DNA from: an uncultured Bacteroidales bacterium
Lineage (GTDB): Bacteria; Bacteroidota; Bacteroidia; Bacteroidales; UBA932
Direction: 5' to 3'
DNA length: 64,000 nt
Assembly (NCBI GenBank): GCA_900318445.1
Contig: ONKO01000004.1
Coordinates: 62,001-126,000 of the forward strand
Shown: piece by piece, positions 1 through 64,000 of the stretch
How positions within the stretch are numbered: the first letter of the stretch is position 1
Layout of the letters: each line of letters begins with the position of its first letter
Position numbers and translations under genes: made by a program
Notes under the pieces: generated by a model
The model's database searches: none
What the model was told of the DNA's origin: nothing
The model's input: the letters and a program-made list of their open reading frames with translations, nothing else

Positions 1-1256
1 TCGGTGAGGGCAACTCCATGGCCAAGTATTCTACGCTGGGTGCTCCCGTAGATGCCGATCTTACCTGGGAGACTTCCCGCCAGTACAACGTGGGTGTGGA
101 CTTCGCCGCTTTCCGCAACCGCCTCACCTTTACCGGTGAAGTGTACCAGCGCCAGACGCTGAACATGCTCACGGCCGGTCCTGACATCCCGGCTACCTTC
201 GGCGCCGCTTCTCCCCAGACCAATGCCGCAGACCTCAAGACCACCGGTTACGAGCTCTCGCTGGGCTGGAGAGACGAGTTCAAGCTCTTTGGCAAGCCTT
301 TTGGCTATGGCATCCGCGCTACCCTCAGTGACTACCGCACGTATATCACCCGCTTCAACAATCCCACCAAGCTGCTGAGCATGAGCTATTACGAAGGCAT
401 GCGCGTGGGCGATATCTGGGGCTTCGAAGTGGACGGCCTGTTCAAGACCGACGAAGAGGCGCAGCAGTATTGCAGCGAGGTTGTGGACCTCGGAAGCTAC
501 ATCAAGAACCGTATGACCGGCGGCTTCCTGGCTGGTGACCTCCGTTTCTTGGACCTCGATAACGATGGCCATTACCAGATTGACGCCAACGGCAAGTTTG
601 TCCTGGACGAGAACGGAAACAAGGTTCTCCTCCCGGAAGACCAGTGGCGCGTGAATACCCTGGGAATCGGCAGCAATACCGCCGACGATCCCGGTGACCG
701 CAAGATCCTTGGTAACTCCCTGCCCAGCCTCCAGTACGGCATTACGCTCAACTTTGACTACATGGGCTTCGACGTGTCGGCCTTCTTCCAGGGAACCGGT
801 AACCACTACTGGTACCCGGCCGGCATGAACTACATGTTCTGGGGTCCTTACAGCTACTCCTACGTTTCCTTCCTTCAGCGCGATTTCATCGACCGCGTCT
901 GGTCTGAGGAAAACCCCGACACGTACTTCCCGCGTCCCCGCGCCTATTCCGCAACCGGCGGCGAGCTTTCCTACGTGAACAGCCGCTACCTCCAGAATAT
1001 CAGCTATCTGCGCTTCAAGAACCTGACGGTGGGCTACACGGTTCCCGCCAGCCTCACGCGCAAGATCGGCCTGGAAAAGGTGCGTGTCTACTTCTCCGGA
1101 GAGAACCTCGCTTACTGGTCTCCTCTGAAGAAATACACTAAGTATCTGGATCCCGAATCGGCCTATCGCCGCAATACCGGCGAGGCTGCCGCACAGGATC
1201 ACATGAGCTATCCTTGGCAGAAGACCCTTATGTTCGGTATTGATATTACTTTCTAA
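1..1256 (+). CDS. SusC/RagA-type TonB-dependent outer-membrane transporter, C-terminal part
   Basis: The open frame enters from the left edge (in frame from base 3), so only about the last 418 residues are present and the start, signal peptide, carboxypeptidase-like domain and plug lie outside. The visible part is the C-terminal barrel of a SusC-like receptor: alternating strands, a conserved segment around NISYLRFKNLTVGYTVP, the phrase VRVYFSGENLAYWSP, and a terminal strand ending FGIDITF with the aromatic last residue needed for barrel assembly. A SusD gene follows 18 bases downstream, the usual SusC-SusD order. The family imports oligosaccharides or peptides through the outer membrane with TonB energy. 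The substrate cannot be told because no enzyme genes of the locus are visible here. Confidence 0.95.
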   Translation, partial: GEGNSMAKYSTLGAPVDADLTWETSRQYNVGVDFAAFRNRLTFTGEVYQRQTLNMLTAGPDIPATFGAASPQTNAADLKTTGYELSLGWRDEFKLFGKPFGYGIRATLSDYRTYITRFNNPTKLLSMSYYEGMRVGDIWGFEVDGLFKTDEEAQQYCSEVVDLGSYIKNRMTGGFLAGDLRFLDLDNDGHYQIDANGKFVLDENGNKVLLPEDQWRVNTLGIGSNTADDPGDRKILGNSLPSLQYGITLNFDYMGFDVSAFFQGTGNHYWYPAGMNYMFWGPYSYSYVSFLQRDFIDRVWSEENPDTYFPRPRAYSATGGELSYVNSRYLQNISYLRFKNLTVGYTVPASLTRKIGLEKVRVYFSGENLAYWSPLKKYTKYLDPESAYRRNTGEAAAQDHMSYPWQKTLMFGIDITF

Positions 1257-1274
1257 AGGATGGAGGATAAGACA

Positions 1275-3101
1275 ATGAAAAGATTATTTGTAGCTGCTTT
1301 TGCACTGGTCGTCTGCCTCACTTCCTGCAACGACTATCTGAACCGGGTGCCCAAATCTACCATGGCTCCCGAGAACTATTTCCGCAGTGAGACAGACCTT
1401 CAGCTGTTCTCCAACTCGTTCTACAACAACCTGCTTCCCAAGGCGCCCTATGAGGAAATGAGCGACCAGCTGGTGGGCAAGACCCTTACCGCGGTACAGC
1501 GTGGCGGCAACACCCGCACCGTGCCTGCCTCCGGCGGCGGCTGGAGCAACGGTTCCGGATCCTGGGGAGACCTTCGCAAGATGAATACTCTTCTGGCCTC
1601 CATGGGCCAGTGCGAAGACCAGAACGCCGTGGTTAAGTACACCGCCCTTACCCGCTTTTTCCGTGCCTACTTCTACTTTGGCATGATCCGTCGTTTCGGT
1701 GACGTGCCGTGGTACGACAAGGAACTGGAAACTACCAGTGAGGAACTCTACAAGGACCGCGACTCCCGTGAGGTGGTGATGCAGCATATGCTGGAAGACA
1801 TCGACTACGCTATCGCGAACCTTCCTTCGGCCGTGAGCACCTACCGCGTGAACCGCTGGACGGCTCTGGCCCTTAAGGCCCGCTTCTGCCTGTACGAAGG
1901 AACGTTCCGCAAGTACCACGACCCTGCCGTGCACCCGGAAATGTATGTGATGCCCCTTCCCGCCGATGCCAAAAGCGCCAGCTTCTACCTGGGAGAGGCC
2001 GTAAGTGCCGCAGAGGAGCTGATGGCCGAAGGTCCCTACCGCCTGGCTCAGGTGGACGACTACCGCAAGCTCTTTGCGAACGTGGACGCCAATAAGGATG
2101 AATTCATCCTGGCCATCAAGAATGACCAGAGCCTCCAGGTATGCCACAACGCAACTGCCTTTGCCATGATGGTGTCTCAGGCCAACCCTGGTTTCACCCG
2201 TAAGTTCGTGGCCAGCGTCCTCATGGCCGATGGCTCCCGCTTCACGGATCAGCCTGGTTGGGAAACCATGCAGTTTGCACAGGAAATGCAGAATAGAGAT
2301 CCCCGACTCACCGCCATCACGGTGGGCTCCGGCTATGTCTATCTAGGAGATGAAGCTGTCTCTGCTCCGGATCTGAACTGCACTAAGACCGGTTATCAGG
2401 TAGCCAAGTTCGTCATGGACAAGACCCTGCCTGAATGGGGCCGCGTGGACAAGTCCTACAACGACATGCCTGTCTTCCGTCTGGCCGAAGTTTATTTGAA
2501 CTACGCAGAGGCCAAGGCCGAACTGGGTACACTTACCCAGGAAGACCTGGATAAATCCATCAATCTTCTCCGCGACCGCGTGGGTATGCCCCATCTCGAT
2601 ATGACCGCTTCTAACGACAATCCGGATCCTTATCTGGAATCGGCCGAATTCGGCTACCGCAACGTGAGCGGCGCCAACAAGGGCGTTATCCTGGAAATTC
2701 GCCGCGAACGTGCCCTGGAACTGGCCATGGAGGGCTTCCGCCTTTCCGACCTTACCCGTTGGAGAGAAGGCAAGTGCCTGGAGCAGCCCATCTACGGCGT
2801 CTATTTCCCCGGCAAGGGCAAATATGACCTTACTGGCGACGGCGTGGCCGATATCAATATCTGGACGGGCGTCAACCCCAAGAGCAAGGACATGGTGGAC
2901 TTTGAACTGGGCGTGAATACCGGCATCATCCTCTCCGGTGACACTTCCGGCTACATGGATTACCATAAGAGCACGGCCCGCACGTTTGATGAGAACCGTG
3001 ACTACTACTATCCCATCCCCAGCAAGGAGCGCCAGCTGTATCACGAGGCTGGAAAGAGCCTTACGCAGAATCCCGGCTGGGTGGACGGCCTGAGCTACTA
3101 A
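1275..3101 (+). CDS. SusD/RagB family surface nutrient-binding lipoprotein
   Basis: A 608-residue lipoprotein. The start at 1275 is preferred over an in-frame ATG at 1260 because a GGAGG site lies just before it and the product then begins with a clean lipoprotein signal (MKRLFVAAFALVVCLTSC, lipid cysteine 18). The family is recognised by the N-terminal NDYLNRVPKS, the TPR-like helical core with the RAYFYFGMIRRFGDVPW segment, the FRLAEVYLNYAEAKAELG motif, and the C-terminal IRRERALELAMEGFRLSDLTRW motif. SusD proteins sit on the cell surface as the lid of their SusC partner and bind the nutrient. The gene follows SusC closely and precedes a BACON lipoprotein, the usual place for an accessory surface glycan-binding protein. 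Confidence 0.95.
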   Translation: MKRLFVAAFALVVCLTSCNDYLNRVPKSTMAPENYFRSETDLQLFSNSFYNNLLPKAPYEEMSDQLVGKTLTAVQRGGNTRTVPASGGGWSNGSGSWGDLRKMNTLLASMGQCEDQNAVVKYTALTRFFRAYFYFGMIRRFGDVPWYDKELETTSEELYKDRDSREVVMQHMLEDIDYAIANLPSAVSTYRVNRWTALALKARFCLYEGTFRKYHDPAVHPEMYVMPLPADAKSASFYLGEAVSAAEELMAEGPYRLAQVDDYRKLFANVDANKDEFILAIKNDQSLQVCHNATAFAMMVSQANPGFTRKFVASVLMADGSRFTDQPGWETMQFAQEMQNRDPRLTAITVGSGYVYLGDEAVSAPDLNCTKTGYQVAKFVMDKTLPEWGRVDKSYNDMPVFRLAEVYLNYAEAKAELGTLTQEDLDKSINLLRDRVGMPHLDMTASNDNPDPYLESAEFGYRNVSGANKGVILEIRRERALELAMEGFRLSDLTRWREGKCLEQPIYGVYFPGKGKYDLTGDGVADINIWTGVNPKSKDMVDFELGVNTGIILSGDTSGYMDYHKSTARTFDENRDYYYPIPSKERQLYHEAGKSLTQNPGWVDGLSY

Positions 3102-3120
3102 CCTATAAGGAATGTATATT

Positions 3121-6100
3121 ATGAAAATGACCCATATACTCAAATCGGCAGCCCTGGTGGCGCTGGGCCTGGCCCTTTTCTCCTGTAGCAAGAAGGAAGA
3201 GCTCAAGGAAGCCCGTGCTGTGGCTGCCAGCGACTCCTATCTGGAGTTTGCTTCGGTCAATGCCCCGGAGAAGACGCTCAGCGTCTACTCTGACGGTGCC
3301 TGGGCCGTGGATGTGGCCGACGAATGGATTTCCGTCTCGCCCACATCCGGAAAGGGCGCCATGGATATTGTGATTTCCGTGGCCGACAATGCAACAGGCG
3401 GTGTGGTGGACTTGCCCCGTGACGGTAAGATTACCATCCAGGGCGGCTCCCGTGAGCGCAATGCCGTCATTACTATCCATCAGGACGGTGATACCTACTA
3501 TGGCGTCCAGACCTACACGCTGGCCCAGATCCGTGATTTGGAAGACAAGGATGTCGCCAAAGTGGCCGAGGCCCAGGCCATCGCTCTCTCGAAGGATGGC
3601 TTCATCGCCGCCGATGAGAGCGGTTTCCTCTATGTGAAAGGAGAGGGCGTCGCCCTTGGTGACAAGATTTCCTTCAACGGAGCCAAGAATACCCTCAATG
3701 AGGGCGCTGCGTTTGTGCTGGATGAATTCACTGTCATTGAGTCGCAGGCGGCCGTCGTGTATCCCACGGCAACGGATATCACTGCCTCCCTTGGCAGCTT
3801 TGACTTTGCTGCCTCGCAGTTCGTGACGCTGTCGGCTTCCCTTATCGGCACCAATGTTTATGTGAACCAGAATGTCCAGTTCCCTCTTCTTGGACCGCTG
3901 GAAGCCTTCGAACTGGGTAAGCTGGACCTGCACAAGGTCACCTTCACCGGTTTCAATGTGGGTAAGTCCCTGCTTCTTACGGCTGTGTCCGACAATGGCG
4001 CTGACGAAGCCCTCATCCCTTATCCGCTTAAGTTCAAGGTGCGCGTAGAGGATATCAACTACACCACCGCCAGCTTTGCCGAGGATAGCCGGATAGACCC
4101 TGTGAACGGTCTGGGTTACATCGAGTATGTTCCCTTCGACCTGGCCGGAACGGACGACAACAAAAAGTACAAACTGGATGTCTCCGACAAGAGTCCCCGT
4201 GTTACCGGCCCCTGGCCCGGTGACTACTGGCTCTTCTATGGAAACGGCGCCATCAAGGCCGGATCCGAGGTGCGTATCGCCTTCGAAGCCCGTACTTCCG
4301 CTACCGGTCACAAGTTCTGGATGCTGGAGTTCCTGGACGGCACCGAGTGGCGTCCTGCCTGCGAAGTCCTTTCGTCCAGCGAATCCGGCGAGGAAGTGCA
4401 GTACACGCACGCCATGAACGCCGACGGCGCTACCAACGTGCAGGCCGATTATACGGTCAAGTACCGTAAGAACACCGAACACGCTCAGTTCCGTTTCCGC
4501 TGCATGGCCAACTGGCAGGCCAGCGGAGCCGGCGCCCTGCCTGCCCGAAACGGCGGCTCGGCCCGTCTCACCGTGACCGATGTGGCCGATGATACCTATC
4601 AGCCCACCATTGAGATCATCAAGGAAGGAAACGGCGTGGAGAAGGATCCTGTGTATGCCGAGATTGAGGTGTCCTCGCACCTTCTTACCTTCAATGGCAC
4701 CCCGGATGCTCCCAAGACGATCACGGTTACTTCTGACCATGACTTCACCCTCTCTTCCCAGGCCGACTGGCTGTCCTTCGACGTGACGGAGGGCCTGGCC
4801 GGCGAGGCTACAGACATCCAGGTAACCTGCGCCCCGAGTGAGCTCTCCGAGCTGCGTCAGGCCACCATCAAGATTGTCTCCGAGGACTCCGAGAAAGTGA
4901 TTGACGTGGTGCAGAGCGCTGCCGGCCAGCAGCTGGATCCGTTCATCAGTGTTACCGGCGGCAACCGCATCGAGGTTGTGGCCGACGGCGGAACGAAGAC
5001 CCTCAGGATTCAGAGCAATGTAGAAGTGAGCGCCGAGTCCCTCAGCAGCGAGTGGCTCAGCGTCGAAAAGGCTGGAACCAAGGCCATGGTGGAGTGGACG
5101 GAATTCGTCGTTACTTATGCTGCCAACGACCTGGAGACCGGGCGTAGCGGCCAGGTGCGCTTCTACAACGAAGAGAAGAACCTGGAAGCTGTGGTCACCT
5201 TCGTACAGGCCGGCAAGGAACCCGAGCCGCTCTATCCCGAAGGCGTTTATTTCCAGGATGACTTTGACTGGTTCAAGGATATTGCCGATGCTGCCGGCGC
5301 CGGAGACGGCGTGGGAACAAAGACTTCCGATGCTGTTGCTCCGAACGTATACACGTTTGACGAGACGGGTACCCAGGTGTTCCTCAGCCGCTTTGCCGCC
5401 AAGGGTTATGAAGACCTGAATGCGGCCGCGAAGGTAATGTATCTGCAGAAGTACTATCTCAAGTTCAGCAAGGGCAAGAACGTGGGCGGTATCCGTCTTC
5501 CCAAGATGGCGTTTGGTTCCACGCCGAAAGATGTCGTGCTGGAATTTGACTGGTGCGCTCAGATGGGCGGTTCAGGTTCCGTGGATGCCGTCTCCATGAA
5601 TGTGGAAGTCACCGGTGCCGGCCTCTGCGCCGACAGCAACGCTGCGGTGAGCAGTGAGTATCCGCATTCGCAGCAGACCGGTGAGATGTTCTGGCAGCAC
5701 GTTAAGATTGTGCTGAAGGGCGTTACGGACGACACCCGCATCGAGATCAAGCCCAAGCAGTTTGGCGCCACTTCCGGTTACTACCGCTTCTTCCTTGACA
5801 ACATCAAGGTGGCCGATCCCGCCCCTGCCGTGGACGATGTTCTCTGGTCGGAGAACTGGGTGGGCGGAGTGGCTGGAGATACGCCTTCCGTCTACCAGGG
5901 AAAAGACGGCTGCTCTACGGTCGTCTTCAATAACGGCAGCGTTACCTACTCGCAGAATTCAAACAGCACCAAGCTCTATGAAGACGGCCTTGTTTATTAT
6001 AACAACTCGGCCAATATCAGTGAGGAGGCTTATCGGAATAACCTCATGATTTCCAAGGGTAGCGGATTCTTTGATGTTGCCGGCATTCCCTGCAAGGGCG

Positions 6101-6375
6101 TGAAAACGGCCCAGCTTACTTACCGGAGCAACACCAAGGTTTCTGTTCACAAACTGGAAAGCCCTACTACGGGTGTAACCCTGAGTGAACTTGCCGGAAC
6201 CCAGACTAACAAGCTGGATGTGGATGACGCAGCGCAGAAGTATATCAATACGATTACCTGCACCATTACCCTTGCAGAAGGCGTGGATTCTCTGGATCTC
6301 AAGTTCATCAACACCAGCGCCGGTTCCAACATCCGTGTAGACGGATTTGAACTGAAGGTGACGGAACTCTGGTAG
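3121..6375 (+). CDS. Large BACON-domain surface lipoprotein downstream of SusCD
   Basis: The product has 1084 residues. The start at 3121 is chosen because AAGGA at 3107-3111 lies about nine bases upstream; ATG 3112 would overlap that site. The signal peptide ends in LALFSC (lipoprotein). Three BACON-like Ig modules can be seen by their alternating S-x-x-W-L/I-S pattern and terminal IHQDG, VVQSA or FVQAG strand: about residues 35-125, 520-605 and 610-705. Between the first and second are an OB-fold-like stretch (YTLAQIRDLEDKDVAKV onward) and a jelly-roll-like region; two more jelly-roll-like regions (FRFFLDNIKVADP-type ends) make up the C-terminus. BACON domains are associated with carbohydrate or mucin binding. 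No catalytic motif was recognised, so a surface glycan-binding role beside SusD is inferred. A strong terminator follows. Confidence 0.8.
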   Translation: MKMTHILKSAALVALGLALFSCSKKEELKEARAVAASDSYLEFASVNAPEKTLSVYSDGAWAVDVADEWISVSPTSGKGAMDIVISVADNATGGVVDLPRDGKITIQGGSRERNAVITIHQDGDTYYGVQTYTLAQIRDLEDKDVAKVAEAQAIALSKDGFIAADESGFLYVKGEGVALGDKISFNGAKNTLNEGAAFVLDEFTVIESQAAVVYPTATDITASLGSFDFAASQFVTLSASLIGTNVYVNQNVQFPLLGPLEAFELGKLDLHKVTFTGFNVGKSLLLTAVSDNGADEALIPYPLKFKVRVEDINYTTASFAEDSRIDPVNGLGYIEYVPFDLAGTDDNKKYKLDVSDKSPRVTGPWPGDYWLFYGNGAIKAGSEVRIAFEARTSATGHKFWMLEFLDGTEWRPACEVLSSSESGEEVQYTHAMNADGATNVQADYTVKYRKNTEHAQFRFRCMANWQASGAGALPARNGGSARLTVTDVADDTYQPTIEIIKEGNGVEKDPVYAEIEVSSHLLTFNGTPDAPKTITVTSDHDFTLSSQADWLSFDVTEGLAGEATDIQVTCAPSELSELRQATIKIVSEDSEKVIDVVQSAAGQQLDPFISVTGGNRIEVVADGGTKTLRIQSNVEVSAESLSSEWLSVEKAGTKAMVEWTEFVVTYAANDLETGRSGQVRFYNEEKNLEAVVTFVQAGKEPEPLYPEGVYFQDDFDWFKDIADAAGAGDGVGTKTSDAVAPNVYTFDETGTQVFLSRFAAKGYEDLNAAAKVMYLQKYYLKFSKGKNVGGIRLPKMAFGSTPKDVVLEFDWCAQMGGSGSVDAVSMNVEVTGAGLCADSNAAVSSEYPHSQQTGEMFWQHVKIVLKGVTDDTRIEIKPKQFGATSGYYRFFLDNIKVADPAPAVDDVLWSENWVGGVAGDTPSVYQGKDGCSTVVFNNGSVTYSQNSNSTKLYEDGLVYYNNSANISEEAYRNNLMISKGSGFFDVAGIPCKGVKTAQLTYRSNTKVSVHKLESPTTGVTLSELAGTQTNKLDVDDAAQKYINTITCTITLAEGVDSLDLKFINTSAGSNIRVDGFELKVTELW

Positions 6376-6394
6376 TACCGGTTTCAAGTGATAC

Positions 6395-6429
6395 GAAGAA
6401 GGCAGCTCATCCTGAGCTGCCTTCTTTTT
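6395..6429 (+). terminator. Rho-independent terminator of the SusCD-BACON operon
   Basis: A perfect 14-bp stem (6396-6409 with 6413-6426, arm AAGAAGGCAGCTCA) with a three-base loop, ending in a run of T. It lies 20 bases after the BACON gene stop codon and before the gyrA promoter, so it separates the two transcription units. Confidence 0.92.
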
Positions 6430-6474
6430 GTATTTCCTTGCCGCGTTAAGAGGTGGACGGTTGGGGAGCGAATC

Positions 6475-6505
6475 TTGCATTTTTCCCATCTTTTTCCTAT
6501 CTTTG
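6475..6505 (+). promoter_or_regulatory. gyrA promoter
   Basis: A perfect Bacteroidota -7 element TATCTTTG at 6498-6505 with a -33 TTG at 6475-6477, spacer 20 bases. It leaves a leader of about 20 bases before the gyrA ATG at 6531. Confidence 0.75.
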
Positions 6506-6530
6506 TATGTTTTAAGGAACAGTAAAAGAA

Positions 6531-9083
6531 ATGGATAAAAACGAAGAGAAAGATATGATGGAGGAAGTCGGGGCAACCGGCTACACCGAGCAGGTAGAGA
6601 TAGACCACGAAATGCGTACGGCCTACATCGACTACTCTATGTCGGTGATTGTGTCCCGTGCCCTTCCGGACGTGCGTGACGGTCTCAAGCCCGTACAGCG
6701 CCGCGTGCTGTTCGGCATGGACAACATGGGCCTCAGCTACAGCGGCCAGACCAAGAAGAGCGCCCGTATCGTGGGTGAGGTCATGGGTAAGTTCCACCCG
6801 CACGGAGACTCCAGCGTGTACGACGCCATGGTGCGTCTGGGCCAGGAGTGGAACCAGCGCTATCCCATGGTGAAGGGCCAGGGCAACTTTGGCTCGGTGG
6901 ACGGTGACTCTCCCGCTGCCATGCGTTACACGGAGGCAAAGCTCCAGAAAATGGCGGAGGACGTCCTCGGAGACATGGACAAGAACACCGTGGACATGGT
7001 GCTCAACTTCGATGACACCCTGGAAGAGCCCACCGTGCTGCCCACCAAGGCTCCGCTGCTGCTGCTCAACGGCGCTTCCGGTATTGCCGTAGGTATGGCT
7101 ACCAACATGGCTCCCCACAACCTCGGAGAGTGCTGCGACGCCATCTGCGCCTACATCGACAACCCGGAAATCACCACCGACGGGCTCATGCAGTACATCA
7201 AGGGCCCGGATTTCCCTACGGGAGGCCTGGTGATGGGCCGCTCCGGCATCAAGGAAGCCTACGAGACCGGCCGCGGCCGCATTGTGGTGCGTTCCAAGAC
7301 GGAGATCGAAGTGGACGACAAGGGCCGTGAGACCATCGTCGTCACCGAAATCCCGTACATGGTGAACAAGCGCGAAATGATTGAGAAGATTGCCCAACTC
7401 GCCGACGAAAAAAAGATAGAAGGCATCTCCTACATCAACGATGAAAGTTCCCGCGGTGAAACCCGCGTCATCATCCGCCTCAAGCAGGGCACCAACTCCG
7501 GCGTAGTCCTGAATTTGCTGTTCAAGTACAGCCCCCTGCAGAGCAGCTTCTCCTTCAATAACGTGGCCCTCGTGAAGGGACGTCCCCGCACTCTGAGCCT
7601 CAAGGAGATTATCAAGGAGTTTGTGGACTTCCGCCACGAGGTAGTGGTTCGCCGCACCCAGTTCGAACTGGACAAGGCCCAGAAGCGCGCCCACATCCTG
7701 GAAGGTCTCCTCAAGGCCATGGACCTCATCGACGAAATCGTCCACATCATCCGCTACGAGTCCAAGAGCATCGAGGAAGCCAAGACCATGCTCATGGAGC
7801 GCTATCAGTTCTCCGAGCCCCAGGCGGCCGCCATCGTTGAGATGCGTCTCCGCCAGCTCGTCGGCTTGGAACGCGAGAAGCTCCAGAACGAGTACGACGA
7901 CCTCATGAAGTTCATCGCCCGCTGCCAGGAAATCCTGGGCTCCGTGGAGGAACAGTTCAGCGTCATCAAGGCCGAGACCCAGGATCTCAAGGCCCGCTAC
8001 GGAGACCCCCGTCGCACGGAAATCACCCTCGCCGACGACGAATTCAACCCCGAGGACTTCTATGCCGATGAAGACCAGGTCATCACCATCTCCCACCTCG
8101 GTTACATCAAGCGCACCCCGCTCACCGAATTCCGCACCCAGAACCGCGGCGGCGTGGGCATGAAGGGCAGCGCCACCCGTGACGAAGACTTCATCGAGCA
8201 CATCTATATCGCCAATACCCACTCAACGCTCCTTCTCTTTACCCAGAAGGGCCGCTGCTACTGGCTCAAGGTTTACGAGATTCCGGAAGGCAACCGCAGC
8301 TCCAAGGGCCGCGCCATCCAGAACATCCTCATGATCGAGCCCGACGATTCCGTCCGCGCATACGTCAACGTCAAGACCCTCAAGGACGAGGATTTCATCA
8401 ACAACAACTACATCATGATGGTCACCCGCAAGGGCGTCGTGAAGAAGACCACCGTGGAGGCTTACTCCCGTCCCCGCACCAACGGCGTCAACGCCATCAA
8501 CATCCGCGAGGACGACGAACTGCTGGAGGCCATTCTCACCAACGGCAACTGCAACGTGATGATTGCCGCCAACGGAGGACGCTGCGTAAGGTTCGATGAA
8601 TCAGAGGCAAGGCCGCTTGGCCGTACCTCCACCGGCGTGCGTGGCATCAATCTTGATGAAGGAGACTTCGTGATCGGAGTCGTATGTCAGGATCCGAATG
8701 CCGAAGACGCGTCCAGACATCAGGTGCTGGCCGTCTCCGAAAACGGCTACGGCAAACGCTCGGAGGTGGACGACTACCGCCAGACCTCCCGCGGCGCCAA
8801 GGGCGTGAAGACCCTGAACATTACGGAAAAGACCGGTAATCTGGTAGCCATCAAGAATGTTACCGATGAGGACGACCTCATGATTATCTGCCGCTCCGGC
8901 ATGACCATCCGAATGCCTGTCAACACCATCCGTGTTGCCGGACGTGCTACTCAGGGCGTCAAGCTCATCAATATCAGGGAAAAGGATTCCATCGCGGCCA
9001 TTTCCGTCGTCGCCCACAGCGAAGAGGAAGAAAGCCAGGCCGCCGAAGGAACGCCCGCAGAAGGAACTCCTACAGAGGAATAA
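6531..9083 (+). CDS. gyrA: DNA gyrase subunit A
   Basis: The product has 850 residues, normal for GyrA. This is the breakage-reunion subunit that, with GyrB, introduces negative supercoils into DNA. The winged-helix region is intact, with catalytic tyrosine Y133 in [10 protein letters not shown]. In the quinolone-binding region [12 protein letters not shown], Ser94 and Asp98 hold the places of E. coli Ser83 and Asp87, so no classical resistance substitution is present. The C-terminal beta-pinwheel begins near residue 505, and its signature GyrA box reads QNRGGVG, a variant of QRRGGKG, which supports gyrase rather than ParC. The last 20 residues are an acidic Glu/Ala-rich tail. The gene has its own promoter and a TPR gene follows after only 18 bases. 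Confidence 0.97.
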
Positions 9084-9101
9084 TAATCAAACATTTATAG
9101 T

Positions 9102-10409
9102 ATGAAAAAGTTAGTTTTCGCACTTGCACTGGCCTGCTCCCTGCAGTTTGCCTATGCTCAGAAGCCCGATGCAGCCATGCAGAAGGACGTGGATAAGGCC
9201 CTCGAGGCTTCCAAGGATGCCAAGAAGGCTACGAAAGCCGGAACCTGGACCAAACTGGCCGAGGCTTACATGAAGGCCTATGCCAATCCTACCGCCAACA
9301 TCACTCCCGGTATCGACAAGAATACCTTTGGAATGATGAACAAGGAGAAGCCCGTTTCCCAGAGCAATGTGGAAATCGGCGGACAGACCTACGAGAAGTG
9401 GGAACTCTCCCACGTCAACGTGTACTTCAACGAGGCCGGTGTGCTCTCCCTTGTGGAAGTGACCAAGCCTTCCGTGGAAGGTGATGTCCTTTGCGAGGCC
9501 GCCAAGGCCTATGCCAAGGCTTTCGAACTGGGCGCCAAGGAAAAGGACGTGGCTCCCAAGCTGAAGGAAATTGCCGATGCCTACTACAACGACGGTTTCA
9601 CCGCCTACCAGCTGGGCGACATGGCCAAGGCCAGCGACTACTTCATGGGCGCCTTCGAGGTGTCCTCCACCCAGCCTGTTACCGAAGTGAACAACGACGC
9701 TGCCTACAACGCCGCTTTCACCGCCATGCAGGTAAAGAACTACGACCGCGCCAACAAGTACTACACCCAGTGCCTCACGAATGGCTTCTACTCGGACGGT
9801 AACGTCTATGCCAACCTCTCCGAGTGCGCTCTTGCTCAGGCCGATACCACCGCTGCCAAGAACTATCTGGCCACCGGTCTTACCAGCTACCCCGACAATG
9901 CCGCCATCCTCACCAACCTCATCAACCTGTATCTGCAGACCAATGAGGATCCCGCCAAGATCGTGGAACTCCTCGATGAGGCCAAGAAGGCCATGCCCGA
10001 CAACCCTTCCCTCTATTATGTAGAAGGTAACATCTACACCGGCATCAAGGACTTCGAGAAGGCCCTGGCCGCCTACGACAAGGGACTTGCCATTAACGAC
10101 AAGTACGACATGTGCTACTACGGCAAGGCCAACGTGGCCCTTAAGAAAGGTGAAGCCATCGTGGACGAGATGAACGCCCTGGATGTGCGCGAGTGGAAGA
10201 AGTACGACGAGCTCGCCGCCCAGCTCACCGAGGTTTACATCAGCGCCCTGGAGCCTTTCGAGAAGTGCTACGAAGTGAGCGAGATTCCCGAGGTGAAGGC
10301 CGCTGCCGCCGACTACCTCAAGCGTCTCAACTTCCAGCTGCGTAACGTAGATCCCAAGTACCAGGAAGCCTACGAGAAGTGGAACGCCATCGTGGAAAAC
10401 GCCCAGTAG
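9102..10409 (+). CDS. Secreted tetratricopeptide-repeat protein
   Basis: A 435-residue protein with a cleavable signal peptide (MKKLVFALALACSLQFAYAQ, cut after AYA) and no lipobox cysteine, so it is probably periplasmic. From about residue 130 it is built of TPR-like helical hairpins, for example the units around ADAYYNDGFTAYQLGDMAKA, NAAFTAMQVKNYDRANKYY and YVEGNIYTGIKDFEKALAAY. TPR arrays bind other proteins; no partner is evident here. It follows gyrA by 18 bases and is probably read from the same transcript. Similar proteins are common in Bacteroidota but the function is not established. Confidence 0.8.
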   Translation: MKKLVFALALACSLQFAYAQKPDAAMQKDVDKALEASKDAKKATKAGTWTKLAEAYMKAYANPTANITPGIDKNTFGMMNKEKPVSQSNVEIGGQTYEKWELSHVNVYFNEAGVLSLVEVTKPSVEGDVLCEAAKAYAKAFELGAKEKDVAPKLKEIADAYYNDGFTAYQLGDMAKASDYFMGAFEVSSTQPVTEVNNDAAYNAAFTAMQVKNYDRANKYYTQCLTNGFYSDGNVYANLSECALAQADTTAAKNYLATGLTSYPDNAAILTNLINLYLQTNEDPAKIVELLDEAKKAMPDNPSLYYVEGNIYTGIKDFEKALAAYDKGLAINDKYDMCYYGKANVALKKGEAIVDEMNALDVREWKKYDELAAQLTEVYISALEPFEKCYEVSEIPEVKAAAADYLKRLNFQLRNVDPKYQEAYEKWNAIVENAQ

Positions 10410-10447
10410 CTTTTCCCCGTCAGTAAATGATTTGGTGTGCAGATCGG

Positions 10448-10479
10448 TTTGATTTGCACACCAAATTTTCGTATTTTTG
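10448..10479 (+). promoter_or_regulatory. phoH promoter, very close to the start codon
   Basis: TTTG at 10448-10451, a 20-base spacer and TATTTTTG at 10472-10479: a perfect match to the Bacteroidota consensus. Only five bases separate the -7 box from the ATG at 10485, so the mRNA probably has almost no leader. Confidence 0.85.
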
Positions 10480-10484
10480 CAGGC

Positions 10485-11411
10485 ATGAAAAAGACGGTCA
10501 CCCTCGAAGCCATCGACCCCATCGAAATCTATGGGGTGGGCAATAAAATCCTTACCGAATTCTGCTCCTACTTCCCGCACCTGAAGGTGGTGGCGCGCGG
10601 CAACGAACTCATCCTGGAGGGCCGCGAAAGCGACATTGCGGAGTTCAATATCCGCTTTGCGGAGCTGGTGGACAAACGGCACCACAAGATGAACCTCACC
10701 GTGTACGACGTGGAGGATATCTTCGCGGGCGGAGGACAGTCGCGCCCTACCGCCGACGCCGTCATTGTGCACGGAACCGACGGAAAGCCCATCCGGGCCC
10801 GCAACAAGACCCAGCAGGACCTGGTATCGGCCTACTTCGAGAACGACCTCATCTTTGCTGTGGGGCCCGCCGGAACGGGCAAGACCTACATGGCCATCGC
10901 CCTGGCGGTACGCGCCCTGAAAAACCGCGAGATCAAGCGCATCATCCTCACGCGTCCTGCCGTGGAAGCGGGGGAGCGCCTGGGTTTCCTTCCCGGAGAC
11001 CTCAAGGACAAGCTGGACCCGTATCTGCAGCCCCTCTACGACGCCCTGGCCGATATGATCCCCTCCCGCCGCCTGCAGGAGTTCATGGCCGACGGAACCA
11101 TACAGATAGCTCCGCTGGCCTATATGCGCGGCCGCACCCTGGACAAAGCCTGCGTCATCCTGGATGAGGCCCAGAATACCAACCTGGGGCAGCTCAAGAT
11201 GTTCCTCACCCGCATGGGCGTGAATGCCAAGTTCATTGTAACGGGAGATGCCACCCAGATAGACCTTCCCAGAAGGGAGGACAGCGGTCTCCTGGCCGGC
11301 ATCCAGCTCCTGGAGGGAATCAAGGGTATTGCTACCGTGCGCTTTAGCACGGAAGACATTGTCCGTCACCCCTTGGTTACAAAAATCGTCAGGGCCTTTG
11401 ACAAGCCGTAA
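10485..11411 (+). CDS. PhoH family ATPase (PhoH-like, possible RNA-related ATPase)
   Basis: The product has 308 residues. The start is set at ATG 10485 because an in-frame ATG at 10437 lies upstream of the promoter. A short N-terminal KH-like region (residues 1-90) precedes the PhoH ATPase domain, with the Walker A motif GPAGTGKTYMA and the Walker B motif ACVILDEAQN, followed by a sensor region FIVTGDATQIDLPR. These are hallmarks of the PhoH/YbeZ family, cytoplasmic ATPases linked by neighbourhood and genetics to YbeY and RNA maturation. The ybeY gene is not next to it here. Its C-terminal codons overlap the -33 element of the next gene's promoter. Confidence 0.93.
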   Translation: MKKTVTLEAIDPIEIYGVGNKILTEFCSYFPHLKVVARGNELILEGRESDIAEFNIRFAELVDKRHHKMNLTVYDVEDIFAGGGQSRPTADAVIVHGTDGKPIRARNKTQQDLVSAYFENDLIFAVGPAGTGKTYMAIALAVRALKNREIKRIILTRPAVEAGERLGFLPGDLKDKLDPYLQPLYDALADMIPSRRLQEFMADGTIQIAPLAYMRGRTLDKACVILDEAQNTNLGQLKMFLTRMGVNAKFIVTGDATQIDLPRREDSGLLAGIQLLEGIKGIATVRFSTEDIVRHPLVTKIVRAFDKP

Positions 11412-11427
11412 AAAAAACGTATTTTTG
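11397..11427 (+). promoter_or_regulatory. Promoter of the SPOR/M28/leuS/yitT run
   Basis: TTTG at 11397-11400, a 19-base spacer and TATTTTTG at 11420-11427, both perfect. A full Shine-Dalgarno site AAGGAGG follows at 11434-11440, eight bases before ATG 11449; this is unusual for the phylum and fixes the start of the SPOR gene. The -33 element lies inside the end of phoH. Confidence 0.88.
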
Positions 11428-11448
11428 TGGGTTAAGGAGGATTATGCT

Positions 11449-11976
11449 ATGAAAAAGACCCTCATACTGGCTGTCATGCTGCTGAGCGTTGTCTCCAGCT
11501 GCGACTTCGTGCGTACCCTGGCCGGAAGGCCTACATCGGCCCGGCTGGAGGAGATGCGCGAGGAAAGGATGCGCGCCGAGGAAGCCCGGCACCAGGCGGT
11601 GCTGGATTCCATGGAAAGAGCGGAGAAAGCCCTTGCCGAGGCCCTCGCAGCCCGCGAGCAGGAACTGCTGGATTCGCTCACGCAGGCCCACGGAACGGTT
11701 CTGAATCCGTCCAGGCTGGGCGGCCTCTACACAACCAAACTGGAGAGCAAGTACTACATTGTGGTGGGTGCTTTCCGCAACCGTACCTTTGCGGAGCGCA
11801 AGCTCACCCAGTGCAACGAGGCCGGCTATACGGCTACCATCATCAGTTTCCGGAACGGGCTCCTGGCGGTTTCCGTGTGCCCCTCCGATAACCTGGAAGA
11901 AACGCTTCGAACCCTGAAAAAGCTGCGCGGGACAGAAGTCTGCCCCGAGGACGGCTGGATCCTCATGAATATCTAA
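11449..11976 (+). CDS. SPOR-domain lipoprotein
   Basis: A 175-residue protein starting at 11449, eight bases after a perfect AAGGAGG. The signal ends LSVVSSC (lipid cysteine 19). Residues about 30-85 are a charged, heptad-like coiled coil rich in Glu, Arg and Ala (EEMREERMRAEEARHQAV). The C-terminus (about 100-175) is a SPOR domain: KYYIVVGAFRNRTFAERKL, then GYTATIISFRNGLLAVSV. SPOR domains bind denuded peptidoglycan at division sites, so a role in envelope or division is inferred. It is the first gene of a tight run with the M28-like/TonB gene (3-base gap), leuS and yitT. Confidence 0.87.
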   Translation: MKKTLILAVMLLSVVSSCDFVRTLAGRPTSARLEEMREERMRAEEARHQAVLDSMERAEKALAEALAAREQELLDSLTQAHGTVLNPSRLGGLYTTKLESKYYIVVGAFRNRTFAERKLTQCNEAGYTATIISFRNGLLAVSVCPSDNLEETLRTLKKLRGTEVCPEDGWILMNI

Positions 11977-11979
11977 GCG

Positions 11980-13329
11980 ATGAAACGTCTTTTTGCACTG
12001 CTCATTGCCTCTGTGGTTACCGTCGGGCTCGGCGCCCAGTACCGCACTCCCCTCGAAGACCTGGACGACTCCGAAACCGTCCGCGCCCTCAAGGAGCATG
12101 TCGCCACGCTCTCGGGCGCCCAGATGGAAGGGCGCAAGGCCGGCAGCGAAGGGGAGAAGATGGCAGCCGATTACCTGGAAGCCTGCCTGAAGGAGATGGG
12201 AATCGACATCCTCACGGCGGGGAATGAATTCAAGGTGGCGGGAGAACCCGATACCCTTACTTCCCGCAACGTGGTGGGTTACCTGGAAGGCTGGGACAAG
12301 GAGAAGAAAGACCATTACATTGTGATTGGTGCCCGTATGGATAACCTGGGCATGGATACCTATATGCTGGATGGGGAAAAGCTGAACCGCATCTACTACG
12401 GCGCCAATGGCAATGCCTCCGGCATGGCGCTTCTTCTGGAACTGGCCCGCAAACTCTCCTATTCGCGTTCCCTGCTTCGCCGGAGCATCCTTTTCGTGGG
12501 ATTCGGCGCATCGGCCCGCACTTTTGCGGGATCCTGGTATTTCCTGAACCGCACCTTCGCCTCCGACGCCGACAAGGTGGACGCCATGGTGAACCTGGAT
12601 ATGCTGGGAACGGCGGGCGCAGGCGGGCTTCAGGCGTTTACCGCCTCCAACGGAGACCTCAATGCCCTCATTTCCTCCCTCCAGGGAGAGCTGCTGCCCA
12701 TCCAGGCCAGCGTTACCACCACGGCTCCCTATCCCGGAGACCAGATTGTCTTCTATGACAGGGAAATCCCCTCTGTCCTTTTTTCAAGCGGCCGCTATCC
12801 CGAGCACGCAACCGGCCGTGACACCTACGACATCATCGACTTCGACGGAATGGAGCGGGAGCTGGAATACATCTACAGTTTTGTCCAGCACCTTGCAAAC
12901 GGCCCGCGTCCGCTGTTCCGTAATTCGGACGTGACGCGCAGCGAGAAGGTATCGGCCGATGTCTATGCCTACAGCGATGTGGATGTAAAGCCCATGTTCC
13001 TGAATTCGGCAGACCCCCGCATCTTCATGGAACGCTGGGTGTATCCCTACCTCAAATATCCGAAGTATGCCTCTGAGAATGGCATCCAGGGCAGAGTGCT
13101 GGTGGAATTCGTGATTGACGAGAAAGGAGAAGTCGGGGACGTGAGAGTGGTTCGGGGCATTCATGAAAGCCTGGACGCGGAAGCCGTCCGCGTGGTGAGC
13201 GCTTCGCCCAAGTGGCGTCCCGGGCGCCATCACGGCAAGAAAGTGAAAGTGTCCGTGACGGTGAGCGTGGAGTTCCGCCTGGACAAGGGAAAAGGAAAAT
13301 TCGGAATCAACGGAGTGAAATTAAAATAA
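11980..13329 (+). CDS. Degenerate M28-family peptidase fused to a TonB C-terminal domain
   Basis: A 449-residue exported protein (signal MKRLFALLIASVVTVGLGAQ). Residues about 30-300 follow the M28 zinc aminopeptidase fold closely: YIVIGARMDNLG, YYGANGNASGMALLLELAR, RSILFVGFGASARTFAGSWYF, MVNLDMLG. The metal and catalytic residues are mostly lost. The usual GAHxD reads GARMD, the metal Asp in GADDNASG reads GANGNASG, and the GEE pair reads GAS; only the Asp of NLDM is clearly kept. The final His, if kept, is shifted by one place (HATGRDTYD). Residues about 350-440 form a TonB C-terminal domain (GIQGRVLVEFVIDEKGEVGDV, then a region ending PGRHHGKKVKVSVTV). It is probably a pseudoenzyme acting as a scaffold or peptide binder. 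It lies between the SPOR gene and leuS. Confidence 0.8.
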   Translation: MKRLFALLIASVVTVGLGAQYRTPLEDLDDSETVRALKEHVATLSGAQMEGRKAGSEGEKMAADYLEACLKEMGIDILTAGNEFKVAGEPDTLTSRNVVGYLEGWDKEKKDHYIVIGARMDNLGMDTYMLDGEKLNRIYYGANGNASGMALLLELARKLSYSRSLLRRSILFVGFGASARTFAGSWYFLNRTFASDADKVDAMVNLDMLGTAGAGGLQAFTASNGDLNALISSLQGELLPIQASVTTTAPYPGDQIVFYDREIPSVLFSSGRYPEHATGRDTYDIIDFDGMERELEYIYSFVQHLANGPRPLFRNSDVTRSEKVSADVYAYSDVDVKPMFLNSADPRIFMERWVYPYLKYPKYASENGIQGRVLVEFVIDEKGEVGDVRVVRGIHESLDAEAVRVVSASPKWRPGRHHGKKVKVSVTVSVEFRLDKGKGKFGINGVKLK

Positions 13330-13332
13330 GAT

Positions 13333-16092
13333 ATGGATTATAATTTTGTAGAGATCGAGAAAAAGTGGCAGGACTGGTGGGCCAAAAACAAGACGTACAA
13401 GGCCGAGGTCAATGAGGCCAAACCCAAATACTATGTGCTGGACATGTTCCCGTACCCCAGTGGTGCGGGACTTCATGTGGGGCATCCGCTGGGATATATT
13501 GCCAGCGACATCTTTGCGCGTTACAAGCGTCTGAAGGGCTTCAATGTGCTGCATCCCATGGGCTATGACGCCTTTGGCCTGCCGGCCGAGCAGTACGCCA
13601 TCCAGACCGGTCAGCACCCGGAGAAGACCACCCACGACAACGTGGCCCGCTACCGTCAGCAGCTGGACCGCATTGGTTTCTCCTTCGACTGGGACCGCGA
13701 ATTCCGCACCTCAGATCCCGACTATTACAAGTGGACCCAGTGGGCCTTCCTCAAGATGTTTGGCAGCTGGTATAACAACGACCTCCAGAAGGCCTGTCCC
13801 ATCGAGGACCTCGTAGCCGCCTTCGAGAAGGGAGGATCGGCCGCCGTGAACGCCGCCTGCAGCGAGGGAAAGCCGTTCAGCGCCGCGGAGTGGAAGGGTT
13901 TCTCCGAGAAAGAGAAGGCCGATGTTCTCATGCGCTACCGCATTGCCTATCAGGGAGAAAGCACCGTGAACTGGTGCCCGGCCCTGGGAACGGTGCTGGC
14001 CAACGATGAGGTGAAGGACGGCTACTCCGAGCGTGGCGGTCACCCCGTTTTCCAGAAGAAGATGACCCAGTGGCAGCTGCGCGTGAGCGCCTACGCCGCC
14101 CGCCTGCTGGACGGACTGGAGAAACTGGACTGGACCGACTCCCTCAAGGAAATGCAGCGCAACTGGATTGGCCGCAGCGAGGGTGCCGAGATGGTGTTCA
14201 AGGTGGAGTGCGACGGTCAGAAGCACGATGTTACCATTTTTACCACCCGTGCCGATACCGTTTTCGGGGTCACCTTCATGGTGCTGGCCCCCGAGAGCGA
14301 GTGGGTTCCCAGGCTCACCTCAAAAGCGCAGAAAGAAGAGGTGGAAGCCTATCTGGAGCAGGTAAAGAAGAAAACCGAGCGCGAACGCATGGCCGGCAAG
14401 GCTGTGACGGGCGTATTCTCCGGTTCTTACGGCATTAATCCGCTCACCGGAGAGAAAGTACCGGTGTGGATTTCCGAATACGTACTGGCCGGCTACGGCA
14501 CCGGCGCCATCATGGCCGTTCCGGCGCACGACAGCCGTGACTATGCGTTTGCCAAGAAGTTCGGTTTGCCCATCATCCCCCTTATTGAGGGGGCCGATGT
14601 CTCTGAGCAGAGCCTGGATGCCAAGGAAGGCATCATGTGCAACAGTGGTTTCCTGAACGGACTCACCGTAAAGGAGGCCATCCCTGCCGCCATCGATTAT
14701 GTGGAGAAGCACGGCATCGGCCATCGCAAGGTTAATTTCCGCATCCGCGATGCCATCTTCTCGCGCCAGCGCTACTGGGGAGAGCCTTTCCCTATCTATT
14801 ATAAGGATGGTATTGCCACTCCTGTTCCTTTCGATGCGCTGCCGCTCACGCTGCCGGAGATTGACCAGTACAAGCCCACCGAGGACGGTCAGCCGCCGCT
14901 GGCCCGTGCCAAGGACTGGACGTACAACGGATACCCGCTGGAAACCAGCACCATGCCCGGTTTCGCAGGCTCCAGCGCCTACTACCTGCGCTATATGGAC
15001 CCGCACAACGGGGAGGCGCTCGTAAGCAGGCAGGCCGATGAATACTGGCGCAACGTAGACCTTTATGTGGGCGGTACCGAGCACGCTACCGGCCACCTCA
15101 TCTACAGCCGTTTCTGGAACAAGTTCCTGTATGACCTTGGCTATGTGGCAGAGGACGAGCCTTTCCGCAAGCTCATCAACCAGGGCATGATCCAGGGCCG
15201 CTCCAACTTCGTGTACATGATTCCGGGAACTAACAAGTTTGTTTCCCTGGGCCTCAAGGACCAGTACGAGACCATCCCGGTGCATGTGGATGTGAACATC
15301 GTCTATAACGACAAGCTGGACCTGGACGCTTTCCGCGCCTGGAGACCGGACTACAGGGATGCCGAGTTCATCCTGGAGGACGGCGAGTACATCTGCGGAT
15401 GGGCCATCGAAAAGATGTCCAAGAGCATGTACAATGTGGTGAATCCGGACAAGATCTGCGATACCTATGGTGCCGACACCCTGCGTCTCTATGAGATGTT
15501 CCTGGGCCCCATCGAGCAGGCCAAGCCTTGGGACACCAAGGGAATTGACGGCGTCAACCGTTTCCTCAAGAAGTTCTGGCGCCTGTTCTGGGACCGCGAG
15601 AAGTGGCTGGTCACCGATGACGAGCCCACGAAGGAGGAGCTCAAGGCCCTGCACAAGCTCATCGGCAAGGAACAGGAAGATATTGAGAACTTCTCCTACA
15701 ATACCACCATATCGGCCTTCATGATTGCCCTGAATGAGCTGGGAAGCTGCTCCAAACGGGCTGTCCTGGAACCCCTTACTATCCTTCTGAGCCCGTTTGC
15801 CCCGCACATTGCGGAGGAACTGTGGCACCAGCTGGGACACAAGGATTCCGTGGTGTATGCCGCGTTCCCGGAGTACAAGCCCGAACTCACCGTGGACAGC
15901 TCCGTGAACTATCCCGTCTCCTTTAACGGCAAGACGCGGTTCTTCCTGGATGCACCGGCATCGGCCAGCCCTGCGGAGGTAGAGGCCCTCGTCCGCGCCC
16001 ATGAGAAAACGCCCCAGTACGTGGGAGAGCTTTCCATTGCCAAGGTGATTGTGGTGCCCGGCCGCATTGTCAATGTTGTCCTTAAAAAATAG
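13333..16092 (+). CDS. leuS: Leucyl-tRNA synthetase
   Basis: A 919-residue class I synthetase that charges tRNA-Leu. The HIGH-type motif is HVGH at residues 48-51 ([16 protein letters not shown]) and the KMSKS loop is exact at 694-698. The CP1 editing domain lies between them, with the [18 protein letters not shown] editing-pocket signature. An extra segment after the KACPIEDL region is consistent with the longer form seen in Bacteroidota. It starts three bases after the M28-like gene and is followed two bases later by yitT, so it is most likely cotranscribed from the promoter at 11397. Confidence 0.97.
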
Positions 16093-16094
16093 TT

Positions 16095-17075
16095 ATGCCT
16101 ACAGTTCTTAAAAAAACGGCCTTTACCGTTGTCAAGGAGTGGCTGCTGGTCACTCTGGGCATCCTGATTTATGTGACGGGCTGGTCGCTGTTCCTCATCC
16201 CCAACAACCTGGTGGGCGGCGGCGTTTCCGGTATCTCGTCCATGATCCAGTATGCAACAAACGGCGCCATCCAGATGGGTTATACCTATTTTGTCCTCAA
16301 TGCCGTTCTCATCATTGCCGCTGTGGTTATCCTGGGAATGGGATTCGGGGCCAAGACGCTCTATGCCATTGTGCTGGCGTCCGTGGCGCTGCGTTTTCTG
16401 CCGGGGCTTATCCCCGCGGAGATCATCAAGCACCTGGCGCTGGATAACGGTAAGCTGCTGTCGGTGCTGATGGGCGGCCTGATGGCCGGTATCGGCATCG
16501 GCATGAGCATTTCCAATGGCGGTTCCACCGGAGGAACGGACATTATCGCGCTCATTTACACCAAGTACCACAACGTGTCGCCGGGAAAGGTAATCCTGTT
16601 CCTGGACTTTGTCATCATCCTGTCTTCGCTGGTGGTGCCTTCCTTCGTTCCGGACATCGACCCCGAGACCGGCAAGGCCATGGTGGATGCGAATGGTGCC
16701 GCACTTACGCACCTGATGCCCTTCTATGACAAGGTGACTACGGTGCTGTACGGCCTCATCCTGGTTACCGTGAACAGCTATGTGCTGGATATGTACATCT
16801 CCGGCTCGCAGCAGAGCGTGCAGCTGTTCATCCTGTCGCAGCACTACGACAAGATTGCCGATTCCATCACCCACGACCTCCATCGCGGCGTTACCGTGCT
16901 GGACGGCAAGGGCTGGTACACCAAGCAGGACATGCGGGTTCTCATGGTCATTACCCGTAAGACAGACCTGAACCTGCTGCTTCGCTACATCAAGCAAATC
17001 GATCCCCAGGCCTTCCTGTCCGTGAGCTCTGTCAACGGCGTGTATGGCAAAGGCTTCGATACCATCAAGAAATAA
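16095..17075 (+). CDS. YitT family membrane protein (DUF161 and DUF2179)
   Basis: A 326-residue integral membrane protein. About six hydrophobic segments occupy residues 15-235, including the family phrase FLIPNNLVGGGVSGISSM and the GIGIGMSISNGGSTGGTDIIA segment. The C-terminal 90 residues are the soluble DUF2179 domain (LHRGVTVLDGKGWYTKQDM then VNGVYGKGFDTI). YitT proteins are widespread inner-membrane proteins; a transport role is suspected but not established. Two bases separate it from leuS. Confidence 0.92.
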   Translation: MPTVLKKTAFTVVKEWLLVTLGILIYVTGWSLFLIPNNLVGGGVSGISSMIQYATNGAIQMGYTYFVLNAVLIIAAVVILGMGFGAKTLYAIVLASVALRFLPGLIPAEIIKHLALDNGKLLSVLMGGLMAGIGIGMSISNGGSTGGTDIIALIYTKYHNVSPGKVILFLDFVIILSSLVVPSFVPDIDPETGKAMVDANGAALTHLMPFYDKVTTVLYGLILVTVNSYVLDMYISGSQQSVQLFILSQHYDKIADSITHDLHRGVTVLDGKGWYTKQDMRVLMVITRKTDLNLLLRYIKQIDPQAFLSVSSVNGVYGKGFDTIKK

Positions 17076-17130
17076 GAGATCTCTGACATAGAGGATAGGG
17101 CGCCCCGGCCACCAAACTATTCCTCAATTC

Positions 17131-17631
17131 ATGAATCACCTGTTAGTGCTTCTTTCGGCACTTCTTCTGGCTGCAACATCCCTGATGGGGGTCATCCTCT
17201 ATCTGAAGCTGCATCAGAAGGATGCCGAGCCCATGAACGCAGACTGTATGCCTGCGGCTTATCAAACGGCGGCAATCGATCAGTACCTGTACGACAGGTG
17301 TTGCCGGTATATGACTGAACGCAGACCTTTCCTGGTGGTGTCGTTTACCCTCCAGGATCTGGCCAATGCAATCTATACCAATAAGGCTTATTTAAGTAAA
17401 ACCATCAACCGCTACTCGGGGAAGAACTTTCGTCAGTATGTAAACTATTACCGGGTTATGTACGCGATGGAACTGTTCCGGAAGAACATGGGGCTGCGGG
17501 TCGCAGAACTTGCATCCCTCTCGGGCTTCCGGTCACAGACCGTCTTCCTTCGTAGTTTCAAGGTAGTGATGGGGGAGCAGCCCGGTGCGTGGTGCTCCCG
17601 AATGAGAAAAAAATATAACAATAAAATTTAA
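17131..17631 (+). CDS. Small membrane-anchored AraC-type DNA-binding protein
   Basis: A 166-residue protein. One N-terminal hydrophobic segment (residues 2-27, LLVLLSALLLAATSLMGVILY) would anchor it in the inner membrane, followed by a short linker and an AraC/XylS helix-turn-helix domain (about 75-165): FTLQDLANAIYTNKAYLSKTINRYSGK is the first helix pair, VAELASLSGFRSQTVFLRSFK the second. No sensor or periplasmic domain is present. It lies 55 bases after yitT and runs toward rluA. GC-rich inverted copies and a 14-base near-identical direct repeat flank it. Target and signal are unknown. Confidence 0.8.
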   Translation: MNHLLVLLSALLLAATSLMGVILYLKLHQKDAEPMNADCMPAAYQTAAIDQYLYDRCCRYMTERRPFLVVSFTLQDLANAIYTNKAYLSKTINRYSGKNFRQYVNYYRVMYAMELFRKNMGLRVAELASLSGFRSQTVFLRSFKVVMGEQPGAWCSRMRKKYNNKI

Positions 17632-17646
17632 CCGGCGCCGGGGCGC

Positions 17647-18345
17647 CTATTCCTCGATTCCTTTCCACGAAGAAGGAACGGGAGCCGTAACATCCACCTC
17701 TGTCTTTTTGACGGGGTGGATGAATTGTATACGGCGGGCCATAAGGGAGATGCCGCCGTCGGGGTTGGAACGTCTGGCGCCGTATTTGAGGTCTCCCTTG
17801 ATGGGACAGCCCATGTGGGAGAGCTGGCAGCGAATCTGGTGATGGCGGCCGGTGAAAAGCTGGATTTCCAGCAGGAAATAACGGTCAGTAGTCTGAATGA
17901 GTGTATACTGGAGCTTGGACTCCTTGCCGTTCTTGGCAACGTAGGACTTGTTCTGGGCCTCGTTGCGGACGAGGTTATCCGTGAGCGTGTCGCTGTCCTT
18001 GGGCGGCCGGTTGGCCGTAAGGGCCCAGTATGTTTTGTGAAGGTCTCCGCTGCGGAGCATTTCGTTGAGGCGCTCCAACGCCTTGGACGTCTTGGCAAAG
18101 ACACACACGCCGCTCACAGGGCGGTCCAACCTGTGCGGAACCCCCATGAACACCTGTCCCGGCTTTCCGTCCCGCTGCGCGATGAACGCTTTGAGCGTTT
18201 CCGACAAAGGTTCGTCTCCTGTTTTGTCTCCCTGCACAATTTCGCCGGTTTTCTTGTTGAAAATTAGTAGATGATTGTCTTCCAGCAGGATACGTTCTGC
18301 AATGTCCCGAAATTCGGCTTCCGATAATGTTCTGTATACTCCCAT
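17647..18345 (-). CDS. RluA-family RNA pseudouridine synthase
   Basis: A 232-residue enzyme that isomerises uridine in rRNA or tRNA. The catalytic motif is HRLDRPVSG at residues 71-79 with Asp74 as nucleophile. The conserved LEIQLFTGRHHQIRCQLSHMGCPI motif lies near residues 160-183, and the family's GDLKYGA follows. There is no S4 domain, which fits the short RluA/TruC-like group. Whether the target is 23S rRNA or tRNA cannot be told. The -7 box TAACTTTG ends only seven bases before the ATG. The gene is convergent with the small AraC gene, leaving 15 bases between them. Confidence 0.92.
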   Translation of the reverse strand: MGVYRTLSEAEFRDIAERILLEDNHLLIFNKKTGEIVQGDKTGDEPLSETLKAFIAQRDGKPGQVFMGVPHRLDRPVSGVCVFAKTSKALERLNEMLRSGDLHKTYWALTANRPPKDSDTLTDNLVRNEAQNKSYVAKNGKESKLQYTLIQTTDRYFLLEIQLFTGRHHQIRCQLSHMGCPIKGDLKYGARRSNPDGGISLMARRIQFIHPVKKTEVDVTAPVPSSWKGIEE

Positions 18346-18352
18346 AACGTTG

Positions 18353-18360
18353 CAAAGTTA
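18353..18360 (-). promoter_or_regulatory. -7 element of the pseudouridine synthase gene
   Basis: TAACTTTG on the minus strand, a perfect TAnnTTTG, seven bases before the ATG at 18345. No good -33 element is found at the usual spacing. Confidence 0.6.
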
Positions 18361-18380
18361 CAATTTTTGTTGATAAAAAT

Positions 18381-18411
18381 TTTGCAAATTCAAAAAATAG
18401 CCGTACATTTG
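18381..18411 (+). promoter_or_regulatory. Promoter of the tRNA-Pro gene
   Basis: TTTG at 18381-18384, a 19-base spacer and TACATTTG at 18404-18411, both perfect matches. The tRNA begins 13 bases after the -7 box. Confidence 0.88.
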
Positions 18412-18423
18412 CGGTCCAATCTT

Positions 18424-18496
18424 CTGGATGTAGCGCAGTTGGTAGCGCACCTGGTTAGGGACCAGGAGGTCGCTGGTTCAAGTCCAGTCATCCAGA
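18424..18496 (+). tRNA. tRNA-Pro, anticodon AGG
   Basis: A 73-base cloverleaf without encoded CCA. The acceptor stem CTGGATG/CATCCAG is perfect, the D stem is GCGC/GCGC, the anticodon stem CCTGG/CCAGG is perfect, and the T stem GCTGG/CCAGT has one G-T pair around loop TTCAAGT. The anticodon loop TTAGGGA puts AGG at 18457-18459. The C1-G72 pair with discriminator A73 is the bacterial tRNA-Pro identity set, which supports the call. The gene has its own promoter and terminator. Confidence 0.92.
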
Positions 18497-18500
18497 CTTC

Positions 18501-18533
18501 AAAACTCCAAGCTTTACGGTTTGGAGTTTTTTT
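18501..18533 (+). terminator. Terminator of the tRNA gene
   Basis: A ten-bp perfect stem AAAACTCCAA (18501-18510) with TTGGAGTTTT (18521-18530), a ten-base loop, then further T, five bases after the tRNA. Confidence 0.85.
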
Positions 18534-18540
18534 GATATTT

Positions 18541-18657
18541 GCTGGGCTACCGGCCAAAGATTCTAATCTCGCTGGGCCACCGGCCAAAGGAATCTAATCT
18601 CGCTGGGCTACCGGCCAAAGGATTCTAATCCCGCTGGGCCACCGGCCAAAGGAATTT
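18541..18657. repeat. Four tandem copies of a 31-bp repeat
   Basis: Units begin at 18541 (30 bases), 18571, 18602 and 18633 (the last incomplete). Each starts GCTGGGCYACCGGCCAAAGG and continues with a short AT-rich part ending in TCTAATCTC or a variant. There are no spacers, so this is not a CRISPR array. The fourth unit runs into a large inverted repeat. Confidence 0.9.
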
Positions 18658-18698
18658 ATTTTTCGCAAAGCTTTGCGAAAAACCAAATTCCTTTGGCC
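18644..18698. repeat. Long inverted repeat with a 24-bp perfect palindrome at its centre
   Basis: The centre 18659-18682 is a perfect 24-base palindrome (half-site TTTTTCGCAAAG). Outside it, GGCCAAAGGAATTT (18644-18657) pairs with 18685-18698. The two stems are separated only by an unpaired A on one side and CC on the other. The left arm is part of the fourth 31-bp repeat unit. It could form a cruciform or an RNA hairpin. Confidence 0.92.
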
Positions 18699-18733
18699 AT
18701 CGCAACCCCTCGCACCATATTGATCTGTCTCCG

Positions 18734-18837
18734 AGCACGTGGGGATGTGCAAAAACGCTCCAAAATGCGCATCTAGAAATGCTCTAGCACGTGGGGATGT
18801 GCAAAAACGCCCCAAAGTGCGCATCTAGAAATGCTTG
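18734..18837. repeat. 52-bp tandem duplication
   Basis: Two adjacent 52-base units (18734-18785 and 18786-18837), 48 of 52 bases identical, beginning AGCACGTGGGGATG. Each contains GTGCAAAAACGC, a 12-mer that also occurs in the terminator at 57769. No convincing protein is encoded. The rest of the gap up to lysA holds only the hairpin at 18843. Confidence 0.9.
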
Positions 18838-18842
18838 AGCAT

Positions 18843-18882
18843 GCCGCCAGGGCCCAATTCGTAGGGAAACGGTCCTGGCGGC
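18843..18882. other. GC-rich hairpin after lysA
   Basis: GCCGCCAGGGCC (18843-18854) pairs with GGTCCTGGCGGC (18871-18882), with one mismatch and a 16-base loop. It lies 46 bases beyond the lysA stop codon. It has no T-run on the minus strand, so it may stabilise the 3' end of the mRNA rather than terminate it. Confidence 0.55.
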
Positions 18883-18928
18883 GTGCTGGTGAAAGCCTTT
18901 GCGGCTCAATTTGAAGAAGACAAACCTC

Positions 18929-20080
18929 TTATTCGGAGTAGTAGGCCGGAGCAAGGGGCCGGCAATTGTACTGCGAGGCCATGGACTGGCCGTAGGCGCC
19001 GGCACTGCGGATGGCAATGATGTCTCCGCGGTGGCACTCGTTCAAAAGAACGTCTTTCCCAAAGACATCGGAACTCTCGCAGCAGGGACCCACTACGTCA
19101 TAGGGCAGTTCGGGACCGTCCGAGGAGAGGTTCTCGATACGGTGTACGGCGTGGTACATGGCAGGACGCACCAGATCGTTCATGCCGGCGTCCACAATGG
19201 CAAAGCGTTTGGCAAGGCCTTCTTTCACATAGAGTACGCGCGTGATGAGCGTGCCGCAGGGTGCGATGATGGCGCGGCCCAGTTCGAAGTGCACCGGCCT
19301 GGAGCCGCGAAGGCCCCGCTTGTAAGTGCCGAAATACGCCGCGAAGTCGGCAATGGGAAAGTGATTGGGATGCTCGTATTCAATGCCAAGGCCTCCGCCT
19401 ACATTGATATCCGATACGGGAATGCCTTCCTTTTCCAGACGGTCCGTAAGCTCGTTGATACGGTTGCAGAGCGCCGCAAAGTCCGGCATTTCCAGAATCT
19501 GGGAACCAATGTGGAAGTGCAGGCCGCAAAAGCGTATGGAAGGCAGGGACAATGCCTCGCGGGCTACGTCGTCCACCATGCCGTGGTAGATGCCGAACTT
19601 GTTCTCCGCAAGGCCCGTGGTGATGCCGGCCAGGGTATGCGCCCCGATGTCCGGATTCACGCGAAGGCTCACGGGAGCCACCACCCCTTTCTCTGCGGCC
19701 AGCTGGGCAATGACCCGGAGCTCGGCCGATGATTCCACATTGAAGCGGCCGATGCCCTTTTCGAGGCCGAGGTCGATTTCCCAATCGGCCTTGCCCACCC
19801 CGGCAAATACAATGTCGGAGGCACGGAAACCGGCGTCCAGGGCAGTCTGCACCTCACCGCCGCTCACGCAGTCGGCGCCGAAGCCCGCTGCTGCAATCTG
19901 CCGGAGCAATACGGGGTTGTGATTGGCCTTGACGGCATAGTGCATGCGCCAGGAGGGACGGTCCCGGAGCTCTGCCTTGATGGCATCCAGGGTGTCCTGC
20001 AGAAGGCGGGTGTCGTAGTAGTAGAAGGGCGTCTGAAGGCCCTCGAAACGCTGGAGGGGATAAGTACCTTTGAGCATCAT
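18929..20080 (-). CDS. lysA: Diaminopimelate decarboxylase
   Basis: A 383-residue PLP enzyme of alanine-racemase fold type III, the last step of lysine synthesis (meso-diaminopimelate to lysine and CO2). The PLP lysine is K51 in HYAVKANHNP. Other family motifs are the HFHIGSQ segment, the glycine loop INVGGGLGIEY, and GPCCESSDVFGKD, which carries the active-site cysteine contributed across the dimer. The C-terminal GAYGQSMASQYNCRP matches LysA. The ATG overlaps the lysC stop codon (ATGA), so the two are translationally coupled. A second ATG one codon later is also possible. Confidence 0.95.
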   Translation of the reverse strand: MMLKGTYPLQRFEGLQTPFYYYDTRLLQDTLDAIKAELRDRPSWRMHYAVKANHNPVLLRQIAAAGFGADCVSGGEVQTALDAGFRASDIVFAGVGKADWEIDLGLEKGIGRFNVESSAELRVIAQLAAEKGVVAPVSLRVNPDIGAHTLAGITTGLAENKFGIYHGMVDDVAREALSLPSIRFCGLHFHIGSQILEMPDFAALCNRINELTDRLEKEGIPVSDINVGGGLGIEYEHPNHFPIADFAAYFGTYKRGLRGSRPVHFELGRAIIAPCGTLITRVLYVKEGLAKRFAIVDAGMNDLVRPAMYHAVHRIENLSSDGPELPYDVVGPCCESSDVFGKDVLLNECHRGDIIAIRSAGAYGQSMASQYNCRPLAPAYYSE

Positions 20081-21384
20081 GCAAACAAATGACGGCTCAG
20101 CGCCTGCAGGGCGCGGGCCTTGTCCTCTTCTTTCACTAACAGGGAAATGTTGTAGTTGCTGCCGCCGTAGCTCACCATTCGCACGGGGATATCCTTCATG
20201 GCTCCCAGAACGCGGCTTTCAAAGCCCAGGTTTTCCCAGTCCATGTCTCCCACCACGCAGATGATGCACATGTCCAGGTCTACGGAAACGGTGCCGTACT
20301 TCTTGAGGTCGTGGACAATCTCGGAGAGGTAGCGGGTGTCGTCAATGGACATGGAGACACCCACCTCGGAAGTGCAGATCATGTCGATGGGCGTACGGTA
20401 ACTCTCGAAGATTTCGAACACTTTGCGAAGGAAACCGTGTGCCAGCAGCATGCGGGAGCTCTTGATCTTGATGGCGGTGATATTGTCCTTGGCGGCCACG
20501 GCCTTGATGGTGCCGGGCTCGGGTACATTGTCGATGAGCGTGCCGGGAGCCTCGGGCTCCATGGTGTTCTTCAGGCGCACGGGCACGTTGGCGAACTTGG
20601 CCGGCTGGATGCAAGTAGGGTGCAGGATCTTGGCGCCGAAGTAGGCAAGCTCCGCCGCTTCTTCGAAGTGCAGATGCCGGACGGCCGACGTCTTCTCCAC
20701 AATGCGGGGATCGTTGTCGTGCATGCCGTCGATGTCGGTCCAGATCTGGATTTCCTCCGAGCCCACGGCTGCGCCAATGAGGCACGCCGTATAGTCCGAT
20801 CCGCCCCGCTGGAGGTTGTCCACCTCCCCGTGCGCGTTGCGGCAGATGAAGCCCTGAGTGAGGTAGACATCGGCCTTCTCCTCAAGGAAAGGCTTGAGGT
20901 GGGCCGATATGTATTCCTGGTCGGGCTCTCCCTGAGAGTCGGTTCTCATGAACTCCAGGGCGGGGATAAGGAGCACGTTCACTCCCTGCTCCTTGAGGTA
21001 AATCTCCATCATATGGGTGGAAAGGAGTTCTCCCTGGGCCAGGATAAGCTTCTCCTGCTGGGCTCCGAAGAGCTCCCGCGTGGTGCCGGTGATGCCCTCG
21101 AAAGTCTGGCGGATGAAGGCCTCGGCCGCGGCCCGGCTCTCCTCCGTGGAATACAGTTCCCGGATGGTCTTGAGGTACTTGGCCTCCAGGCGGCCGATGA
21201 CGTCGCGGGCGCCGTCGGCATTCCGGTTATACAGATAGCCGGCAATCTCTACCAGCGAGTTAGTGGTGCCGGACATGGCCGACAGAACGACCAGCGTGCG
21301 CCCCTCCTTCTGTACCAGGCGTGCGACTTCCTGAATCCTGGCGGCCGACCCTACGGAGGTACCGCCGAATTTCATGATTTTCAT
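20077..21384 (-). CDS. lysC: Aspartate kinase (lysine-pathway type)
   Basis: A 435-residue kinase giving 4-phosphoaspartate, the first step of the aspartate amino-acid pathway. The start is set at 21384, giving MKIMKFGGTSVGSA, the usual N-terminus with the KFGGTS phosphate-binding motif. The RGGSDYTACLIGAAV segment and the two C-terminal ACT domains (NITAIKIKSSRML and MCIICVVGDMDW regions) are intact, so allosteric control by lysine is likely. There is no fused homoserine dehydrogenase. It overlaps lysA by four bases, forming a lysine operon, and is divergent from the fimbrial operon. Confidence 0.94.
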   Translation of the reverse strand: MKIMKFGGTSVGSAARIQEVARLVQKEGRTLVVLSAMSGTTNSLVEIAGYLYNRNADGARDVIGRLEAKYLKTIRELYSTEESRAAAEAFIRQTFEGITGTTRELFGAQQEKLILAQGELLSTHMMEIYLKEQGVNVLLIPALEFMRTDSQGEPDQEYISAHLKPFLEEKADVYLTQGFICRNAHGEVDNLQRGGSDYTACLIGAAVGSEEIQIWTDIDGMHDNDPRIVEKTSAVRHLHFEEAAELAYFGAKILHPTCIQPAKFANVPVRLKNTMEPEAPGTLIDNVPEPGTIKAVAAKDNITAIKIKSSRMLLAHGFLRKVFEIFESYRTPIDMICTSEVGVSMSIDDTRYLSEIVHDLKKYGTVSVDLDMCIICVVGDMDWENLGFESRVLGAMKDIPVRMVSYGGSNYNISLLVKEEDKARALQALSRHLFA

Positions 21385-21408
21385 AACTGCTTGCTTTTTT
21401 GTGGATTG

Positions 21409-21440
21409 CAAACATAATAAAATATTTACAAAATTCCCAA
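21409..21440 (-). promoter_or_regulatory. lysC-lysA promoter
   Basis: On the minus strand, -7 TATGTTTG at 21416-21409 (perfect TAnnTTTG) and a -33 TTG at 21440-21438, spacer 21 bases. The leader to the ATG at 21384 is about 20 bases. Confidence 0.7.
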
Positions 21441-21461
21441 TTCTGGAAAATGTCAAAAGTG

Positions 21462-21479
21462 TACAAATAAACGTTTGTA
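21462..21479. promoter_or_regulatory. Palindrome in the lysC/fimbrial divergent region
   Basis: TACAAA (21462-21467) and TTTGTA (21474-21479) form an inverted repeat with a six-base spacer. It lies about 40 bases upstream of the fimbrial -7 box and just behind the lysC -33. It is a possible operator, but the region is AT-rich and chance is not excluded. Confidence 0.35.
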
Positions 21480-21516
21480 TTGACTGTTTTTGACTCCCTT
21501 TTTAAATTTTTTTTAA

Positions 21517-21524
21517 TACCTTTG
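21517..21524 (+). promoter_or_regulatory. -7 element of the fimbrial operon
   Basis: TACCTTTG, perfect TAnnTTTG, 36 bases before the first ATG (21561). The nearest TTTG (21489-21492) has a 24-base spacer, longer than usual, which suggests a weak or activator-dependent promoter. Confidence 0.6.
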
Positions 21525-21560
21525 CTGCCGTCGGTAGTGTAAAATCAACCTATTCTTTCT

Positions 21561-22949
21561 ATGAGCTGGCAACGCTGGTTCTTATTTTTTTGTGTCTCTC
21601 TGGTCGCCTGCGTGCACGTGCGTGCGCAGGTGCCGGACGGCGTTCGCTACCTTCAACTGCCCGGTTTTCCCTTTGTCTTTGTCTCCGACGAAACTGTTAC
21701 CACCCCGCCCGTCGTTTCCGATTCCCTGTTCGACGCCATTGCCCGGGGCATCCGCTTTAAGGTGAACCGTACCGAGCTCCTCGCAGAGGATCCCTTCATC
21801 GCCCTCTATAACGAAGACCTTCTTCCCTGGCTCAAGTCGCAGGACATGGAACTGCGCCAGATGTACATCAAGGGCGCAGCCTCCCTGGAAGGTCCCTACC
21901 AGAACAACGTGCGCCTGAGCCGGGCCCGTACCCGCCGTCTCATCGAGTTCCTGAGCGAAAGCCTGGACCAGCCGGCCGAGTCTCTTCCGTACCAGGCCCA
22001 GAGCATCACTGAGGACTACGGCCGCCTGGTGCGCATGCTGCACGATGCCGACGACCCCGACTACGGAAAGATCAATGAGATTTGGCAGCGAAGCGGGGGA
22101 GACGAGCAGTGGTGCAAGAAGCAGATGATGGCCCTCGAGGGCGGCAGGGTGTGGAAACGCCTCCTTGTGGAATACTTCCCGTCCCTGCGTGAAGCCCGCG
22201 TGGTGCTGTGGTTCGCCCGCAAGAAAGATTCTCAGAGAAGGAACCAGTCGCTGCGGGCATCGGCCATCCCGGCCCGTCCCATCCCGGTCCTTTTCCCCTC
22301 CGAAACCCCGGTCTTCGAGCCCCTGGCTCCCGTGTGGAAGCCGGTCGCAACGAAGGAGCGTCGCCACCTTCTGGCTGCCCGCACCAATCTCTTCCATGAC
22401 TTCCTCTATGTGCCCAAGTTCGGGTTCGCTCCCGGCGCCAACATCCAGCTGGAATACTATCCCCTGGACGGGCACTATACGGCTAATGCCGGTTTCACTT
22501 TCTCCAACCACCGCCACTGGGATGATTATAAGTTCTTCCAGGTAAGGGACGTGCAGCTGGAGCTGCGCCGTTATTTCCGCGGAGGCGGCGTGTTTATGGG
22601 CCCCTATCTGGGCCTCTATGGTCACGGAACGGTATATGGAATCGGTTTCGGTAAAAAGGATGGCTGGGAAGGAGAAGGCGGCGGAGCCGGACTCAGCGCC
22701 GGCTGGGTGTGGCCCCTGAACCGGAAAGGCAACTTGCGCCTGGAGGTAAGTGCCAGCCTGGGCTTTTTCTATACCCGCTTTGACCCTTACGTCTATGGAA
22801 ACCCCATCACGGGCGTCGAGGACGGACGCTACTATTACGAATACTACGGCAACACCAGCGATTTCAGGAAACGCAATCACCAGCTTTTCTGGTTCGGCCC
22901 CACAAATGCCGGCCTTCACATCACTTATGATATCCTGTATCGGCGATGA
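21561..22949 (+). CDS. DUF3575-type outer-membrane protein with OmpA-like N-terminal part (fimbrial locus)
   Basis: A 462-residue exported protein (signal ends ACVHVRAQ). The N-terminal half holds an OmpA-like segment (MYIKGAASLEGPYQNNVRLSRARTRRL, residues about 100-130), followed by a proline-rich linker. The C-terminal 200 residues resemble the DUF3575 beta-barrel (LLAARTNLFHDFLYVPKFGFAPGANIQLEYYP, then repeated amphipathic strands). In other Bacteroidota, DUF3575 proteins head clusters of fimbrillin genes together with DUF5119 proteins, exactly the order here. A role as outer-membrane anchor or assembly protein is inferred. It is the first gene of the 13-gene locus and overlaps the next by four bases (ATGA). 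Confidence 0.75.
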   Translation: MSWQRWFLFFCVSLVACVHVRAQVPDGVRYLQLPGFPFVFVSDETVTTPPVVSDSLFDAIARGIRFKVNRTELLAEDPFIALYNEDLLPWLKSQDMELRQMYIKGAASLEGPYQNNVRLSRARTRRLIEFLSESLDQPAESLPYQAQSITEDYGRLVRMLHDADDPDYGKINEIWQRSGGDEQWCKKQMMALEGGRVWKRLLVEYFPSLREARVVLWFARKKDSQRRNQSLRASAIPARPIPVLFPSETPVFEPLAPVWKPVATKERRHLLAARTNLFHDFLYVPKFGFAPGANIQLEYYPLDGHYTANAGFTFSNHRHWDDYKFFQVRDVQLELRRYFRGGGVFMGPYLGLYGHGTVYGIGFGKKDGWEGEGGGAGLSAGWVWPLNRKGNLRLEVSASLGFFYTRFDPYVYGNPITGVEDGRYYYEYYGNTSDFRKRNHQLFWFGPTNAGLHITYDILYRR

Positions 22950-24088
22950 AACGTAAAGCATTCCTTCTAACCTTAGTCCTTCCGCTTCTTTGCACGGCCT
23001 GCATCGAGCCTCCGCTGCACCTTCCCGGTCAGGAAATCCTCACCGAGATGCCGGCCGTGGAGACCGAACTCTCTGTGGTGTGGGACGTGGACGTGGACTG
23101 GCAGGCCGGCTGGTACTACGGCTGGGACGCCCAGGACGAGCAAATCTGGGGCAGCATGGGATATCCCGTGCCCACCAGTTTCCAAGTGCGCCGATACTAT
23201 ACGGGAGAAGATCCCAAGGCCCCGCATACTTCCGTGGACGCTTTCTCCATCCAGGGCACGCGCTTCCGCCGCTACTTTTCCTTCGGGTGGTTTGACATGC
23301 TGTTCTGGTCCGATATCGATTCCCCCGACGGCACGCAGGTGCTCCTCATGCAGGAATCCCCGGAGGTGGTGATGGCCACCACCACGGGAACCAAGGGCCT
23401 GTCCCGCTTTGCCCTGGGCGGCGGAGACGGAGTCATCGGCCTTCGCAACCAGCCGGAAATTTTCTACGCCACGTACCTGGAAGATGTCTTCATTTCCCGG
23501 AATCTGGACGACTATGAGTACGATCCCGTGGAGAACGTCTACATCAAGCACCTCGAGACCAAGCTGCGGCCGCTGGTGTACATCTACCTGGTGCAGATTA
23601 TCCTGGTGAACAACGACGGCCGCGTAAAGGGCGTGGACGGCAACACGGCGCTCTCCTCCATGGCCGCCGGCGTGAACGTAAACACCGGCGTCACCACCGA
23701 CTCGCCTTCGCTCGTGTACTTCAATACCCGCCTCAAGAAGGGAATGGTGGCCGATGGAAAACCGTGCGACATCATCGGCGGTAAATTCACCACCTTCGGC
23801 CTGTGCGGCATGGAGCCGTATACGCGCGCGGGTTCCTTGTATGATGGCCCCCGCGCATCGCTTACCAACCAGCTGTATTTTGACCTCCTGTTCAGTAACG
23901 ATGCCGTGAAAACGTTCACGGTGGATGTGACCGCCCAGTGCCAGTCGCAGGCCCACGGCGGCGTCATTACCGTGTGGATAGACTGCTCGGGGCTGGAGAT
24001 TCCGCCCGTGGATGACAAGGAGTCTTCCAGCCTTTTCCTCCCTACGCTGGAAGACTATGAGAATGTGTACTGGGAGATAGAAATGTAA
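22946..24088 (+). CDS. DUF5119 family lipoprotein of the fimbrial locus
   Basis: A 380-residue lipoprotein (MKRKAFLLTLVLPLLCTAC, lipid Cys19). The sequence fits DUF5119: an early aromatic region (VVWDVDVDWQAGWYYGWD), a middle region rich in short strands, LVYIYLVQIILVNNDGRVKGVDGN, and a C-terminal NQLYFDLLFSNDAVKTFTVDVT strand pattern. It lacks the Thr-Lys/Arg motif that marks the following fimbrillins, so it is probably an accessory or anchor protein rather than a polymerising subunit. It is coupled to the DUF3575 gene by ATGA; a 41-base gap, the largest in the operon, follows. Confidence 0.75.
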   Translation: MKRKAFLLTLVLPLLCTACIEPPLHLPGQEILTEMPAVETELSVVWDVDVDWQAGWYYGWDAQDEQIWGSMGYPVPTSFQVRRYYTGEDPKAPHTSVDAFSIQGTRFRRYFSFGWFDMLFWSDIDSPDGTQVLLMQESPEVVMATTTGTKGLSRFALGGGDGVIGLRNQPEIFYATYLEDVFISRNLDDYEYDPVENVYIKHLETKLRPLVYIYLVQIILVNNDGRVKGVDGNTALSSMAAGVNVNTGVTTDSPSLVYFNTRLKKGMVADGKPCDIIGGKFTTFGLCGMEPYTRAGSLYDGPRASLTNQLYFDLLFSNDAVKTFTVDVTAQCQSQAHGGVITVWIDCSGLEIPPVDDKESSSLFLPTLEDYENVYWEIEM

Positions 24089-24129
24089 CTAACGATATTA
24101 ACTTATTACTATTTAATACAAAACTATTT

Positions 24130-25608
24130 ATGAAACAGAGTCTCTTACTCGCAGTCGCTGCACTGGCCCTCGTGGGCTGCAGCCGCCAGGGCCTGGTGAC
24201 CGACCCGTCCCAGCCTAATGGCAAACTCGTCCCCGTGGCGTTCAGTGTCCAGCGTCAGAACATGACCAAGGCCACCAACCTGGAGGCCGTGAATCACTAC
24301 AACTTTGGCGTGTTCGCCTACAAGGTGAACGGTTCCAACAGCAGCCTGGCCGATGCCGAGGTCATGAACAACTACCTGGTGGGCTACTCCAATGGTACCG
24401 ACAAGGGTTATGACAAGACCAACGCCACTACCTACAATCCGGCCGCCGGCACCAACAAAGACCACACTTCTCCCTGGTTCTACGAAGGCCTGGGTACGGC
24501 CGAGTACGTGTATGATGGCTCGGCTGGCTTCTACAAGAAGGATCAGGCTGCCTATATGTCCAACAACGCCAACCAGTATCTCCGTTACTGGGACTTGGCC
24601 TACGCCAACACCAACTTCTACGCCTACGCTCCTTACAACAAGAATGTGACCTTCACGCATGCTTCCGGAGAAAGCACCATGACTTTTGGCGGTGCCAATA
24701 CCATCCGTGATGGTTACGATGAGCCGCTGAATAGTGCCTACAATGACTACAGCCGTACTCTCGGTGAGTACATGTATGCCGGTGTACATGCAATCAACGC
24801 CGATCTCAAGGATGTGGTTGTTCCTTTCGCTCACATGGGTGCTCAGCTCCTTCTCCGTTTTTACGAAGATGTACCTGGTTACAAGGTGGAGCTGATTGAG
24901 CTGAATGCCGATAATGGTACCATTAAAGATGGCATCAGCGGAGATGTTACGAAGGGCATCCAGCTCACTCCTGCTAAGGTGGGAACGCCTGCTTATACCA
25001 CAGGCAGCTATTATACTACCCAGGGTGCAACTGTAAAGTTTGCTGAGAATACCGCTGCCCCTACTTATACACCTGACTGGACCGGTAGCACCACCTCTCA
25101 GACTCCGCTCATGTTCCTCATTCCTGAAGCTGGCAAGAGCACGGCTGCTGACGCTCCCGCAAATCTTACGGAGTATAATGGTCACAAGATTATCCCCGAG
25201 GTTGTAACTACCGGAGACCAGAAATACAGCTACTCTCCTACCATTTATTATACTGTGGCCCAGCCTACCACCAGCGAGACCGGCTTCACCATGCACGTTT
25301 CCTACCGCATTATTGCCGAGGATAACCAGGAGGTTATTACTGTTCATAATGCTACCGTTCACATCCCTTACAAGGATGCCAGCGACAACTTCATCACTGT
25401 ATGGCAGCCTAACAACAAGTACGTCTACACCTTCAAGATCACCAAGAACACCACCGGTACCACCAACCCCGGCGGCGAGATCGATCCCACCGATCCTACT
25501 CCCAGCACCACCAAGTCTCTCTATCCTATCGTCTTCGATAACGCTACTATCGAGGAATACACGGTGGTGGCTCCCGAGACGGTCGTTTCTGAGAATACCA
25601 ACTATTAA
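24130..25608 (+). CDS. Fimbrillin family lipoprotein, candidate major subunit
   Basis: A 492-residue lipoprotein, lipid Cys17 (LALVGC). The beta-rich body has fimbrillin features: the early strand VPVAFSVQRQNMTKA, in which T46-K47 lies 30 residues after the cysteine, the TPLMFLIPEAGK segment, and a late strand NKYVYTFKITKN. A Pro/Gly/Thr-rich linker (residues about 447-462) precedes a last short strand ending EEYTVVAPE, which might act in strand exchange between subunits. Codons in 24790-25430 end in T or A more often than in neighbouring genes, as in exposed variable or highly expressed genes. First place among the fimbrillins and a single module suggest the shaft subunit; this is inference. 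Confidence 0.75.
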   Translation: MKQSLLLAVAALALVGCSRQGLVTDPSQPNGKLVPVAFSVQRQNMTKATNLEAVNHYNFGVFAYKVNGSNSSLADAEVMNNYLVGYSNGTDKGYDKTNATTYNPAAGTNKDHTSPWFYEGLGTAEYVYDGSAGFYKKDQAAYMSNNANQYLRYWDLAYANTNFYAYAPYNKNVTFTHASGESTMTFGGANTIRDGYDEPLNSAYNDYSRTLGEYMYAGVHAINADLKDVVVPFAHMGAQLLLRFYEDVPGYKVELIELNADNGTIKDGISGDVTKGIQLTPAKVGTPAYTTGSYYTTQGATVKFAENTAAPTYTPDWTGSTTSQTPLMFLIPEAGKSTAADAPANLTEYNGHKIIPEVVTTGDQKYSYSPTIYYTVAQPTTSETGFTMHVSYRIIAEDNQEVITVHNATVHIPYKDASDNFITVWQPNNKYVYTFKITKNTTGTTNPGGEIDPTDPTPSTTKSLYPIVFDNATIEEYTVVAPETVVSENTNY

Positions 25609-25609
25609 T

Positions 25610-26761
25610 ATGACCCTTCTCCGTCATATCACACCTCTCGCGGCGGCTGCGCTGCTCCTTACGTCCTGCTTCTCCAGCGGAAAACTGGTAGATGAGAACG
25701 TAGTGGACACGCGCACCCCCATGGTTTTCGGTACCTCCGTCCGTCAGGACGAGGAAACGGAGACCAAGGCCGCTGTGCTGCCCCAGGGCTTCAAGGTGAA
25801 CACCTGGAAAAGCTTTGGCAGCGCCGCGCAGCAGACGGTGATGGACGGATTCAAAGTAGACTATACCCCCACGGCATCTTCCAAGTGGGACTACGTGGGG
25901 GTCCTTGAGCAAGTGCAACGTTACTGGGACCTGGGCGCATTTCCGTACGAATTCCGTGCGGTGTCGCCCTGGTCCGAGGACGTTACCATTACCGAGACAG
26001 GCGTGTCCATTGACCGTATGTTCTACGCTCAGACACTCCTTGACGGTGTATACAACAAAGAAGCGGCACTGTGCGAACCCTTTGTGGTGGCGCAGGTAAG
26101 CCGCGAGGACCTGGGAAAGGGCGTTGCCGAGCGCTACCCGGACCGGGACCTCATCAAAGGGCAGGAAGTCAATGCTGCGGCGAAGGCCGATGGCACCCGC
26201 AGCGTGCACATGCCCTTCCACCACCTTTTGTGCAAGGTGGGATTCAGACTTTTTATTGACGACCCGCAGCCTTCCTCTCCGGACTATGTGGTTACGCTCC
26301 AGAGCGTGGAGGTGAGTGTTGTCAAAGACGGTTTCCTTACCAAAGGAACTTATGCGGCTACCGCTACCCAGGGCCTGGGCCGCGGTACATTCGCCGATGA
26401 CTCGCCGAAAAGCTGCGAGTACTGCATCCTGAAAAGAAATACCGAGTACCCCGAAAACATGCGGGAGTACCTTAATATATATAATGCATTTGACCTTACC
26501 CCCGGCGAGCTCCATCAGATTCCGCAGGAAAATGTGAAGCTTCGGGTAAAAATGAAGATGCAAACCCATCACGCCGGCACGGTGGACGGGAATTTTTCCT
26601 ATGAGACGGAGATAGAACCGTATACCTGGGCGCCCGATACAAGACATATTTATTACCTCCACGTTCCCAACCTGCATGCGCACGAAGTGGAACTCTACAC
26701 CTGTGAAATACTGCCCTGGGAGATTGTGGAGTCGGAAGACATTCCGGTTGGCGTAGAATAA
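25610..26761 (+). CDS. Fimbrillin-like lipoprotein
   Basis: A 383-residue lipoprotein starting at ATG 25610, one base after the previous stop; an in-frame ATG further upstream would overlap the previous gene by 300 bases. The signal is MTLLRHITPLAAAALLLTSC, lipid Cys20. The first strand TPMVFGTSVRQ is followed by T52-K53-A54. The body contains RYWDLGAFPYEFRAVSPW, where the W-x-x-x-x-Y/F-x-F-x-A pattern recurs across the cluster (the alternating strand that precedes a calyx-like sheet), and FHHLLCKVGFRLFI, the second conserved strand of the fold. It ends with the module-closing CEILPWEIVE. A single module, probably a minor or adaptor subunit. Confidence 0.7.
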   Translation: MTLLRHITPLAAAALLLTSCFSSGKLVDENVVDTRTPMVFGTSVRQDEETETKAAVLPQGFKVNTWKSFGSAAQQTVMDGFKVDYTPTASSKWDYVGVLEQVQRYWDLGAFPYEFRAVSPWSEDVTITETGVSIDRMFYAQTLLDGVYNKEAALCEPFVVAQVSREDLGKGVAERYPDRDLIKGQEVNAAAKADGTRSVHMPFHHLLCKVGFRLFIDDPQPSSPDYVVTLQSVEVSVVKDGFLTKGTYAATATQGLGRGTFADDSPKSCEYCILKRNTEYPENMREYLNIYNAFDLTPGELHQIPQENVKLRVKMKMQTHHAGTVDGNFSYETEIEPYTWAPDTRHIYYLHVPNLHAHEVELYTCEILPWEIVESEDIPVGVE

Positions 26762-26778
26762 TACAAACTATTCTTTAT

Positions 26779-28998
26779 ATGAAGCACATTCTTACCTTAA
26801 CAACTTTGTCTGCAGCTGCTCTGCTTGCCGTTGCAGCCTGCTCCAAGACGGGCTCCGAGCCTGCGAATCCCAATGCGGGGAAAGAGCTTATCTCATTTTC
26901 CGGTGAAGGTAGCGCAGCCACCAAGGTGGGTTTCACCACCACTACCTATGTCAAGATGCGTGTGAAGGCCGAAGCCGCCGGAAAAGCGCCCCGCTACACC
27001 GAAGCCCTCGTTTCCGCGCTGGCATGCGGTACGGAGGATTATTCCGTCCTCCAGTACACCTCCGGGCAGGAGCGTTACTGGGACGACGCCTACGGCCGCG
27101 ATTCCAAGCTCACTGTCTATGCCTTTGCCATTCCCGGCAACGTGGATGGTGACAAACTCCCTGTATGGAGCCAGACGGGCTGGGAGCCGGTGAGCGCCAC
27201 GACAAACCCCAACTGGAATACCGATGACTCTGAGGACAATACCGTCTCGTGGAGTGTGAAAACCGTGCAGAATACGGACGAAATCCTTTCCCTCGAAGAC
27301 CTTACCTTCAGCAACAACATCCGGGTAGGCGGAAAGGGTGGCCTGTACACCTATTCTTTCGATGGAAGCGCCTGGGTTGAGGCAAAGGGTGACGGCGTCA
27401 TGGTCTGGCGTCCCAAGACGGACGCGGCAGGAGAGACTTCCGGTAAATTTGACAAGGGTCACCTCATCTTCGAGCACGCCCTGGCCAAGATTGAGATCAA
27501 CCTCAAGGAAGGCGCCGGTTTCAACAATGAAGCCAGTTCAGACTTCACGTGGACCAAGAAGCTCAGCCTGGTCGGTGTCAATACGCAGGGTACCTTCAAT
27601 GTGAGTACCGGTACCTGGTCGGAGCAGACGTCCGGCACCATCACCGAAATGTTCGAGACCACCGGTACGCCTGCTGCCAAGACGGTCCGTCAGTTGACAG
27701 CTTATGTCATTCCCGGCAACAACCTCTACGAGACCGCTTCCAACGTGCTGGAGTTTGAGATTGACAATGCCAAATACTATGTAACCGGCAAGCAGATTGC
27801 CGAGGCCATCCGCAGTTACGATTACGGCGCCGAGGGCCAGAAGTACGCTTCCTTCGAAACCATCGAGGGCGGCAAGTACTACATAATCAACCTGTCCGTT
27901 GCCAAGAAGAGCATCGACCGCATCACCGCCGCCGTCGTGGACTGGGAAAAGGTGAACTCCGACGACGCCGTGGCCCAGAACACCTATGTTTCCTTCTCCC
28001 TGGAAGACCGCGGCACGAGATTCCAGAATGCCGATGCTTCCAAGTTCAATCTGTTCCGTTCGGCCAAGACCGCTGCCAATTACATTGACGGAGTCAGCGA
28101 GCCCAACTACGACTGGGCTTCCGGTTATGAAGGCCCGGCCGTCAAGACCTGGAACGGCGATGCCGCTGAGTGGAAAACCGGCTGGTTCTGGGAGAACAAC
28201 CTTACCTACTATCATTTCCGCGCAGCCGGAAATACGGAAGAAGCGGCGGTTGCTCTCGTAAATGACAACGTTTTCAACATCACGTCCGGTGCCCTCTCCG
28301 GTTCCAGCTACAAGGATTATCTCTGGGGCGCTCCTTTCAAGAACGTGGACGAGACAGACAAGCTCACCTACTCTACGGTTTCCGGCTTTGATAACGAAAC
28401 CAGCGGTTCCCACCAGATTTCCCAGGCCATTGCTTCCACGAAGAGCCTTGTGAACATGCTCCTTTTCCACGTGACCAGCCAGGTGTTCGTAGATGTGAAA
28501 ACCACCACGGATGCCAGTAAGGTAGTGCTGGAAGATGGCGCCAACAAGACGAAGGTGGAAATCCTGAACTTCTTTGCCGACGGCCAGGTGCTCATGGGTA
28601 ACGGCCTCGTGGAAACGACCAGCGCAGACAGGACCGCCGCCGCCGAGATGACGTATGGCACCTACAGCGCCGAAAGCGCTGGCGAGCCCGCGAAGATCAC
28701 CGGTTTCTCCTATGGTATCGTGCCCCAGGCCCTGGGTACCATCGGCCTGCGTATCACCACGCCCGACGGCAACCAGTATGTGGTAAAGGATATGAGCCAG
28801 TGCACGGGAACGGTTTCTAATACCAACCTGACAATCCCTTATACCGGTTCTCCCTATAAGATTGACGCCTGGTATCCCCACTACCAGTATTCCTACACCA
28901 TAACCGTCAAGAAAACCGGTATCGAGCGCATCACCGCCGCCGTTCTCCCCTGGGAGACCGTAACCGGAGACCTTGGCACCATCGACCTCGAGAACTAA
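26779..28998 (+). CDS. Two-module fimbrillin-like lipoprotein
   Basis: A 739-residue lipoprotein (lipid Cys21; T48-K49). Two fimbrillin-like modules lie in tandem. The first (to about residue 400) has ERYWDDAYGRDSKLTVYAFA, then GHLIFEHALAKIEINLK, and closes with RITAAVVDWEKV. The second begins at NTYVSFSLEDRGTRF, repeats the FYHFRAA-type strand (NLTYYHFRAAGN), and closes with RITAAVLPWETV. The two closing segments are near copies, direct evidence of internal duplication. The same two-module plan recurs in the next two genes. The longer reach would suit a stalk or tip-proximal position. Confidence 0.7.
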   Translation: MKHILTLTTLSAAALLAVAACSKTGSEPANPNAGKELISFSGEGSAATKVGFTTTTYVKMRVKAEAAGKAPRYTEALVSALACGTEDYSVLQYTSGQERYWDDAYGRDSKLTVYAFAIPGNVDGDKLPVWSQTGWEPVSATTNPNWNTDDSEDNTVSWSVKTVQNTDEILSLEDLTFSNNIRVGGKGGLYTYSFDGSAWVEAKGDGVMVWRPKTDAAGETSGKFDKGHLIFEHALAKIEINLKEGAGFNNEASSDFTWTKKLSLVGVNTQGTFNVSTGTWSEQTSGTITEMFETTGTPAAKTVRQLTAYVIPGNNLYETASNVLEFEIDNAKYYVTGKQIAEAIRSYDYGAEGQKYASFETIEGGKYYIINLSVAKKSIDRITAAVVDWEKVNSDDAVAQNTYVSFSLEDRGTRFQNADASKFNLFRSAKTAANYIDGVSEPNYDWASGYEGPAVKTWNGDAAEWKTGWFWENNLTYYHFRAAGNTEEAAVALVNDNVFNITSGALSGSSYKDYLWGAPFKNVDETDKLTYSTVSGFDNETSGSHQISQAIASTKSLVNMLLFHVTSQVFVDVKTTTDASKVVLEDGANKTKVEILNFFADGQVLMGNGLVETTSADRTAAAEMTYGTYSAESAGEPAKITGFSYGIVPQALGTIGLRITTPDGNQYVVKDMSQCTGTVSNTNLTIPYTGSPYKIDAWYPHYQYSYTITVKKTGIERITAAVLPWETVTGDLGTIDLEN

Positions 28999-29010
28999 AA
29001 ACCGAATATC

Positions 29011-31005
29011 TTGAACAGAACGGAGAAATACCTGGCTCTCGCCGCGCTGAGCATGCTGACCATCCTGTCGGCATGCCGGCGCAGCGATGTGCCCGGCATG
29101 GAAAACAGCCCCATCTCCCTGACGGCGGGCGTAGCGGGAGACACCCCGGCCGTCACCAAAGCAGTTATCTCTGCCGGCTCCGGCCTTCCCTTTGCGGAAG
29201 GCACCAGCCTGTATATGGTGCTAAAGAGCGAGAAGGACAATCTCAATCCTCTTTTCTCCCGCACAATCGGATTCACCGAAGCCTCTGTCGTGAATTTCGC
29301 CAGCCAATACGGACGTTTCTGGGAAGACAGCTACTCCCGTAACTCCCAGCTTTCCGTATACGCTGCCTGTGTCCCCGGATACTACCTGGATGCTTCCGTC
29401 AACGAGGGCGTAACCCCTGCCGGAACCCCCGACGCCGTCACCTGGACGGTGGGAGGCTCGGCCGAGTACGACAACACCTGGAAGGCCGATGCCGGCTCCA
29501 CCACCCTTGCCTGGCCCCTGCGCAGTGCTTCTGCAGGCCGCCAGACTGGTGCATTTCCGGCCGGTCAGGACCTTTGCTTCAGCAACAATGTTTCCGGAGA
29601 CGCCCGGGTTACCTTTGACAACACCCTCAAGAAATTCGGAAGCGGAACGCTCATCTTCAACCATGCCCTGAGCAAGATCACCTTCCGCATCAGGATGGGT
29701 GAAGGCTTCCAGAGCCAGGATCCTTTCGCCTTCTCCAACGAGAACGAGAACATCGTCCTGAAGGGCTGCATCCTCGGAGGCGTCTTTGACATTGAAGCGG
29801 GTGCTTTCACGTCCCTGAGCGAAGCAAGCGACCTTACCGAACTCTCCGACAGGGGAGCGGAGGGAGAATTCAGACACGTGCTGGACGCCCTGGCCGTTCC
29901 GGGCACCACCCTCGATGACGACACGGTGGACGGCCTCCACTTCACCATCGACAACAACCTCTACCACCTGAAGAAGTCCATGCTCATGGACGCACTCTCC
30001 GGCAAGCTGCTCGCCGATGGCGTAACCCCCGCCCTGGACGAGGGCAAGCTTCGCCCCGGCGTCCACTACATCTTTGACATGACGGTGGGAAAGAAGAAGA
30101 TGGACAGCTTCACGGCTTCTGTAGTGGACTGGGACAGCGTTGAGGCCGATGAAACCGTTCCTACCAATGCCCGTATTGTCCTGAGCCTGAAGGACTCTGG
30201 CGGTCATCTCTCCGGAGACCAGTTTGATCTTTACCGCAGTGCCAATGTGGCTCCCGCCATCGATGATGCCTTTGAGAGCTATGCCTGGGAAACCGGCTAC
30301 AGCGAGAAGGCCTCCATGACGGAAACCGCCGCTGCAGGTGTGTACGAGACCACCTGGTACTGGCCCAACAACAAGACCTTCTATCACTTCCGGGCTGTCA
30401 TGCCCAAGGATACGCCCATCGTGACGGATGCCGCGGACGGAGACTATCTGGCCCTCACCGGCGGGGAAGTCCTCGAGGATATCTGCTGGGGCGCCCCCAT
30501 CAATCAGGCCGACGGAAGTGTTTTCAAAGCTATCGGCCCCACCGAAGATGTCATCTCCATGACGATCTTCCACCGCATGAGCGATGTGACCATTACCCTC
30601 ACCACCACGGACGGCGCCGACAAAGTAACCCTGGACGGCGCCCTTCTGGAACTGAACGGGATTTACCCGGCCGGAAAGGTGCGCGTGGGTAGCGGAGAAG
30701 CAGAGGTGGAAGGAACTGCCGGCACCGTGAGCAACGCGGTGAGTGCGGCGAACGAGCTGCCCTGGAACCACTACTTTGTTCCCCAGGACCTTTCCGACGT
30801 CGTCCTTACCATTACCACCACCGACTTTGACCAGTACAAAGTGGTGATGAAGGATGTGAAGGTGGGCTCGAAGAAAATTGCGCGCTGGGAACCCGGCGTT
30901 AAATATGAATATACGTTTAAGTTAACCAAGGCCGGCATCAAGGAGATGAATGCTTCGCTGACGGACTGGAAAACCGTAACTGCTGAGGAGAATGTCACGT
31001 TCTAA
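29011..31005 (+). CDS. Two-module fimbrillin-like lipoprotein, TTG start
   Basis: A 664-residue lipoprotein. The best start is TTG at 29011, because the next ATG (29053) would remove half of the signal peptide. With TTG the signal reads MNRTEKYLALAALSML and ends LSAC (lipid Cys22). T49-K50-A51 follows. Module one holds RFWEDSYSRNSQLSVYAAC and GTLIFNHALSKITFRIR and closes SFTASVVDWDSV. Module two has FDLYRSANVAPAIDD, TFYHFRAVMPKD and SMTIFHRMSDVTITL, and closes MNASLTDWKTV. It is a paralogue of the gene before it. It overlaps the next gene by 14 bases. Confidence 0.7.
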   Translation: MNRTEKYLALAALSMLTILSACRRSDVPGMENSPISLTAGVAGDTPAVTKAVISAGSGLPFAEGTSLYMVLKSEKDNLNPLFSRTIGFTEASVVNFASQYGRFWEDSYSRNSQLSVYAACVPGYYLDASVNEGVTPAGTPDAVTWTVGGSAEYDNTWKADAGSTTLAWPLRSASAGRQTGAFPAGQDLCFSNNVSGDARVTFDNTLKKFGSGTLIFNHALSKITFRIRMGEGFQSQDPFAFSNENENIVLKGCILGGVFDIEAGAFTSLSEASDLTELSDRGAEGEFRHVLDALAVPGTTLDDDTVDGLHFTIDNNLYHLKKSMLMDALSGKLLADGVTPALDEGKLRPGVHYIFDMTVGKKKMDSFTASVVDWDSVEADETVPTNARIVLSLKDSGGHLSGDQFDLYRSANVAPAIDDAFESYAWETGYSEKASMTETAAAGVYETTWYWPNNKTFYHFRAVMPKDTPIVTDAADGDYLALTGGEVLEDICWGAPINQADGSVFKAIGPTEDVISMTIFHRMSDVTITLTTTDGADKVTLDGALLELNGIYPAGKVRVGSGEAEVEGTAGTVSNAVSAANELPWNHYFVPQDLSDVVLTITTTDFDQYKVVMKDVKVGSKKIARWEPGVKYEYTFKLTKAGIKEMNASLTDWKTVTAEENVTF

Positions 31006-32704
31006 GATTCTGTTATACACGTCTTTGGCCTTTGTGGCCGCCTGCTCCGGCAAAGAAACCCTTCCGGAGGAGAAAACGCCCCTTATGGTAGTGGCTACCT
31101 TGAGCGGGCAGGCGGATACAAAAGCATCGGCGGAGACCTTCGCCGAAGGCGATAAAATTCTCGTGTATCTTCGTCACATGAACGGAGACACGCCGGTAAC
31201 GGTGGACAGGGCTCCGCTTCTGGCTGGCTTTACGATGGATGCCGATAAAAAACCTGTTCCGGACACGCCCCTTTACTGGGACGATTTCAGTTCCAACCGG
31301 GAAGCCGGCCTGGATATCCGTGAAGCCGGGCATGGTCTTGAAGCTTATTATGCCTATTGCTACAATGGCGGCACTCCTGTCTCCTCCCTTGACGAGGCTA
31401 CGGGCGAACTGGAATGGAAAGTGGGTGATCAGACATCGGCCCTGGCTGTGCAACAAACCGACCTTCTGTGGGCTCGTCCGCAGCATGTTATACCGGTTCG
31501 CGGAACCATCAATCTGCCGTTCTGGCATGCCATGAGCGAGGTGAGTGTAACACTCATCCTGGACAGTAGCTTTGATAACGTGACGGAACCGCTCAAGAAA
31601 ACCGTTCTTACCCTGAACGGCATCCATACAGAGGTAACGTTTATCGCTTCTTACGCTTATTACTCCAGCAGTACCTCTAAAGCCGTGAAAATGTATGGAG
31701 ACGGGGCTGAATATGTGGCCATCGTAGCACCGGGTACGCCTCTTGAAAAAGGTGCCAGGTTCTTGGATATCACAGATGTAGACGGTAACAACTATACCCT
31801 GGACATTACCGATGCCATACTGGAAGGCTGGTACAAACAAGATCCGGACAGAGCCGAGCCCGGCGTAAACTACCACCTGAACATCACCCTCTCCAAGGCT
31901 GCCGTCAAGGTGCAGGCTACGCTGGCCGACTGGGTGACGGTGGATGCCGATGGAACCGGCAAGATCCATTTCCCGGACGACGTGGTGGACCTCACCGTGA
32001 CGGCCGGTACGTTCGAAAACGGCACATCCTTCGACCTGTACCGCTACGAAACCACGCCCGGCGAAAAGTCCGCTACCGTTACCTACGACGGCAGCAAGTG
32101 GGTGAGCGATCCGCTGCTGTACTGGCCCAACCAAAGCACGAACTATTACTTCCGCGCCGTGATGGACGGCACCGATGATACCCTCTGGGCCACCACTCCC
32201 GCCCATAACGGGTTTAATGAAGGTGCCGCCATCGCGCCCCGTACCGGCAACGTGCCGCTGGCCTTCGAGCATGTCAAGAGCCAGCTTTCCGTGGAGCTGG
32301 AAACTTCCGCCACGGCATCGGCCGTAAATCTTGAAGGCGCGACCATCGCCATCAGTAACCTCGCTACGGAGGGAACGCTGAATGTGGCCGATGGTGCCGT
32401 CACTCCCGGCGCTCTGGTGGAGGACGCCATCCTGGCCGCCGCGGTCATCTCCGACAAAATTGTCATTCCGCAGACAATCGGTAACGCTTCTGTCATGACC
32501 ATCACGCTTGCCGATGGCACTACCTACAAGCTGCCGCTGAACCAGTGCCTGGACAGCACGGACACGGCCATTACGGAGTGGGAACGCGGCAAGAGCTACA
32601 CCTACACCATCCACCTGGAACTGGAAGAGGTCTCTTACCGTGCTCTGGTGAAGGACTGGACGGTGGTCACCGGCAGTGGAAACGCTAACCTGGAATGGGA
32701 CTGA
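30992..32704 (+). CDS. Two-module fimbrillin-like lipoprotein
   Basis: A 570-residue lipoprotein (MSRSKILLYTSLAFVAAC, lipid Cys18; T43-K44-A45). Module one contains NLPFWHAMSEVSVTLIL and closes VQATLADWVTV. Module two has FDLYRYETTPGEKS, STNYYFRAVMDG and LAFEHVKSQLSVELE, and closes YRALVKDWTVV. It is the third member of the two-module group and is shorter because module one is compact. Its 5' end overlaps the preceding gene by 14 bases and its stop codon overlaps the next start by one base. Confidence 0.7.
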   Translation: MSRSKILLYTSLAFVAACSGKETLPEEKTPLMVVATLSGQADTKASAETFAEGDKILVYLRHMNGDTPVTVDRAPLLAGFTMDADKKPVPDTPLYWDDFSSNREAGLDIREAGHGLEAYYAYCYNGGTPVSSLDEATGELEWKVGDQTSALAVQQTDLLWARPQHVIPVRGTINLPFWHAMSEVSVTLILDSSFDNVTEPLKKTVLTLNGIHTEVTFIASYAYYSSSTSKAVKMYGDGAEYVAIVAPGTPLEKGARFLDITDVDGNNYTLDITDAILEGWYKQDPDRAEPGVNYHLNITLSKAAVKVQATLADWVTVDADGTGKIHFPDDVVDLTVTAGTFENGTSFDLYRYETTPGEKSATVTYDGSKWVSDPLLYWPNQSTNYYFRAVMDGTDDTLWATTPAHNGFNEGAAIAPRTGNVPLAFEHVKSQLSVELETSATASAVNLEGATIAISNLATEGTLNVADGAVTPGALVEDAILAAAVISDKIVIPQTIGNASVMTITLADGTTYKLPLNQCLDSTDTAITEWERGKSYTYTIHLELEEVSYRALVKDWTVVTGSGNANLEWD

Positions 32705-33720
32705 TGAGGAAATACGCTCATATCTTTCTGTGCGGACTGCTGCTGGCAGCCTGTACGGCCGTGCCGCAGCCGCAGGAAGAGCTGGGCGCCGTCCTGTTTA
32801 CCGCCGGCAGCGAAGACCCCGCCACGACCAAGGCCGGCGTGCCCTACATGGCCCGGGACAGCCGTTTCGTTTGCGCAATGTACTACCAGGCCTCTCAGGG
32901 CCTGGATGGTGTGGTTACGTCCACGTTCCAGGTAGACAATGAGGTGGGCAATGCTGTAGGCACCCCCTCGTTCTACTGGCATAACCGCCTCACGCACGCC
33001 TTCGTGGCCCTGGCCGATTACAACAACCTGGACAGCTGCCCGGCCTGGGATGCCTCCTATGACCTTACAAGGGGCGCCCGCACTTCGATGTCGGAGCAGC
33101 CGGACCCCATCCTGGCGCTCACCCTGGCCCGCCCCGCCGGCTCCCTTCCGGAAGCCAACCGCGTACGGCTTTATTTCAGGCACCAGCTTTCCCAGATCCA
33201 GGTGAACCTGAAGGCCGGAGACGACAACTCGGCCCGGCTGGAAGCCCGCCAGATTGACGGCGTCGAGCTCCTGGGCGTCTCGGAAGAGGCCTACGTACCC
33301 ACGGAGCTGAGCGCCGACGGTACCCTCGAAGCACCATCGGCCCGCCCGGTGAAGCTGGACGACTACTCCGACGCGCACCTCAGGGAGAACAAGTGGGGCA
33401 CGTCCTTCCCGCTCTTTGAAATGGAGGAGCCTGCGATGGGATATCTCAAGTCTTTCCATGCCATTGCCTTCGGACGGCTGTCGGCCCTCCGCATTACCTG
33501 GCACGAGGAAGAGGGCAACAAGGTGGTGCACGTTTCTACCTTCGAGCTGCCGGAGCAGAACGAGTCACACGTGAACATCCGGGACCTCAGGAGCGGCATG
33601 CGCTATGTGTATGATCTGGAAATCCGCCGCGGCATGCTGGCCGTGATCCGCGCCGAGATCAAGCCCTGGCAGCAGAAGGAAGAACTGGTGTACGGGGCCG
33701 ACGGAACCATAACGAATTAG
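32704..33720 (+). CDS. Fimbrillin-like lipoprotein
   Basis: A 338-residue lipoprotein. ATG 32704 shares a base with the preceding stop codon (TGATG) and gives the signal MRKYAHIFLCGLLLAAC, lipid Cys17. T42-K43-A44 follows. A single module: YWHNRLTHAFVALADYN, then RLYFRHQLSQIQVNLK, and the closing region YVYDLEIRRGMLAVIRAEIKPW. The strand order matches the second gene of the fimbrillin series. It is probably a minor subunit or adaptor; no specific role can be assigned. Confidence 0.68.
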   Translation: MRKYAHIFLCGLLLAACTAVPQPQEELGAVLFTAGSEDPATTKAGVPYMARDSRFVCAMYYQASQGLDGVVTSTFQVDNEVGNAVGTPSFYWHNRLTHAFVALADYNNLDSCPAWDASYDLTRGARTSMSEQPDPILALTLARPAGSLPEANRVRLYFRHQLSQIQVNLKAGDDNSARLEARQIDGVELLGVSEEAYVPTELSADGTLEAPSARPVKLDDYSDAHLRENKWGTSFPLFEMEEPAMGYLKSFHAIAFGRLSALRITWHEEEGNKVVHVSTFELPEQNESHVNIRDLRSGMRYVYDLEIRRGMLAVIRAEIKPWQQKEELVYGADGTITN

Positions 33721-33721
33721 T

Positions 33722-36406
33722 ATGAAGTATGTTAAAAAAATAATATGCTCAGTGGGCATGGCCTTCTCCCTGTTGTCCTGTCAGCGGGAGAAGGCTCTTC
33801 CCCTCACGGACGGTGACATCCGCCCCGGGGAAGCCGTGCTCTTTGCGCCCTATGTGTCCGACGCTGTCCTCACCAAGGCGGACGACGGATACCAGCCGCT
33901 CCCGGACGGGTATGCCCTCACGGTGGAGATGTACCGGGAAGGAGATGCCGGGGCGCTGGGCACCGCTCCGCTTTACTGGCCCGACAACGTGAAGGCCTAT
34001 GGCTTCTGGGCCTATGCCGGCTCGGAAGTCCTGGACGGAGACCAGAGCACCCGGGAGAAGTTTCTCCTGCAGGACCGCCTGGAGGGCTTTGGCCGCGTCC
34101 TGGGCGTGGCGGGTTATGAGGAAGAGGCCATCAACTACCGCACTTCCAGGCAGTGGTACCGGGACAACCGGAGCCTGGGACTCATGCCCGAAGGAAGGGA
34201 TGCTTCCTATTATAAGGAGATTCCGCTGTACCTGAAGCACCGGCGCTCGCTCGTGACCGTCAAGCTGAAGGCCGGAGAAGGCGTAGAGCAGGAAGACCTC
34301 ACGCAGCTCGATAACATCCAGGCACGCATCTTCAGCTACAGCGACGCCGGCGTGCAGGAGATAACCCCGCTTCCGGGCATCGGCAAACTGGAGGACGATG
34401 CGGCGACGTCTGTCTTTACGGCGGTCGTGGCCCCTTACGATTATGGGGAGAATGCTCAGACGGACATGATCTTTGAAGTGAAGCTCTCCACCCAGCGCTT
34501 TACTTTCTATGCCGCCAACGATTTTGAGAAGGACGACCCCGCCCACATGGCCCATTACCGCCTGGAGCCCGGCAAGCATCTGGTGATTACTGCCACGCTG
34601 GGCCGCGACGGCCGCAAGACGCTTATCACGGCCCTTGTCGAAGACTGGACCGAGACTGTAACCACATCGGTGGTGGACGACTACGGCCAGGCCGGCGACC
34701 TGTATCAGATCAATAACCGGAAGGAGCTCCGCGAGTTCCTGTCCAATCCCAGGAAGAATAAGCCCGGCAACGTGGCCATCATCGTTCCCAACTCCATTGA
34801 CCTGGAAGAGGAGGACGGCCAGCCCGCCGAGTGGGAACCGCTCCCGCTCGACTGCACCCTGAACATGGCGGGGGCGGCATTCCGCACCCTGCATCCGGTG
34901 TTCTCCTTCGTGAGCGCCTCGGGAAACCTGGTCAACGGTGTGGTAACCGTGGGAAATGCCTCGGTTCCTTCGGCCGTCGCGCAGGAGAATCGCGGAACAC
35001 TGGACCACATCACGGTGCTTCCCGTGACGGCCGACGGAGCCGCTTCTTCGGGCGTGGCAACGCTGGGTGCCCTGGTGGTGACCAACTGCGGCGTTATCGT
35101 CTCCTGCTCCTCCGACCTGCCGGTGGAGGGTACGGGAGATGCGTGCGTGGGCGGCATTGCTGCCACCTCTCTATATGCCGATGCAGCTGCCTCCATGCCC
35201 GTTATCGAAAGCTGCACGGTGAACGCCCGCGTAGACGCTTCCCACGGACAGGGCGGCGGCATTGTGGGAACCGCCGTGGGGCGCGTCTCCCACAACCGTT
35301 TCGAGTATGGCATCACCGTACTGCAGGACCCCGGCAACTTCAAGAACATTGTGGCGGCAAAGGCTGATGAAGACCGTGAGCTTCGTGCCGAGGAAAACTC
35401 CTGGCCCACGATTGCCCTGAATGAGGCCGCCGGCACCAATGTCTCCGAGTTCCGGTACGACGCCACCATCGACTCCCAGGATGAGCTGGCCCATCTCCTG
35501 AGCCTTCCCTCCTATAACCAGGATGGAAAGCAGTTCCGTCTTTCGAGCGGCTTTTCCATTTCGCGTGCGTCCTGGTCATTCGGCATCAAGTCGGATATCG
35601 GGAACGGCTCCGGCTATACCGTGCATTTCCTCCTGGACGGTAATGAAAAGACTATCACGACCAATGCCATGATATTCAGTAACATCATGGGGGAGGTCCG
35701 GGACCTTACCGTAAAACTGAGCGGGGATATTACCCCCGCCGTGGTGAACGGCCTTGAGCAGGATGCCGTAGCTGCGCTGGCCTATTCGGTGCGCGGCGCC
35801 GGCGCCCGTATCAGTGGCATCCGCGTAAAAGGCGGGAACTACAGGATTGCCGGCCCCAATGCCGGCGGAGTTGTGATGTGGGCCTTTGACGGAGCCACCG
35901 TCGAAAACTGCCAGTGCAAGGCCGACATCCGCGTAGCCGTGGACGAGGTGGGCAAGGATGCCAAGCTCTATGCCGGCGGCATCGTGGCCTGCGCGGCCAA
36001 AGCAACCATCGCCCGCTGCGTATTCCACAGCACCGGCGGCACCCTCTTCCGTGAGCCGGACGACTCATCGGCCCAAATCTTCTATGGCGGTATCCTGGGC
36101 GGTACGGTGCCCAACGGAGGTGCGGATTTTGAAAGCCGGCGCCCGGAGGTGCTCATCACCGACTGCACCAGCTGGTTCGACGTCCCCGAAGGGTCCGGAG
36201 TCCGGAAAGGCGCCGTGGTGGGCTACGCCATGTATGCCGATGAATTGAACGGCAATGCCCATACAAACGGTCTCAAGAAGGGCTGCCAGGGTAACTGGTG
36301 GGGCTCCTGCAGCGGTATAGGCACCTTTACGGGCGGTACCGTGGAGGAACTCCTGGGCCGCCGCAACGCGATTACGCCCGAATATGACGCAGACTATGAT
36401 GACTAA
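33722..36406 (+). CDS. Fimbrillin-like lipoprotein with C-terminal beta-helix-like region
   Basis: An 894-residue lipoprotein (lipid Cys20; T51-K52-A53). Residues up to about 320 form a fimbrillin-like module (YWPDNVKAYGFWAYAG, YLKHRRSLVTVKLKAGEG, closing ITALVEDWTETV). From about 335 to the end is a long repetitive region of short strands and turns rich in Gly, Val and Cys, such as VTNCGVIVSCSSDLP, GGGIVGTAVGRVSHNRF, GGVVMWAFDGATVENCQC and GGIVACAAKATIARCVF. This pattern resembles parallel beta-helix or GLUG repeats found in adhesins. A surface-exposed tip adhesin is a reasonable inference. The 3' end overlaps the next gene by 23 bases. Confidence 0.68.
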   Translation: MKYVKKIICSVGMAFSLLSCQREKALPLTDGDIRPGEAVLFAPYVSDAVLTKADDGYQPLPDGYALTVEMYREGDAGALGTAPLYWPDNVKAYGFWAYAGSEVLDGDQSTREKFLLQDRLEGFGRVLGVAGYEEEAINYRTSRQWYRDNRSLGLMPEGRDASYYKEIPLYLKHRRSLVTVKLKAGEGVEQEDLTQLDNIQARIFSYSDAGVQEITPLPGIGKLEDDAATSVFTAVVAPYDYGENAQTDMIFEVKLSTQRFTFYAANDFEKDDPAHMAHYRLEPGKHLVITATLGRDGRKTLITALVEDWTETVTTSVVDDYGQAGDLYQINNRKELREFLSNPRKNKPGNVAIIVPNSIDLEEEDGQPAEWEPLPLDCTLNMAGAAFRTLHPVFSFVSASGNLVNGVVTVGNASVPSAVAQENRGTLDHITVLPVTADGAASSGVATLGALVVTNCGVIVSCSSDLPVEGTGDACVGGIAATSLYADAAASMPVIESCTVNARVDASHGQGGGIVGTAVGRVSHNRFEYGITVLQDPGNFKNIVAAKADEDRELRAEENSWPTIALNEAAGTNVSEFRYDATIDSQDELAHLLSLPSYNQDGKQFRLSSGFSISRASWSFGIKSDIGNGSGYTVHFLLDGNEKTITTNAMIFSNIMGEVRDLTVKLSGDITPAVVNGLEQDAVAALAYSVRGAGARISGIRVKGGNYRIAGPNAGGVVMWAFDGATVENCQCKADIRVAVDEVGKDAKLYAGGIVACAAKATIARCVFHSTGGTLFREPDDSSAQIFYGGILGGTVPNGGADFESRRPEVLITDCTSWFDVPEGSGVRKGAVVGYAMYADELNGNAHTNGLKKGCQGNWWGSCSGIGTFTGGTVEELLGRRNAITPEYDADYDD

Positions 36407-38024
36407 GACAAGAAATATCATACTGGGGCTTCTGCTCCTTGTTCCCCTTGCCTGCCAACGGGGAGAGGTCCCGGAAGGGGACCTCATCCGGGTGGGAGGC
36501 GTCGAGGCCGACGTAGAGGTGGAGACCAAGGCCGATGCCGAGTCCGTGGACTGGCTGGCTCCGCTTCTGAGGGAAGGCATGGACATCACCTACGGGCTGG
36601 ACAAGGACCGCACCACGGCCCGCGAGGTCCGTCTGACGCTGCGTAAGGAGGATGTCCTTGACAAATACTCCTTCCTGTACAGGGATTCGGGCCTTCCCGG
36701 CCGATGGATGGGGAACGGCGCCCATTTCTTCGAGGGCGTCTATATCCCGCAGGCGCTGACGGAGGGGGCCGACCTCCTGCAGGACCAGCGGGACTATACG
36801 CAGCTCTCGCACTACCTGAGCCTGCCGCCGGCTTTCACTCTGAACGCGACCGTCGCGCGCATCAAGCTTCCGCTACGGCACAGGCTGGCCCGGGTGCTGG
36901 CCTACATCCTCATCGATCCCACCCTGGGAAGCGATGTCACCCTTGAGGGCTACACCACCCCGGACGACCCCCTTACCACCGAAATCCGCTTCTGCAACGT
37001 GAACGTGCTCTCCGGCGTGGCCGACGGAAAGCCGCAGTGGGCCAAAGCCCGCAAGGTGGTGCCGCATTTCGTGGAGGAAAAGCAGGATTTCGTGATCTTC
37101 TACGACACGCAGAAAAAGGCCTACTACTATCCCACGGATCCGCAGTGGGACGCGCTCAATACATCCCTCCCGGCCGGATACGAGCGGTACGAATACGGGA
37201 CGGTGCCCGTTTACGATGTCATTGTCCGGCCCACGTATACCTCGGACAAGACCGTGATGTACGATGAGGATCCGAAGGCGGGCGCATCGGCCACCAACAA
37301 GATTGATTTCGAAGTGATGCTCAGTAACGGCCTGCAGTATACCCGCGAGTTCGTCTTTGACCTGGATGCCAACCACGAGACCATCGTGTACCTGCGTATC
37401 GGCCGCAAGAGCGTGGACTACAACAGCTCCGGCAGCGAGCTCTGGGTGGAGACGGTCAGCCATGACGACTATTACGGCACCGACAATCCCGGCGGCCACA
37501 ACCTCTCCCATGCCGGCGGCAGCTGGCAGCGGGCCTACCGGATAGGGACGCTGGAAGTGGGGGAGACCGACGGCGAGGATTACGACGGTACCCAGTATGT
37601 GGATGAAGCTGCCTGGAAAGAGATGTTTGCGCAGGCGCATGCGGGCGGGGCCCACCACGGGGATTATTTCATTCTCACGAAAGACCTCGCGCTGGATGCA
37701 TCGGCCCTCCCCGAAGACTTTGTCTTCACCGGCCATCTGGACGGGCTGGATCATACGCTTACTTTTACCGGCTTCGGCGCCGAAGACGTTGTCTTTGACC
37801 GGGTGGACGGAACCTATGACGTTACCTCCGAAGGGGAGGCGAATGTGCACCTGGAAAAGGGGCTCTGGGTCCCCGCGGCCGGATGGAGGGCCGAGCTCCT
37901 GAACACGAAGTTTGTGCTGGAAGAAGGTACGCTTCTCGGAACATCTGTCACCGGATACGTGCACAACTGCCGGCTCAACGGCCCGCGCATCCCGGATGTG
38001 ACGCCCGCACTCCCGCAATACTAG
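36384..38024 (+). CDS. Fimbrillin-like lipoprotein with short GLUG-like tail
   Basis: A 546-residue lipoprotein. ATG codons at 36384, 36396 and 36399 are all possible starts; any of them keeps the signal IILGLLLLVPLAC. The motif ETKADAES (T-K 25 residues after the cysteine) follows. The module has VARIKLPLRHRLARVLAYIL and a late strand EFVFDLDANHETIVYLRI. The last 130 residues (YFILTKDLALDASALPEDF, FTGHLDGLDHTLTFTGF) look like the first turns of a GLUG or beta-helix domain that then stops. It may be a shortened relative of the preceding gene. Confidence 0.62.
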   Translation: MTQTMMTKTRNIILGLLLLVPLACQRGEVPEGDLIRVGGVEADVEVETKADAESVDWLAPLLREGMDITYGLDKDRTTAREVRLTLRKEDVLDKYSFLYRDSGLPGRWMGNGAHFFEGVYIPQALTEGADLLQDQRDYTQLSHYLSLPPAFTLNATVARIKLPLRHRLARVLAYILIDPTLGSDVTLEGYTTPDDPLTTEIRFCNVNVLSGVADGKPQWAKARKVVPHFVEEKQDFVIFYDTQKKAYYYPTDPQWDALNTSLPAGYERYEYGTVPVYDVIVRPTYTSDKTVMYDEDPKAGASATNKIDFEVMLSNGLQYTREFVFDLDANHETIVYLRIGRKSVDYNSSGSELWVETVSHDDYYGTDNPGGHNLSHAGGSWQRAYRIGTLEVGETDGEDYDGTQYVDEAAWKEMFAQAHAGGAHHGDYFILTKDLALDASALPEDFVFTGHLDGLDHTLTFTGFGAEDVVFDRVDGTYDVTSEGEANVHLEKGLWVPAAGWRAELLNTKFVLEEGTLLGTSVTGYVHNCRLNGPRIPDVTPALPQY

Positions 38025-38031
38025 AAAAGGC

Positions 38032-40560
38032 ATGAAAGGAAAGCATATCATCATATCTGTACTGACGCTCATCGTCGCGGCCGCCTGTTCTAAGGAGACC
38101 TTCCTGACGGAGTGGCTGGGCCGCGGGGTGCGGTTCAGCGCAACCCAGTCCGATCCCTTCGCAACGCGCACTACGTACCGGCACGACGGCTCGTTCAACG
38201 AGGGAGACATCATGACCATTTACCGGCAGTACATGGGCGGCAGCGGCTTTGACGCAGACCGGGAGGCCTACCGCGTGTACACGCTCAATACCAAATATGC
38301 GGCCGGAACCTCCCTGGTGCTGGATTCCGACTGGAAACCCCTTCCGGGCGCGCTGGGATCCAACCTGCCCGGGAATACGTTTACGCAGACATCGGCTGAC
38401 TCCCTCACCTGGGAGAACGGCCGCACGGTGCGCTTCCGCTCGTTCGCGCGCAGTAACCTTGCGGGGGCCATCGGTGGCAGCGCCAGGAGTAAAGGCAGCT
38501 ATTATCCCGACTACAGCATCTCCGAATGGGTGACGGTGTCGGGCCCCACCATCGACGTCCCCATGCGCCTGAAGCACCAGGGCTGCCGCGTGGGCTTCAT
38601 CCCCAAGGCGGGCAACGAGTTTGGCAGCGCGGTCATCTGCCTGGAGGACGGGGACTATGATGCGCCGGAGGAGGCCGAGGCCGTTAGGGCCGTGTATGAG
38701 AGAATGTGCATGCCGTCCGGCGTGGACATCCATCACTCGCTCCTGAGAACGCTCACGAAGGCAAAGTATGAGGCCATGACGGACTTCAGCCGCATCCATG
38801 AGGGAACGGAGGGGATGGTGTCCTTCGGCACGCTTTCTCCCGAAGAGATTGCTTCCGACGTGCAGCGTCCGGTGTTCTGTTCCAACGACGGCCGCCTGTA
38901 CATGGTCACCATCCCGTATGACATGAGCGGTGCGGAGACGGGCGGCGAGCTCCTCACGCTCCCTCCTTTTACCCGCTTCCGGATCTGGCTCTATGACGTG
39001 AACAGCGGAGATAACGGGGGAAGTGACGCCGTGGAATCGGCCTCCCACATTTTCTCCCTCAGCGATATCCTGGCGCCGGGCAGCAGCGAGGCGCTCTATC
39101 CCGACGGGCTGCCGCTCATCCCGGGCTACAGCTACCTTTTCAGCGTGGGATACCATTACGACCATTTTACCATTACTCCGGCCGACCATTTCTCCTGGGA
39201 CGAGCAGGATGCCGAGGGCGGGAAGCGGGACGATGAATCGCACGACCCTTCCGCGAATGAGCCGTACCGCTGGTGGCAGCAGGCCATCCACGATGCCATT
39301 CCCAAAACCATCAGCGAGATCTACAAGCCGGAGTTCCACATTGGGACGCCGGAGCAGTTTCTGGAGATGATGCACCTTGTCAACGGTACGGCGGCCCGGA
39401 AGATGAGCGGCCTCACGCAGGTGCTGGACCGCTCCGACAACCTGTACCGCTGGTATCGCAGCGAGGATGTGGAAAACGGGCAGGTGAGGGCCGGTGCCGA
39501 CTCCGTGAGCCGGGCCCAGGCCGAGGAAGAGGGCTATATCTTCTACGACCACTATCATCCGGCCAATGCCGACCAGGCTGCCTATGCCCGCATCGACTAT
39601 CTCCGGGGACCGTTCAGTTTCTATGACGACGACCTGGACCGCCACTTTACCATTGTCCTGGACCGGGACCTGGATTTCTGCGACTGGGAAATCACTTCTG
39701 TGGGGGCGCAGGAGTCCACGCCTTTCCGTGGCGTATTCGAGGGGAACATGCACTGGCTCAGGAACGTGCATGTGGATGGCGGCAGTCTCTTCGGGGACTG
39801 CGTGCAGGCGGCGGTCCGCAACCTCCGCATTGTGTCTAACCACGACTTCCAGCTCATGCGGTCGGCCAGGGCTGGCAACAAGACGGGCTACGGCGCCTAC
39901 ATCGTGGGCGTTTCCATCCAGGCGCCATCGGCCGGCAATCCCGTCGCCGGAAGCCTGCAGGGGAACAGCTACGTGGTGGGATGTCTCTATGAGGGCCGGG
40001 CCGCCGGCGCCATGGTGGGACAGGCCGATGACCTGCACATGATTGGCAACATGATGGCGGCGGGGGGAATTCCTTCCGGCAGCGGAGCGCTCCTCGGGGC
40101 GTATTTGCCGGGCGCCGCCAGTGCTTTCCTGGCCCCGCAGACGGGGTCCAAGCCCGCCTGGGGCCGTTTCATGGTGAACTACTACGACATTACGCTCTCT
40201 CCCGGCACCACCGCCGTCGGGGGCGTGGCCGATGCCTACGGACCGCTGGAGTACATCCGCGGGGCGCACTCCTACGTGCTCAAGGCCAAAAACGACAACC
40301 TGCTCTCCGACGATGTGCCCTTCGACAAACTGGGTACGCCCGAAATGAAGGAGGGCTTCTACGGACTGGCGCCCTGGAAGGCCATGAACTATGCCATCTG
40401 GCGCTACAACCAGGACGGTGCGGTGGTGAGTGAACCGCACAACTGCCTGGGACACTATGAGAATGATGCGGAGGGGTATGCCCACACGTATCCCCGGCTG
40501 ACGGAAGGCGCGCCCGGTGCCGCCTGCGAGGGCTGGAACGTATTGGAACAGAACAACTGA
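38032..40560 (+). CDS. Fimbrillin-like lipoprotein with C-terminal beta-helix-like region
   Basis: An 842-residue lipoprotein (MKGKHIIISVLTLIVAAAC, lipid Cys19). The processing-type motif is T45-R46 (DPFATRTTYR) instead of T-K. The N-terminal module contains DVPMRLKHQGCRVGFIPK, a counterpart of the conserved H-x-L/M-x-K strand, and closes near SYLFSVGYHYDHFTITPA. The C-terminal half includes FDDDLDRHFTIVLDRDLDF, FRGVFEGNMHWLRNVHVDGG and GNSYVVGCLYEGRAAGAMVG, a GLUG/beta-helix-like pattern. It is a candidate adhesin. The stop codon overlaps the next start by one base. Confidence 0.62.
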   Translation: MKGKHIIISVLTLIVAAACSKETFLTEWLGRGVRFSATQSDPFATRTTYRHDGSFNEGDIMTIYRQYMGGSGFDADREAYRVYTLNTKYAAGTSLVLDSDWKPLPGALGSNLPGNTFTQTSADSLTWENGRTVRFRSFARSNLAGAIGGSARSKGSYYPDYSISEWVTVSGPTIDVPMRLKHQGCRVGFIPKAGNEFGSAVICLEDGDYDAPEEAEAVRAVYERMCMPSGVDIHHSLLRTLTKAKYEAMTDFSRIHEGTEGMVSFGTLSPEEIASDVQRPVFCSNDGRLYMVTIPYDMSGAETGGELLTLPPFTRFRIWLYDVNSGDNGGSDAVESASHIFSLSDILAPGSSEALYPDGLPLIPGYSYLFSVGYHYDHFTITPADHFSWDEQDAEGGKRDDESHDPSANEPYRWWQQAIHDAIPKTISEIYKPEFHIGTPEQFLEMMHLVNGTAARKMSGLTQVLDRSDNLYRWYRSEDVENGQVRAGADSVSRAQAEEEGYIFYDHYHPANADQAAYARIDYLRGPFSFYDDDLDRHFTIVLDRDLDFCDWEITSVGAQESTPFRGVFEGNMHWLRNVHVDGGSLFGDCVQAAVRNLRIVSNHDFQLMRSARAGNKTGYGAYIVGVSIQAPSAGNPVAGSLQGNSYVVGCLYEGRAAGAMVGQADDLHMIGNMMAAGGIPSGSGALLGAYLPGAASAFLAPQTGSKPAWGRFMVNYYDITLSPGTTAVGGVADAYGPLEYIRGAHSYVLKAKNDNLLSDDVPFDKLGTPEMKEGFYGLAPWKAMNYAIWRYNQDGAVVSEPHNCLGHYENDAEGYAHTYPRLTEGAPGAACEGWNVLEQNN

Positions 40561-41570
40561 TGGACATGAAAAACAGAATCACAGGGATGGGCCTCGCCCT
40601 TCTTCTCATGGCTTCCTGCACGAAGGAGGCACCGCTGGAGGAAGGTGTGGTCCGCTTTACCACCACGGTCGCTCCCTTTGACGGAGCAACCAAGACCGAC
40701 CTGTCCGGCCGGGCCTTTGCCGTGGGGGACCGCATGAAGCTCAAAATCGTATGCCCCTTCGACGACCGCACCCAGTTTGGAGAGACTACCTATGGCCACA
40801 GCGCCGATGCGTTCTGGCTTTTCAAGTGGAGCGGAACCGACTGGAGCGTCCTTACTGCCGCCGACAAGGTGGACGTGGAAGGGGATTACCGCTACTCCGC
40901 CGCCCCCAACCTGTATGAGCGGTACCTGGCCCAGCAGACTCCGTATGTGTTTACGGCGTCTTCTTGGAGCGAGAACGTTGTGTTTGTCTCCGGCGGGAGC
41001 CGCTATTCCCAGTACAACTATGTTTTCGAGGCCGACCAGTCCACCGAAAAGAATTACCTGAAGTCCGACCTCCTGTGGGCCCAGTCCTACATGCAGACGG
41101 GCTCCTACAATGTGCATCTTTCCTTCGACCATGTCATGGCCTGCCTTCGCCTGAGTGTCGCGGGGGTGTCGGGAAGTGCTGTGGTTACGCTGGAAGGCAT
41201 GCCCGACATTGACCAGCGGGAGGTGGTGGTGGGAGACTACTATGCCGCCCGCAGCAAGGTGAACGCACGTTTCGGCTATAAGGAAAAGTGCAGCTGCCCG
41301 CTGGAAGACAACGGGAAGGTGCTGGGCGTAGCGGTGAACAGCGACGCCCAGGGCAAGGCCTATGTGAAGCCGCTCTCCGAGATTCCTTTTACCGGTGTAT
41401 ACACCGCTCACCGCAGCGGAGACTCCTATTATCTGATTGTACCGCCCTCATCGCTGCCCGCCCGCGCCCGCGTCTGGATCCGGGACGGGGAAAAGCGCTA
41501 CAGCTACCTGCTGGAAAGGACGGTCTTTGAACAGGGAAAACTCTATCCCGTGAACATTAGTGCAGAATGA
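40560..41570 (+). CDS. Fimbrillin-like lipoprotein
   Basis: A 336-residue lipoprotein starting at 40560, which overlaps the previous stop (TGATGG); an alternative ATG is 40566. The signal is MKNRITGMGLALLLMASC, lipid Cys20 counted from 40560, with T44-K45 25 residues later. A single module with YNVHLSFDHVMACLRLSV, the conserved F-x-H-x-M/L-x-x strand, and a closing YSYLLERTVFEQGKLYPVNI. It is probably a minor subunit or a partner of the last gene, with which it overlaps by four bases. Confidence 0.68.
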   Translation: MDMKNRITGMGLALLLMASCTKEAPLEEGVVRFTTTVAPFDGATKTDLSGRAFAVGDRMKLKIVCPFDDRTQFGETTYGHSADAFWLFKWSGTDWSVLTAADKVDVEGDYRYSAAPNLYERYLAQQTPYVFTASSWSENVVFVSGGSRYSQYNYVFEADQSTEKNYLKSDLLWAQSYMQTGSYNVHLSFDHVMACLRLSVAGVSGSAVVTLEGMPDIDQREVVVGDYYAARSKVNARFGYKEKCSCPLEDNGKVLGVAVNSDAQGKAYVKPLSEIPFTGVYTAHRSGDSYYLIVPPSSLPARARVWIRDGEKRYSYLLERTVFEQGKLYPVNISAE

Positions 41571-43519
41571 AGCGTCTGACTTATATCATCTTGCTGGCCC
41601 TCACCGCCTGTTCGGTGAAGGAAGCGGCTCCCGCTCTCCGGCCAGAGCTGCGGGGCATCCGTGCCTCGATTGAAGGCGGCGAGCCCGATACCCGCGCTAC
41701 CGTGACCAAACTGGCCGATTATGTGGGCCGGAGCAAGTTCCGGGGCGGGGACAGGGCCATCTTTACCAACATCCGCCGTACGGAGTATCCCATTGCGGAA
41801 TTCACCTATCCCGGGACGGAAAACTATGAGGGAGTCACCTTCGTGGCGGGGGACGGCGGCGGCTGGACGCGCGGGGAGGGCGACGGCGCTCCCGAGCGCG
41901 TGTACTGGACCGATGCCGTGAGCCCGCACACCTTCGTGGCCTACAGCATTCCGCAGGATGCTTCCTTTGACTGGACCCGGGAGCAGGAGATGCTTTACTC
42001 CTACTATGTGGGTACGCTGGGAGACCCTTCGGAGAGTGGAGAGATTGTGTTTGACACGGCAGAGGCGCTGGAAAAGGAAGATCTCCTCATCTGCCACGAC
42101 ACCGGCGTGCGGGCCGAGCCCGGCGGAAGCGTGGCCCTGGTGAAGTTCGCCCATGCCCTTGCCAGCGTACGCGTGGTGGTGAACATCAACGGATTCTCTG
42201 CCAGCTCGTCGGCGGTGGACAACCAGACCGTGGTGTCGGACATGCGCCTTCTCCACCAGCCCACCCGTTATAAGTGGATGGAGTCCAGCGCTGCCGTCCA
42301 GCCTTACGGCGACGAGGATTCCCGGAGAGATCTGCTGCTGTGGATTCCGAACGGCTCCGGCGTGGGTTCGAGCCAGGCCCGGACCTTTACCTTCTACGGC
42401 ATTACGGCTCCCCAGCCCATGGATTATCTGACGACGCTCTCCGGTGAAAACGCCCGGTACCGGAAGACGCAGCTGAGCTTTGACGTCACCTATCCCGATC
42501 CCCTGAATCCCCAGCTGCTGAAAACGTGCACCTATACGGCCTCTCTCCAGGATGTCTCCTTCGAGTCTGGCTACAATACCACCATCAACATTACGCTTAA
42601 CCACCGGGACGAGCAGATGGTGGTGGGCGTGGACTTCGAGGACTGGGAGTTTGTGTCCACCCCCGACCAGAGCCAGCTCAAGAAAAACTCGACTTTCCTT
42701 CACGATACTTCCCGCAGCAGCGTGACCATCGCAACCGATACGGAAGCTACCGAGGATGATGCCACCTGGCTCTATTTCCAGGAAGGCCATCTCCAGGATA
42801 TATACGGCCATGACGGCTCCCGGGAGCATCCTTTCCAGATTTCCACGGCCGGACAGTTCCTCTCTTTTGCCTATGAAGTAAAGGACGGCCGCTCTTTCGG
42901 GGGACAGTATGTGGCGCTGGATGCAGACCTTACCTTCGAGGTTCCCTGGATTGGGGTGGGCGATGCCTCACATCCGTTCAAGGGGACTTTCCTTGGCGGC
43001 ATGCGCTATCTCTGCAGCGTAAAGGGCAGCCCTCTCTTCGGAAATCTGGCTGCCGGTTCCCGTCTGGAACAGCTGCAGGTGCTGGCAGGTGGTACGGTGG
43101 ACGGACGGGGTGTTTTGACAGATTCCGGCGAAGGAGTCATCTGCGCCTGTGTCGTGGATGGCGACGTGACGCTTGGCGGCAGCAATGCCGGTGCCCTGGT
43201 GGGCACCAATTCGGGTGTCATCCTGGCCAGTTACCATACGGGAACTACCTCCGGAGCGGCGCCTGTGGGAGGCCTCGTCGGCACCAACAGCGGCACCCTG
43301 GTGGGCTGTTACCAGGCCGGGAAAGTGACGGGAGAGAGGATTGCTGCTTCTAGCACCGGCGTAGTGGAGGCTTGTCTCTATACCTCGGAGTCCATGACGC
43401 GCCCTTCCTTTACCGAGACGCTCAACAGCGGAATCGCTTCCTGGTGCGCCAGCCACTCCGGTTACGACGTTTACGTTTACGTGCACCAGCCGGCCGGTTA
43501 TCCCCATTTGAGCGAATAA
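41567..43519 (+). CDS. Fimbrillin-like lipoprotein with GLUG repeats, last gene of the fimbrial locus
   Basis: A 650-residue lipoprotein (MKRLTYIILLALTAC, lipid Cys15; T42-R43-A44). The fimbrillin-like module includes VALVKFAHALASVRVVVNI and closes MVVGVDFEDWEFV near residue 365. The C-terminal part has two clear GLUG repeats from about residue 542 (GALVGTNSGVILASYHTG and GGLVGTNSGTLVGCYQAG), preceded by an FKGTFLGGMRYL turn. GLUG repeats occur in bacterial surface adhesins. It ends the 22-kb co-directional run; the next gene has its own promoter. Confidence 0.72.
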   Translation: MKRLTYIILLALTACSVKEAAPALRPELRGIRASIEGGEPDTRATVTKLADYVGRSKFRGGDRAIFTNIRRTEYPIAEFTYPGTENYEGVTFVAGDGGGWTRGEGDGAPERVYWTDAVSPHTFVAYSIPQDASFDWTREQEMLYSYYVGTLGDPSESGEIVFDTAEALEKEDLLICHDTGVRAEPGGSVALVKFAHALASVRVVVNINGFSASSSAVDNQTVVSDMRLLHQPTRYKWMESSAAVQPYGDEDSRRDLLLWIPNGSGVGSSQARTFTFYGITAPQPMDYLTTLSGENARYRKTQLSFDVTYPDPLNPQLLKTCTYTASLQDVSFESGYNTTINITLNHRDEQMVVGVDFEDWEFVSTPDQSQLKKNSTFLHDTSRSSVTIATDTEATEDDATWLYFQEGHLQDIYGHDGSREHPFQISTAGQFLSFAYEVKDGRSFGGQYVALDADLTFEVPWIGVGDASHPFKGTFLGGMRYLCSVKGSPLFGNLAAGSRLEQLQVLAGGTVDGRGVLTDSGEGVICACVVDGDVTLGGSNAGALVGTNSGVILASYHTGTTSGAAPVGGLVGTNSGTLVGCYQAGKVTGERIAASSTGVVEACLYTSESMTRPSFTETLNSGIASWCASHSGYDVYVYVHQPAGYPHLSE

Positions 43520-43530
43520 TTGCAAAAGTT

Positions 43531-43546
43531 TTACAACAAATTGTAA
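43531..43546. promoter_or_regulatory. Small palindrome upstream of the six-cysteine protein gene
   Basis: TTACAA-CAAA-TTGTAA, an inverted repeat 31 bases upstream of the -7 box. AGTTTTAC also occurs twice here (from 43527 and 43548), 21 bases apart. It may be a regulator site; the region is AT-rich. Confidence 0.35.
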
Positions 43547-43576
43547 TAGTTTTACGCGGGGTTCGGGGAGAAGTGC

Positions 43577-43584
43577 TACTTTTG
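43577..43584 (+). promoter_or_regulatory. -7 element of the six-cysteine protein gene
   Basis: TACTTTTG, perfect TAnnTTTG, 31 bases before ATG 43616. Only a weak TTTA (43551-43554, spacer 22) stands in the -33 place. Confidence 0.65.
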
Positions 43585-43615
43585 CTCCCGGAACAAACCA
43601 TAAAAACAACATATC

Positions 43616-44746
43616 ATGAAAAACCGTAAAGCTATTATCATTCTCTCCTCGGCCGTTGTCATTGCCGCCGTCGGATTCATTGTGTCCCCCCTCGTAGACT
43701 GGAAGGTTGACAGCGAAAACGCAAGCGGCGACATTGGCAAGACGTCCCGTTTCTCCCGCAAGACTTCCGGCGAAAGCCTCTCCAACATGGAGGAACTCAT
43801 GCGTAGTGACGAGGCCTACAAGAACAGCATCGTCGCTTCCTATTATGTGATGCAGACCCGCGCCAACCAGTTTGCTTCGCTCGTGGATATGTCCAACGAG
43901 GTGGCTTCCGACATTCCGGAGTATGCTTCCGTCCTGGAGGATATGAACAAGGCCTATGTTACGGTGAACAATGTGTGTGCCTCCCTGGCCCGCTCCGGCG
44001 CCGACATCAACACTGCGCTGGGTGGCGAGTCCTGCCCGGAACTGGCACAGAATACCATCAATGCATCGCTGGCCTATGTGGCCCTGCAGAAGCAGAATGA
44101 GCTGGCCAATCGCTTTATCGACATCACCGACAAGTATGCCGCTGCGAACAAGTGCGAGGACCGTCTCCTTTTTGTGCGCGACCAGTGGGTGGACTATCAG
44201 CGCATGACCGCCGCTCTCGAAGGTGACGAAAAGGCTGCCGGCAAGCTGACAGACAAGGGATATCTGCTGGATTCTCAGAAGAGCGTCTCTACCCTTGGCA
44301 GTTTCAATGCCTGTGAGCAGATGACACTCATGAACAGTGCCAACGTGGCCAGAGTCTTCTATATGAATACCCAGGTGAACGAGGCTATTCCCGCGGCTGA
44401 GCTTCGTGCCGCCGTGGATGCAAATATGATCTTCGCCAACAACCTCCAGGAAAACGTTCAGGAAAACGTCCTGGGACTGCTGGTTGTTGCCAATGCCGAG
44501 AAGATCCTGCCCCCGATGATGAATGCAAACAACCTGGAAGGCATCACGTCCGAGGCGCTGTCCCGCGTCGTCGTCCTGGCCAATCAGGACATGGTTCAAG
44601 GTGCTTTTGAGTTGTTCTCGGCAGCCCTGGCCGCCAGACCGATCGTCACTTCTGACGTAGTCGTTGCCAGCGGATTGATTTGCTCGCAGGTGAATAGCGT
44701 CATTGAGGGAACGTCCCTCGGCGAAGTGTGCAAGATGATCTGGTAG
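43616..44746 (+). CDS. Membrane-anchored helical protein of unknown function
   Basis: A 376-residue protein that was not recognised as a member of any family. One hydrophobic N-terminal segment (residues about 6-27, AIIILSSAVVIAAVGFIV) has no clear cleavage site or lipobox, so it may be a signal anchor. The rest is Ala/Glu/Asn-rich and predicted by eye to be helical, without repeats. Six cysteines, all after the anchor (NNVCAS, GESCPEL, NKCEDR, NACEQM, LICSQV, EVCKMI), suggest up to three disulfides and so a periplasmic location. It has its own promoter and terminator directly downstream of the fimbrial operon and upstream of the peptidase/PrsW/AraC operon. A link to either is possible but unproven. 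Confidence 0.65.
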   Translation: MKNRKAIIILSSAVVIAAVGFIVSPLVDWKVDSENASGDIGKTSRFSRKTSGESLSNMEELMRSDEAYKNSIVASYYVMQTRANQFASLVDMSNEVASDIPEYASVLEDMNKAYVTVNNVCASLARSGADINTALGGESCPELAQNTINASLAYVALQKQNELANRFIDITDKYAAANKCEDRLLFVRDQWVDYQRMTAALEGDEKAAGKLTDKGYLLDSQKSVSTLGSFNACEQMTLMNSANVARVFYMNTQVNEAIPAAELRAAVDANMIFANNLQENVQENVLGLLVVANAEKILPPMMNANNLEGITSEALSRVVVLANQDMVQGAFELFSAALAARPIVTSDVVVASGLICSQVNSVIEGTSLGEVCKMIW

Positions 44747-44765
44747 TCTTTTCCTGCAAAGCCTG

Positions 44766-44794
44766 AAGGCCTCTCCTTCCCGGAGAGGCCTTTT
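44766..44794 (+). terminator. Terminator after the six-cysteine protein gene
   Basis: An 11-bp stem AAGGCCTCTCC (44766-44776) with 44782-44792, a five-base loop and a T-rich 3' side. It sits 20 bases after the stop codon and overlaps the -33 box of the next promoter. Confidence 0.88.
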
Positions 44795-44821
44795 GTTTTT
44801 CCCTCGAAAAGTGTATCTTTG
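44792..44821 (+). promoter_or_regulatory. Promoter of the peptidase/PrsW/AraC operon
   Basis: TTTG at 44792-44795, an 18-base spacer and TATCTTTG at 44814-44821. Only three bases lie between the -7 box and ATG 44825, so the transcript is expected to start at or beside the start codon. Confidence 0.8.
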
Positions 44822-44824
44822 TGC

Positions 44825-47806
44825 ATGCGTATCAAATTCTTAACCTTCGTTTTGCTTCTCCTTTCCCTGACGTCCCGGGGGCAGACGTATTATCAGTACA
44901 AGACGGATGATGTCCGTCTGGTTTTTTTTGACAAAAACCTCTCGCGTTACATTCCCCATATGATACGCATGTATGAGAACGGAACGGCGCTCCATAGGCA
45001 AATCTGGACCACCGATTCCGTCTATGTGCCGGAGCCTACCCTGGTTCTCCTTACGGACTGGGAAGACGATGGCAACGGCGGTGCAACCCCGCTTCCGCGC
45101 TCACTTATCCAGGTGGGCATGGCCCCGCTCAATATGTCCTACTACATCAATCCGGCCGGGGAACGCTACCGGCAGCTTTTCTGCCATGAGTATACGCACA
45201 TTGTGATGACGGACAAGTACAACCGGAAGGACCTGGGCTGGCGGCGTTTCTTCGGATCCAAGGTGAGCGTGGACAGCTCCCATCCCATAACGGCCCTGTG
45301 GAGTTACATGAGCGTTCCGCGCTGGTATGCGCCCCGCTGGTACCACGAGGGTATTGCGTGCTTCATGGAAACCTGGCTGGGCGGCGGCGTAGGACGCGCC
45401 CTGGGCGGTTACGACGAAATGTACTTCCGCAGCATCATTGACGGAGGAGAAAAGCTCTTCTCCGTGGTGGGTCTGGAGACGGAAGGCTCTACCATGGACT
45501 TCCAGGTGGGCGCCAACGCCTACCTCTACGGCACCCGCTTCGTAAACTACCTCACCAAGGAGTACGGATACGACAACCTCATCCGGTTCTATAACCGCAC
45601 GGCCGACAGCCGCATCTTCTTTGGCAACCAGTTCAAGAAGGTATACGGGCAGTCTCTCCGCAAGGTGTGGAACGACTGGAAGGAGGACGAAAGAAAGCAC
45701 CAGGAAGAGAATCTGGCCGCCATCCGGGCGTTCCCGCTCACAAAGACGCATCCCCTCACCCCTGAGCCCCTGGGCTCCGTCTCGCCGTTTGTCTATAATC
45801 CGGAGACGGGAAAAGCCTATGCCGCCATGAACGCCCCGGGGAGTTTTCCGCACCTTCTGGAGCTGGACCTTCGTACCGGTAAGCAGCGCAAGCTCACGGA
45901 TTTGAATGGTATCCAACTGTATAATCCGGCCTTCGTAGCGCTGGACCGCAATGCGGGACGCCTGATTTACACCGTGAACAACGCCCGCATGAGAGGCCTG
46001 GAGGTGTACGACCTTCACCGGAAGAAGGTGGTGACAAGGAAAAAGTTCCAGCGCATAAACAATATCGTGTATGACAATGCCTCCGACCGGCTCTACGGCC
46101 TCTTTTCCAACGGCGGCACCCAGTCCATCGTCCGCTTGGACCGGAATCTGGAGAACCCGGAGGTCATTTATGCTTTTCCCTTTGGCGTAAGCGTCTTCGA
46201 CCTTGATGTGAGCCATGACGGAAAGTACCTTTCGCTCACCCGCCAGGGAGACAACGGCGAGCATACGCTCATCCTTTTCAACCTGGAAGAACTCTCGCAG
46301 GCCATTTTCAATCCCGTGGAACTTCTCACCTTTGAGGATGCCAACCTGGGACAGTTCCGTTTCTCGCTGGACGATAAGTACCTTATTGGCAGTTCCTACT
46401 ATACCGGCGTCTCCAACCTCTGGCAAATCCAGCTGGAAACCCGCAAGGCAGAGATGGTGTCCAACACGGACATCGGCCTGTTCGCTCCCCTTGAGATTGC
46501 TCCCGGGGAAATCCTGGCCCTCCAGTTCGAGCGTGACGGCCTGCGGCCCGTGACGCTCGCCCGCGAGGTGGTGGAAGATGCGAATGCCGTGAAGCTCTAT
46601 GGCCAGAAGACGTATGAGAATAACTCGGAGGCCCTGGAGCAGGTGGGCCTTCTGAAAAAGCCGCTTCCCAAGGTGAAGTTCGGGGATGTCTACCATGCCA
46701 TCACGTCTTACAGCCCCTTGAAGGAAATGCGTTTTGCCGGTGCCTATCCCACCCTTTCCGGTTTCAAGGATGCCCTGGCCTGGAACCGTGTGACTCCGGT
46801 CCTCGGTTACCGCATCTTCTTCAGCGACCCGGTGGGGCTCAGCACCCTCAAGCTGGGTGTGGGCATTTCGCCCTGGAGCAGCAATGCCCTGAAGAACAAG
46901 TTCCACGCAGACCTCGAGTGGAAGTATTTCTTCTGGACGTTCAAGGCGGCCTGGAACCCTACCAGCTTCTATGACCTTGCGGGCCCTCTCCGCACCAGCC
47001 GCAAGGGTTACATGGTATCCCTTGCCTACAACTTCAACAGTTCCATTACGGCTCCTTATACCAAGGCGTGGGGTTTCTCCGTGGGCGCCTACGGAGACAT
47101 GGACGCCCTGCCGCTGTACCAGGAGATCGAGGTGAAGGACATCCGCTCCATGCAGACGGTTTCCCTTTACGGCCGTCTTTCCAAACTGCAGGCTTCCCTT
47201 GGAGGCATAACCGCCGAGAAGGGGTTCAGCCTGAGTGCCCAGGGCTATGGCTATCTGGCCGGAGGACGGTTCTACCCTTCGGTAGAGGCTACGGGGGACT
47301 TCGGCTTCCTCCTTCCCATAGACCGCAACAACTCTTTCTGGCTGCGCACGGCTGCCGGCCATAACTTCGGAGATCCTTCCACCATCTTTGGCAATACCTA
47401 TCTGGGCGGTTTCCGCAACAATCGCGTGGACAACCGCAGTGCGTTCCAGTACCGAACCTCCCTGGCCATGCCGGGTGCGGGCATCGATGCCATCAAGGCC
47501 CACTCGTATGCCAAGGCGACGGCGGAGCTCAATTTCCGCCCCATCCGTCTCAATGACTTCGGCGCCCTGGCCTGCTATCCCACCTGGATCCAGTGCTCGC
47601 TGTTTGGAACGGGCCTCTCGGCCTGGAATCCCGGGGAACCGCATTCCATGTACTACAGTACCGGCGTCCAGGTGTCAACGGAAATTGTCTTTCTCAATTA
47701 TCTCAAGACCACGCTTTCGCTCGGGTATGCCCATCTGTTCGCCCCGGAGGGATTCCCCGGAGGCCGTCACGGTAACGAAATCATGATTTCCCTCAAGCTG
47801 CTGTAA
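44825..47806 (+). CDS. Exported zinc metallopeptidase (MA-like) with beta-propeller and C-terminal barrel
   Basis: The product has 993 residues. ATG 44825 gives the signal MRIKFLTFVLLLLSLTSRGQ; no other start fits. The N-terminal domain (about 20-280) has a gluzincin site: H121-E-Y-T-H125 and the third ligand in HEGIA at H174-E175, the arrangement of the MA-like peptidase family. Residues about 300-590 look like a TolB/WD40-type propeller (YNPETGKAYAAM, SHDGKYLSLTRQGDN, FSLDDKYLIGSSYYTGVSNLW). The last 390 residues alternate as amphipathic strands (GLSTLKLGVGISPW, LRTAAGHNFGDP, FLNYLKTTLSLGYAHLFAP) and look like an outer-membrane barrel, although the chain ends in Leu. A protease tethered in the outer membrane is inferred. 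Its stop codon overlaps the PrsW start by one base. Confidence 0.78.
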   Translation: MRIKFLTFVLLLLSLTSRGQTYYQYKTDDVRLVFFDKNLSRYIPHMIRMYENGTALHRQIWTTDSVYVPEPTLVLLTDWEDDGNGGATPLPRSLIQVGMAPLNMSYYINPAGERYRQLFCHEYTHIVMTDKYNRKDLGWRRFFGSKVSVDSSHPITALWSYMSVPRWYAPRWYHEGIACFMETWLGGGVGRALGGYDEMYFRSIIDGGEKLFSVVGLETEGSTMDFQVGANAYLYGTRFVNYLTKEYGYDNLIRFYNRTADSRIFFGNQFKKVYGQSLRKVWNDWKEDERKHQEENLAAIRAFPLTKTHPLTPEPLGSVSPFVYNPETGKAYAAMNAPGSFPHLLELDLRTGKQRKLTDLNGIQLYNPAFVALDRNAGRLIYTVNNARMRGLEVYDLHRKKVVTRKKFQRINNIVYDNASDRLYGLFSNGGTQSIVRLDRNLENPEVIYAFPFGVSVFDLDVSHDGKYLSLTRQGDNGEHTLILFNLEELSQAIFNPVELLTFEDANLGQFRFSLDDKYLIGSSYYTGVSNLWQIQLETRKAEMVSNTDIGLFAPLEIAPGEILALQFERDGLRPVTLAREVVEDANAVKLYGQKTYENNSEALEQVGLLKKPLPKVKFGDVYHAITSYSPLKEMRFAGAYPTLSGFKDALAWNRVTPVLGYRIFFSDPVGLSTLKLGVGISPWSSNALKNKFHADLEWKYFFWTFKAAWNPTSFYDLAGPLRTSRKGYMVSLAYNFNSSITAPYTKAWGFSVGAYGDMDALPLYQEIEVKDIRSMQTVSLYGRLSKLQASLGGITAEKGFSLSAQGYGYLAGGRFYPSVEATGDFGFLLPIDRNNSFWLRTAAGHNFGDPSTIFGNTYLGGFRNNRVDNRSAFQYRTSLAMPGAGIDAIKAHSYAKATAELNFRPIRLNDFGALACYPTWIQCSLFGTGLSAWNPGEPHSMYYSTGVQVSTEIVFLNYLKTTLSLGYAHLFAPEGFPGGRHGNEIMISLKLL

Positions 47807-48843
47807 TGTCCTTCGCCGCTGCCCTTTTTCCCGTTGTCGTCTACATCGCGCTGGTTTATGTGCTGGATAACTTTGCGCTCGTGAGCGTGAAGCGTCTCCT
47901 TGCGCTGGTGCTGTGCGGGATGGTATCGGCCCTCATTTCATTCGGCCTTTTCCAGCTTACGGGAAAGGTGGTCCCGGAGCGCGTGTCGGTTTTTCTGGAC
48001 CCGCTCGTGGAGGAGCTGGTGAAGGCTGTTCCGCTCGTGTATCTTGCCAGCCGCAAGAAAGTGGCCTTTTTCATTGACAGTGTCATCTGCGGGGCGGCCG
48101 TGGGAGGCGGATTCTCCATCCTGGAGAATGTATTCTACCTGGTTATGGGAGAGCCTCTTTCCATGGGCACCGCCTTGTTCCGGGGCCTGGAAGTGGCGCT
48201 TATCCACATGGGCTGCAGCGCCGTTGTCGCCGCCGCTCTCATGCTTGCCGTCCGGCTCATCGAGCGGGGCCGCTCCCACCTGGCGGTAAAAACGAGGGAC
48301 ATTGTGGTTGCGGCGTTTCTGCTGGCATCGGCCCCGGTGGTGCACGTATTCCATAACTCCTTCCATTTCCCTCCGCTCATCCAGTATGCCGTTGTCTTCG
48401 GCGCCCTGGCCGCCCTGCTGCTCTGGACCTACCATTACGACTCCGGCATGATCCACCGCTGGCTGGATAAGGGAATTGACAAGCAAATCGCCCTTCTTAC
48501 GTCCATCCGCGAGGGTAACCTGGAACATACCCGGACCGGAGCGTTCCTGCTGTCGGTCCGGGACGCTTTCCCTCCCGAAGTTTTCTTTGATATCATCTGC
48601 TTTGTGCAGCTGCATATGGAACTCACGCTGGCGGCCCGCAGCCGGTTCATGCTGCACGAGGCCGGGCTGGCGTTTCCCCTGGAACCGGAGCGTGCGCAGG
48701 AACTCCTGTCGCAGTATTCCGAGTACGTGACGCTGGAAAAGCGGCTCGGGAGAACGGCCCGCATGGCGGTGGCTCCCGTCGTGAAATTCTATCCCTCGGA
48801 CCGGAAGGCACTGGATGATTTACTGTCAGAATGCAAGCGATGA
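47806..48843 (+). CDS. PrsW-family intramembrane protease
   Basis: A 345-residue multi-pass membrane protein. The PrsW signatures are in order: DPLVEELVKA with E69-E70, GGFSILENVFY with E107-N108, a histidine in ALIHMGCSA (H134), and HVFHNSFH (H180, H183, H187). These are the putative metal or catalytic residues of this CPBP-related membrane protease group, known from anti-sigma-factor cleavage in Bacillus. The last 120 residues are cytosolic and have no close counterpart known to me. It starts inside the stop codon of the metallopeptidase gene and its own stop overlaps the start of a membrane AraC regulator (ATGA), so the three are likely made together. Confidence 0.85.
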   Translation: MSFAAALFPVVVYIALVYVLDNFALVSVKRLLALVLCGMVSALISFGLFQLTGKVVPERVSVFLDPLVEELVKAVPLVYLASRKKVAFFIDSVICGAAVGGGFSILENVFYLVMGEPLSMGTALFRGLEVALIHMGCSAVVAAALMLAVRLIERGRSHLAVKTRDIVVAAFLLASAPVVHVFHNSFHFPPLIQYAVVFGALAALLLWTYHYDSGMIHRWLDKGIDKQIALLTSIREGNLEHTRTGAFLLSVRDAFPPEVFFDIICFVQLHMELTLAARSRFMLHEAGLAFPLEPERAQELLSQYSEYVTLEKRLGRTARMAVAPVVKFYPSDRKALDDLLSECKR

Positions 48844-49910
48844 ATTACTCTTCCCCTGAACTTTTGCTGAGTCTGTCCCTGACCGTTTATCTCACGGTCT
48901 GCGCGATGATGGCTATGGTGCGGCCGGAGCAGGACCGGTCCCTCCCCGGCTGGCGTGCGCTGGTCTTTTGCTCGCTGTCTTATCTCCTGCTTGCCCCGGT
49001 GCTGCTCCGGCCCTCGGATCCGGATGGCGTCCTGCAGCTGAGGCTCATGCTCCTCATGGGTTCGCCCTGTTTCTGCTCGGTCCTTATTCTCAGCTACTTC
49101 GGCCGTATCCTCAAGGCAAGCTGGTGGCACAGGCCCACGCTCATTATGTGGGTAAGCTATGCCGTCATGTGCCTGGTGGCGCTTGTGACAACGCTCCTTC
49201 CCGGTGTTCAGATGCAGGGGCTTTTCCGCAGCCTTTATTTCCTCGTGGCCGCCCTCCTTACCGCAGGATATCTCATCGCGCTGGTGTTCACCCTCATCAT
49301 GGTCATCCACCCGCTGAGCCGTTTCACGGAGGGGAACTTTTCCAATCCCGATGACGTCCCCGACCGCTATGCCAAGTCGCTCATTTACTTCCCGGTCCTT
49401 CATCTTATCATGAGCTGGAGCGTTACGTTCAACGGAAGCTATCCGGTGATGGCGGTGGGCCTCCTGGTGCTCTCGGTGCTTCAGGCCATCATTCTCAGGG
49501 GCGCCCTTTCTCCGCTCCGGACGGTGGAGGCGGAACGCCTGGAAGAGGAACTGTCGGCTCCTGTCCCCGTGACCCTTCCCGAAGAGCCGGATCTCCCGCA
49601 GGAGAGAAAGTCGGAGATCCTCTCCCTCATCCGGAAGGAAGTGGAGGAGGGGAAGGCGTACCTGGACAGCCACTTTACGCTGGGGAAACTGTCACAGGCC
49701 TGCGGGTGCAACCGTACCTATGTATCGGCCATCCTGAACGAGGAGTACGGCGGTTTCTTCCACTACGTGAACCGCTGCCGGCTGGCCCATGCCGATGCCT
49801 TCCTGGCGGAGCATCCCCGTGCCGATATGGACCAGGTGGCCCTGGAGGCAGGGTTCAACAACCGCCAGTCTTATTACAATGCGAGAAAACGCGTAAGGGA
49901 AGCTTCCTAG
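48840..49910 (+). CDS. Multi-pass membrane AraC-family transcription regulator
   Basis: A 356-residue protein if started at ATG 48840, which overlaps the prsW stop as ATGA; ATG 48831 would add three residues. Residues about 5-220 contain six or so hydrophobic segments (LLLSLSLTVYLTVCAMMAMV, ALVFCSLSYLLLAPVLL, WVSYAVMCLVALVTTLL and others). A charged linker leads to a C-terminal AraC DNA-binding domain (about 265-350): FTLGKLSQACGCNRTYVSAILNEEYGG and MDQVALEAGFNNRQSYYNARK. Membrane-bound AraC proteins of this kind are known in Bacteroidota, mostly without a known signal. Its partner protease gene suggests release by cleavage. It converges on hutI with a four-base overlap. Confidence 0.85.
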   Translation: MNYSSPELLLSLSLTVYLTVCAMMAMVRPEQDRSLPGWRALVFCSLSYLLLAPVLLRPSDPDGVLQLRLMLLMGSPCFCSVLILSYFGRILKASWWHRPTLIMWVSYAVMCLVALVTTLLPGVQMQGLFRSLYFLVAALLTAGYLIALVFTLIMVIHPLSRFTEGNFSNPDDVPDRYAKSLIYFPVLHLIMSWSVTFNGSYPVMAVGLLVLSVLQAIILRGALSPLRTVEAERLEEELSAPVPVTLPEEPDLPQERKSEILSLIRKEVEEGKAYLDSHFTLGKLSQACGCNRTYVSAILNEEYGGFFHYVNRCRLAHADAFLAEHPRADMDQVALEAGFNNRQSYYNARKRVREAS

Positions 49911-51097
49911 AAAAATACTTTCCGGATAAACGGAGTCTCATACTGGTAGGCCAGTTTAGTAAGGTCCCAGCCGGGTTCCGTGAGGATGAGGGCGGCCTTC
50001 TTGCCGCGTGTGACGGAGCCGTACCGGTCCGATACCCCCATGGCGTAGGCGCTGTTGAGGGTGACGGCGTTGAAGGCTTCAATGGGCGTGAGCCGCATCT
50101 TGATGCAGCCCTGGGCCATCACAAAGCGCATGTCTCCGCTGGGAGAAGAGCCCGGATTGTAGTCGCTGGCCAGGGCAACGCCCAGTCCGGCTTTCACGAA
50201 CTCGCGGGCGCGGCCGTAGGGAAGCCCCAGGAAGAAGGAAGAGCCGGGCAGCATGGTGGGCATGGTCCCGGTGCCCTTCAGTACTTCCATCTGGGCCTCT
50301 GTCGTCCGTTCCAGGTGGTCTACGGAGAGGGCGCCGTGCTGCACGCCCACCTCCACGCCGCCGCTCACGGCCAGTTCGTTGGCGTGGATCTTGGCCGGCA
50401 GGGAAGTGGCTTCCAGGATGCGGGCGGTGTCCTCCGGGGTAAAGAAGCCTTCGTCGCAGAAGACGTCGATGAAGTCGGCATACTTCTGCGCCTCAGGAAT
50501 GAGGCCGATGACCATATCTACATAGTCTTCATGTGAATAGCCCCGTCCTACGGCATGGGCGCCCAGGAAAGTGCTTTTGACGGCGGCCGGGATGCTCCTT
50601 TTGATGCGGTCAATGACCCGGAGCATTTTCATCTCTCCCTCGGGGCACAGGCCGTAACCGCTCTTGATTTCGAGGGCTACGGTGCCTTTGTCCATCACTT
50701 CCTGTACGCGCACCATGGACTGGCGGAAGAGCTCCTCTTCCGAGGTGCGGCCCAGAAGGTCGGCCGAATTGAGGATTCCGCCGCCCCGCGCCGCTATCTC
50801 CTCATAGGACAGGCCGTTGATCTTGTCCAGAAACTCGCCGTCCCGGCTGCCTGCATAGACCAGGTGCGTGTGGCTGTCGCAGAAGCCGGGAATGACCATG
50901 CCGCCCTGCGCGTCGAGAGATTCTTCGCTTTGCTCAGGATGACAGGATCCCGTTCCGAAGTCGGTGATGCGGCCGTCCTCGATGGAGATCCAGGCGTTTT
51001 CCAGCATGCCTGTGCAGCCCTGTGCGGCGCCTTCCACCCGAAGGACGTCCTCCGGCTGGATGCCCGCGAGGAGGCCTATGTTATAGATAAGATTCAT
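49907..51097 (-). CDS. hutI: Imidazolonepropionase
   Basis: A 396-residue amidohydrolase that opens imidazolonepropionate to formiminoglutamate, the third step of histidine breakdown. Metal ligands H76 and H78 lie in CDSHTHLVYAGSR; other sites are EIKSGYGL, GAHAV, KIHANEL and the ASDYNPG motif with the last Asp ligand. Residues 51-61 read SCHPEQSEESL, which is not part of the family but the translation of a short dispersed element (50917-50944) inserted in frame in a loop between the first strands and the HxH motif. The enzyme otherwise looks intact. It overlaps hutH by 17 bases and is the last gene of the operon. Confidence 0.94.
   Translation of the reverse strand: MNLIYNIGLLAGIQPEDVLRVEGAAQGCTGMLENAWISIEDGRITDFGTGSCHPEQSEESLDAQGGMVIPGFCDSHTHLVYAGSRDGEFLDKINGLSYEEIAARGGGILNSADLLGRTSEEELFRQSMVRVQEVMDKGTVALEIKSGYGLCPEGEMKMLRVIDRIKRSIPAAVKSTFLGAHAVGRGYSHEDYVDMVIGLIPEAQKYADFIDVFCDEGFFTPEDTARILEATSLPAKIHANELAVSGGVEVGVQHGALSVDHLERTTEAQMEVLKGTGTMPTMLPGSSFFLGLPYGRAREFVKAGLGVALASDYNPGSSPSGDMRFVMAQGCIKMRLTPIEAFNAVTLNSAYAMGVSDRYGSVTRGKKAALILTEPGWDLTKLAYQYETPFIRKVFF
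50917..50944 (-). repeat. Dispersed 28-base element inside hutI
   Basis: On the minus strand it begins TGTCATCCTGAGC and ends GAAGAATCTC. It is 24/28 identical to the copy at 62098-62125. In the hutI frame it is read as CHPEQSEES. Peptides of the CHPE(R/Q)SE(E/G)S type are familiar translations of such elements in many bacterial genomes. Confidence 0.88.
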
Positions 51098-52565
51098 TCC
51101 GGATGAATTCGACGGATTTCATGATGTAAGGGTGCATGTAGGTGTCCGTGTCAATGAACGGCACTTCCTTGCGGTAGTCGGTGAAGATCTGCTCCAACTT
51201 CGGGGAACTCTTGAGCGGCCGGCGAAACTCCAGCGCCTGCGCGGCGTTGAACAGTTCGATGGCCAGCACGGTTTCTACGTTGTCCACAATCCGCACCAGT
51301 TTGGTGGCGCTGTTGGAACCCATGGAGACGTGGTCTTCCTGGCCCTGGGAAGAGGGAATGGAGTCGCAGGAAGCCGGCCAGCACAGGCCCTTGTTCTGGG
51401 AGACGATGGAGGCCGCCGTGTACTGGGGAATCATGAATCCGCTGTTGAGGCCGGGAGAAGCCACCAGGTACTTGGGCAGGCCGCGGAGACCGTCGATGAG
51501 CTGGAACGTGCGGCGCTCGGAGATGCTGGCGAGTTCGCTCATCGCGATGGCCAGGGAGTCCATGGGAATGGCGATGGGCTCTCCGTGGAAGTTGCCGGCC
51601 GATATCACCATGTCTTCGTCGGGGAAGATGTTGGGGTTGTCGGTGGCCGAGTTGATCTCGTTCTCAATGACGGACTTCACGTAGGCGATGTTGTCCTTCA
51701 CGGCGCCGTGCACCTGCGGGATGCAGCGGAAGCTGTACGGGTCCTGCACATGCACCTTGGGCCGGTTGATGAGCTCGCTGCCCTCCAGGATTTCCATGAA
51801 CTTTTTACCCGTGAGGATTTGTCCGGTGTGGGGGCGCAGGAGGTGAGTGAGGGGCAGGAAGGGCTCGATGCGGCCGTCGTAGGCATCCAGCGACATGGCG
51901 CCGATGATGTCGGCCCAGGCGCTGAGCCGGATGCTCTTGAGGATGCTCCAGATGGCGTGGGCGCTCATAAACTGCGTGCCGTTGAGGAGCGCCAGGCCCT
52001 CCTTGGACTGCAGCCGGATGGGCTCCCAGCCCAGCTCTTTCCAGACATCGGCCGAGGGACGGACCTCTCCCTTATACAGCACTTCTCCCATGCCGATAAG
52101 CGGGAGGCACAGATGGGCCAGGGGCGCGAGGTCTCCCGATGCGCCCAGGGAGCCCTGCTGGTACACGATGGGCAGCACGTCTTCGTTGAACATGTCCACG
52201 AGGCGCTGAACGGTGAGAAGCTGGGCGCCGGAATGGCCGTAGGAGAGGTTCTGCACCTTGAGCAGCAGCATCAGTTTCACAATCTCCGGACGCACTCTCT
52301 CTCCGGTCCCGCAGGCATGGGACATGACCAGGTTGTGCTGCAGCTGGCTCAGGTCTTCCTTGGGAATGGTTACGTTGTAGAGGGAACCGAAGCCGGTGGT
52401 GACGCCGTAGACGGGCCGCCCGATGTCCTCCATCTTGCGGTCCAGGTACTCGCGGCATTTGACGATGGCTTCTGTCGACTCCTTCGAAAGGGTGAGTTTT
52501 TCTTTGTTGTCCAGGATTTCCTTCACTCGCTCCAGCGAGAGGTGTTCACTTGATATACTGTGCAT
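51081..52565 (-). CDS. hutH: Histidine ammonia-lyase
   Basis: A 494-residue enzyme that removes ammonia from histidine to give urocanate. The self-made MIO cofactor comes from A142-S143-G144 in GSLGASGDLAPLAHL. The YGVTTGFG loop near residue 53, the GTQFMSAHA segment, the QDPYSFRCIPQVHG motif and the C-terminal SQGQEDHVSMGSNSA segment are all present. Its start overlaps the hutU stop by one base and its end overlaps hutI. Confidence 0.97.
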   Translation of the reverse strand: MHSISSEHLSLERVKEILDNKEKLTLSKESTEAIVKCREYLDRKMEDIGRPVYGVTTGFGSLYNVTIPKEDLSQLQHNLVMSHACGTGERVRPEIVKLMLLLKVQNLSYGHSGAQLLTVQRLVDMFNEDVLPIVYQQGSLGASGDLAPLAHLCLPLIGMGEVLYKGEVRPSADVWKELGWEPIRLQSKEGLALLNGTQFMSAHAIWSILKSIRLSAWADIIGAMSLDAYDGRIEPFLPLTHLLRPHTGQILTGKKFMEILEGSELINRPKVHVQDPYSFRCIPQVHGAVKDNIAYVKSVIENEINSATDNPNIFPDEDMVISAGNFHGEPIAIPMDSLAIAMSELASISERRTFQLIDGLRGLPKYLVASPGLNSGFMIPQYTAASIVSQNKGLCWPASCDSIPSSQGQEDHVSMGSNSATKLVRIVDNVETVLAIELFNAAQALEFRRPLKSSPKLEQIFTDYRKEVPFIDTDTYMHPYIMKSVEFIRNESYL

Positions 52566-54655
52566 TATTGTAAAGCTTTTTGAATGATCTTTTCATCGGC
52601 CGCGTTGGGAAGGGTAACCTTGAGGCCGGGAGTTCTGGCCATTTCACGTTCGATGGCAAAGCGGGCGGCGCTGCTACGGGCCCAGCTGCGGCGGGCAATG
52701 CCGTTGTTCACGTCCCAGAAGAGCATCTCACGGATGTGGCGGTCACTGTCCTCGGAACCGTCGATCACCATGCCGAAGCCGCCGTTGATGACTTCTCCCC
52801 AGCCCACGCCGCCGCCGTTGTGGATGCTGACCCACGTGGCGCCGCGGAAGCCGTCACCAATGACGTTCTGCACGGCCATATCGGCGGTGAAACGGCTTCC
52901 ATCATAGATGTTGGAGGTTTCGCGGAAGGGGGAGTCCGTTCCGGAGACATCGTGGTGGTCGCGGCCCAGCACAATGGGGGCCGATATCTCGCCCTTCCGG
53001 ATGGCCTCGTTGAAGGCAAGGGCTATCTTCGTGCGGCCTTCGCAGTCGGCATAGAGGATACGGGCCTGAGACCCCACCACCAGGTGGTTGCGGCCGGCTT
53101 CCTCAATCCAGTGAATGTTGTCGCGCATCTGGCCGGCAATCTCAGCGGGGGAAGATGCCGCTATTTCGGAGAGCACCTTCACGGCTATTTCGTCGGTCTT
53201 CTGAAGGTCCTCGGGCTTTTCGCTCATGCACACCCAGCGGAACGGGCCAAAGCCATAGTCAAAATACATGGGACCCATGATGTCCTGCACGTAGGAAGGA
53301 TAGCGGAAACTGCCGTCTGCCTTGAGGACATCGGCTCCGGCGCGGGAGCTCTCCAGGAGGAAAGCGTTGCCGTAGTCAAAGAAGTACATGCCGTCTGCGG
53401 CAAGCTGGTTGATGGCTGCGACATGCCGTCTGAGCGAGGCCTGCACGGCCTCCTTGAAGCGCTCAGGCTCTTTGGCCATCATGCTTTTGGACTCCTCCAG
53501 GCTATAGCCCACAGGGTAGTAGCCGCCGGCCCAGGGATTGTGGAGGGACGTCTGGTCACTGCCAAGGTCCACGTGGATGTGTTCTGCCGCCAGGCGTTCC
53601 CACAGGTCTACGACATTGCCTACGTAGGCGAGCGAGACGGGCTTACGGGCAGCCACGGCCTCCCGGATACGGGGGATCAGTTCGTCCAGGTCTCGATGCA
53701 GCTCATCCACCCAGCCCTGTTCGTAGCGTTTTTCGGCCGCCTTGGGATTGATCTCTGCCGTCACGCTCACAACGCCCGCAATGTTGCCCGCCTTGGGCTG
53801 GGCTCCGCTCATGCCGCCCAGGCCCGCAGTCACAAACAGCAGTGCGGCTGTAGCCTCTCGGTGCTGCGTCCCGGGGGCATCGTCCTTTTTTATTGCCCCC
53901 GGGGCGCAGCACTGGGAGGCGCGGGGGAAACTGGTCCGTGACAGTACCTTCCTGGCTGCATTCATCACCGTAATGGTGGTACCGTGCACGATGCCCTGCG
54001 GCCCAATATACATGTAGCTGCCGGCGGTCATCTGGCCGTACTGGCTCACACCCAGGGCGTTGAAGCGCTCCCAGTCGTCGGGCTTGGAGTAGTTGGGAAT
54101 GACCATGCCGTTAGTCACGATTACGCGCGGAGCATCCTTGTGGCTGGGAAAGAGCCCCAGCGGATGGCCGCTGTACATGACCAGGGTCTGCTCGTCCGTC
54201 ATGGTGGCGAGATACTGCATGGTAAGCCGGTACTGGGCCCAGTTCTGGAAGATGGCTCCGTTTCCGCCGTAGATGATGAGCTCGTGCGGATGCTGGGCCA
54301 CCCGCTCGTCCAGGTTGTTCTGGATCATGGCCATGATGGCGGCCGCCTGGCGGGACCGGGCCGGATACTCGTCAATGGGCCGGGCATAGATCTTATAGGA
54401 AGGCCTGTAGCGGTACATGTAGATGCGGCCATACTCCCTGAGCTCTGCCGCAAATTCCGGTGCCAGGCTCTCATGCAGTGCTTCCGGGAAGTACCGCAGC
54501 GCGTTCTTGAGCGCCAGCACCTTCTCCTTGGCGCTCAGGATATCCTTGCGCCGGGGTGCATGGTTAATCTCCGTATCGTAGGGTTTGGCTTCCGGCAGCG
54601 TTTCCGGAATGCCTTCAAGAATTTCCTTCTCAAAATCCCGTTGTGTGTAACTCAT
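52565..54655 (-). CDS. hutU: Urocanate hydratase with an in-frame palindromic insertion
   Basis: A 696-residue enzyme (the long form of the family), converting urocanate to imidazolonepropionate with tightly bound NAD. Conserved parts include ELIIYGGNGAIFQNWAQ, VITNG-type VIVTNGMVIPNYS, TAGLGGMSGAQPKAG, and the C-terminal GATWVSIHNGGGVGWGEV. Between NAARKV (residue 237) and LFVTAGLGG (from 273) is an extra stretch of about 25-30 residues (ASQCCAPGAIKKDDAPGTQH) with low family character. It is encoded by a 68-base inverted repeat (53853-53920). The frame is kept, so the protein may still fold with a surface loop. It follows ftcd after 86 bases and overlaps hutH by one base. Confidence 0.93.
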   Translation of the reverse strand: MSYTQRDFEKEILEGIPETLPEAKPYDTEINHAPRRKDILSAKEKVLALKNALRYFPEALHESLAPEFAAELREYGRIYMYRYRPSYKIYARPIDEYPARSRQAAAIMAMIQNNLDERVAQHPHELIIYGGNGAIFQNWAQYRLTMQYLATMTDEQTLVMYSGHPLGLFPSHKDAPRVIVTNGMVIPNYSKPDDWERFNALGVSQYGQMTAGSYMYIGPQGIVHGTTITVMNAARKVLSRTSFPRASQCCAPGAIKKDDAPGTQHREATAALLFVTAGLGGMSGAQPKAGNIAGVVSVTAEINPKAAEKRYEQGWVDELHRDLDELIPRIREAVAARKPVSLAYVGNVVDLWERLAAEHIHVDLGSDQTSLHNPWAGGYYPVGYSLEESKSMMAKEPERFKEAVQASLRRHVAAINQLAADGMYFFDYGNAFLLESSRAGADVLKADGSFRYPSYVQDIMGPMYFDYGFGPFRWVCMSEKPEDLQKTDEIAVKVLSEIAASSPAEIAGQMRDNIHWIEEAGRNHLVVGSQARILYADCEGRTKIALAFNEAIRKGEISAPIVLGRDHHDVSGTDSPFRETSNIYDGSRFTADMAVQNVIGDGFRGATWVSIHNGGGVGWGEVINGGFGMVIDGSEDSDRHIREMLFWDVNNGIARRSWARSSAARFAIEREMARTPGLKVTLPNAADEKIIQKALQ
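53853..53920. repeat. Palindromic element inside hutU
   Basis: A 27-base arm (53853-53879) pairs with 53894-53920 at 24 of 27 positions, with a 14-base loop. The inner 19-base arms, from GTGCTGCG to GGGGGCA, differ at one position. It codes in frame for roughly hutU residues 246-268, which break up a normally compact region. Confidence 0.88.
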
Positions 54656-54675
54656 TGGCTATTAGTGTTTTGTGG

Positions 54676-54709
54676 AATTTCTCTCCGTCGTTTTCACCGG
54701 GGAGAAATT
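54676..54709. other. Hairpin between ftcd and hutU
   Basis: AATTTCTCTCC (54676-54686) pairs with GGGGAGAAATT (54699-54709), with one wobble and a 12-base loop. No T-run follows on the minus strand. It fills most of the 86-base gap between ftcd and hutU and could be an RNA-processing or attenuation site. Confidence 0.5.
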
Positions 54710-54741
54710 GCGTATATGATTGGTTTTCAGTGGTTTCTGCA

Positions 54742-56391
54742 TCACGCCCCAATGTGGGATTCCACGGCGGAAAGCGTATCGGCCTGCAGGGCAAGGGCCT
54801 CCGCGACGATGGCATCGGCCCGGTCCAGAAGCGGCTGGGCAGGGGCCTTGTCCTTGAGAGAGGCGGCGTTGATGCGTACGTTGAGGCGGGCGCCCTGGAT
54901 GGCGGCCACGGCGGCAAGGGCAGCTACACCGGCGTCGGAGGCCGATGCCGGGTTGCCCTTCTGGGCCATCTGCAGGGCCAGGGGCAGTGCCTTGAGAGTG
55001 GCTTCCATGGTGCGCAGCGGTACCTCGGCGGCATATAAAGTGGCTTCCTCGATGGCCTTGGCACGGGCCGCTTTCTCGTCATCGGTGCCTTTGGGCATGG
55101 AGAAGCAGTCCATGATGCGGTTGAAGGCGGCGGTGTCTTCGTCAATGAGGTGGAGGAGTTCGTCTACCAGCTTTTGGCCTTCTACGGCAACGTCGGAGAA
55201 TTCCTTCCAGCGGGCGTCCCAGCCGCGCTTGTGGGCGCTCAGGTTGGCCACCATGGTGGCGAGGGCTGCGGCAAAGGCGCCCATCGAGGCCGATACCGAC
55301 CCGCCGCCCGGCGCTGCACTTTCCGACGCCGTCTCGCGCGTGAAGGCTTCCAGCGTCATCTGGGTAAGGCCGTGCGGCTCTTCGGCCATGAGGTATTCAA
55401 TCACTTTCTCCTTGGGGTTGAAGGGCTTGAGGTCGTCGAGGGACATGCTCTTCACGGCAATCTTCAGAATCTCTTCCTCGCTGATCCCCAGCGAACGCTG
55501 CTGTTTTTCCAGGTAGAAGCGGCCGGCCTCCAGGAGCACACGCTTGGGAACCAAACCCACAATCTCTGCTCCGGTGACACGAAGGCCACGGGCGGCGGCG
55601 CAGCGGGAAACTTCTTCAAAAGCAATATGAAGGGGCGTGGCGTCAATGTCCGTGATGTTCATGGATACCTGCGCAATGCCATATTCATCTATATACCAGC
55701 CAATGGCCTTGGTTCCCTTGAGGGTGCCGGGAATCCAGCCTTCCCCGGAAGGGTTCTTGCGGCCTTTCTCGCGTACGTCAAAGGCGACGGCCATGGCCCG
55801 GCGGGTACTGGTAGTGTTGAGGTTGAAGTTCACGGCCACGAGGAAATTGCGGGCGCCCACGTTGGAGGCACCGGCTTTCTGGGCCGTGAGGTCCCAGCTG
55901 CCGCAGAAGTCCGGACGGCGGGCGGCGTCTGCTATTTTTTCCGGAAGGGCTTCGTACTCTCCTTCGCGGCACACGGCCAGGTTCTTGCGCTCCGGCTTCA
56001 GGGCGGCGGCCTCGTAGCAGTAGCAGGGAATTCCCAGCTCTTCGAACATGCGCTTTGCGAGGCCCCGGGCCAGCACCGCACATTCTTCCAGGGTGATGCC
56101 GGCTACGGGAATGAGGGGCAGTACGTCGGTGGCGCCGCTGCGGGGATGGGCTCCGTGGTGCTGCCGCATGTCAATGAGCTCCTGGGCCTTGGCAGCCCCG
56201 CGGAAAGCAGCTTCGCAGACGGGCTCCGGCTCTCCCACAAAGGTGACCACCGTTCGGTTGGTGGCTTCGCCAGGGTCTACGTCCAGTACCTTTACGCCTT
56301 CTACGCTGGCAATAGCTGCCACAATGGCGTCAATGACACTCTTATCCCTTCCTTCACTGTAGTTGGGAACGCACTCTACCAGTTGTTTCAT
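54742..56391 (-). CDS. Bifunctional formiminoglutamate formiminotransferase / formimino-THF cyclodeaminase
   Basis: A 549-residue fusion of both folate-dependent steps that end histidine breakdown: transfer of the formimino group from formiminoglutamate to tetrahydrofolate, then release of ammonia to give methenyl-THF. Residues 1-325 are the transferase, with catalytic H82 in HHGAHPRSGATDVLP and the N-terminal VECVPNYSEGRD motif. Residues about 345-549 are the all-helical cyclodeaminase (ETASESAAPGGGSVSASMGAFAAAL). The domain order is that of animal FTCD. It lies 15 bases after a histidine phosphatase gene and before hutU on the same strand. Confidence 0.95.
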   Translation of the reverse strand: MKQLVECVPNYSEGRDKSVIDAIVAAIASVEGVKVLDVDPGEATNRTVVTFVGEPEPVCEAAFRGAAKAQELIDMRQHHGAHPRSGATDVLPLIPVAGITLEECAVLARGLAKRMFEELGIPCYCYEAAALKPERKNLAVCREGEYEALPEKIADAARRPDFCGSWDLTAQKAGASNVGARNFLVAVNFNLNTTSTRRAMAVAFDVREKGRKNPSGEGWIPGTLKGTKAIGWYIDEYGIAQVSMNITDIDATPLHIAFEEVSRCAAARGLRVTGAEIVGLVPKRVLLEAGRFYLEKQQRSLGISEEEILKIAVKSMSLDDLKPFNPKEKVIEYLMAEEPHGLTQMTLEAFTRETASESAAPGGGSVSASMGAFAAALATMVANLSAHKRGWDARWKEFSDVAVEGQKLVDELLHLIDEDTAAFNRIMDCFSMPKGTDDEKAARAKAIEEATLYAAEVPLRTMEATLKALPLALQMAQKGNPASASDAGVAALAAVAAIQGARLNVRINAASLKDKAPAQPLLDRADAIVAEALALQADTLSAVESHIGA

Positions 56392-56406
56392 AGCTTTTAA
56401 ATAGAT

Positions 56407-57687
56407 TTACTTTTTCTCAGGATGTGCTGCCATTACCTCCTGGCACCAGGATTTGAACTCGCTCCAGCGATAGTAGTTGCCCTCTACGGGAGTGAACTGC
56501 GGAAGCGTGGCGTCGTTCTCGTTCATCACCACCTTGAAAAGGACGTCTCCCTGCTTGTTCTTGTAGAAGACCAGAAGCAGCGTGGCGGCCATGGGGATGT
56601 TGTAGTTCTGGAACCAGTATTTGGCATCTTCTGCCTTGGCGGGGATGGTGCCCCAGTTGTTTACGTTGATAAGGGCCGTGAGTGCCTCCAGGATGTAGTC
56701 GTGGCCAAAGCGGAGGTGGGCGGCCTGGTTAGGATCTGCGATAGCGGCATCGGCCTTGGAAAGAATGTCCTCCAAAAGCGGAATGACGTTGTAACGGGCC
56801 GTGATGTCCGAGTAGAAGGAGAGGTAGTTGTCGCACTCCCAGAACTTCAGGCGCTGCTCCGGGGTGAGGAGGTCGTCAAAGAGCGGACGGGGCTCGTAGT
56901 TGTGGTAGCCGCAGAGGTAGGTCCAGAGCTCGCGGGTGAAGCCGGCCACGCCGCCTTCATAGGCGCTGAGGAAACTGTAGTCGGTGAAAAGCTTTCCAAG
57001 GACGTTCTCATAACCGGAGTGCTGCAGGAAGAATTCCTCAATACCGGGGAGGCCTGTGTTGTTCTCTGCCACAAAGCTACGGCGAATAGCGCGGGGGGCG
57101 CTCGGCGGTGCAATAATGCCCATGCCCACGTGGTCTGAGTGCAGGCGCACCTGCAGTTTGGGGTTGCCGCTCATAAGGCCCACGGTGAAGCCGCCCATGC
57201 TCACAATGCAGCGCTGGCCGGTAGAGGAAAGGGCATCTACTTTCTTACGGCCCTTGAACACCTGCGGGAACTGCTCGTACACATACTGGCCAATGGCAAG
57301 GTGCTGGTCGTAGCCCATGGGCACCAGGTCTCCGGCATTGATGAGGGGCTCCGTGTAAACGGATTCGTATTTGGCGGCGAACTCCTTGCCGTACGGGGTG
57401 AGAACGTCCAACTCCCTGGCTTTGGCGAAGACGTCCCGGAGGAGCGTATAGGTCCTGTCGTTCCAGGCATAGCGGGAACCGTGACGGCCGTAGTGGCTGA
57501 TGTAGAAAGGCTTGTAGCCCTTGGGAGCCTTGGAAAGCGTCCCGAATTCATCGATCCGGTGCGGCCCTTCCATGCCGTAGGACTTACGGACATCGGCCTT
57601 TACTTTCTCCAAAACGTCATATTGCTGTGCTTGGAGGAGCAGGGAAGACAGCAGCACTCCTGCAAAAATGGATATCAGTTTTCTCAT
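56407..57687 (-). CDS. Secreted histidine phosphatase (clan 2, MINPP/phytase-like)
   Basis: The product has 426 residues. The start at 57687 gives the signal MRKLISIFAGVLLSSLLLQAQ; an earlier in-frame codon lies in the promoter. The phosphate-binding motif is YGRHGSRY (R68, H69, G70, R72), with Tyr in place of the Pro of the classical RHGxRxP. The proton donor is H329-D330 in RFGHDYIL. This fits the multiple inositol polyphosphate phosphatase-like branch common in gut Bacteroidota, acting in the periplasm or on the surface. It is the first gene of the run leading into ftcd-hutU-hutH-hutI, so it may be co-expressed with histidine breakdown. Substrate not shown. Confidence 0.87.
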   Translation of the reverse strand: MRKLISIFAGVLLSSLLLQAQQYDVLEKVKADVRKSYGMEGPHRIDEFGTLSKAPKGYKPFYISHYGRHGSRYAWNDRTYTLLRDVFAKARELDVLTPYGKEFAAKYESVYTEPLINAGDLVPMGYDQHLAIGQYVYEQFPQVFKGRKKVDALSSTGQRCIVSMGGFTVGLMSGNPKLQVRLHSDHVGMGIIAPPSAPRAIRRSFVAENNTGLPGIEEFFLQHSGYENVLGKLFTDYSFLSAYEGGVAGFTRELWTYLCGYHNYEPRPLFDDLLTPEQRLKFWECDNYLSFYSDITARYNVIPLLEDILSKADAAIADPNQAAHLRFGHDYILEALTALINVNNWGTIPAKAEDAKYWFQNYNIPMAATLLLVFYKNKQGDVLFKVVMNENDATLPQFTPVEGNYYRWSEFKSWCQEVMAAHPEKK

Positions 57688-57693
57688 AACAAT

Positions 57694-57701
57694 CAAAGGT
57701 A
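57694..57701 (-). promoter_or_regulatory. -7 element of the phosphatase/hut operon
   Basis: TACCTTTG on the minus strand (perfect TAnnTTTG), six bases before ATG 57687. No convincing -33 box is seen, so the promoter may need an activator. Confidence 0.6.
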
Positions 57702-57768
57702 GTGATTTTTTTGCAATTCTTCTATGAAAAAACGCCGTGGAGCTAACTGTTTGATGGATATTTTATTG

Positions 57769-57808
57769 TGCAAAAACGCCTGGTGAAAATTCATCAGGCG
57801 TTTTTGCA
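57769..57808 (-). terminator. Terminator of the purine operon
   Basis: A 19-bp stem (57769-57787 with 57790-57808, arm TGCAAAAACGCCTGGTGAA, one mismatch) with a two-base loop; the arm ends in five T in either direction. It lies 41 bases beyond the folD stop codon. The arm contains the 12-mer GTGCAAAAACGC found in the tandem repeats near 18750. A 9-bp inverted pair CCGTGGAGC (57735-57743, 57834-57842) surrounds it. With the phosphatase promoter, this accounts for the 161-base gap. Confidence 0.88.
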
Positions 57809-57848
57809 TAATGCTCTCATATAGAGTGATTTGGCTCCACGGGGCGCG

Positions 57849-58694
57849 TTACTTCTGCCGGGCAAGGAAGCAGGCGATGGTGTTCTTCATGAGCATGGCG
57901 ATGGTCATGGGACCTACGCCGCCGGGAACCGGGGTGATGTAGGAGGCGACGGGCTCGGCCGATGCAAAGTCAACGTCTCCGCAGAGCTTGCCGTTCTCGT
58001 CGCGGTTCATGCCGACGTCAATGATGACGGCGCCGGGTTTCACCATGTCACCGGTCACGAGTTTGGCCTTGCCTACGGCCACCACCAGGACGTCGGCGGT
58101 ACGGCATACAGCGCCGAGGTCGGCGGTGCGGGAGTGGGCGATGGTCACGGTGGCGTGGCGGTCCAGCAGCAGTTTGGCTACGGGTTTGCCCACAATGTTG
58201 GAACGGCCCACCACCACGGCGTTCTTGCCCTTGAGGTCTACGCCCACGCTGTCAATCAGGCGCATGATGCCGGCAGGGGTGCAGGGAACGATGCAGTCCT
58301 TGCCCAGCCACAGGCCGGCTACGTTTCCGGGGTGGAAACCGTCCACGTCCTTCTCGCGGGCGATGGTGTCAATCACCTTCTCCTCGTCGATGTGTTTGGG
58401 AAGCGGCAACTGCACCAGGATACCGTCTACCAGCGGGTCGTTGTTGAGGGCCACAATCTCTTCGAGGAGGGCTTCCTCGGAGATGTCGGCGGGCAGTTCC
58501 ACCAGCTTGGACTCCATGCCGGTGTAGGCGGCGGCCTTCACTTTGTTGCGGACATATACCTGGGAGGCGGGGTTCTCACCCACGATGATGACCACCAGGC
58601 AGGGCTTGCGGCCGTACTTGGCCTCGAGGACGGGCACTTCGGCCTTTACCTCGTCCTTGACTACTTGACTTAATGCTTTTCCGTCAATAATCAT
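57849..58694 (-). CDS. folD: Methylene-THF dehydrogenase / methenyl-THF cyclohydrolase
   Basis: A 281-residue bifunctional folate enzyme that supplies 10-formyl-THF for purine synthesis and handles the methenyl-THF made by histidine breakdown. The catalytic lysine lies in [13 protein letters not shown]; the QLPLPKHID and [10 protein letters not shown] motifs and the NAD(P)-binding [14 protein letters not shown] segment are intact, as is the terminal [16 protein letters not shown]. It overlaps purD by four bases (ATGA) and is the last gene of the purine operon. Confidence 0.96.
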
Positions 58695-60022
58695 ATCTTC
58701 TCAAATGCTAAATGTGCAATGTCGTTTCTGTAAAAGAGGTTGTCGCAGGAAATCTTGCGGACCTCGGCGTATACCTTTTCACGGGCATCGGCCAAATCTT
58801 TCCCGCTGGAGACGACCATGAGTACGCGGCCGCCGGAGGTAATCACCTGCCCGTCCCGGACGGCGGTTCCCATGTGGTACACCTGCGCGTCCACCTGGTC
58901 CAGGCCGCCGATGGCAAAGCCCTTCTCGTAGTGGCCGGGATAGCCCTTGGAGGCCAGCACCACGCCCAGCGTGACGCCGTCGGACCAGACAGGCTGCTCC
59001 ACCTCGCGGCCGGTTGCCACGCCCTCGAAGATGTCGTAGATGTCGCTTTGAAGGAGCGGCAGCACCACCTCCGTCTCGGGGTCTCCGAAGCGGGCGTTGA
59101 ACTCGATGACCTTGATACCCTGCGGGGTCTTCATGAGTCCGCCGTAGAGGACACCGGAGAGGGGAAGGCCTTCGGCCACCATGGCCGATGCCGCCTTGCA
59201 CAGGATCTCCCTGTATGCGAAATCCTCATCCTCCGGGGTGATGAAGGGAAGGCCGGTGTAGGCGCCCATGCCGCCCGTGTTGGGACCTTTGTCGCCGTCG
59301 AAGGCACGCTTGTGGTCCTGCGAGAGGGGCATCGGGTACACGCGGGCACCGTCCACAAAGCACAGGAAGGAGAACTCGGGACCGGTGAGGTAGTCTTCCA
59401 CCACCACGCGGCCCATGCCGAAGGCGTGTCCTTCCAGCATGTCGGAGAGAGCCGTACGGGCTTCCTCTGCATCCTGGGCAATAACCACACCTTTACCGGC
59501 GGCCAGTCCGTCGTACTTGAGGACGGCCGGGAAAGGACGCCCCTTCACATAGGCCCAGGCTTCCTCGAAGGAGGAAAACGCCTTGTAGCCGGCCGTGGGG
59601 ATGCCGTACTTGTCCATGAGCTTCTTGGCAAACTCCTTGGAGCTCTCGATGGCGGTAGCGGCCTGCGTGTGGCCGAAGATCTTGAGTCCGGCGGCGCGGA
59701 AAGCATCCACGATGCCTGCGGCCAGCGCTGCCTCGGGACCCACGACGGTAAGGTCTACCTGGTTCTCTATGGCAAAAGCTTTGAGACCTTCCACGTCGGT
59801 ATCCTTGAGGTTCACGTTGAACGCCTGGCTTCCGATTCCGGCATTGCCGGGGGCGCAGTAGATTTTGCTCACCTGCGGGCTGCGGGAGAGAGCATCCACA
59901 ATGGCATGCTCCCGTCCGCCGCCGCCGATAACCAGAACGGTTTTCCCAAGGAGGCTTTCCAGCTGGACTTCCTTGCCCTGGACCCTTTCGTTCTCTGTTG
60001 GTAAAGGATAAACCAAACCCAT
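58691..60022 (-). CDS. purD: Phosphoribosylamine-glycine ligase
   Basis: A 443-residue ATP-grasp enzyme joining glycine to phosphoribosylamine (second purine step). [13 protein letters not shown] is the usual N-terminus, but here 26 residues precede it ([18 protein letters not shown]), and no ATG, GTG or TTG lies in frame at the usual place, so the extension seems real. ATP-grasp motifs [27 protein letters not shown] and [11 protein letters not shown] are present, followed by the C-terminal lid. It starts three bases after purH and overlaps folD. Confidence 0.95.
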
Positions 60023-60025
60023 ATT

Positions 60026-61551
<1,526 letters not shown>

Positions 61552-61555
<4 letters not shown>

Positions 61556-62109
61556 AACAGTTGTTTTATGGTTTGTACATATAATTCATGTTCGATAGGC
61601 TGGCCGATGCGGCGCACCTCTTCGGGGTCGGAACCTTCATAGGGGAAGGCGCGCTGGGCGATGATCTTTCCTCCGTCCAGTTCGGCGCTCACCCAGTGGA
61701 TGGTGAAGCCGTACACCTTGACGCCGTAGGCCACGGCTTCCTCGATGGCGTGCGCTCCCTTGAAGGAAGGCAGCAGGGCGGGGTGGGTGTTGATGATACG
61801 GCCTTCGTAGGCGCCCAGAAGGGTTTCTCCCACAATGCGCATATAGCCGGCCAGGCACACGAGGCCTACCTCCAGGGCATCCAGCCTTTTTACGATTTCC
61901 GCCTCATAGGCGGCCTTGTCGGAGTATTCCTTCGGGTTAAAGACGAAGGCCGGCACGCCGAACTCGCGGGCCCGCTGAAGGACCGGAGCCCCCGGCTTGT
62001 CGCACACCAGCAGCGCCACCCGCGCATCCAGTTCCTTCCGGGCGCAGGCTGCGGCGATGGCGGTGAAATTGGTGCCGGTTCCGCTGGCAAAAATGGCGAG
62101 ATTCTTCAC
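61552..62109 (-). CDS. purN: Phosphoribosylglycinamide formyltransferase, GTG start
   Basis: A 185-residue formyl-THF enzyme for the third purine step. The start is set at GTG 62109, giving (M)KNLAIFASGTGTN, the family's usual N-terminus. The nearest in-frame ATG (62247) lies inside purM and would add a segment unlike PurN. Catalytic residues are in INTHPALLPSF (Asn and His) and SAELDGGKII (Asp), and the folate loop region is present. The start codon lies inside a dispersed 28-base element (62098-62125) that touches the purM stop. No Shine-Dalgarno site is seen, so coupling to purM translation is likely. Confidence 0.9.
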
Positions 62110-62125
62110 TTCGTTCAGAATGACA
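62098..62125 (-). repeat. Dispersed 28-base element at the purM/purN junction
   Basis: On the minus strand it begins TGTCATTCTGAAC and ends GAAGAATCTC, 24/28 identical to the copy in hutI. It starts on the base right after the purM stop codon, and the GTG start of purN (62109-62107) is inside it. Confidence 0.88.
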
Positions 62126-63157
62126 TTACTGAAGGATGATGTTGACGCCTTCCTTGTCGGTGACCTTGCCGATGACGGTGGCCTTCTCTCCGTGGGACTC
62201 CAGGATGGCGATGGCTTTGGCCGCATCGGCCTCATCCATGACGGCAATCATGCCCACACCCATGTTGAAGATGTTGAACATCTCGCGGTGGGGGACGTTG
62301 CCCCATTTCTCCAGCATCTTGAATACGGGGAGGATCTCCCAGGTGCCTTCGTGGATTTCCAGGCCCTGGCCTTCGCGGAGCACGCGGGGGATATTTTCAT
62401 CGAAGCCGCCGCCGGTGATGTGGGCCACGCCGTGCACGTCGCACTGACGGATCACATCCAGCATCTGCTTCACATAAATCTTGGTGGGGGTGAGGAGTAC
62501 CTCTCCCAGCTTACGGCCACCGAACTCGGGGATTTCGTCGGTGTACTTAAGACCGGCATCGGCCACAATCTTTCTCACGAGGGAAAAACCGTTGGAGTGG
62601 ACGCCGCTGGAGGCGATGGCAACGAGCACATCTCCTACCTTCACCTTGGAGCCATCAATGAGCTTGGACTTCTCCACCACGCCCGTGGTGTAGCCGGCGA
62701 TGTCGTACTCGCCGTCCTCGTACATGCCGGGCATCTCGGCGGTCTCACCGCCCACGAGTGCGCAACCGGCCTGGCGGCAGCCCTCGGCAACGCCTGCCAC
62801 GATGGCCTCCACCTTGGCGGGGATATTGTGCCCCAGGGCCACATAGTCCAGGAAAATAAGGGGCTCGGCGCCCTGTGCCAGGACGTCGTTCACGCACATG
62901 GCCACTGCATCGATACCAATGGTGTCGTGCTTGTCCATGGCAAAGGCAATCTTGAGCTTGGTGCCCACGCCGTCGGTGCCGCTCACAAGGACCGGCTCCT
63001 TGATGTTAAGGGCCGACAGGTCGAACATACCGCCAAACGAGCCGATGTTGCCCATGGAGCCCGTACGGGAGGTGGATGCCACGTGCTGCTTGATGCGCCG
63101 CACTACTTCATATCCGGCTTCGAGGTTTACGCCGGACTGCTGATAAGATTTTGCCAT
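62126..63157 (-). CDS. purM: Phosphoribosylformylglycinamidine cyclo-ligase (AIR synthetase)
   Basis: A 343-residue enzyme closing the imidazole ring (fifth purine step). Signature parts: SYQQSGVNLEAGYEVV at the start, LVSGTDGVGTKLKIAF, VNDVLAQGAEPLIFLDY, GCALVGGETAEMPGMY, GVHSNGFSLVR and HITGGGFDENIPRVL. It starts three bases after purF and ends exactly at the dispersed element. Confidence 0.96.
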   Translation of the reverse strand: MAKSYQQSGVNLEAGYEVVRRIKQHVASTSRTGSMGNIGSFGGMFDLSALNIKEPVLVSGTDGVGTKLKIAFAMDKHDTIGIDAVAMCVNDVLAQGAEPLIFLDYVALGHNIPAKVEAIVAGVAEGCRQAGCALVGGETAEMPGMYEDGEYDIAGYTTGVVEKSKLIDGSKVKVGDVLVAIASSGVHSNGFSLVRKIVADAGLKYTDEIPEFGGRKLGEVLLTPTKIYVKQMLDVIRQCDVHGVAHITGGGFDENIPRVLREGQGLEIHEGTWEILPVFKMLEKWGNVPHREMFNIFNMGVGMIAVMDEADAAKAIAILESHGEKATVIGKVTDKEGVNIILQ

Positions 63158-63160
63158 ATT

Positions 63161-64000
<840 letters not shown>

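What the first reader, a model, noticed from the sequence alone, without database searches (positions are those of the whole stretch)
44825..49910. Coupled peptidase, PrsW protease and membrane AraC regulator: possible regulated-proteolysis signalling module
Three genes overlap by 1 and 4 bases: an exported zinc peptidase with propeller and barrel, a PrsW-type intramembrane protease, and an AraC DNA-binding domain behind six or so membrane segments. PrsW proteins are known to cut membrane-held regulators. The order suggests a chain: outer signal, PrsW cleavage, release of the AraC domain. I know of no described pathway with these three parts. The domain calls are read from motifs; the pathway is inference.
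Basis: partly seen in the sequence, partly recalled or inferred. Interest (0 to 1): 0.75.

Follow-up and report, generated by a model that had tools for sequence, protein, structure and literature searches.

The report
Envelope-sensing protease module missing its sigma half
Three neighbouring genes in a gut-type Bacteroidales bacterium look like the surviving part of a widespread, apparently undescribed Bacteroidota signalling kit, in which an outer-membrane peptidase, a membrane-tethered partner and a membrane-cutting protease often sit beside a sigma factor and its inhibitor; the AraC regulator that was flagged looks like a late add-on.

Summary
In detail: peptidase-propeller-barrel A (44825-47806), PrsW-type B (47806-48843) and seven-TM AraC protein C (48840-49910) overlap by 1 and 4 bases. 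The conserved unit, however, is P-A-B; P (43616-44746), a membrane-tethered helical protein, was not in the finding. A abuts B in 49 of 49 informative relatives, P precedes A in 41 of 42, and C follows B in only 14 of 51; C relatives also occur without B. Elsewhere in Bacteroidota the same genes often adjoin a sigma factor (S; the one scored is nearest SigW) and a single-pass anti-sigma-like protein (R), as S-R-P-A-B or B-S-R-P-A. In five genomes R and P are one chain (four scored, one by eye). R and P share a short motif just outside the membrane. All 18 genomes with A, of 393 Bacteroidales searched, also have the long B. A regulated-proteolysis module is therefore likely, but its best-supported targets are R and P, not AraC. 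R was not found in the window's genome (88% complete). C may be a replacement output or a passenger. Cleavage, signal and output are inferred. I saw no description of the module in the paper listings searched. New variant of sigma-W/RsiW/PrsW-type signalling.

The parts
43616..44746 (+). P: membrane-tethered protein, 376 aa. N-terminal TM helix (about 43622-43693), juxtamembrane motif SGDIGK (about 43724-43741), helical bundle (about 43784-44410), low-confidence tail (about 44423-44743)
   Evidence: found before A in 41 of 42 relatives where that stretch is held
44825..47806 (+). A: exported protein with signal peptide, gluzincin-like peptidase (HEYTH at about 45185-45199, EGIA further on), TolB-like propeller, about 16-strand barrel presumed to lie in the outer membrane
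47806..48843 (+). B: PrsW-type intramembrane protease with EELVK (48010-48024), E107-N108 (48124-48129), H134 and H180, plus a conserved C-terminal domain of about 130 aa not covered in the short PrsW matches of these genomes
48840..49910 (+). C: seven hydrophobic segments followed by an AraC-type HTH (about 49689-49895); a lineage-specific addition

Best explanation
P-A-B is the sensor and protease part of a Bacteroidota envelope-sensing module of the sigma-W/RsiW/PrsW type. A sits in the outer membrane with its peptidase and TolB-like propeller in the periplasm. P is held in the inner membrane and reaches out with a helical domain and a variable, often repetitive tail that A probably binds or cuts. 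B is the intramembrane protease. In the fuller form of the module a change in the A-P contact lets B cut the anti-sigma protein R (or the R-P fusion) near its shared juxtamembrane motif, which frees sigma factor S. In the window's genome R was not found and no S lies in the window, so only P-A-B is seen; B's most likely remaining target is P. C, a seven-TM AraC regulator joined to the operon in part of the rumen-type lineage, may report envelope state as a receptor-regulator without being cut. SHOWN: gene order, coupling, co-occurrence, fusion, shared motif, intact catalytic residues, no R hit in this genome. INFERRED: cell location, cleavage, signal, role of C.
For: A and B adjacent in 49 of 49 informative relatives. 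All 18 A-bearing genomes of 393 Bacteroidales also have long B, which occurs in 24 of 393 (hypergeometric 2.6e-26, not corrected for kinship). S and R joined to A, P or B in 11 of these 18, contig-split cases included, and S beside the module in 10 of 13 high-scoring A loci from a phylum-wide sample. S of L091 is SigW-like, 133.3 bits against a cutoff of 209. Four R-P fusions match both the R cytoplasmic profile (E 3.2e-11 to 8.8e-6) and the P juxtamembrane profile (E 1.8e-9 to 6.7e-6); a fifth was read by eye. Motif G[TS][IMFLV] within 30 residues after the TM: R 21 of 21 (in L095 at another place than the aligned one, which reads GA), controls 7 of 193. B keeps E69, E70, K73, E107, N108, H134 and H180 in 21 of 21 aligned sequences.
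Against: No cleavage data. In six genomes that have S and R (L091-L095, L112) P looks like a lipoprotein (Cys at the end of the hydrophobic stretch), so B has no TM of P to cut there. R and P profiles align only weakly (Prob 14%, E 0.002). Seven of the 18 genomes, and the rumen-type loci, have no S-R pair beside the module, so signalling through S-R cannot be the whole function. B is far below the NCBIfam PrsW equivalog cutoff (20.4 of 225 bits). The window's genome is 88% complete, so R could be missing from the assembly; S was not sought across whole genomes. One rumen-type locus, L047, has an S-like gene (98.9 bits) on the other strand about 2 kb before P, without R.
Confidence: 0.58

Rival explanations
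1. One reading: B cuts C in the membrane and releases a soluble AraC domain.
For: 4-base overlap of B and C in the window; C is kept behind B in 14 relatives with gaps of -4 to 63 bases; the C label is clustered on the B tree.
Against: No C behind B in 37 of 51 close relatives, in a few of which the contig ends soon after B; C relatives exist without B; C has seven TM segments and, by eye, no R/P-type motif, whereas RsiW, the known PrsW target, is single-pass (PMC5358783, passages).
Confidence: 0.08
2. C is a free-standing seven-TM one-component regulator that controls the P-A-B operon or its neighbours while staying in the membrane; being next to B means shared transcription only.
For: Same-family proteins occur apart from B, one at 44% identity elsewhere in the genome; seven segments would, with the N-terminus outside, leave the HTH in the cytoplasm (inference).
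Against: Fifteen B-adjacent copies counting the window suggest some shared function; no regulon data.
Confidence: 0.4
3. P-A-B is an envelope processing or quality-control machine: B and A mature or remove P, and signalling through S-R is an extra in some lineages.
For: P, A and B persist without an S-R pair beside them in the rumen-type loci, most of genus g11, G106 and G303; P tails are repetitive and fast-changing, 28 of 38 P genes with tandem repeats against 0 of 41 for A, 1 of 50 for B and 0 of 14 for C; A carries a peptidase.
Against: R-P fusions tie P directly to an anti-sigma domain; B-S-R occurs with no A or P seen in G112 (18 kb held) and in G253, where R lies near the contig end.
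Confidence: 0.25

Closest known systems
sigma-W / RsiW / PrsW of Bacillus subtilis
   Same: SigW-like ECF sigma factor (one S scored), single-pass anti-sigma-like protein, PrsW-family protease with conserved motif residues
   Different: Adds an outer-membrane-type peptidase-propeller-barrel and a tethered partner; sigma, anti-sigma and PrsW lie in one cluster; the four R proteins scanned have no Pfam domain above cutoff; a site-2 protease was not sought; R was not found in the window's genome
RseA / DegS / RseP sigma-E pathway (recalled; also named in a passage of PMC5358783)
   Same: Envelope state reported by cutting an anti-sigma factor
   Different: PrsW type instead of DegS; the outer-membrane part is encoded with the module
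TolB-Pal-TolA (recalled; the propeller fold match is)
   Same: TolB-like propeller and an inner-membrane-tethered helical partner
   Different: Propeller is inside one chain with a peptidase and barrel; no sequence relation tested
PrsW-linked polymorphic toxins (PMC3482391, passages)
   Same: PrsW domains thought to process tethered proteins
   Different: No toxin domain among the Pfam hits of the proteins scanned here; that paper describes fusions mainly in Gram-positive bacteria

Membership tests
PrsW protease (Pfam PF13367) | Profile above Pfam gathering score | tested here: met
   54.8 of 23.5 bits
PrsW protease (Pfam PF13367) | EExxK and other family motif residues | tested here: met
   E69, E70, K73, E107, N108, H134, H180 invariant in 21 of 21 aligned, window included; which residues are catalytic is recalled
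PrsW equivalog of Bacillus (NCBIfam NF033739) | Equivalog cutoff | tested here: not met
   20.4 of 225 bits
sigma-W/RsiW/PrsW-type regulated proteolysis | ECF sigma and single-pass anti-sigma encoded with the protease, in the window | tested here: not met
   No S or R hit in the 64-kb window in six frames; among 51 rumen-type loci no R and one detached S (L047); no R hit in G000, 88% complete
sigma-W/RsiW/PrsW-type regulated proteolysis | Same, in homologous loci elsewhere | tested here: met
sigma-W/RsiW/PrsW-type regulated proteolysis | Anti-sigma cut in a PrsW-dependent way | not testable with these tools
   needs an experiment
Peptidase MA superfamily | Zinc ligands HExxH plus downstream Glu | tested here: met
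   H123, E124, H127, E177 invariant in 23 of 23 aligned, window included; ligand assignment recalled
Peptidase MA superfamily | Pfam PF13485 cutoff | tested here: not met
   19.5 of 32.4 bits
AraC/XylS regulator | HTH_18 cutoff | tested here: inconclusive
   32.2 of 33.6 bits, E 1.3e-7

The most novel reading that the evidence does not exclude
A previously undescribed trans-envelope signalling apparatus of Bacteroidota: an outer-membrane barrel with a periplasmic TolB-like propeller and metallopeptidase reads the repeat tail of an inner-membrane-tethered partner, which in some lineages is the anti-sigma factor itself, and this licenses a PrsW protease to free a SigW-like sigma factor; in rumen-type lineages the output has been dropped and partly replaced by a seven-TM AraC receptor-regulator.
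Probability: 0.35. Interest if true: 0.85.

Novelty: new variant of a known kind. Interest (0 to 1): 0.68.

Why it matters
PrsW-type proteases recur in Bacteroidota genomes (101 of 393 Bacteroidales genomes matched the B profile at E<=0.001), but in the listings of six library searches I saw no described PrsW signalling pathway there. A cluster carrying sigma factor, anti-sigma, PrsW and an outer-membrane-type peptidase gives a ready set of candidate parts, an internal control (natural R-P fusions) and a shared motif to mutate, so how these gut and rumen bacteria sense envelope state becomes directly testable.

Tried and rejected
Considered and set aside: (1) A-B-C as the conserved unit, rejected. 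(2) R and P as homologues over their length: profile comparison gave Prob 14%; only the short motif and the fusions tie them. (3) Fold match for P: none with E below 0.001. (4) PDB sequence relatives: none for A or C, one irrelevant hit at E 0.49 for B. (5) Polymorphic-toxin reading: no toxin domain above cutoff in the window proteins scanned. (6) Pfam and NCBIfam hits on the repeat tails (STI1, HRP, TPR_END, a RatA-type model and others) taken as low-complexity noise. (7) Another regulator in place of C in C-negative loci: the next called genes look unrelated (for example TrpB-like, ABC transporter, peptidase; names by eye); that list rests on ORFs picked by length, which can hide a gene under a longer antisense ORF. 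For the same reason the S/R scan was repeated on every open stretch in six frames, which found the L047 S-like gene that one search had missed. Rows dropped: four weak partial A hits of the 22 (G293, G295, G267, G128). Of, the group at about 527-658 bits was read as a paralogous subfamily without long B (seven members fetched, L174-L180); G937, an A fragment at a contig end with B right after it, was left out of the 13; hits under 75 bits were not pursued. G569 of the 27 B genomes was not fetched.
Full report
CHECK OF THE OBSERVATION. The three genes are real and placed as stated: A 44825-47806, B 47806-48843, C 48840-49910, overlapping by 1 and 4 bases. B passes the Pfam PrsW cutoff (54.8 of 23.5 bits). 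A's Peptidase_MA_2 and Omp85_2 hits and C's HTH_18 hit are below cutoff. They are backed by zinc-site residues invariant in all 23 aligned A sequences, window included; by a model of mean pLDDT 76.9, parts of the peptidase region under 50, with a helical peptidase-like part, a propeller and about 16 barrel strands; by TolB as best PDB match of the propeller (no barrel or peptidase match among the 50 rows listed); and by the alignment of 14 C proteins, window included. Hydropathy averaged over that alignment gives seven segments in C.

THE CONSERVED UNIT IS P-A-B. A scan of genome contigs (one genome for each of 84,980 species) with B gave 51 loci, by their titles many from ruminant stomachs, Bacteroidales and Prevotella. 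In all 49 whose stretch before B is held, A ends at B: gap -1 in 42, -4 in 5, 0 in 1, +5 in 1. C follows B in 14 of 51, with gaps from -4 to 63; in a few of the other 37 the contig ends soon after B. On a tree of 56 B proteins C occurs only inside the rumen-type group; the label needs five changes, of which firmly supported branches force two. In the window's family sample, 27 of 199 genomes have long B and 8 of 199 have C-family proteins at E<=1e-20; the two adjoin in three, window included. C relatives without adjacent B include a 44% identical paralogue in the same genome.

DEEP CO-OCCURRENCE. Of 393 Bacteroidales genomes 22 had an A hit, four of them weak and partial and dropped, leaving 18, the window's own among them. 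All 18 have the long B, which occurs in 24 of 393; a further 77 genomes have only short or weak PrsW matches. The hypergeometric value is 2.6e-26 without correction for relatedness. The long B carries a C-terminal domain; the short PrsW matches stop near residue 235 or earlier.

THE SIGMA HALF. Larger stretches around A and B showed a sigma-like gene S and a single-pass protein R beside the module. The S scored, from L091, carries Sigma70_r2 and r4_2 and its best NCBIfam match is SigW, 133.3 bits against a cutoff of 209. Four R proteins scanned have no Pfam hit above cutoff; R of L091 weakly matches an NCBIfam anti-sigma model (17.2 of 100 bits). Orders seen in the 18 genomes: S-R-P-A-B in G283, G087, G350, G262, G191 and, split over two contigs, G064; B-S-R-P-A in G215 and G323, and consistent with it across contig ends in G208 and G360; B-S-R plus a separate B-P-A in G297. 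That is 11 of 18. No S-R pair was seen beside the module in G000, G236, G115, G303, G024, G106 and G387. In the window's family, 7 of the 26 B-bearing genomes examined (25 fetched plus the window's own) are B-S-R-P-A, with a weakly matching R (39-51 bits); in one, L125, the contig ends before A. Two genus g11 loci have a more distant sigma-like gene (69 bits): L128 beside B on the other strand, L087 about 2.4 kb beyond A. In a phylum-wide sample of 345 genomes the 13 non-window loci with A above 980 bits were fetched: B or, once, a short PrsW adjoins A in 11; S is present in 10; of the other three, L161 and L167 are cut by contig ends and L172 has none. R reached 100 bits in 14 of 31 genomes searched, each time beside or one gene from B and/or P; two of the 14 lack the cytoplasmic part. 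Seventeen of 31 had any hit at E<=0.01. None was found in G000, G004, G236 or six rumen-type genomes. A six-frame scan of the window and the 51 rumen-type loci found no R and one S-like gene, in L047, on the other strand about 2 kb before P. G000 is 88% complete, so absence there is not certain.

R-P FUSIONS AND THE SHARED MOTIF. In L165, L166, L169 and L171 the protein between S and A is a single chain of 503-539 aa whose N-terminus matches the R cytoplasmic profile (E 3.2e-11 to 8.8e-6) and whose membrane-proximal part matches the P profile (E 1.8e-9 to 6.7e-6). A fifth, L170 6738-8021, was read by eye. The four scored chains and several P proteins carry 9-residue repeats. The motif G[TS][IMFLV] lies within 30 residues after the TM in 21 of 21 R proteins against 7 of 193 control single-TM ORFs from the same loci; in L095 the match is not at the aligned place, which reads GA. 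The wider pattern G[TSAND][IMFLV] is in 38 of 38 rumen-type P (window included) against 27 of 193 controls. With the narrow pattern 31 of 42 P proteins from the genome stretches match; two more had no TM called. Most matches start 9-17 residues after the hydropathy window. The rows are related, so these counts are descriptive. R and P profiles otherwise align weakly.

HOW IT MOST LIKELY WORKS. By analogy with RsiW, which PrsW and RasP cut in turn (PMC5358783, passages), B would cut R or the R-P fusion near the motif and free S, with A reading P's tail across the periplasm. This is inference. In the window R was not found, so P is the remaining tethered partner with the motif. Against P as substrate: in six genomes with S and R (L091-L095, L112) P looks lipid-anchored (lipobox reading recalled). 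C might report the same envelope state as a seven-TM receptor-regulator, or merely share the transcript.

COMPARISON AND NOVELTY. The closest known system is sigma-W/RsiW/PrsW. I saw no description of the outer-membrane-type peptidase, the tethered partner or the R-P fusion in six library searches; these hold only openly licensed papers, several lists were cut short (25 of 78 shown, 25 of 26,475, 15 of 24, 15 of 17), and all but two papers were seen as listings only. Passages were read in PMC3482391 and PMC5358783. A search for AraC, membrane-bound transcription factor and intramembrane proteolysis listed 13 papers, none on Bacteroidota by title. I file the module as a new variant of a known kind.

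Noticed in passing
L098 8333-13555: Four P genes in tandem between R and A in genome G323.
   Followed up: no
P genes of L030-L076: 28 of 38 P genes have tandem repeats towards the 3' end, every best period a multiple of three, so the tail grows and shrinks in frame. The window's own P has none.
   Followed up: partly
L087 12866-13648: In G236, of the window's family, a regulator with hydrophobic segments and a LytTR domain lies directly upstream of B in B-P-A order.
   Followed up: partly
L174, L177, L179: A lower-scoring subfamily of A without long B adjoins a short exported protein with SNSQL-type repeats, with a kinase-like gene nearby by eye.
   Followed up: no
L113, L114: R proteins of 188 aa that keep the TM and outer domain but lack the cytoplasmic part, near B with a 110-aa gene between.
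   Followed up: no
L047 939-1535: A sigma-like gene (98.9 bits with the S profile) about 2 kb before P on the other strand, the only one in 51 rumen-type loci.
   Followed up: no
L145 and L140 (genome G567): One genome carries two unlike long B genes, one with P-A-B-C, one without A or P nearby. In the window's genus only G000 and G004 of those searched had long B, which hints at horizontal movement.
   Followed up: no
window 41567-43519 and 49907-54655: Upstream a fimbrillin-like (Mfa_like_1) gene; downstream, on the other strand, genes that read like histidine utilisation (by eye, not searched).
   Followed up: no
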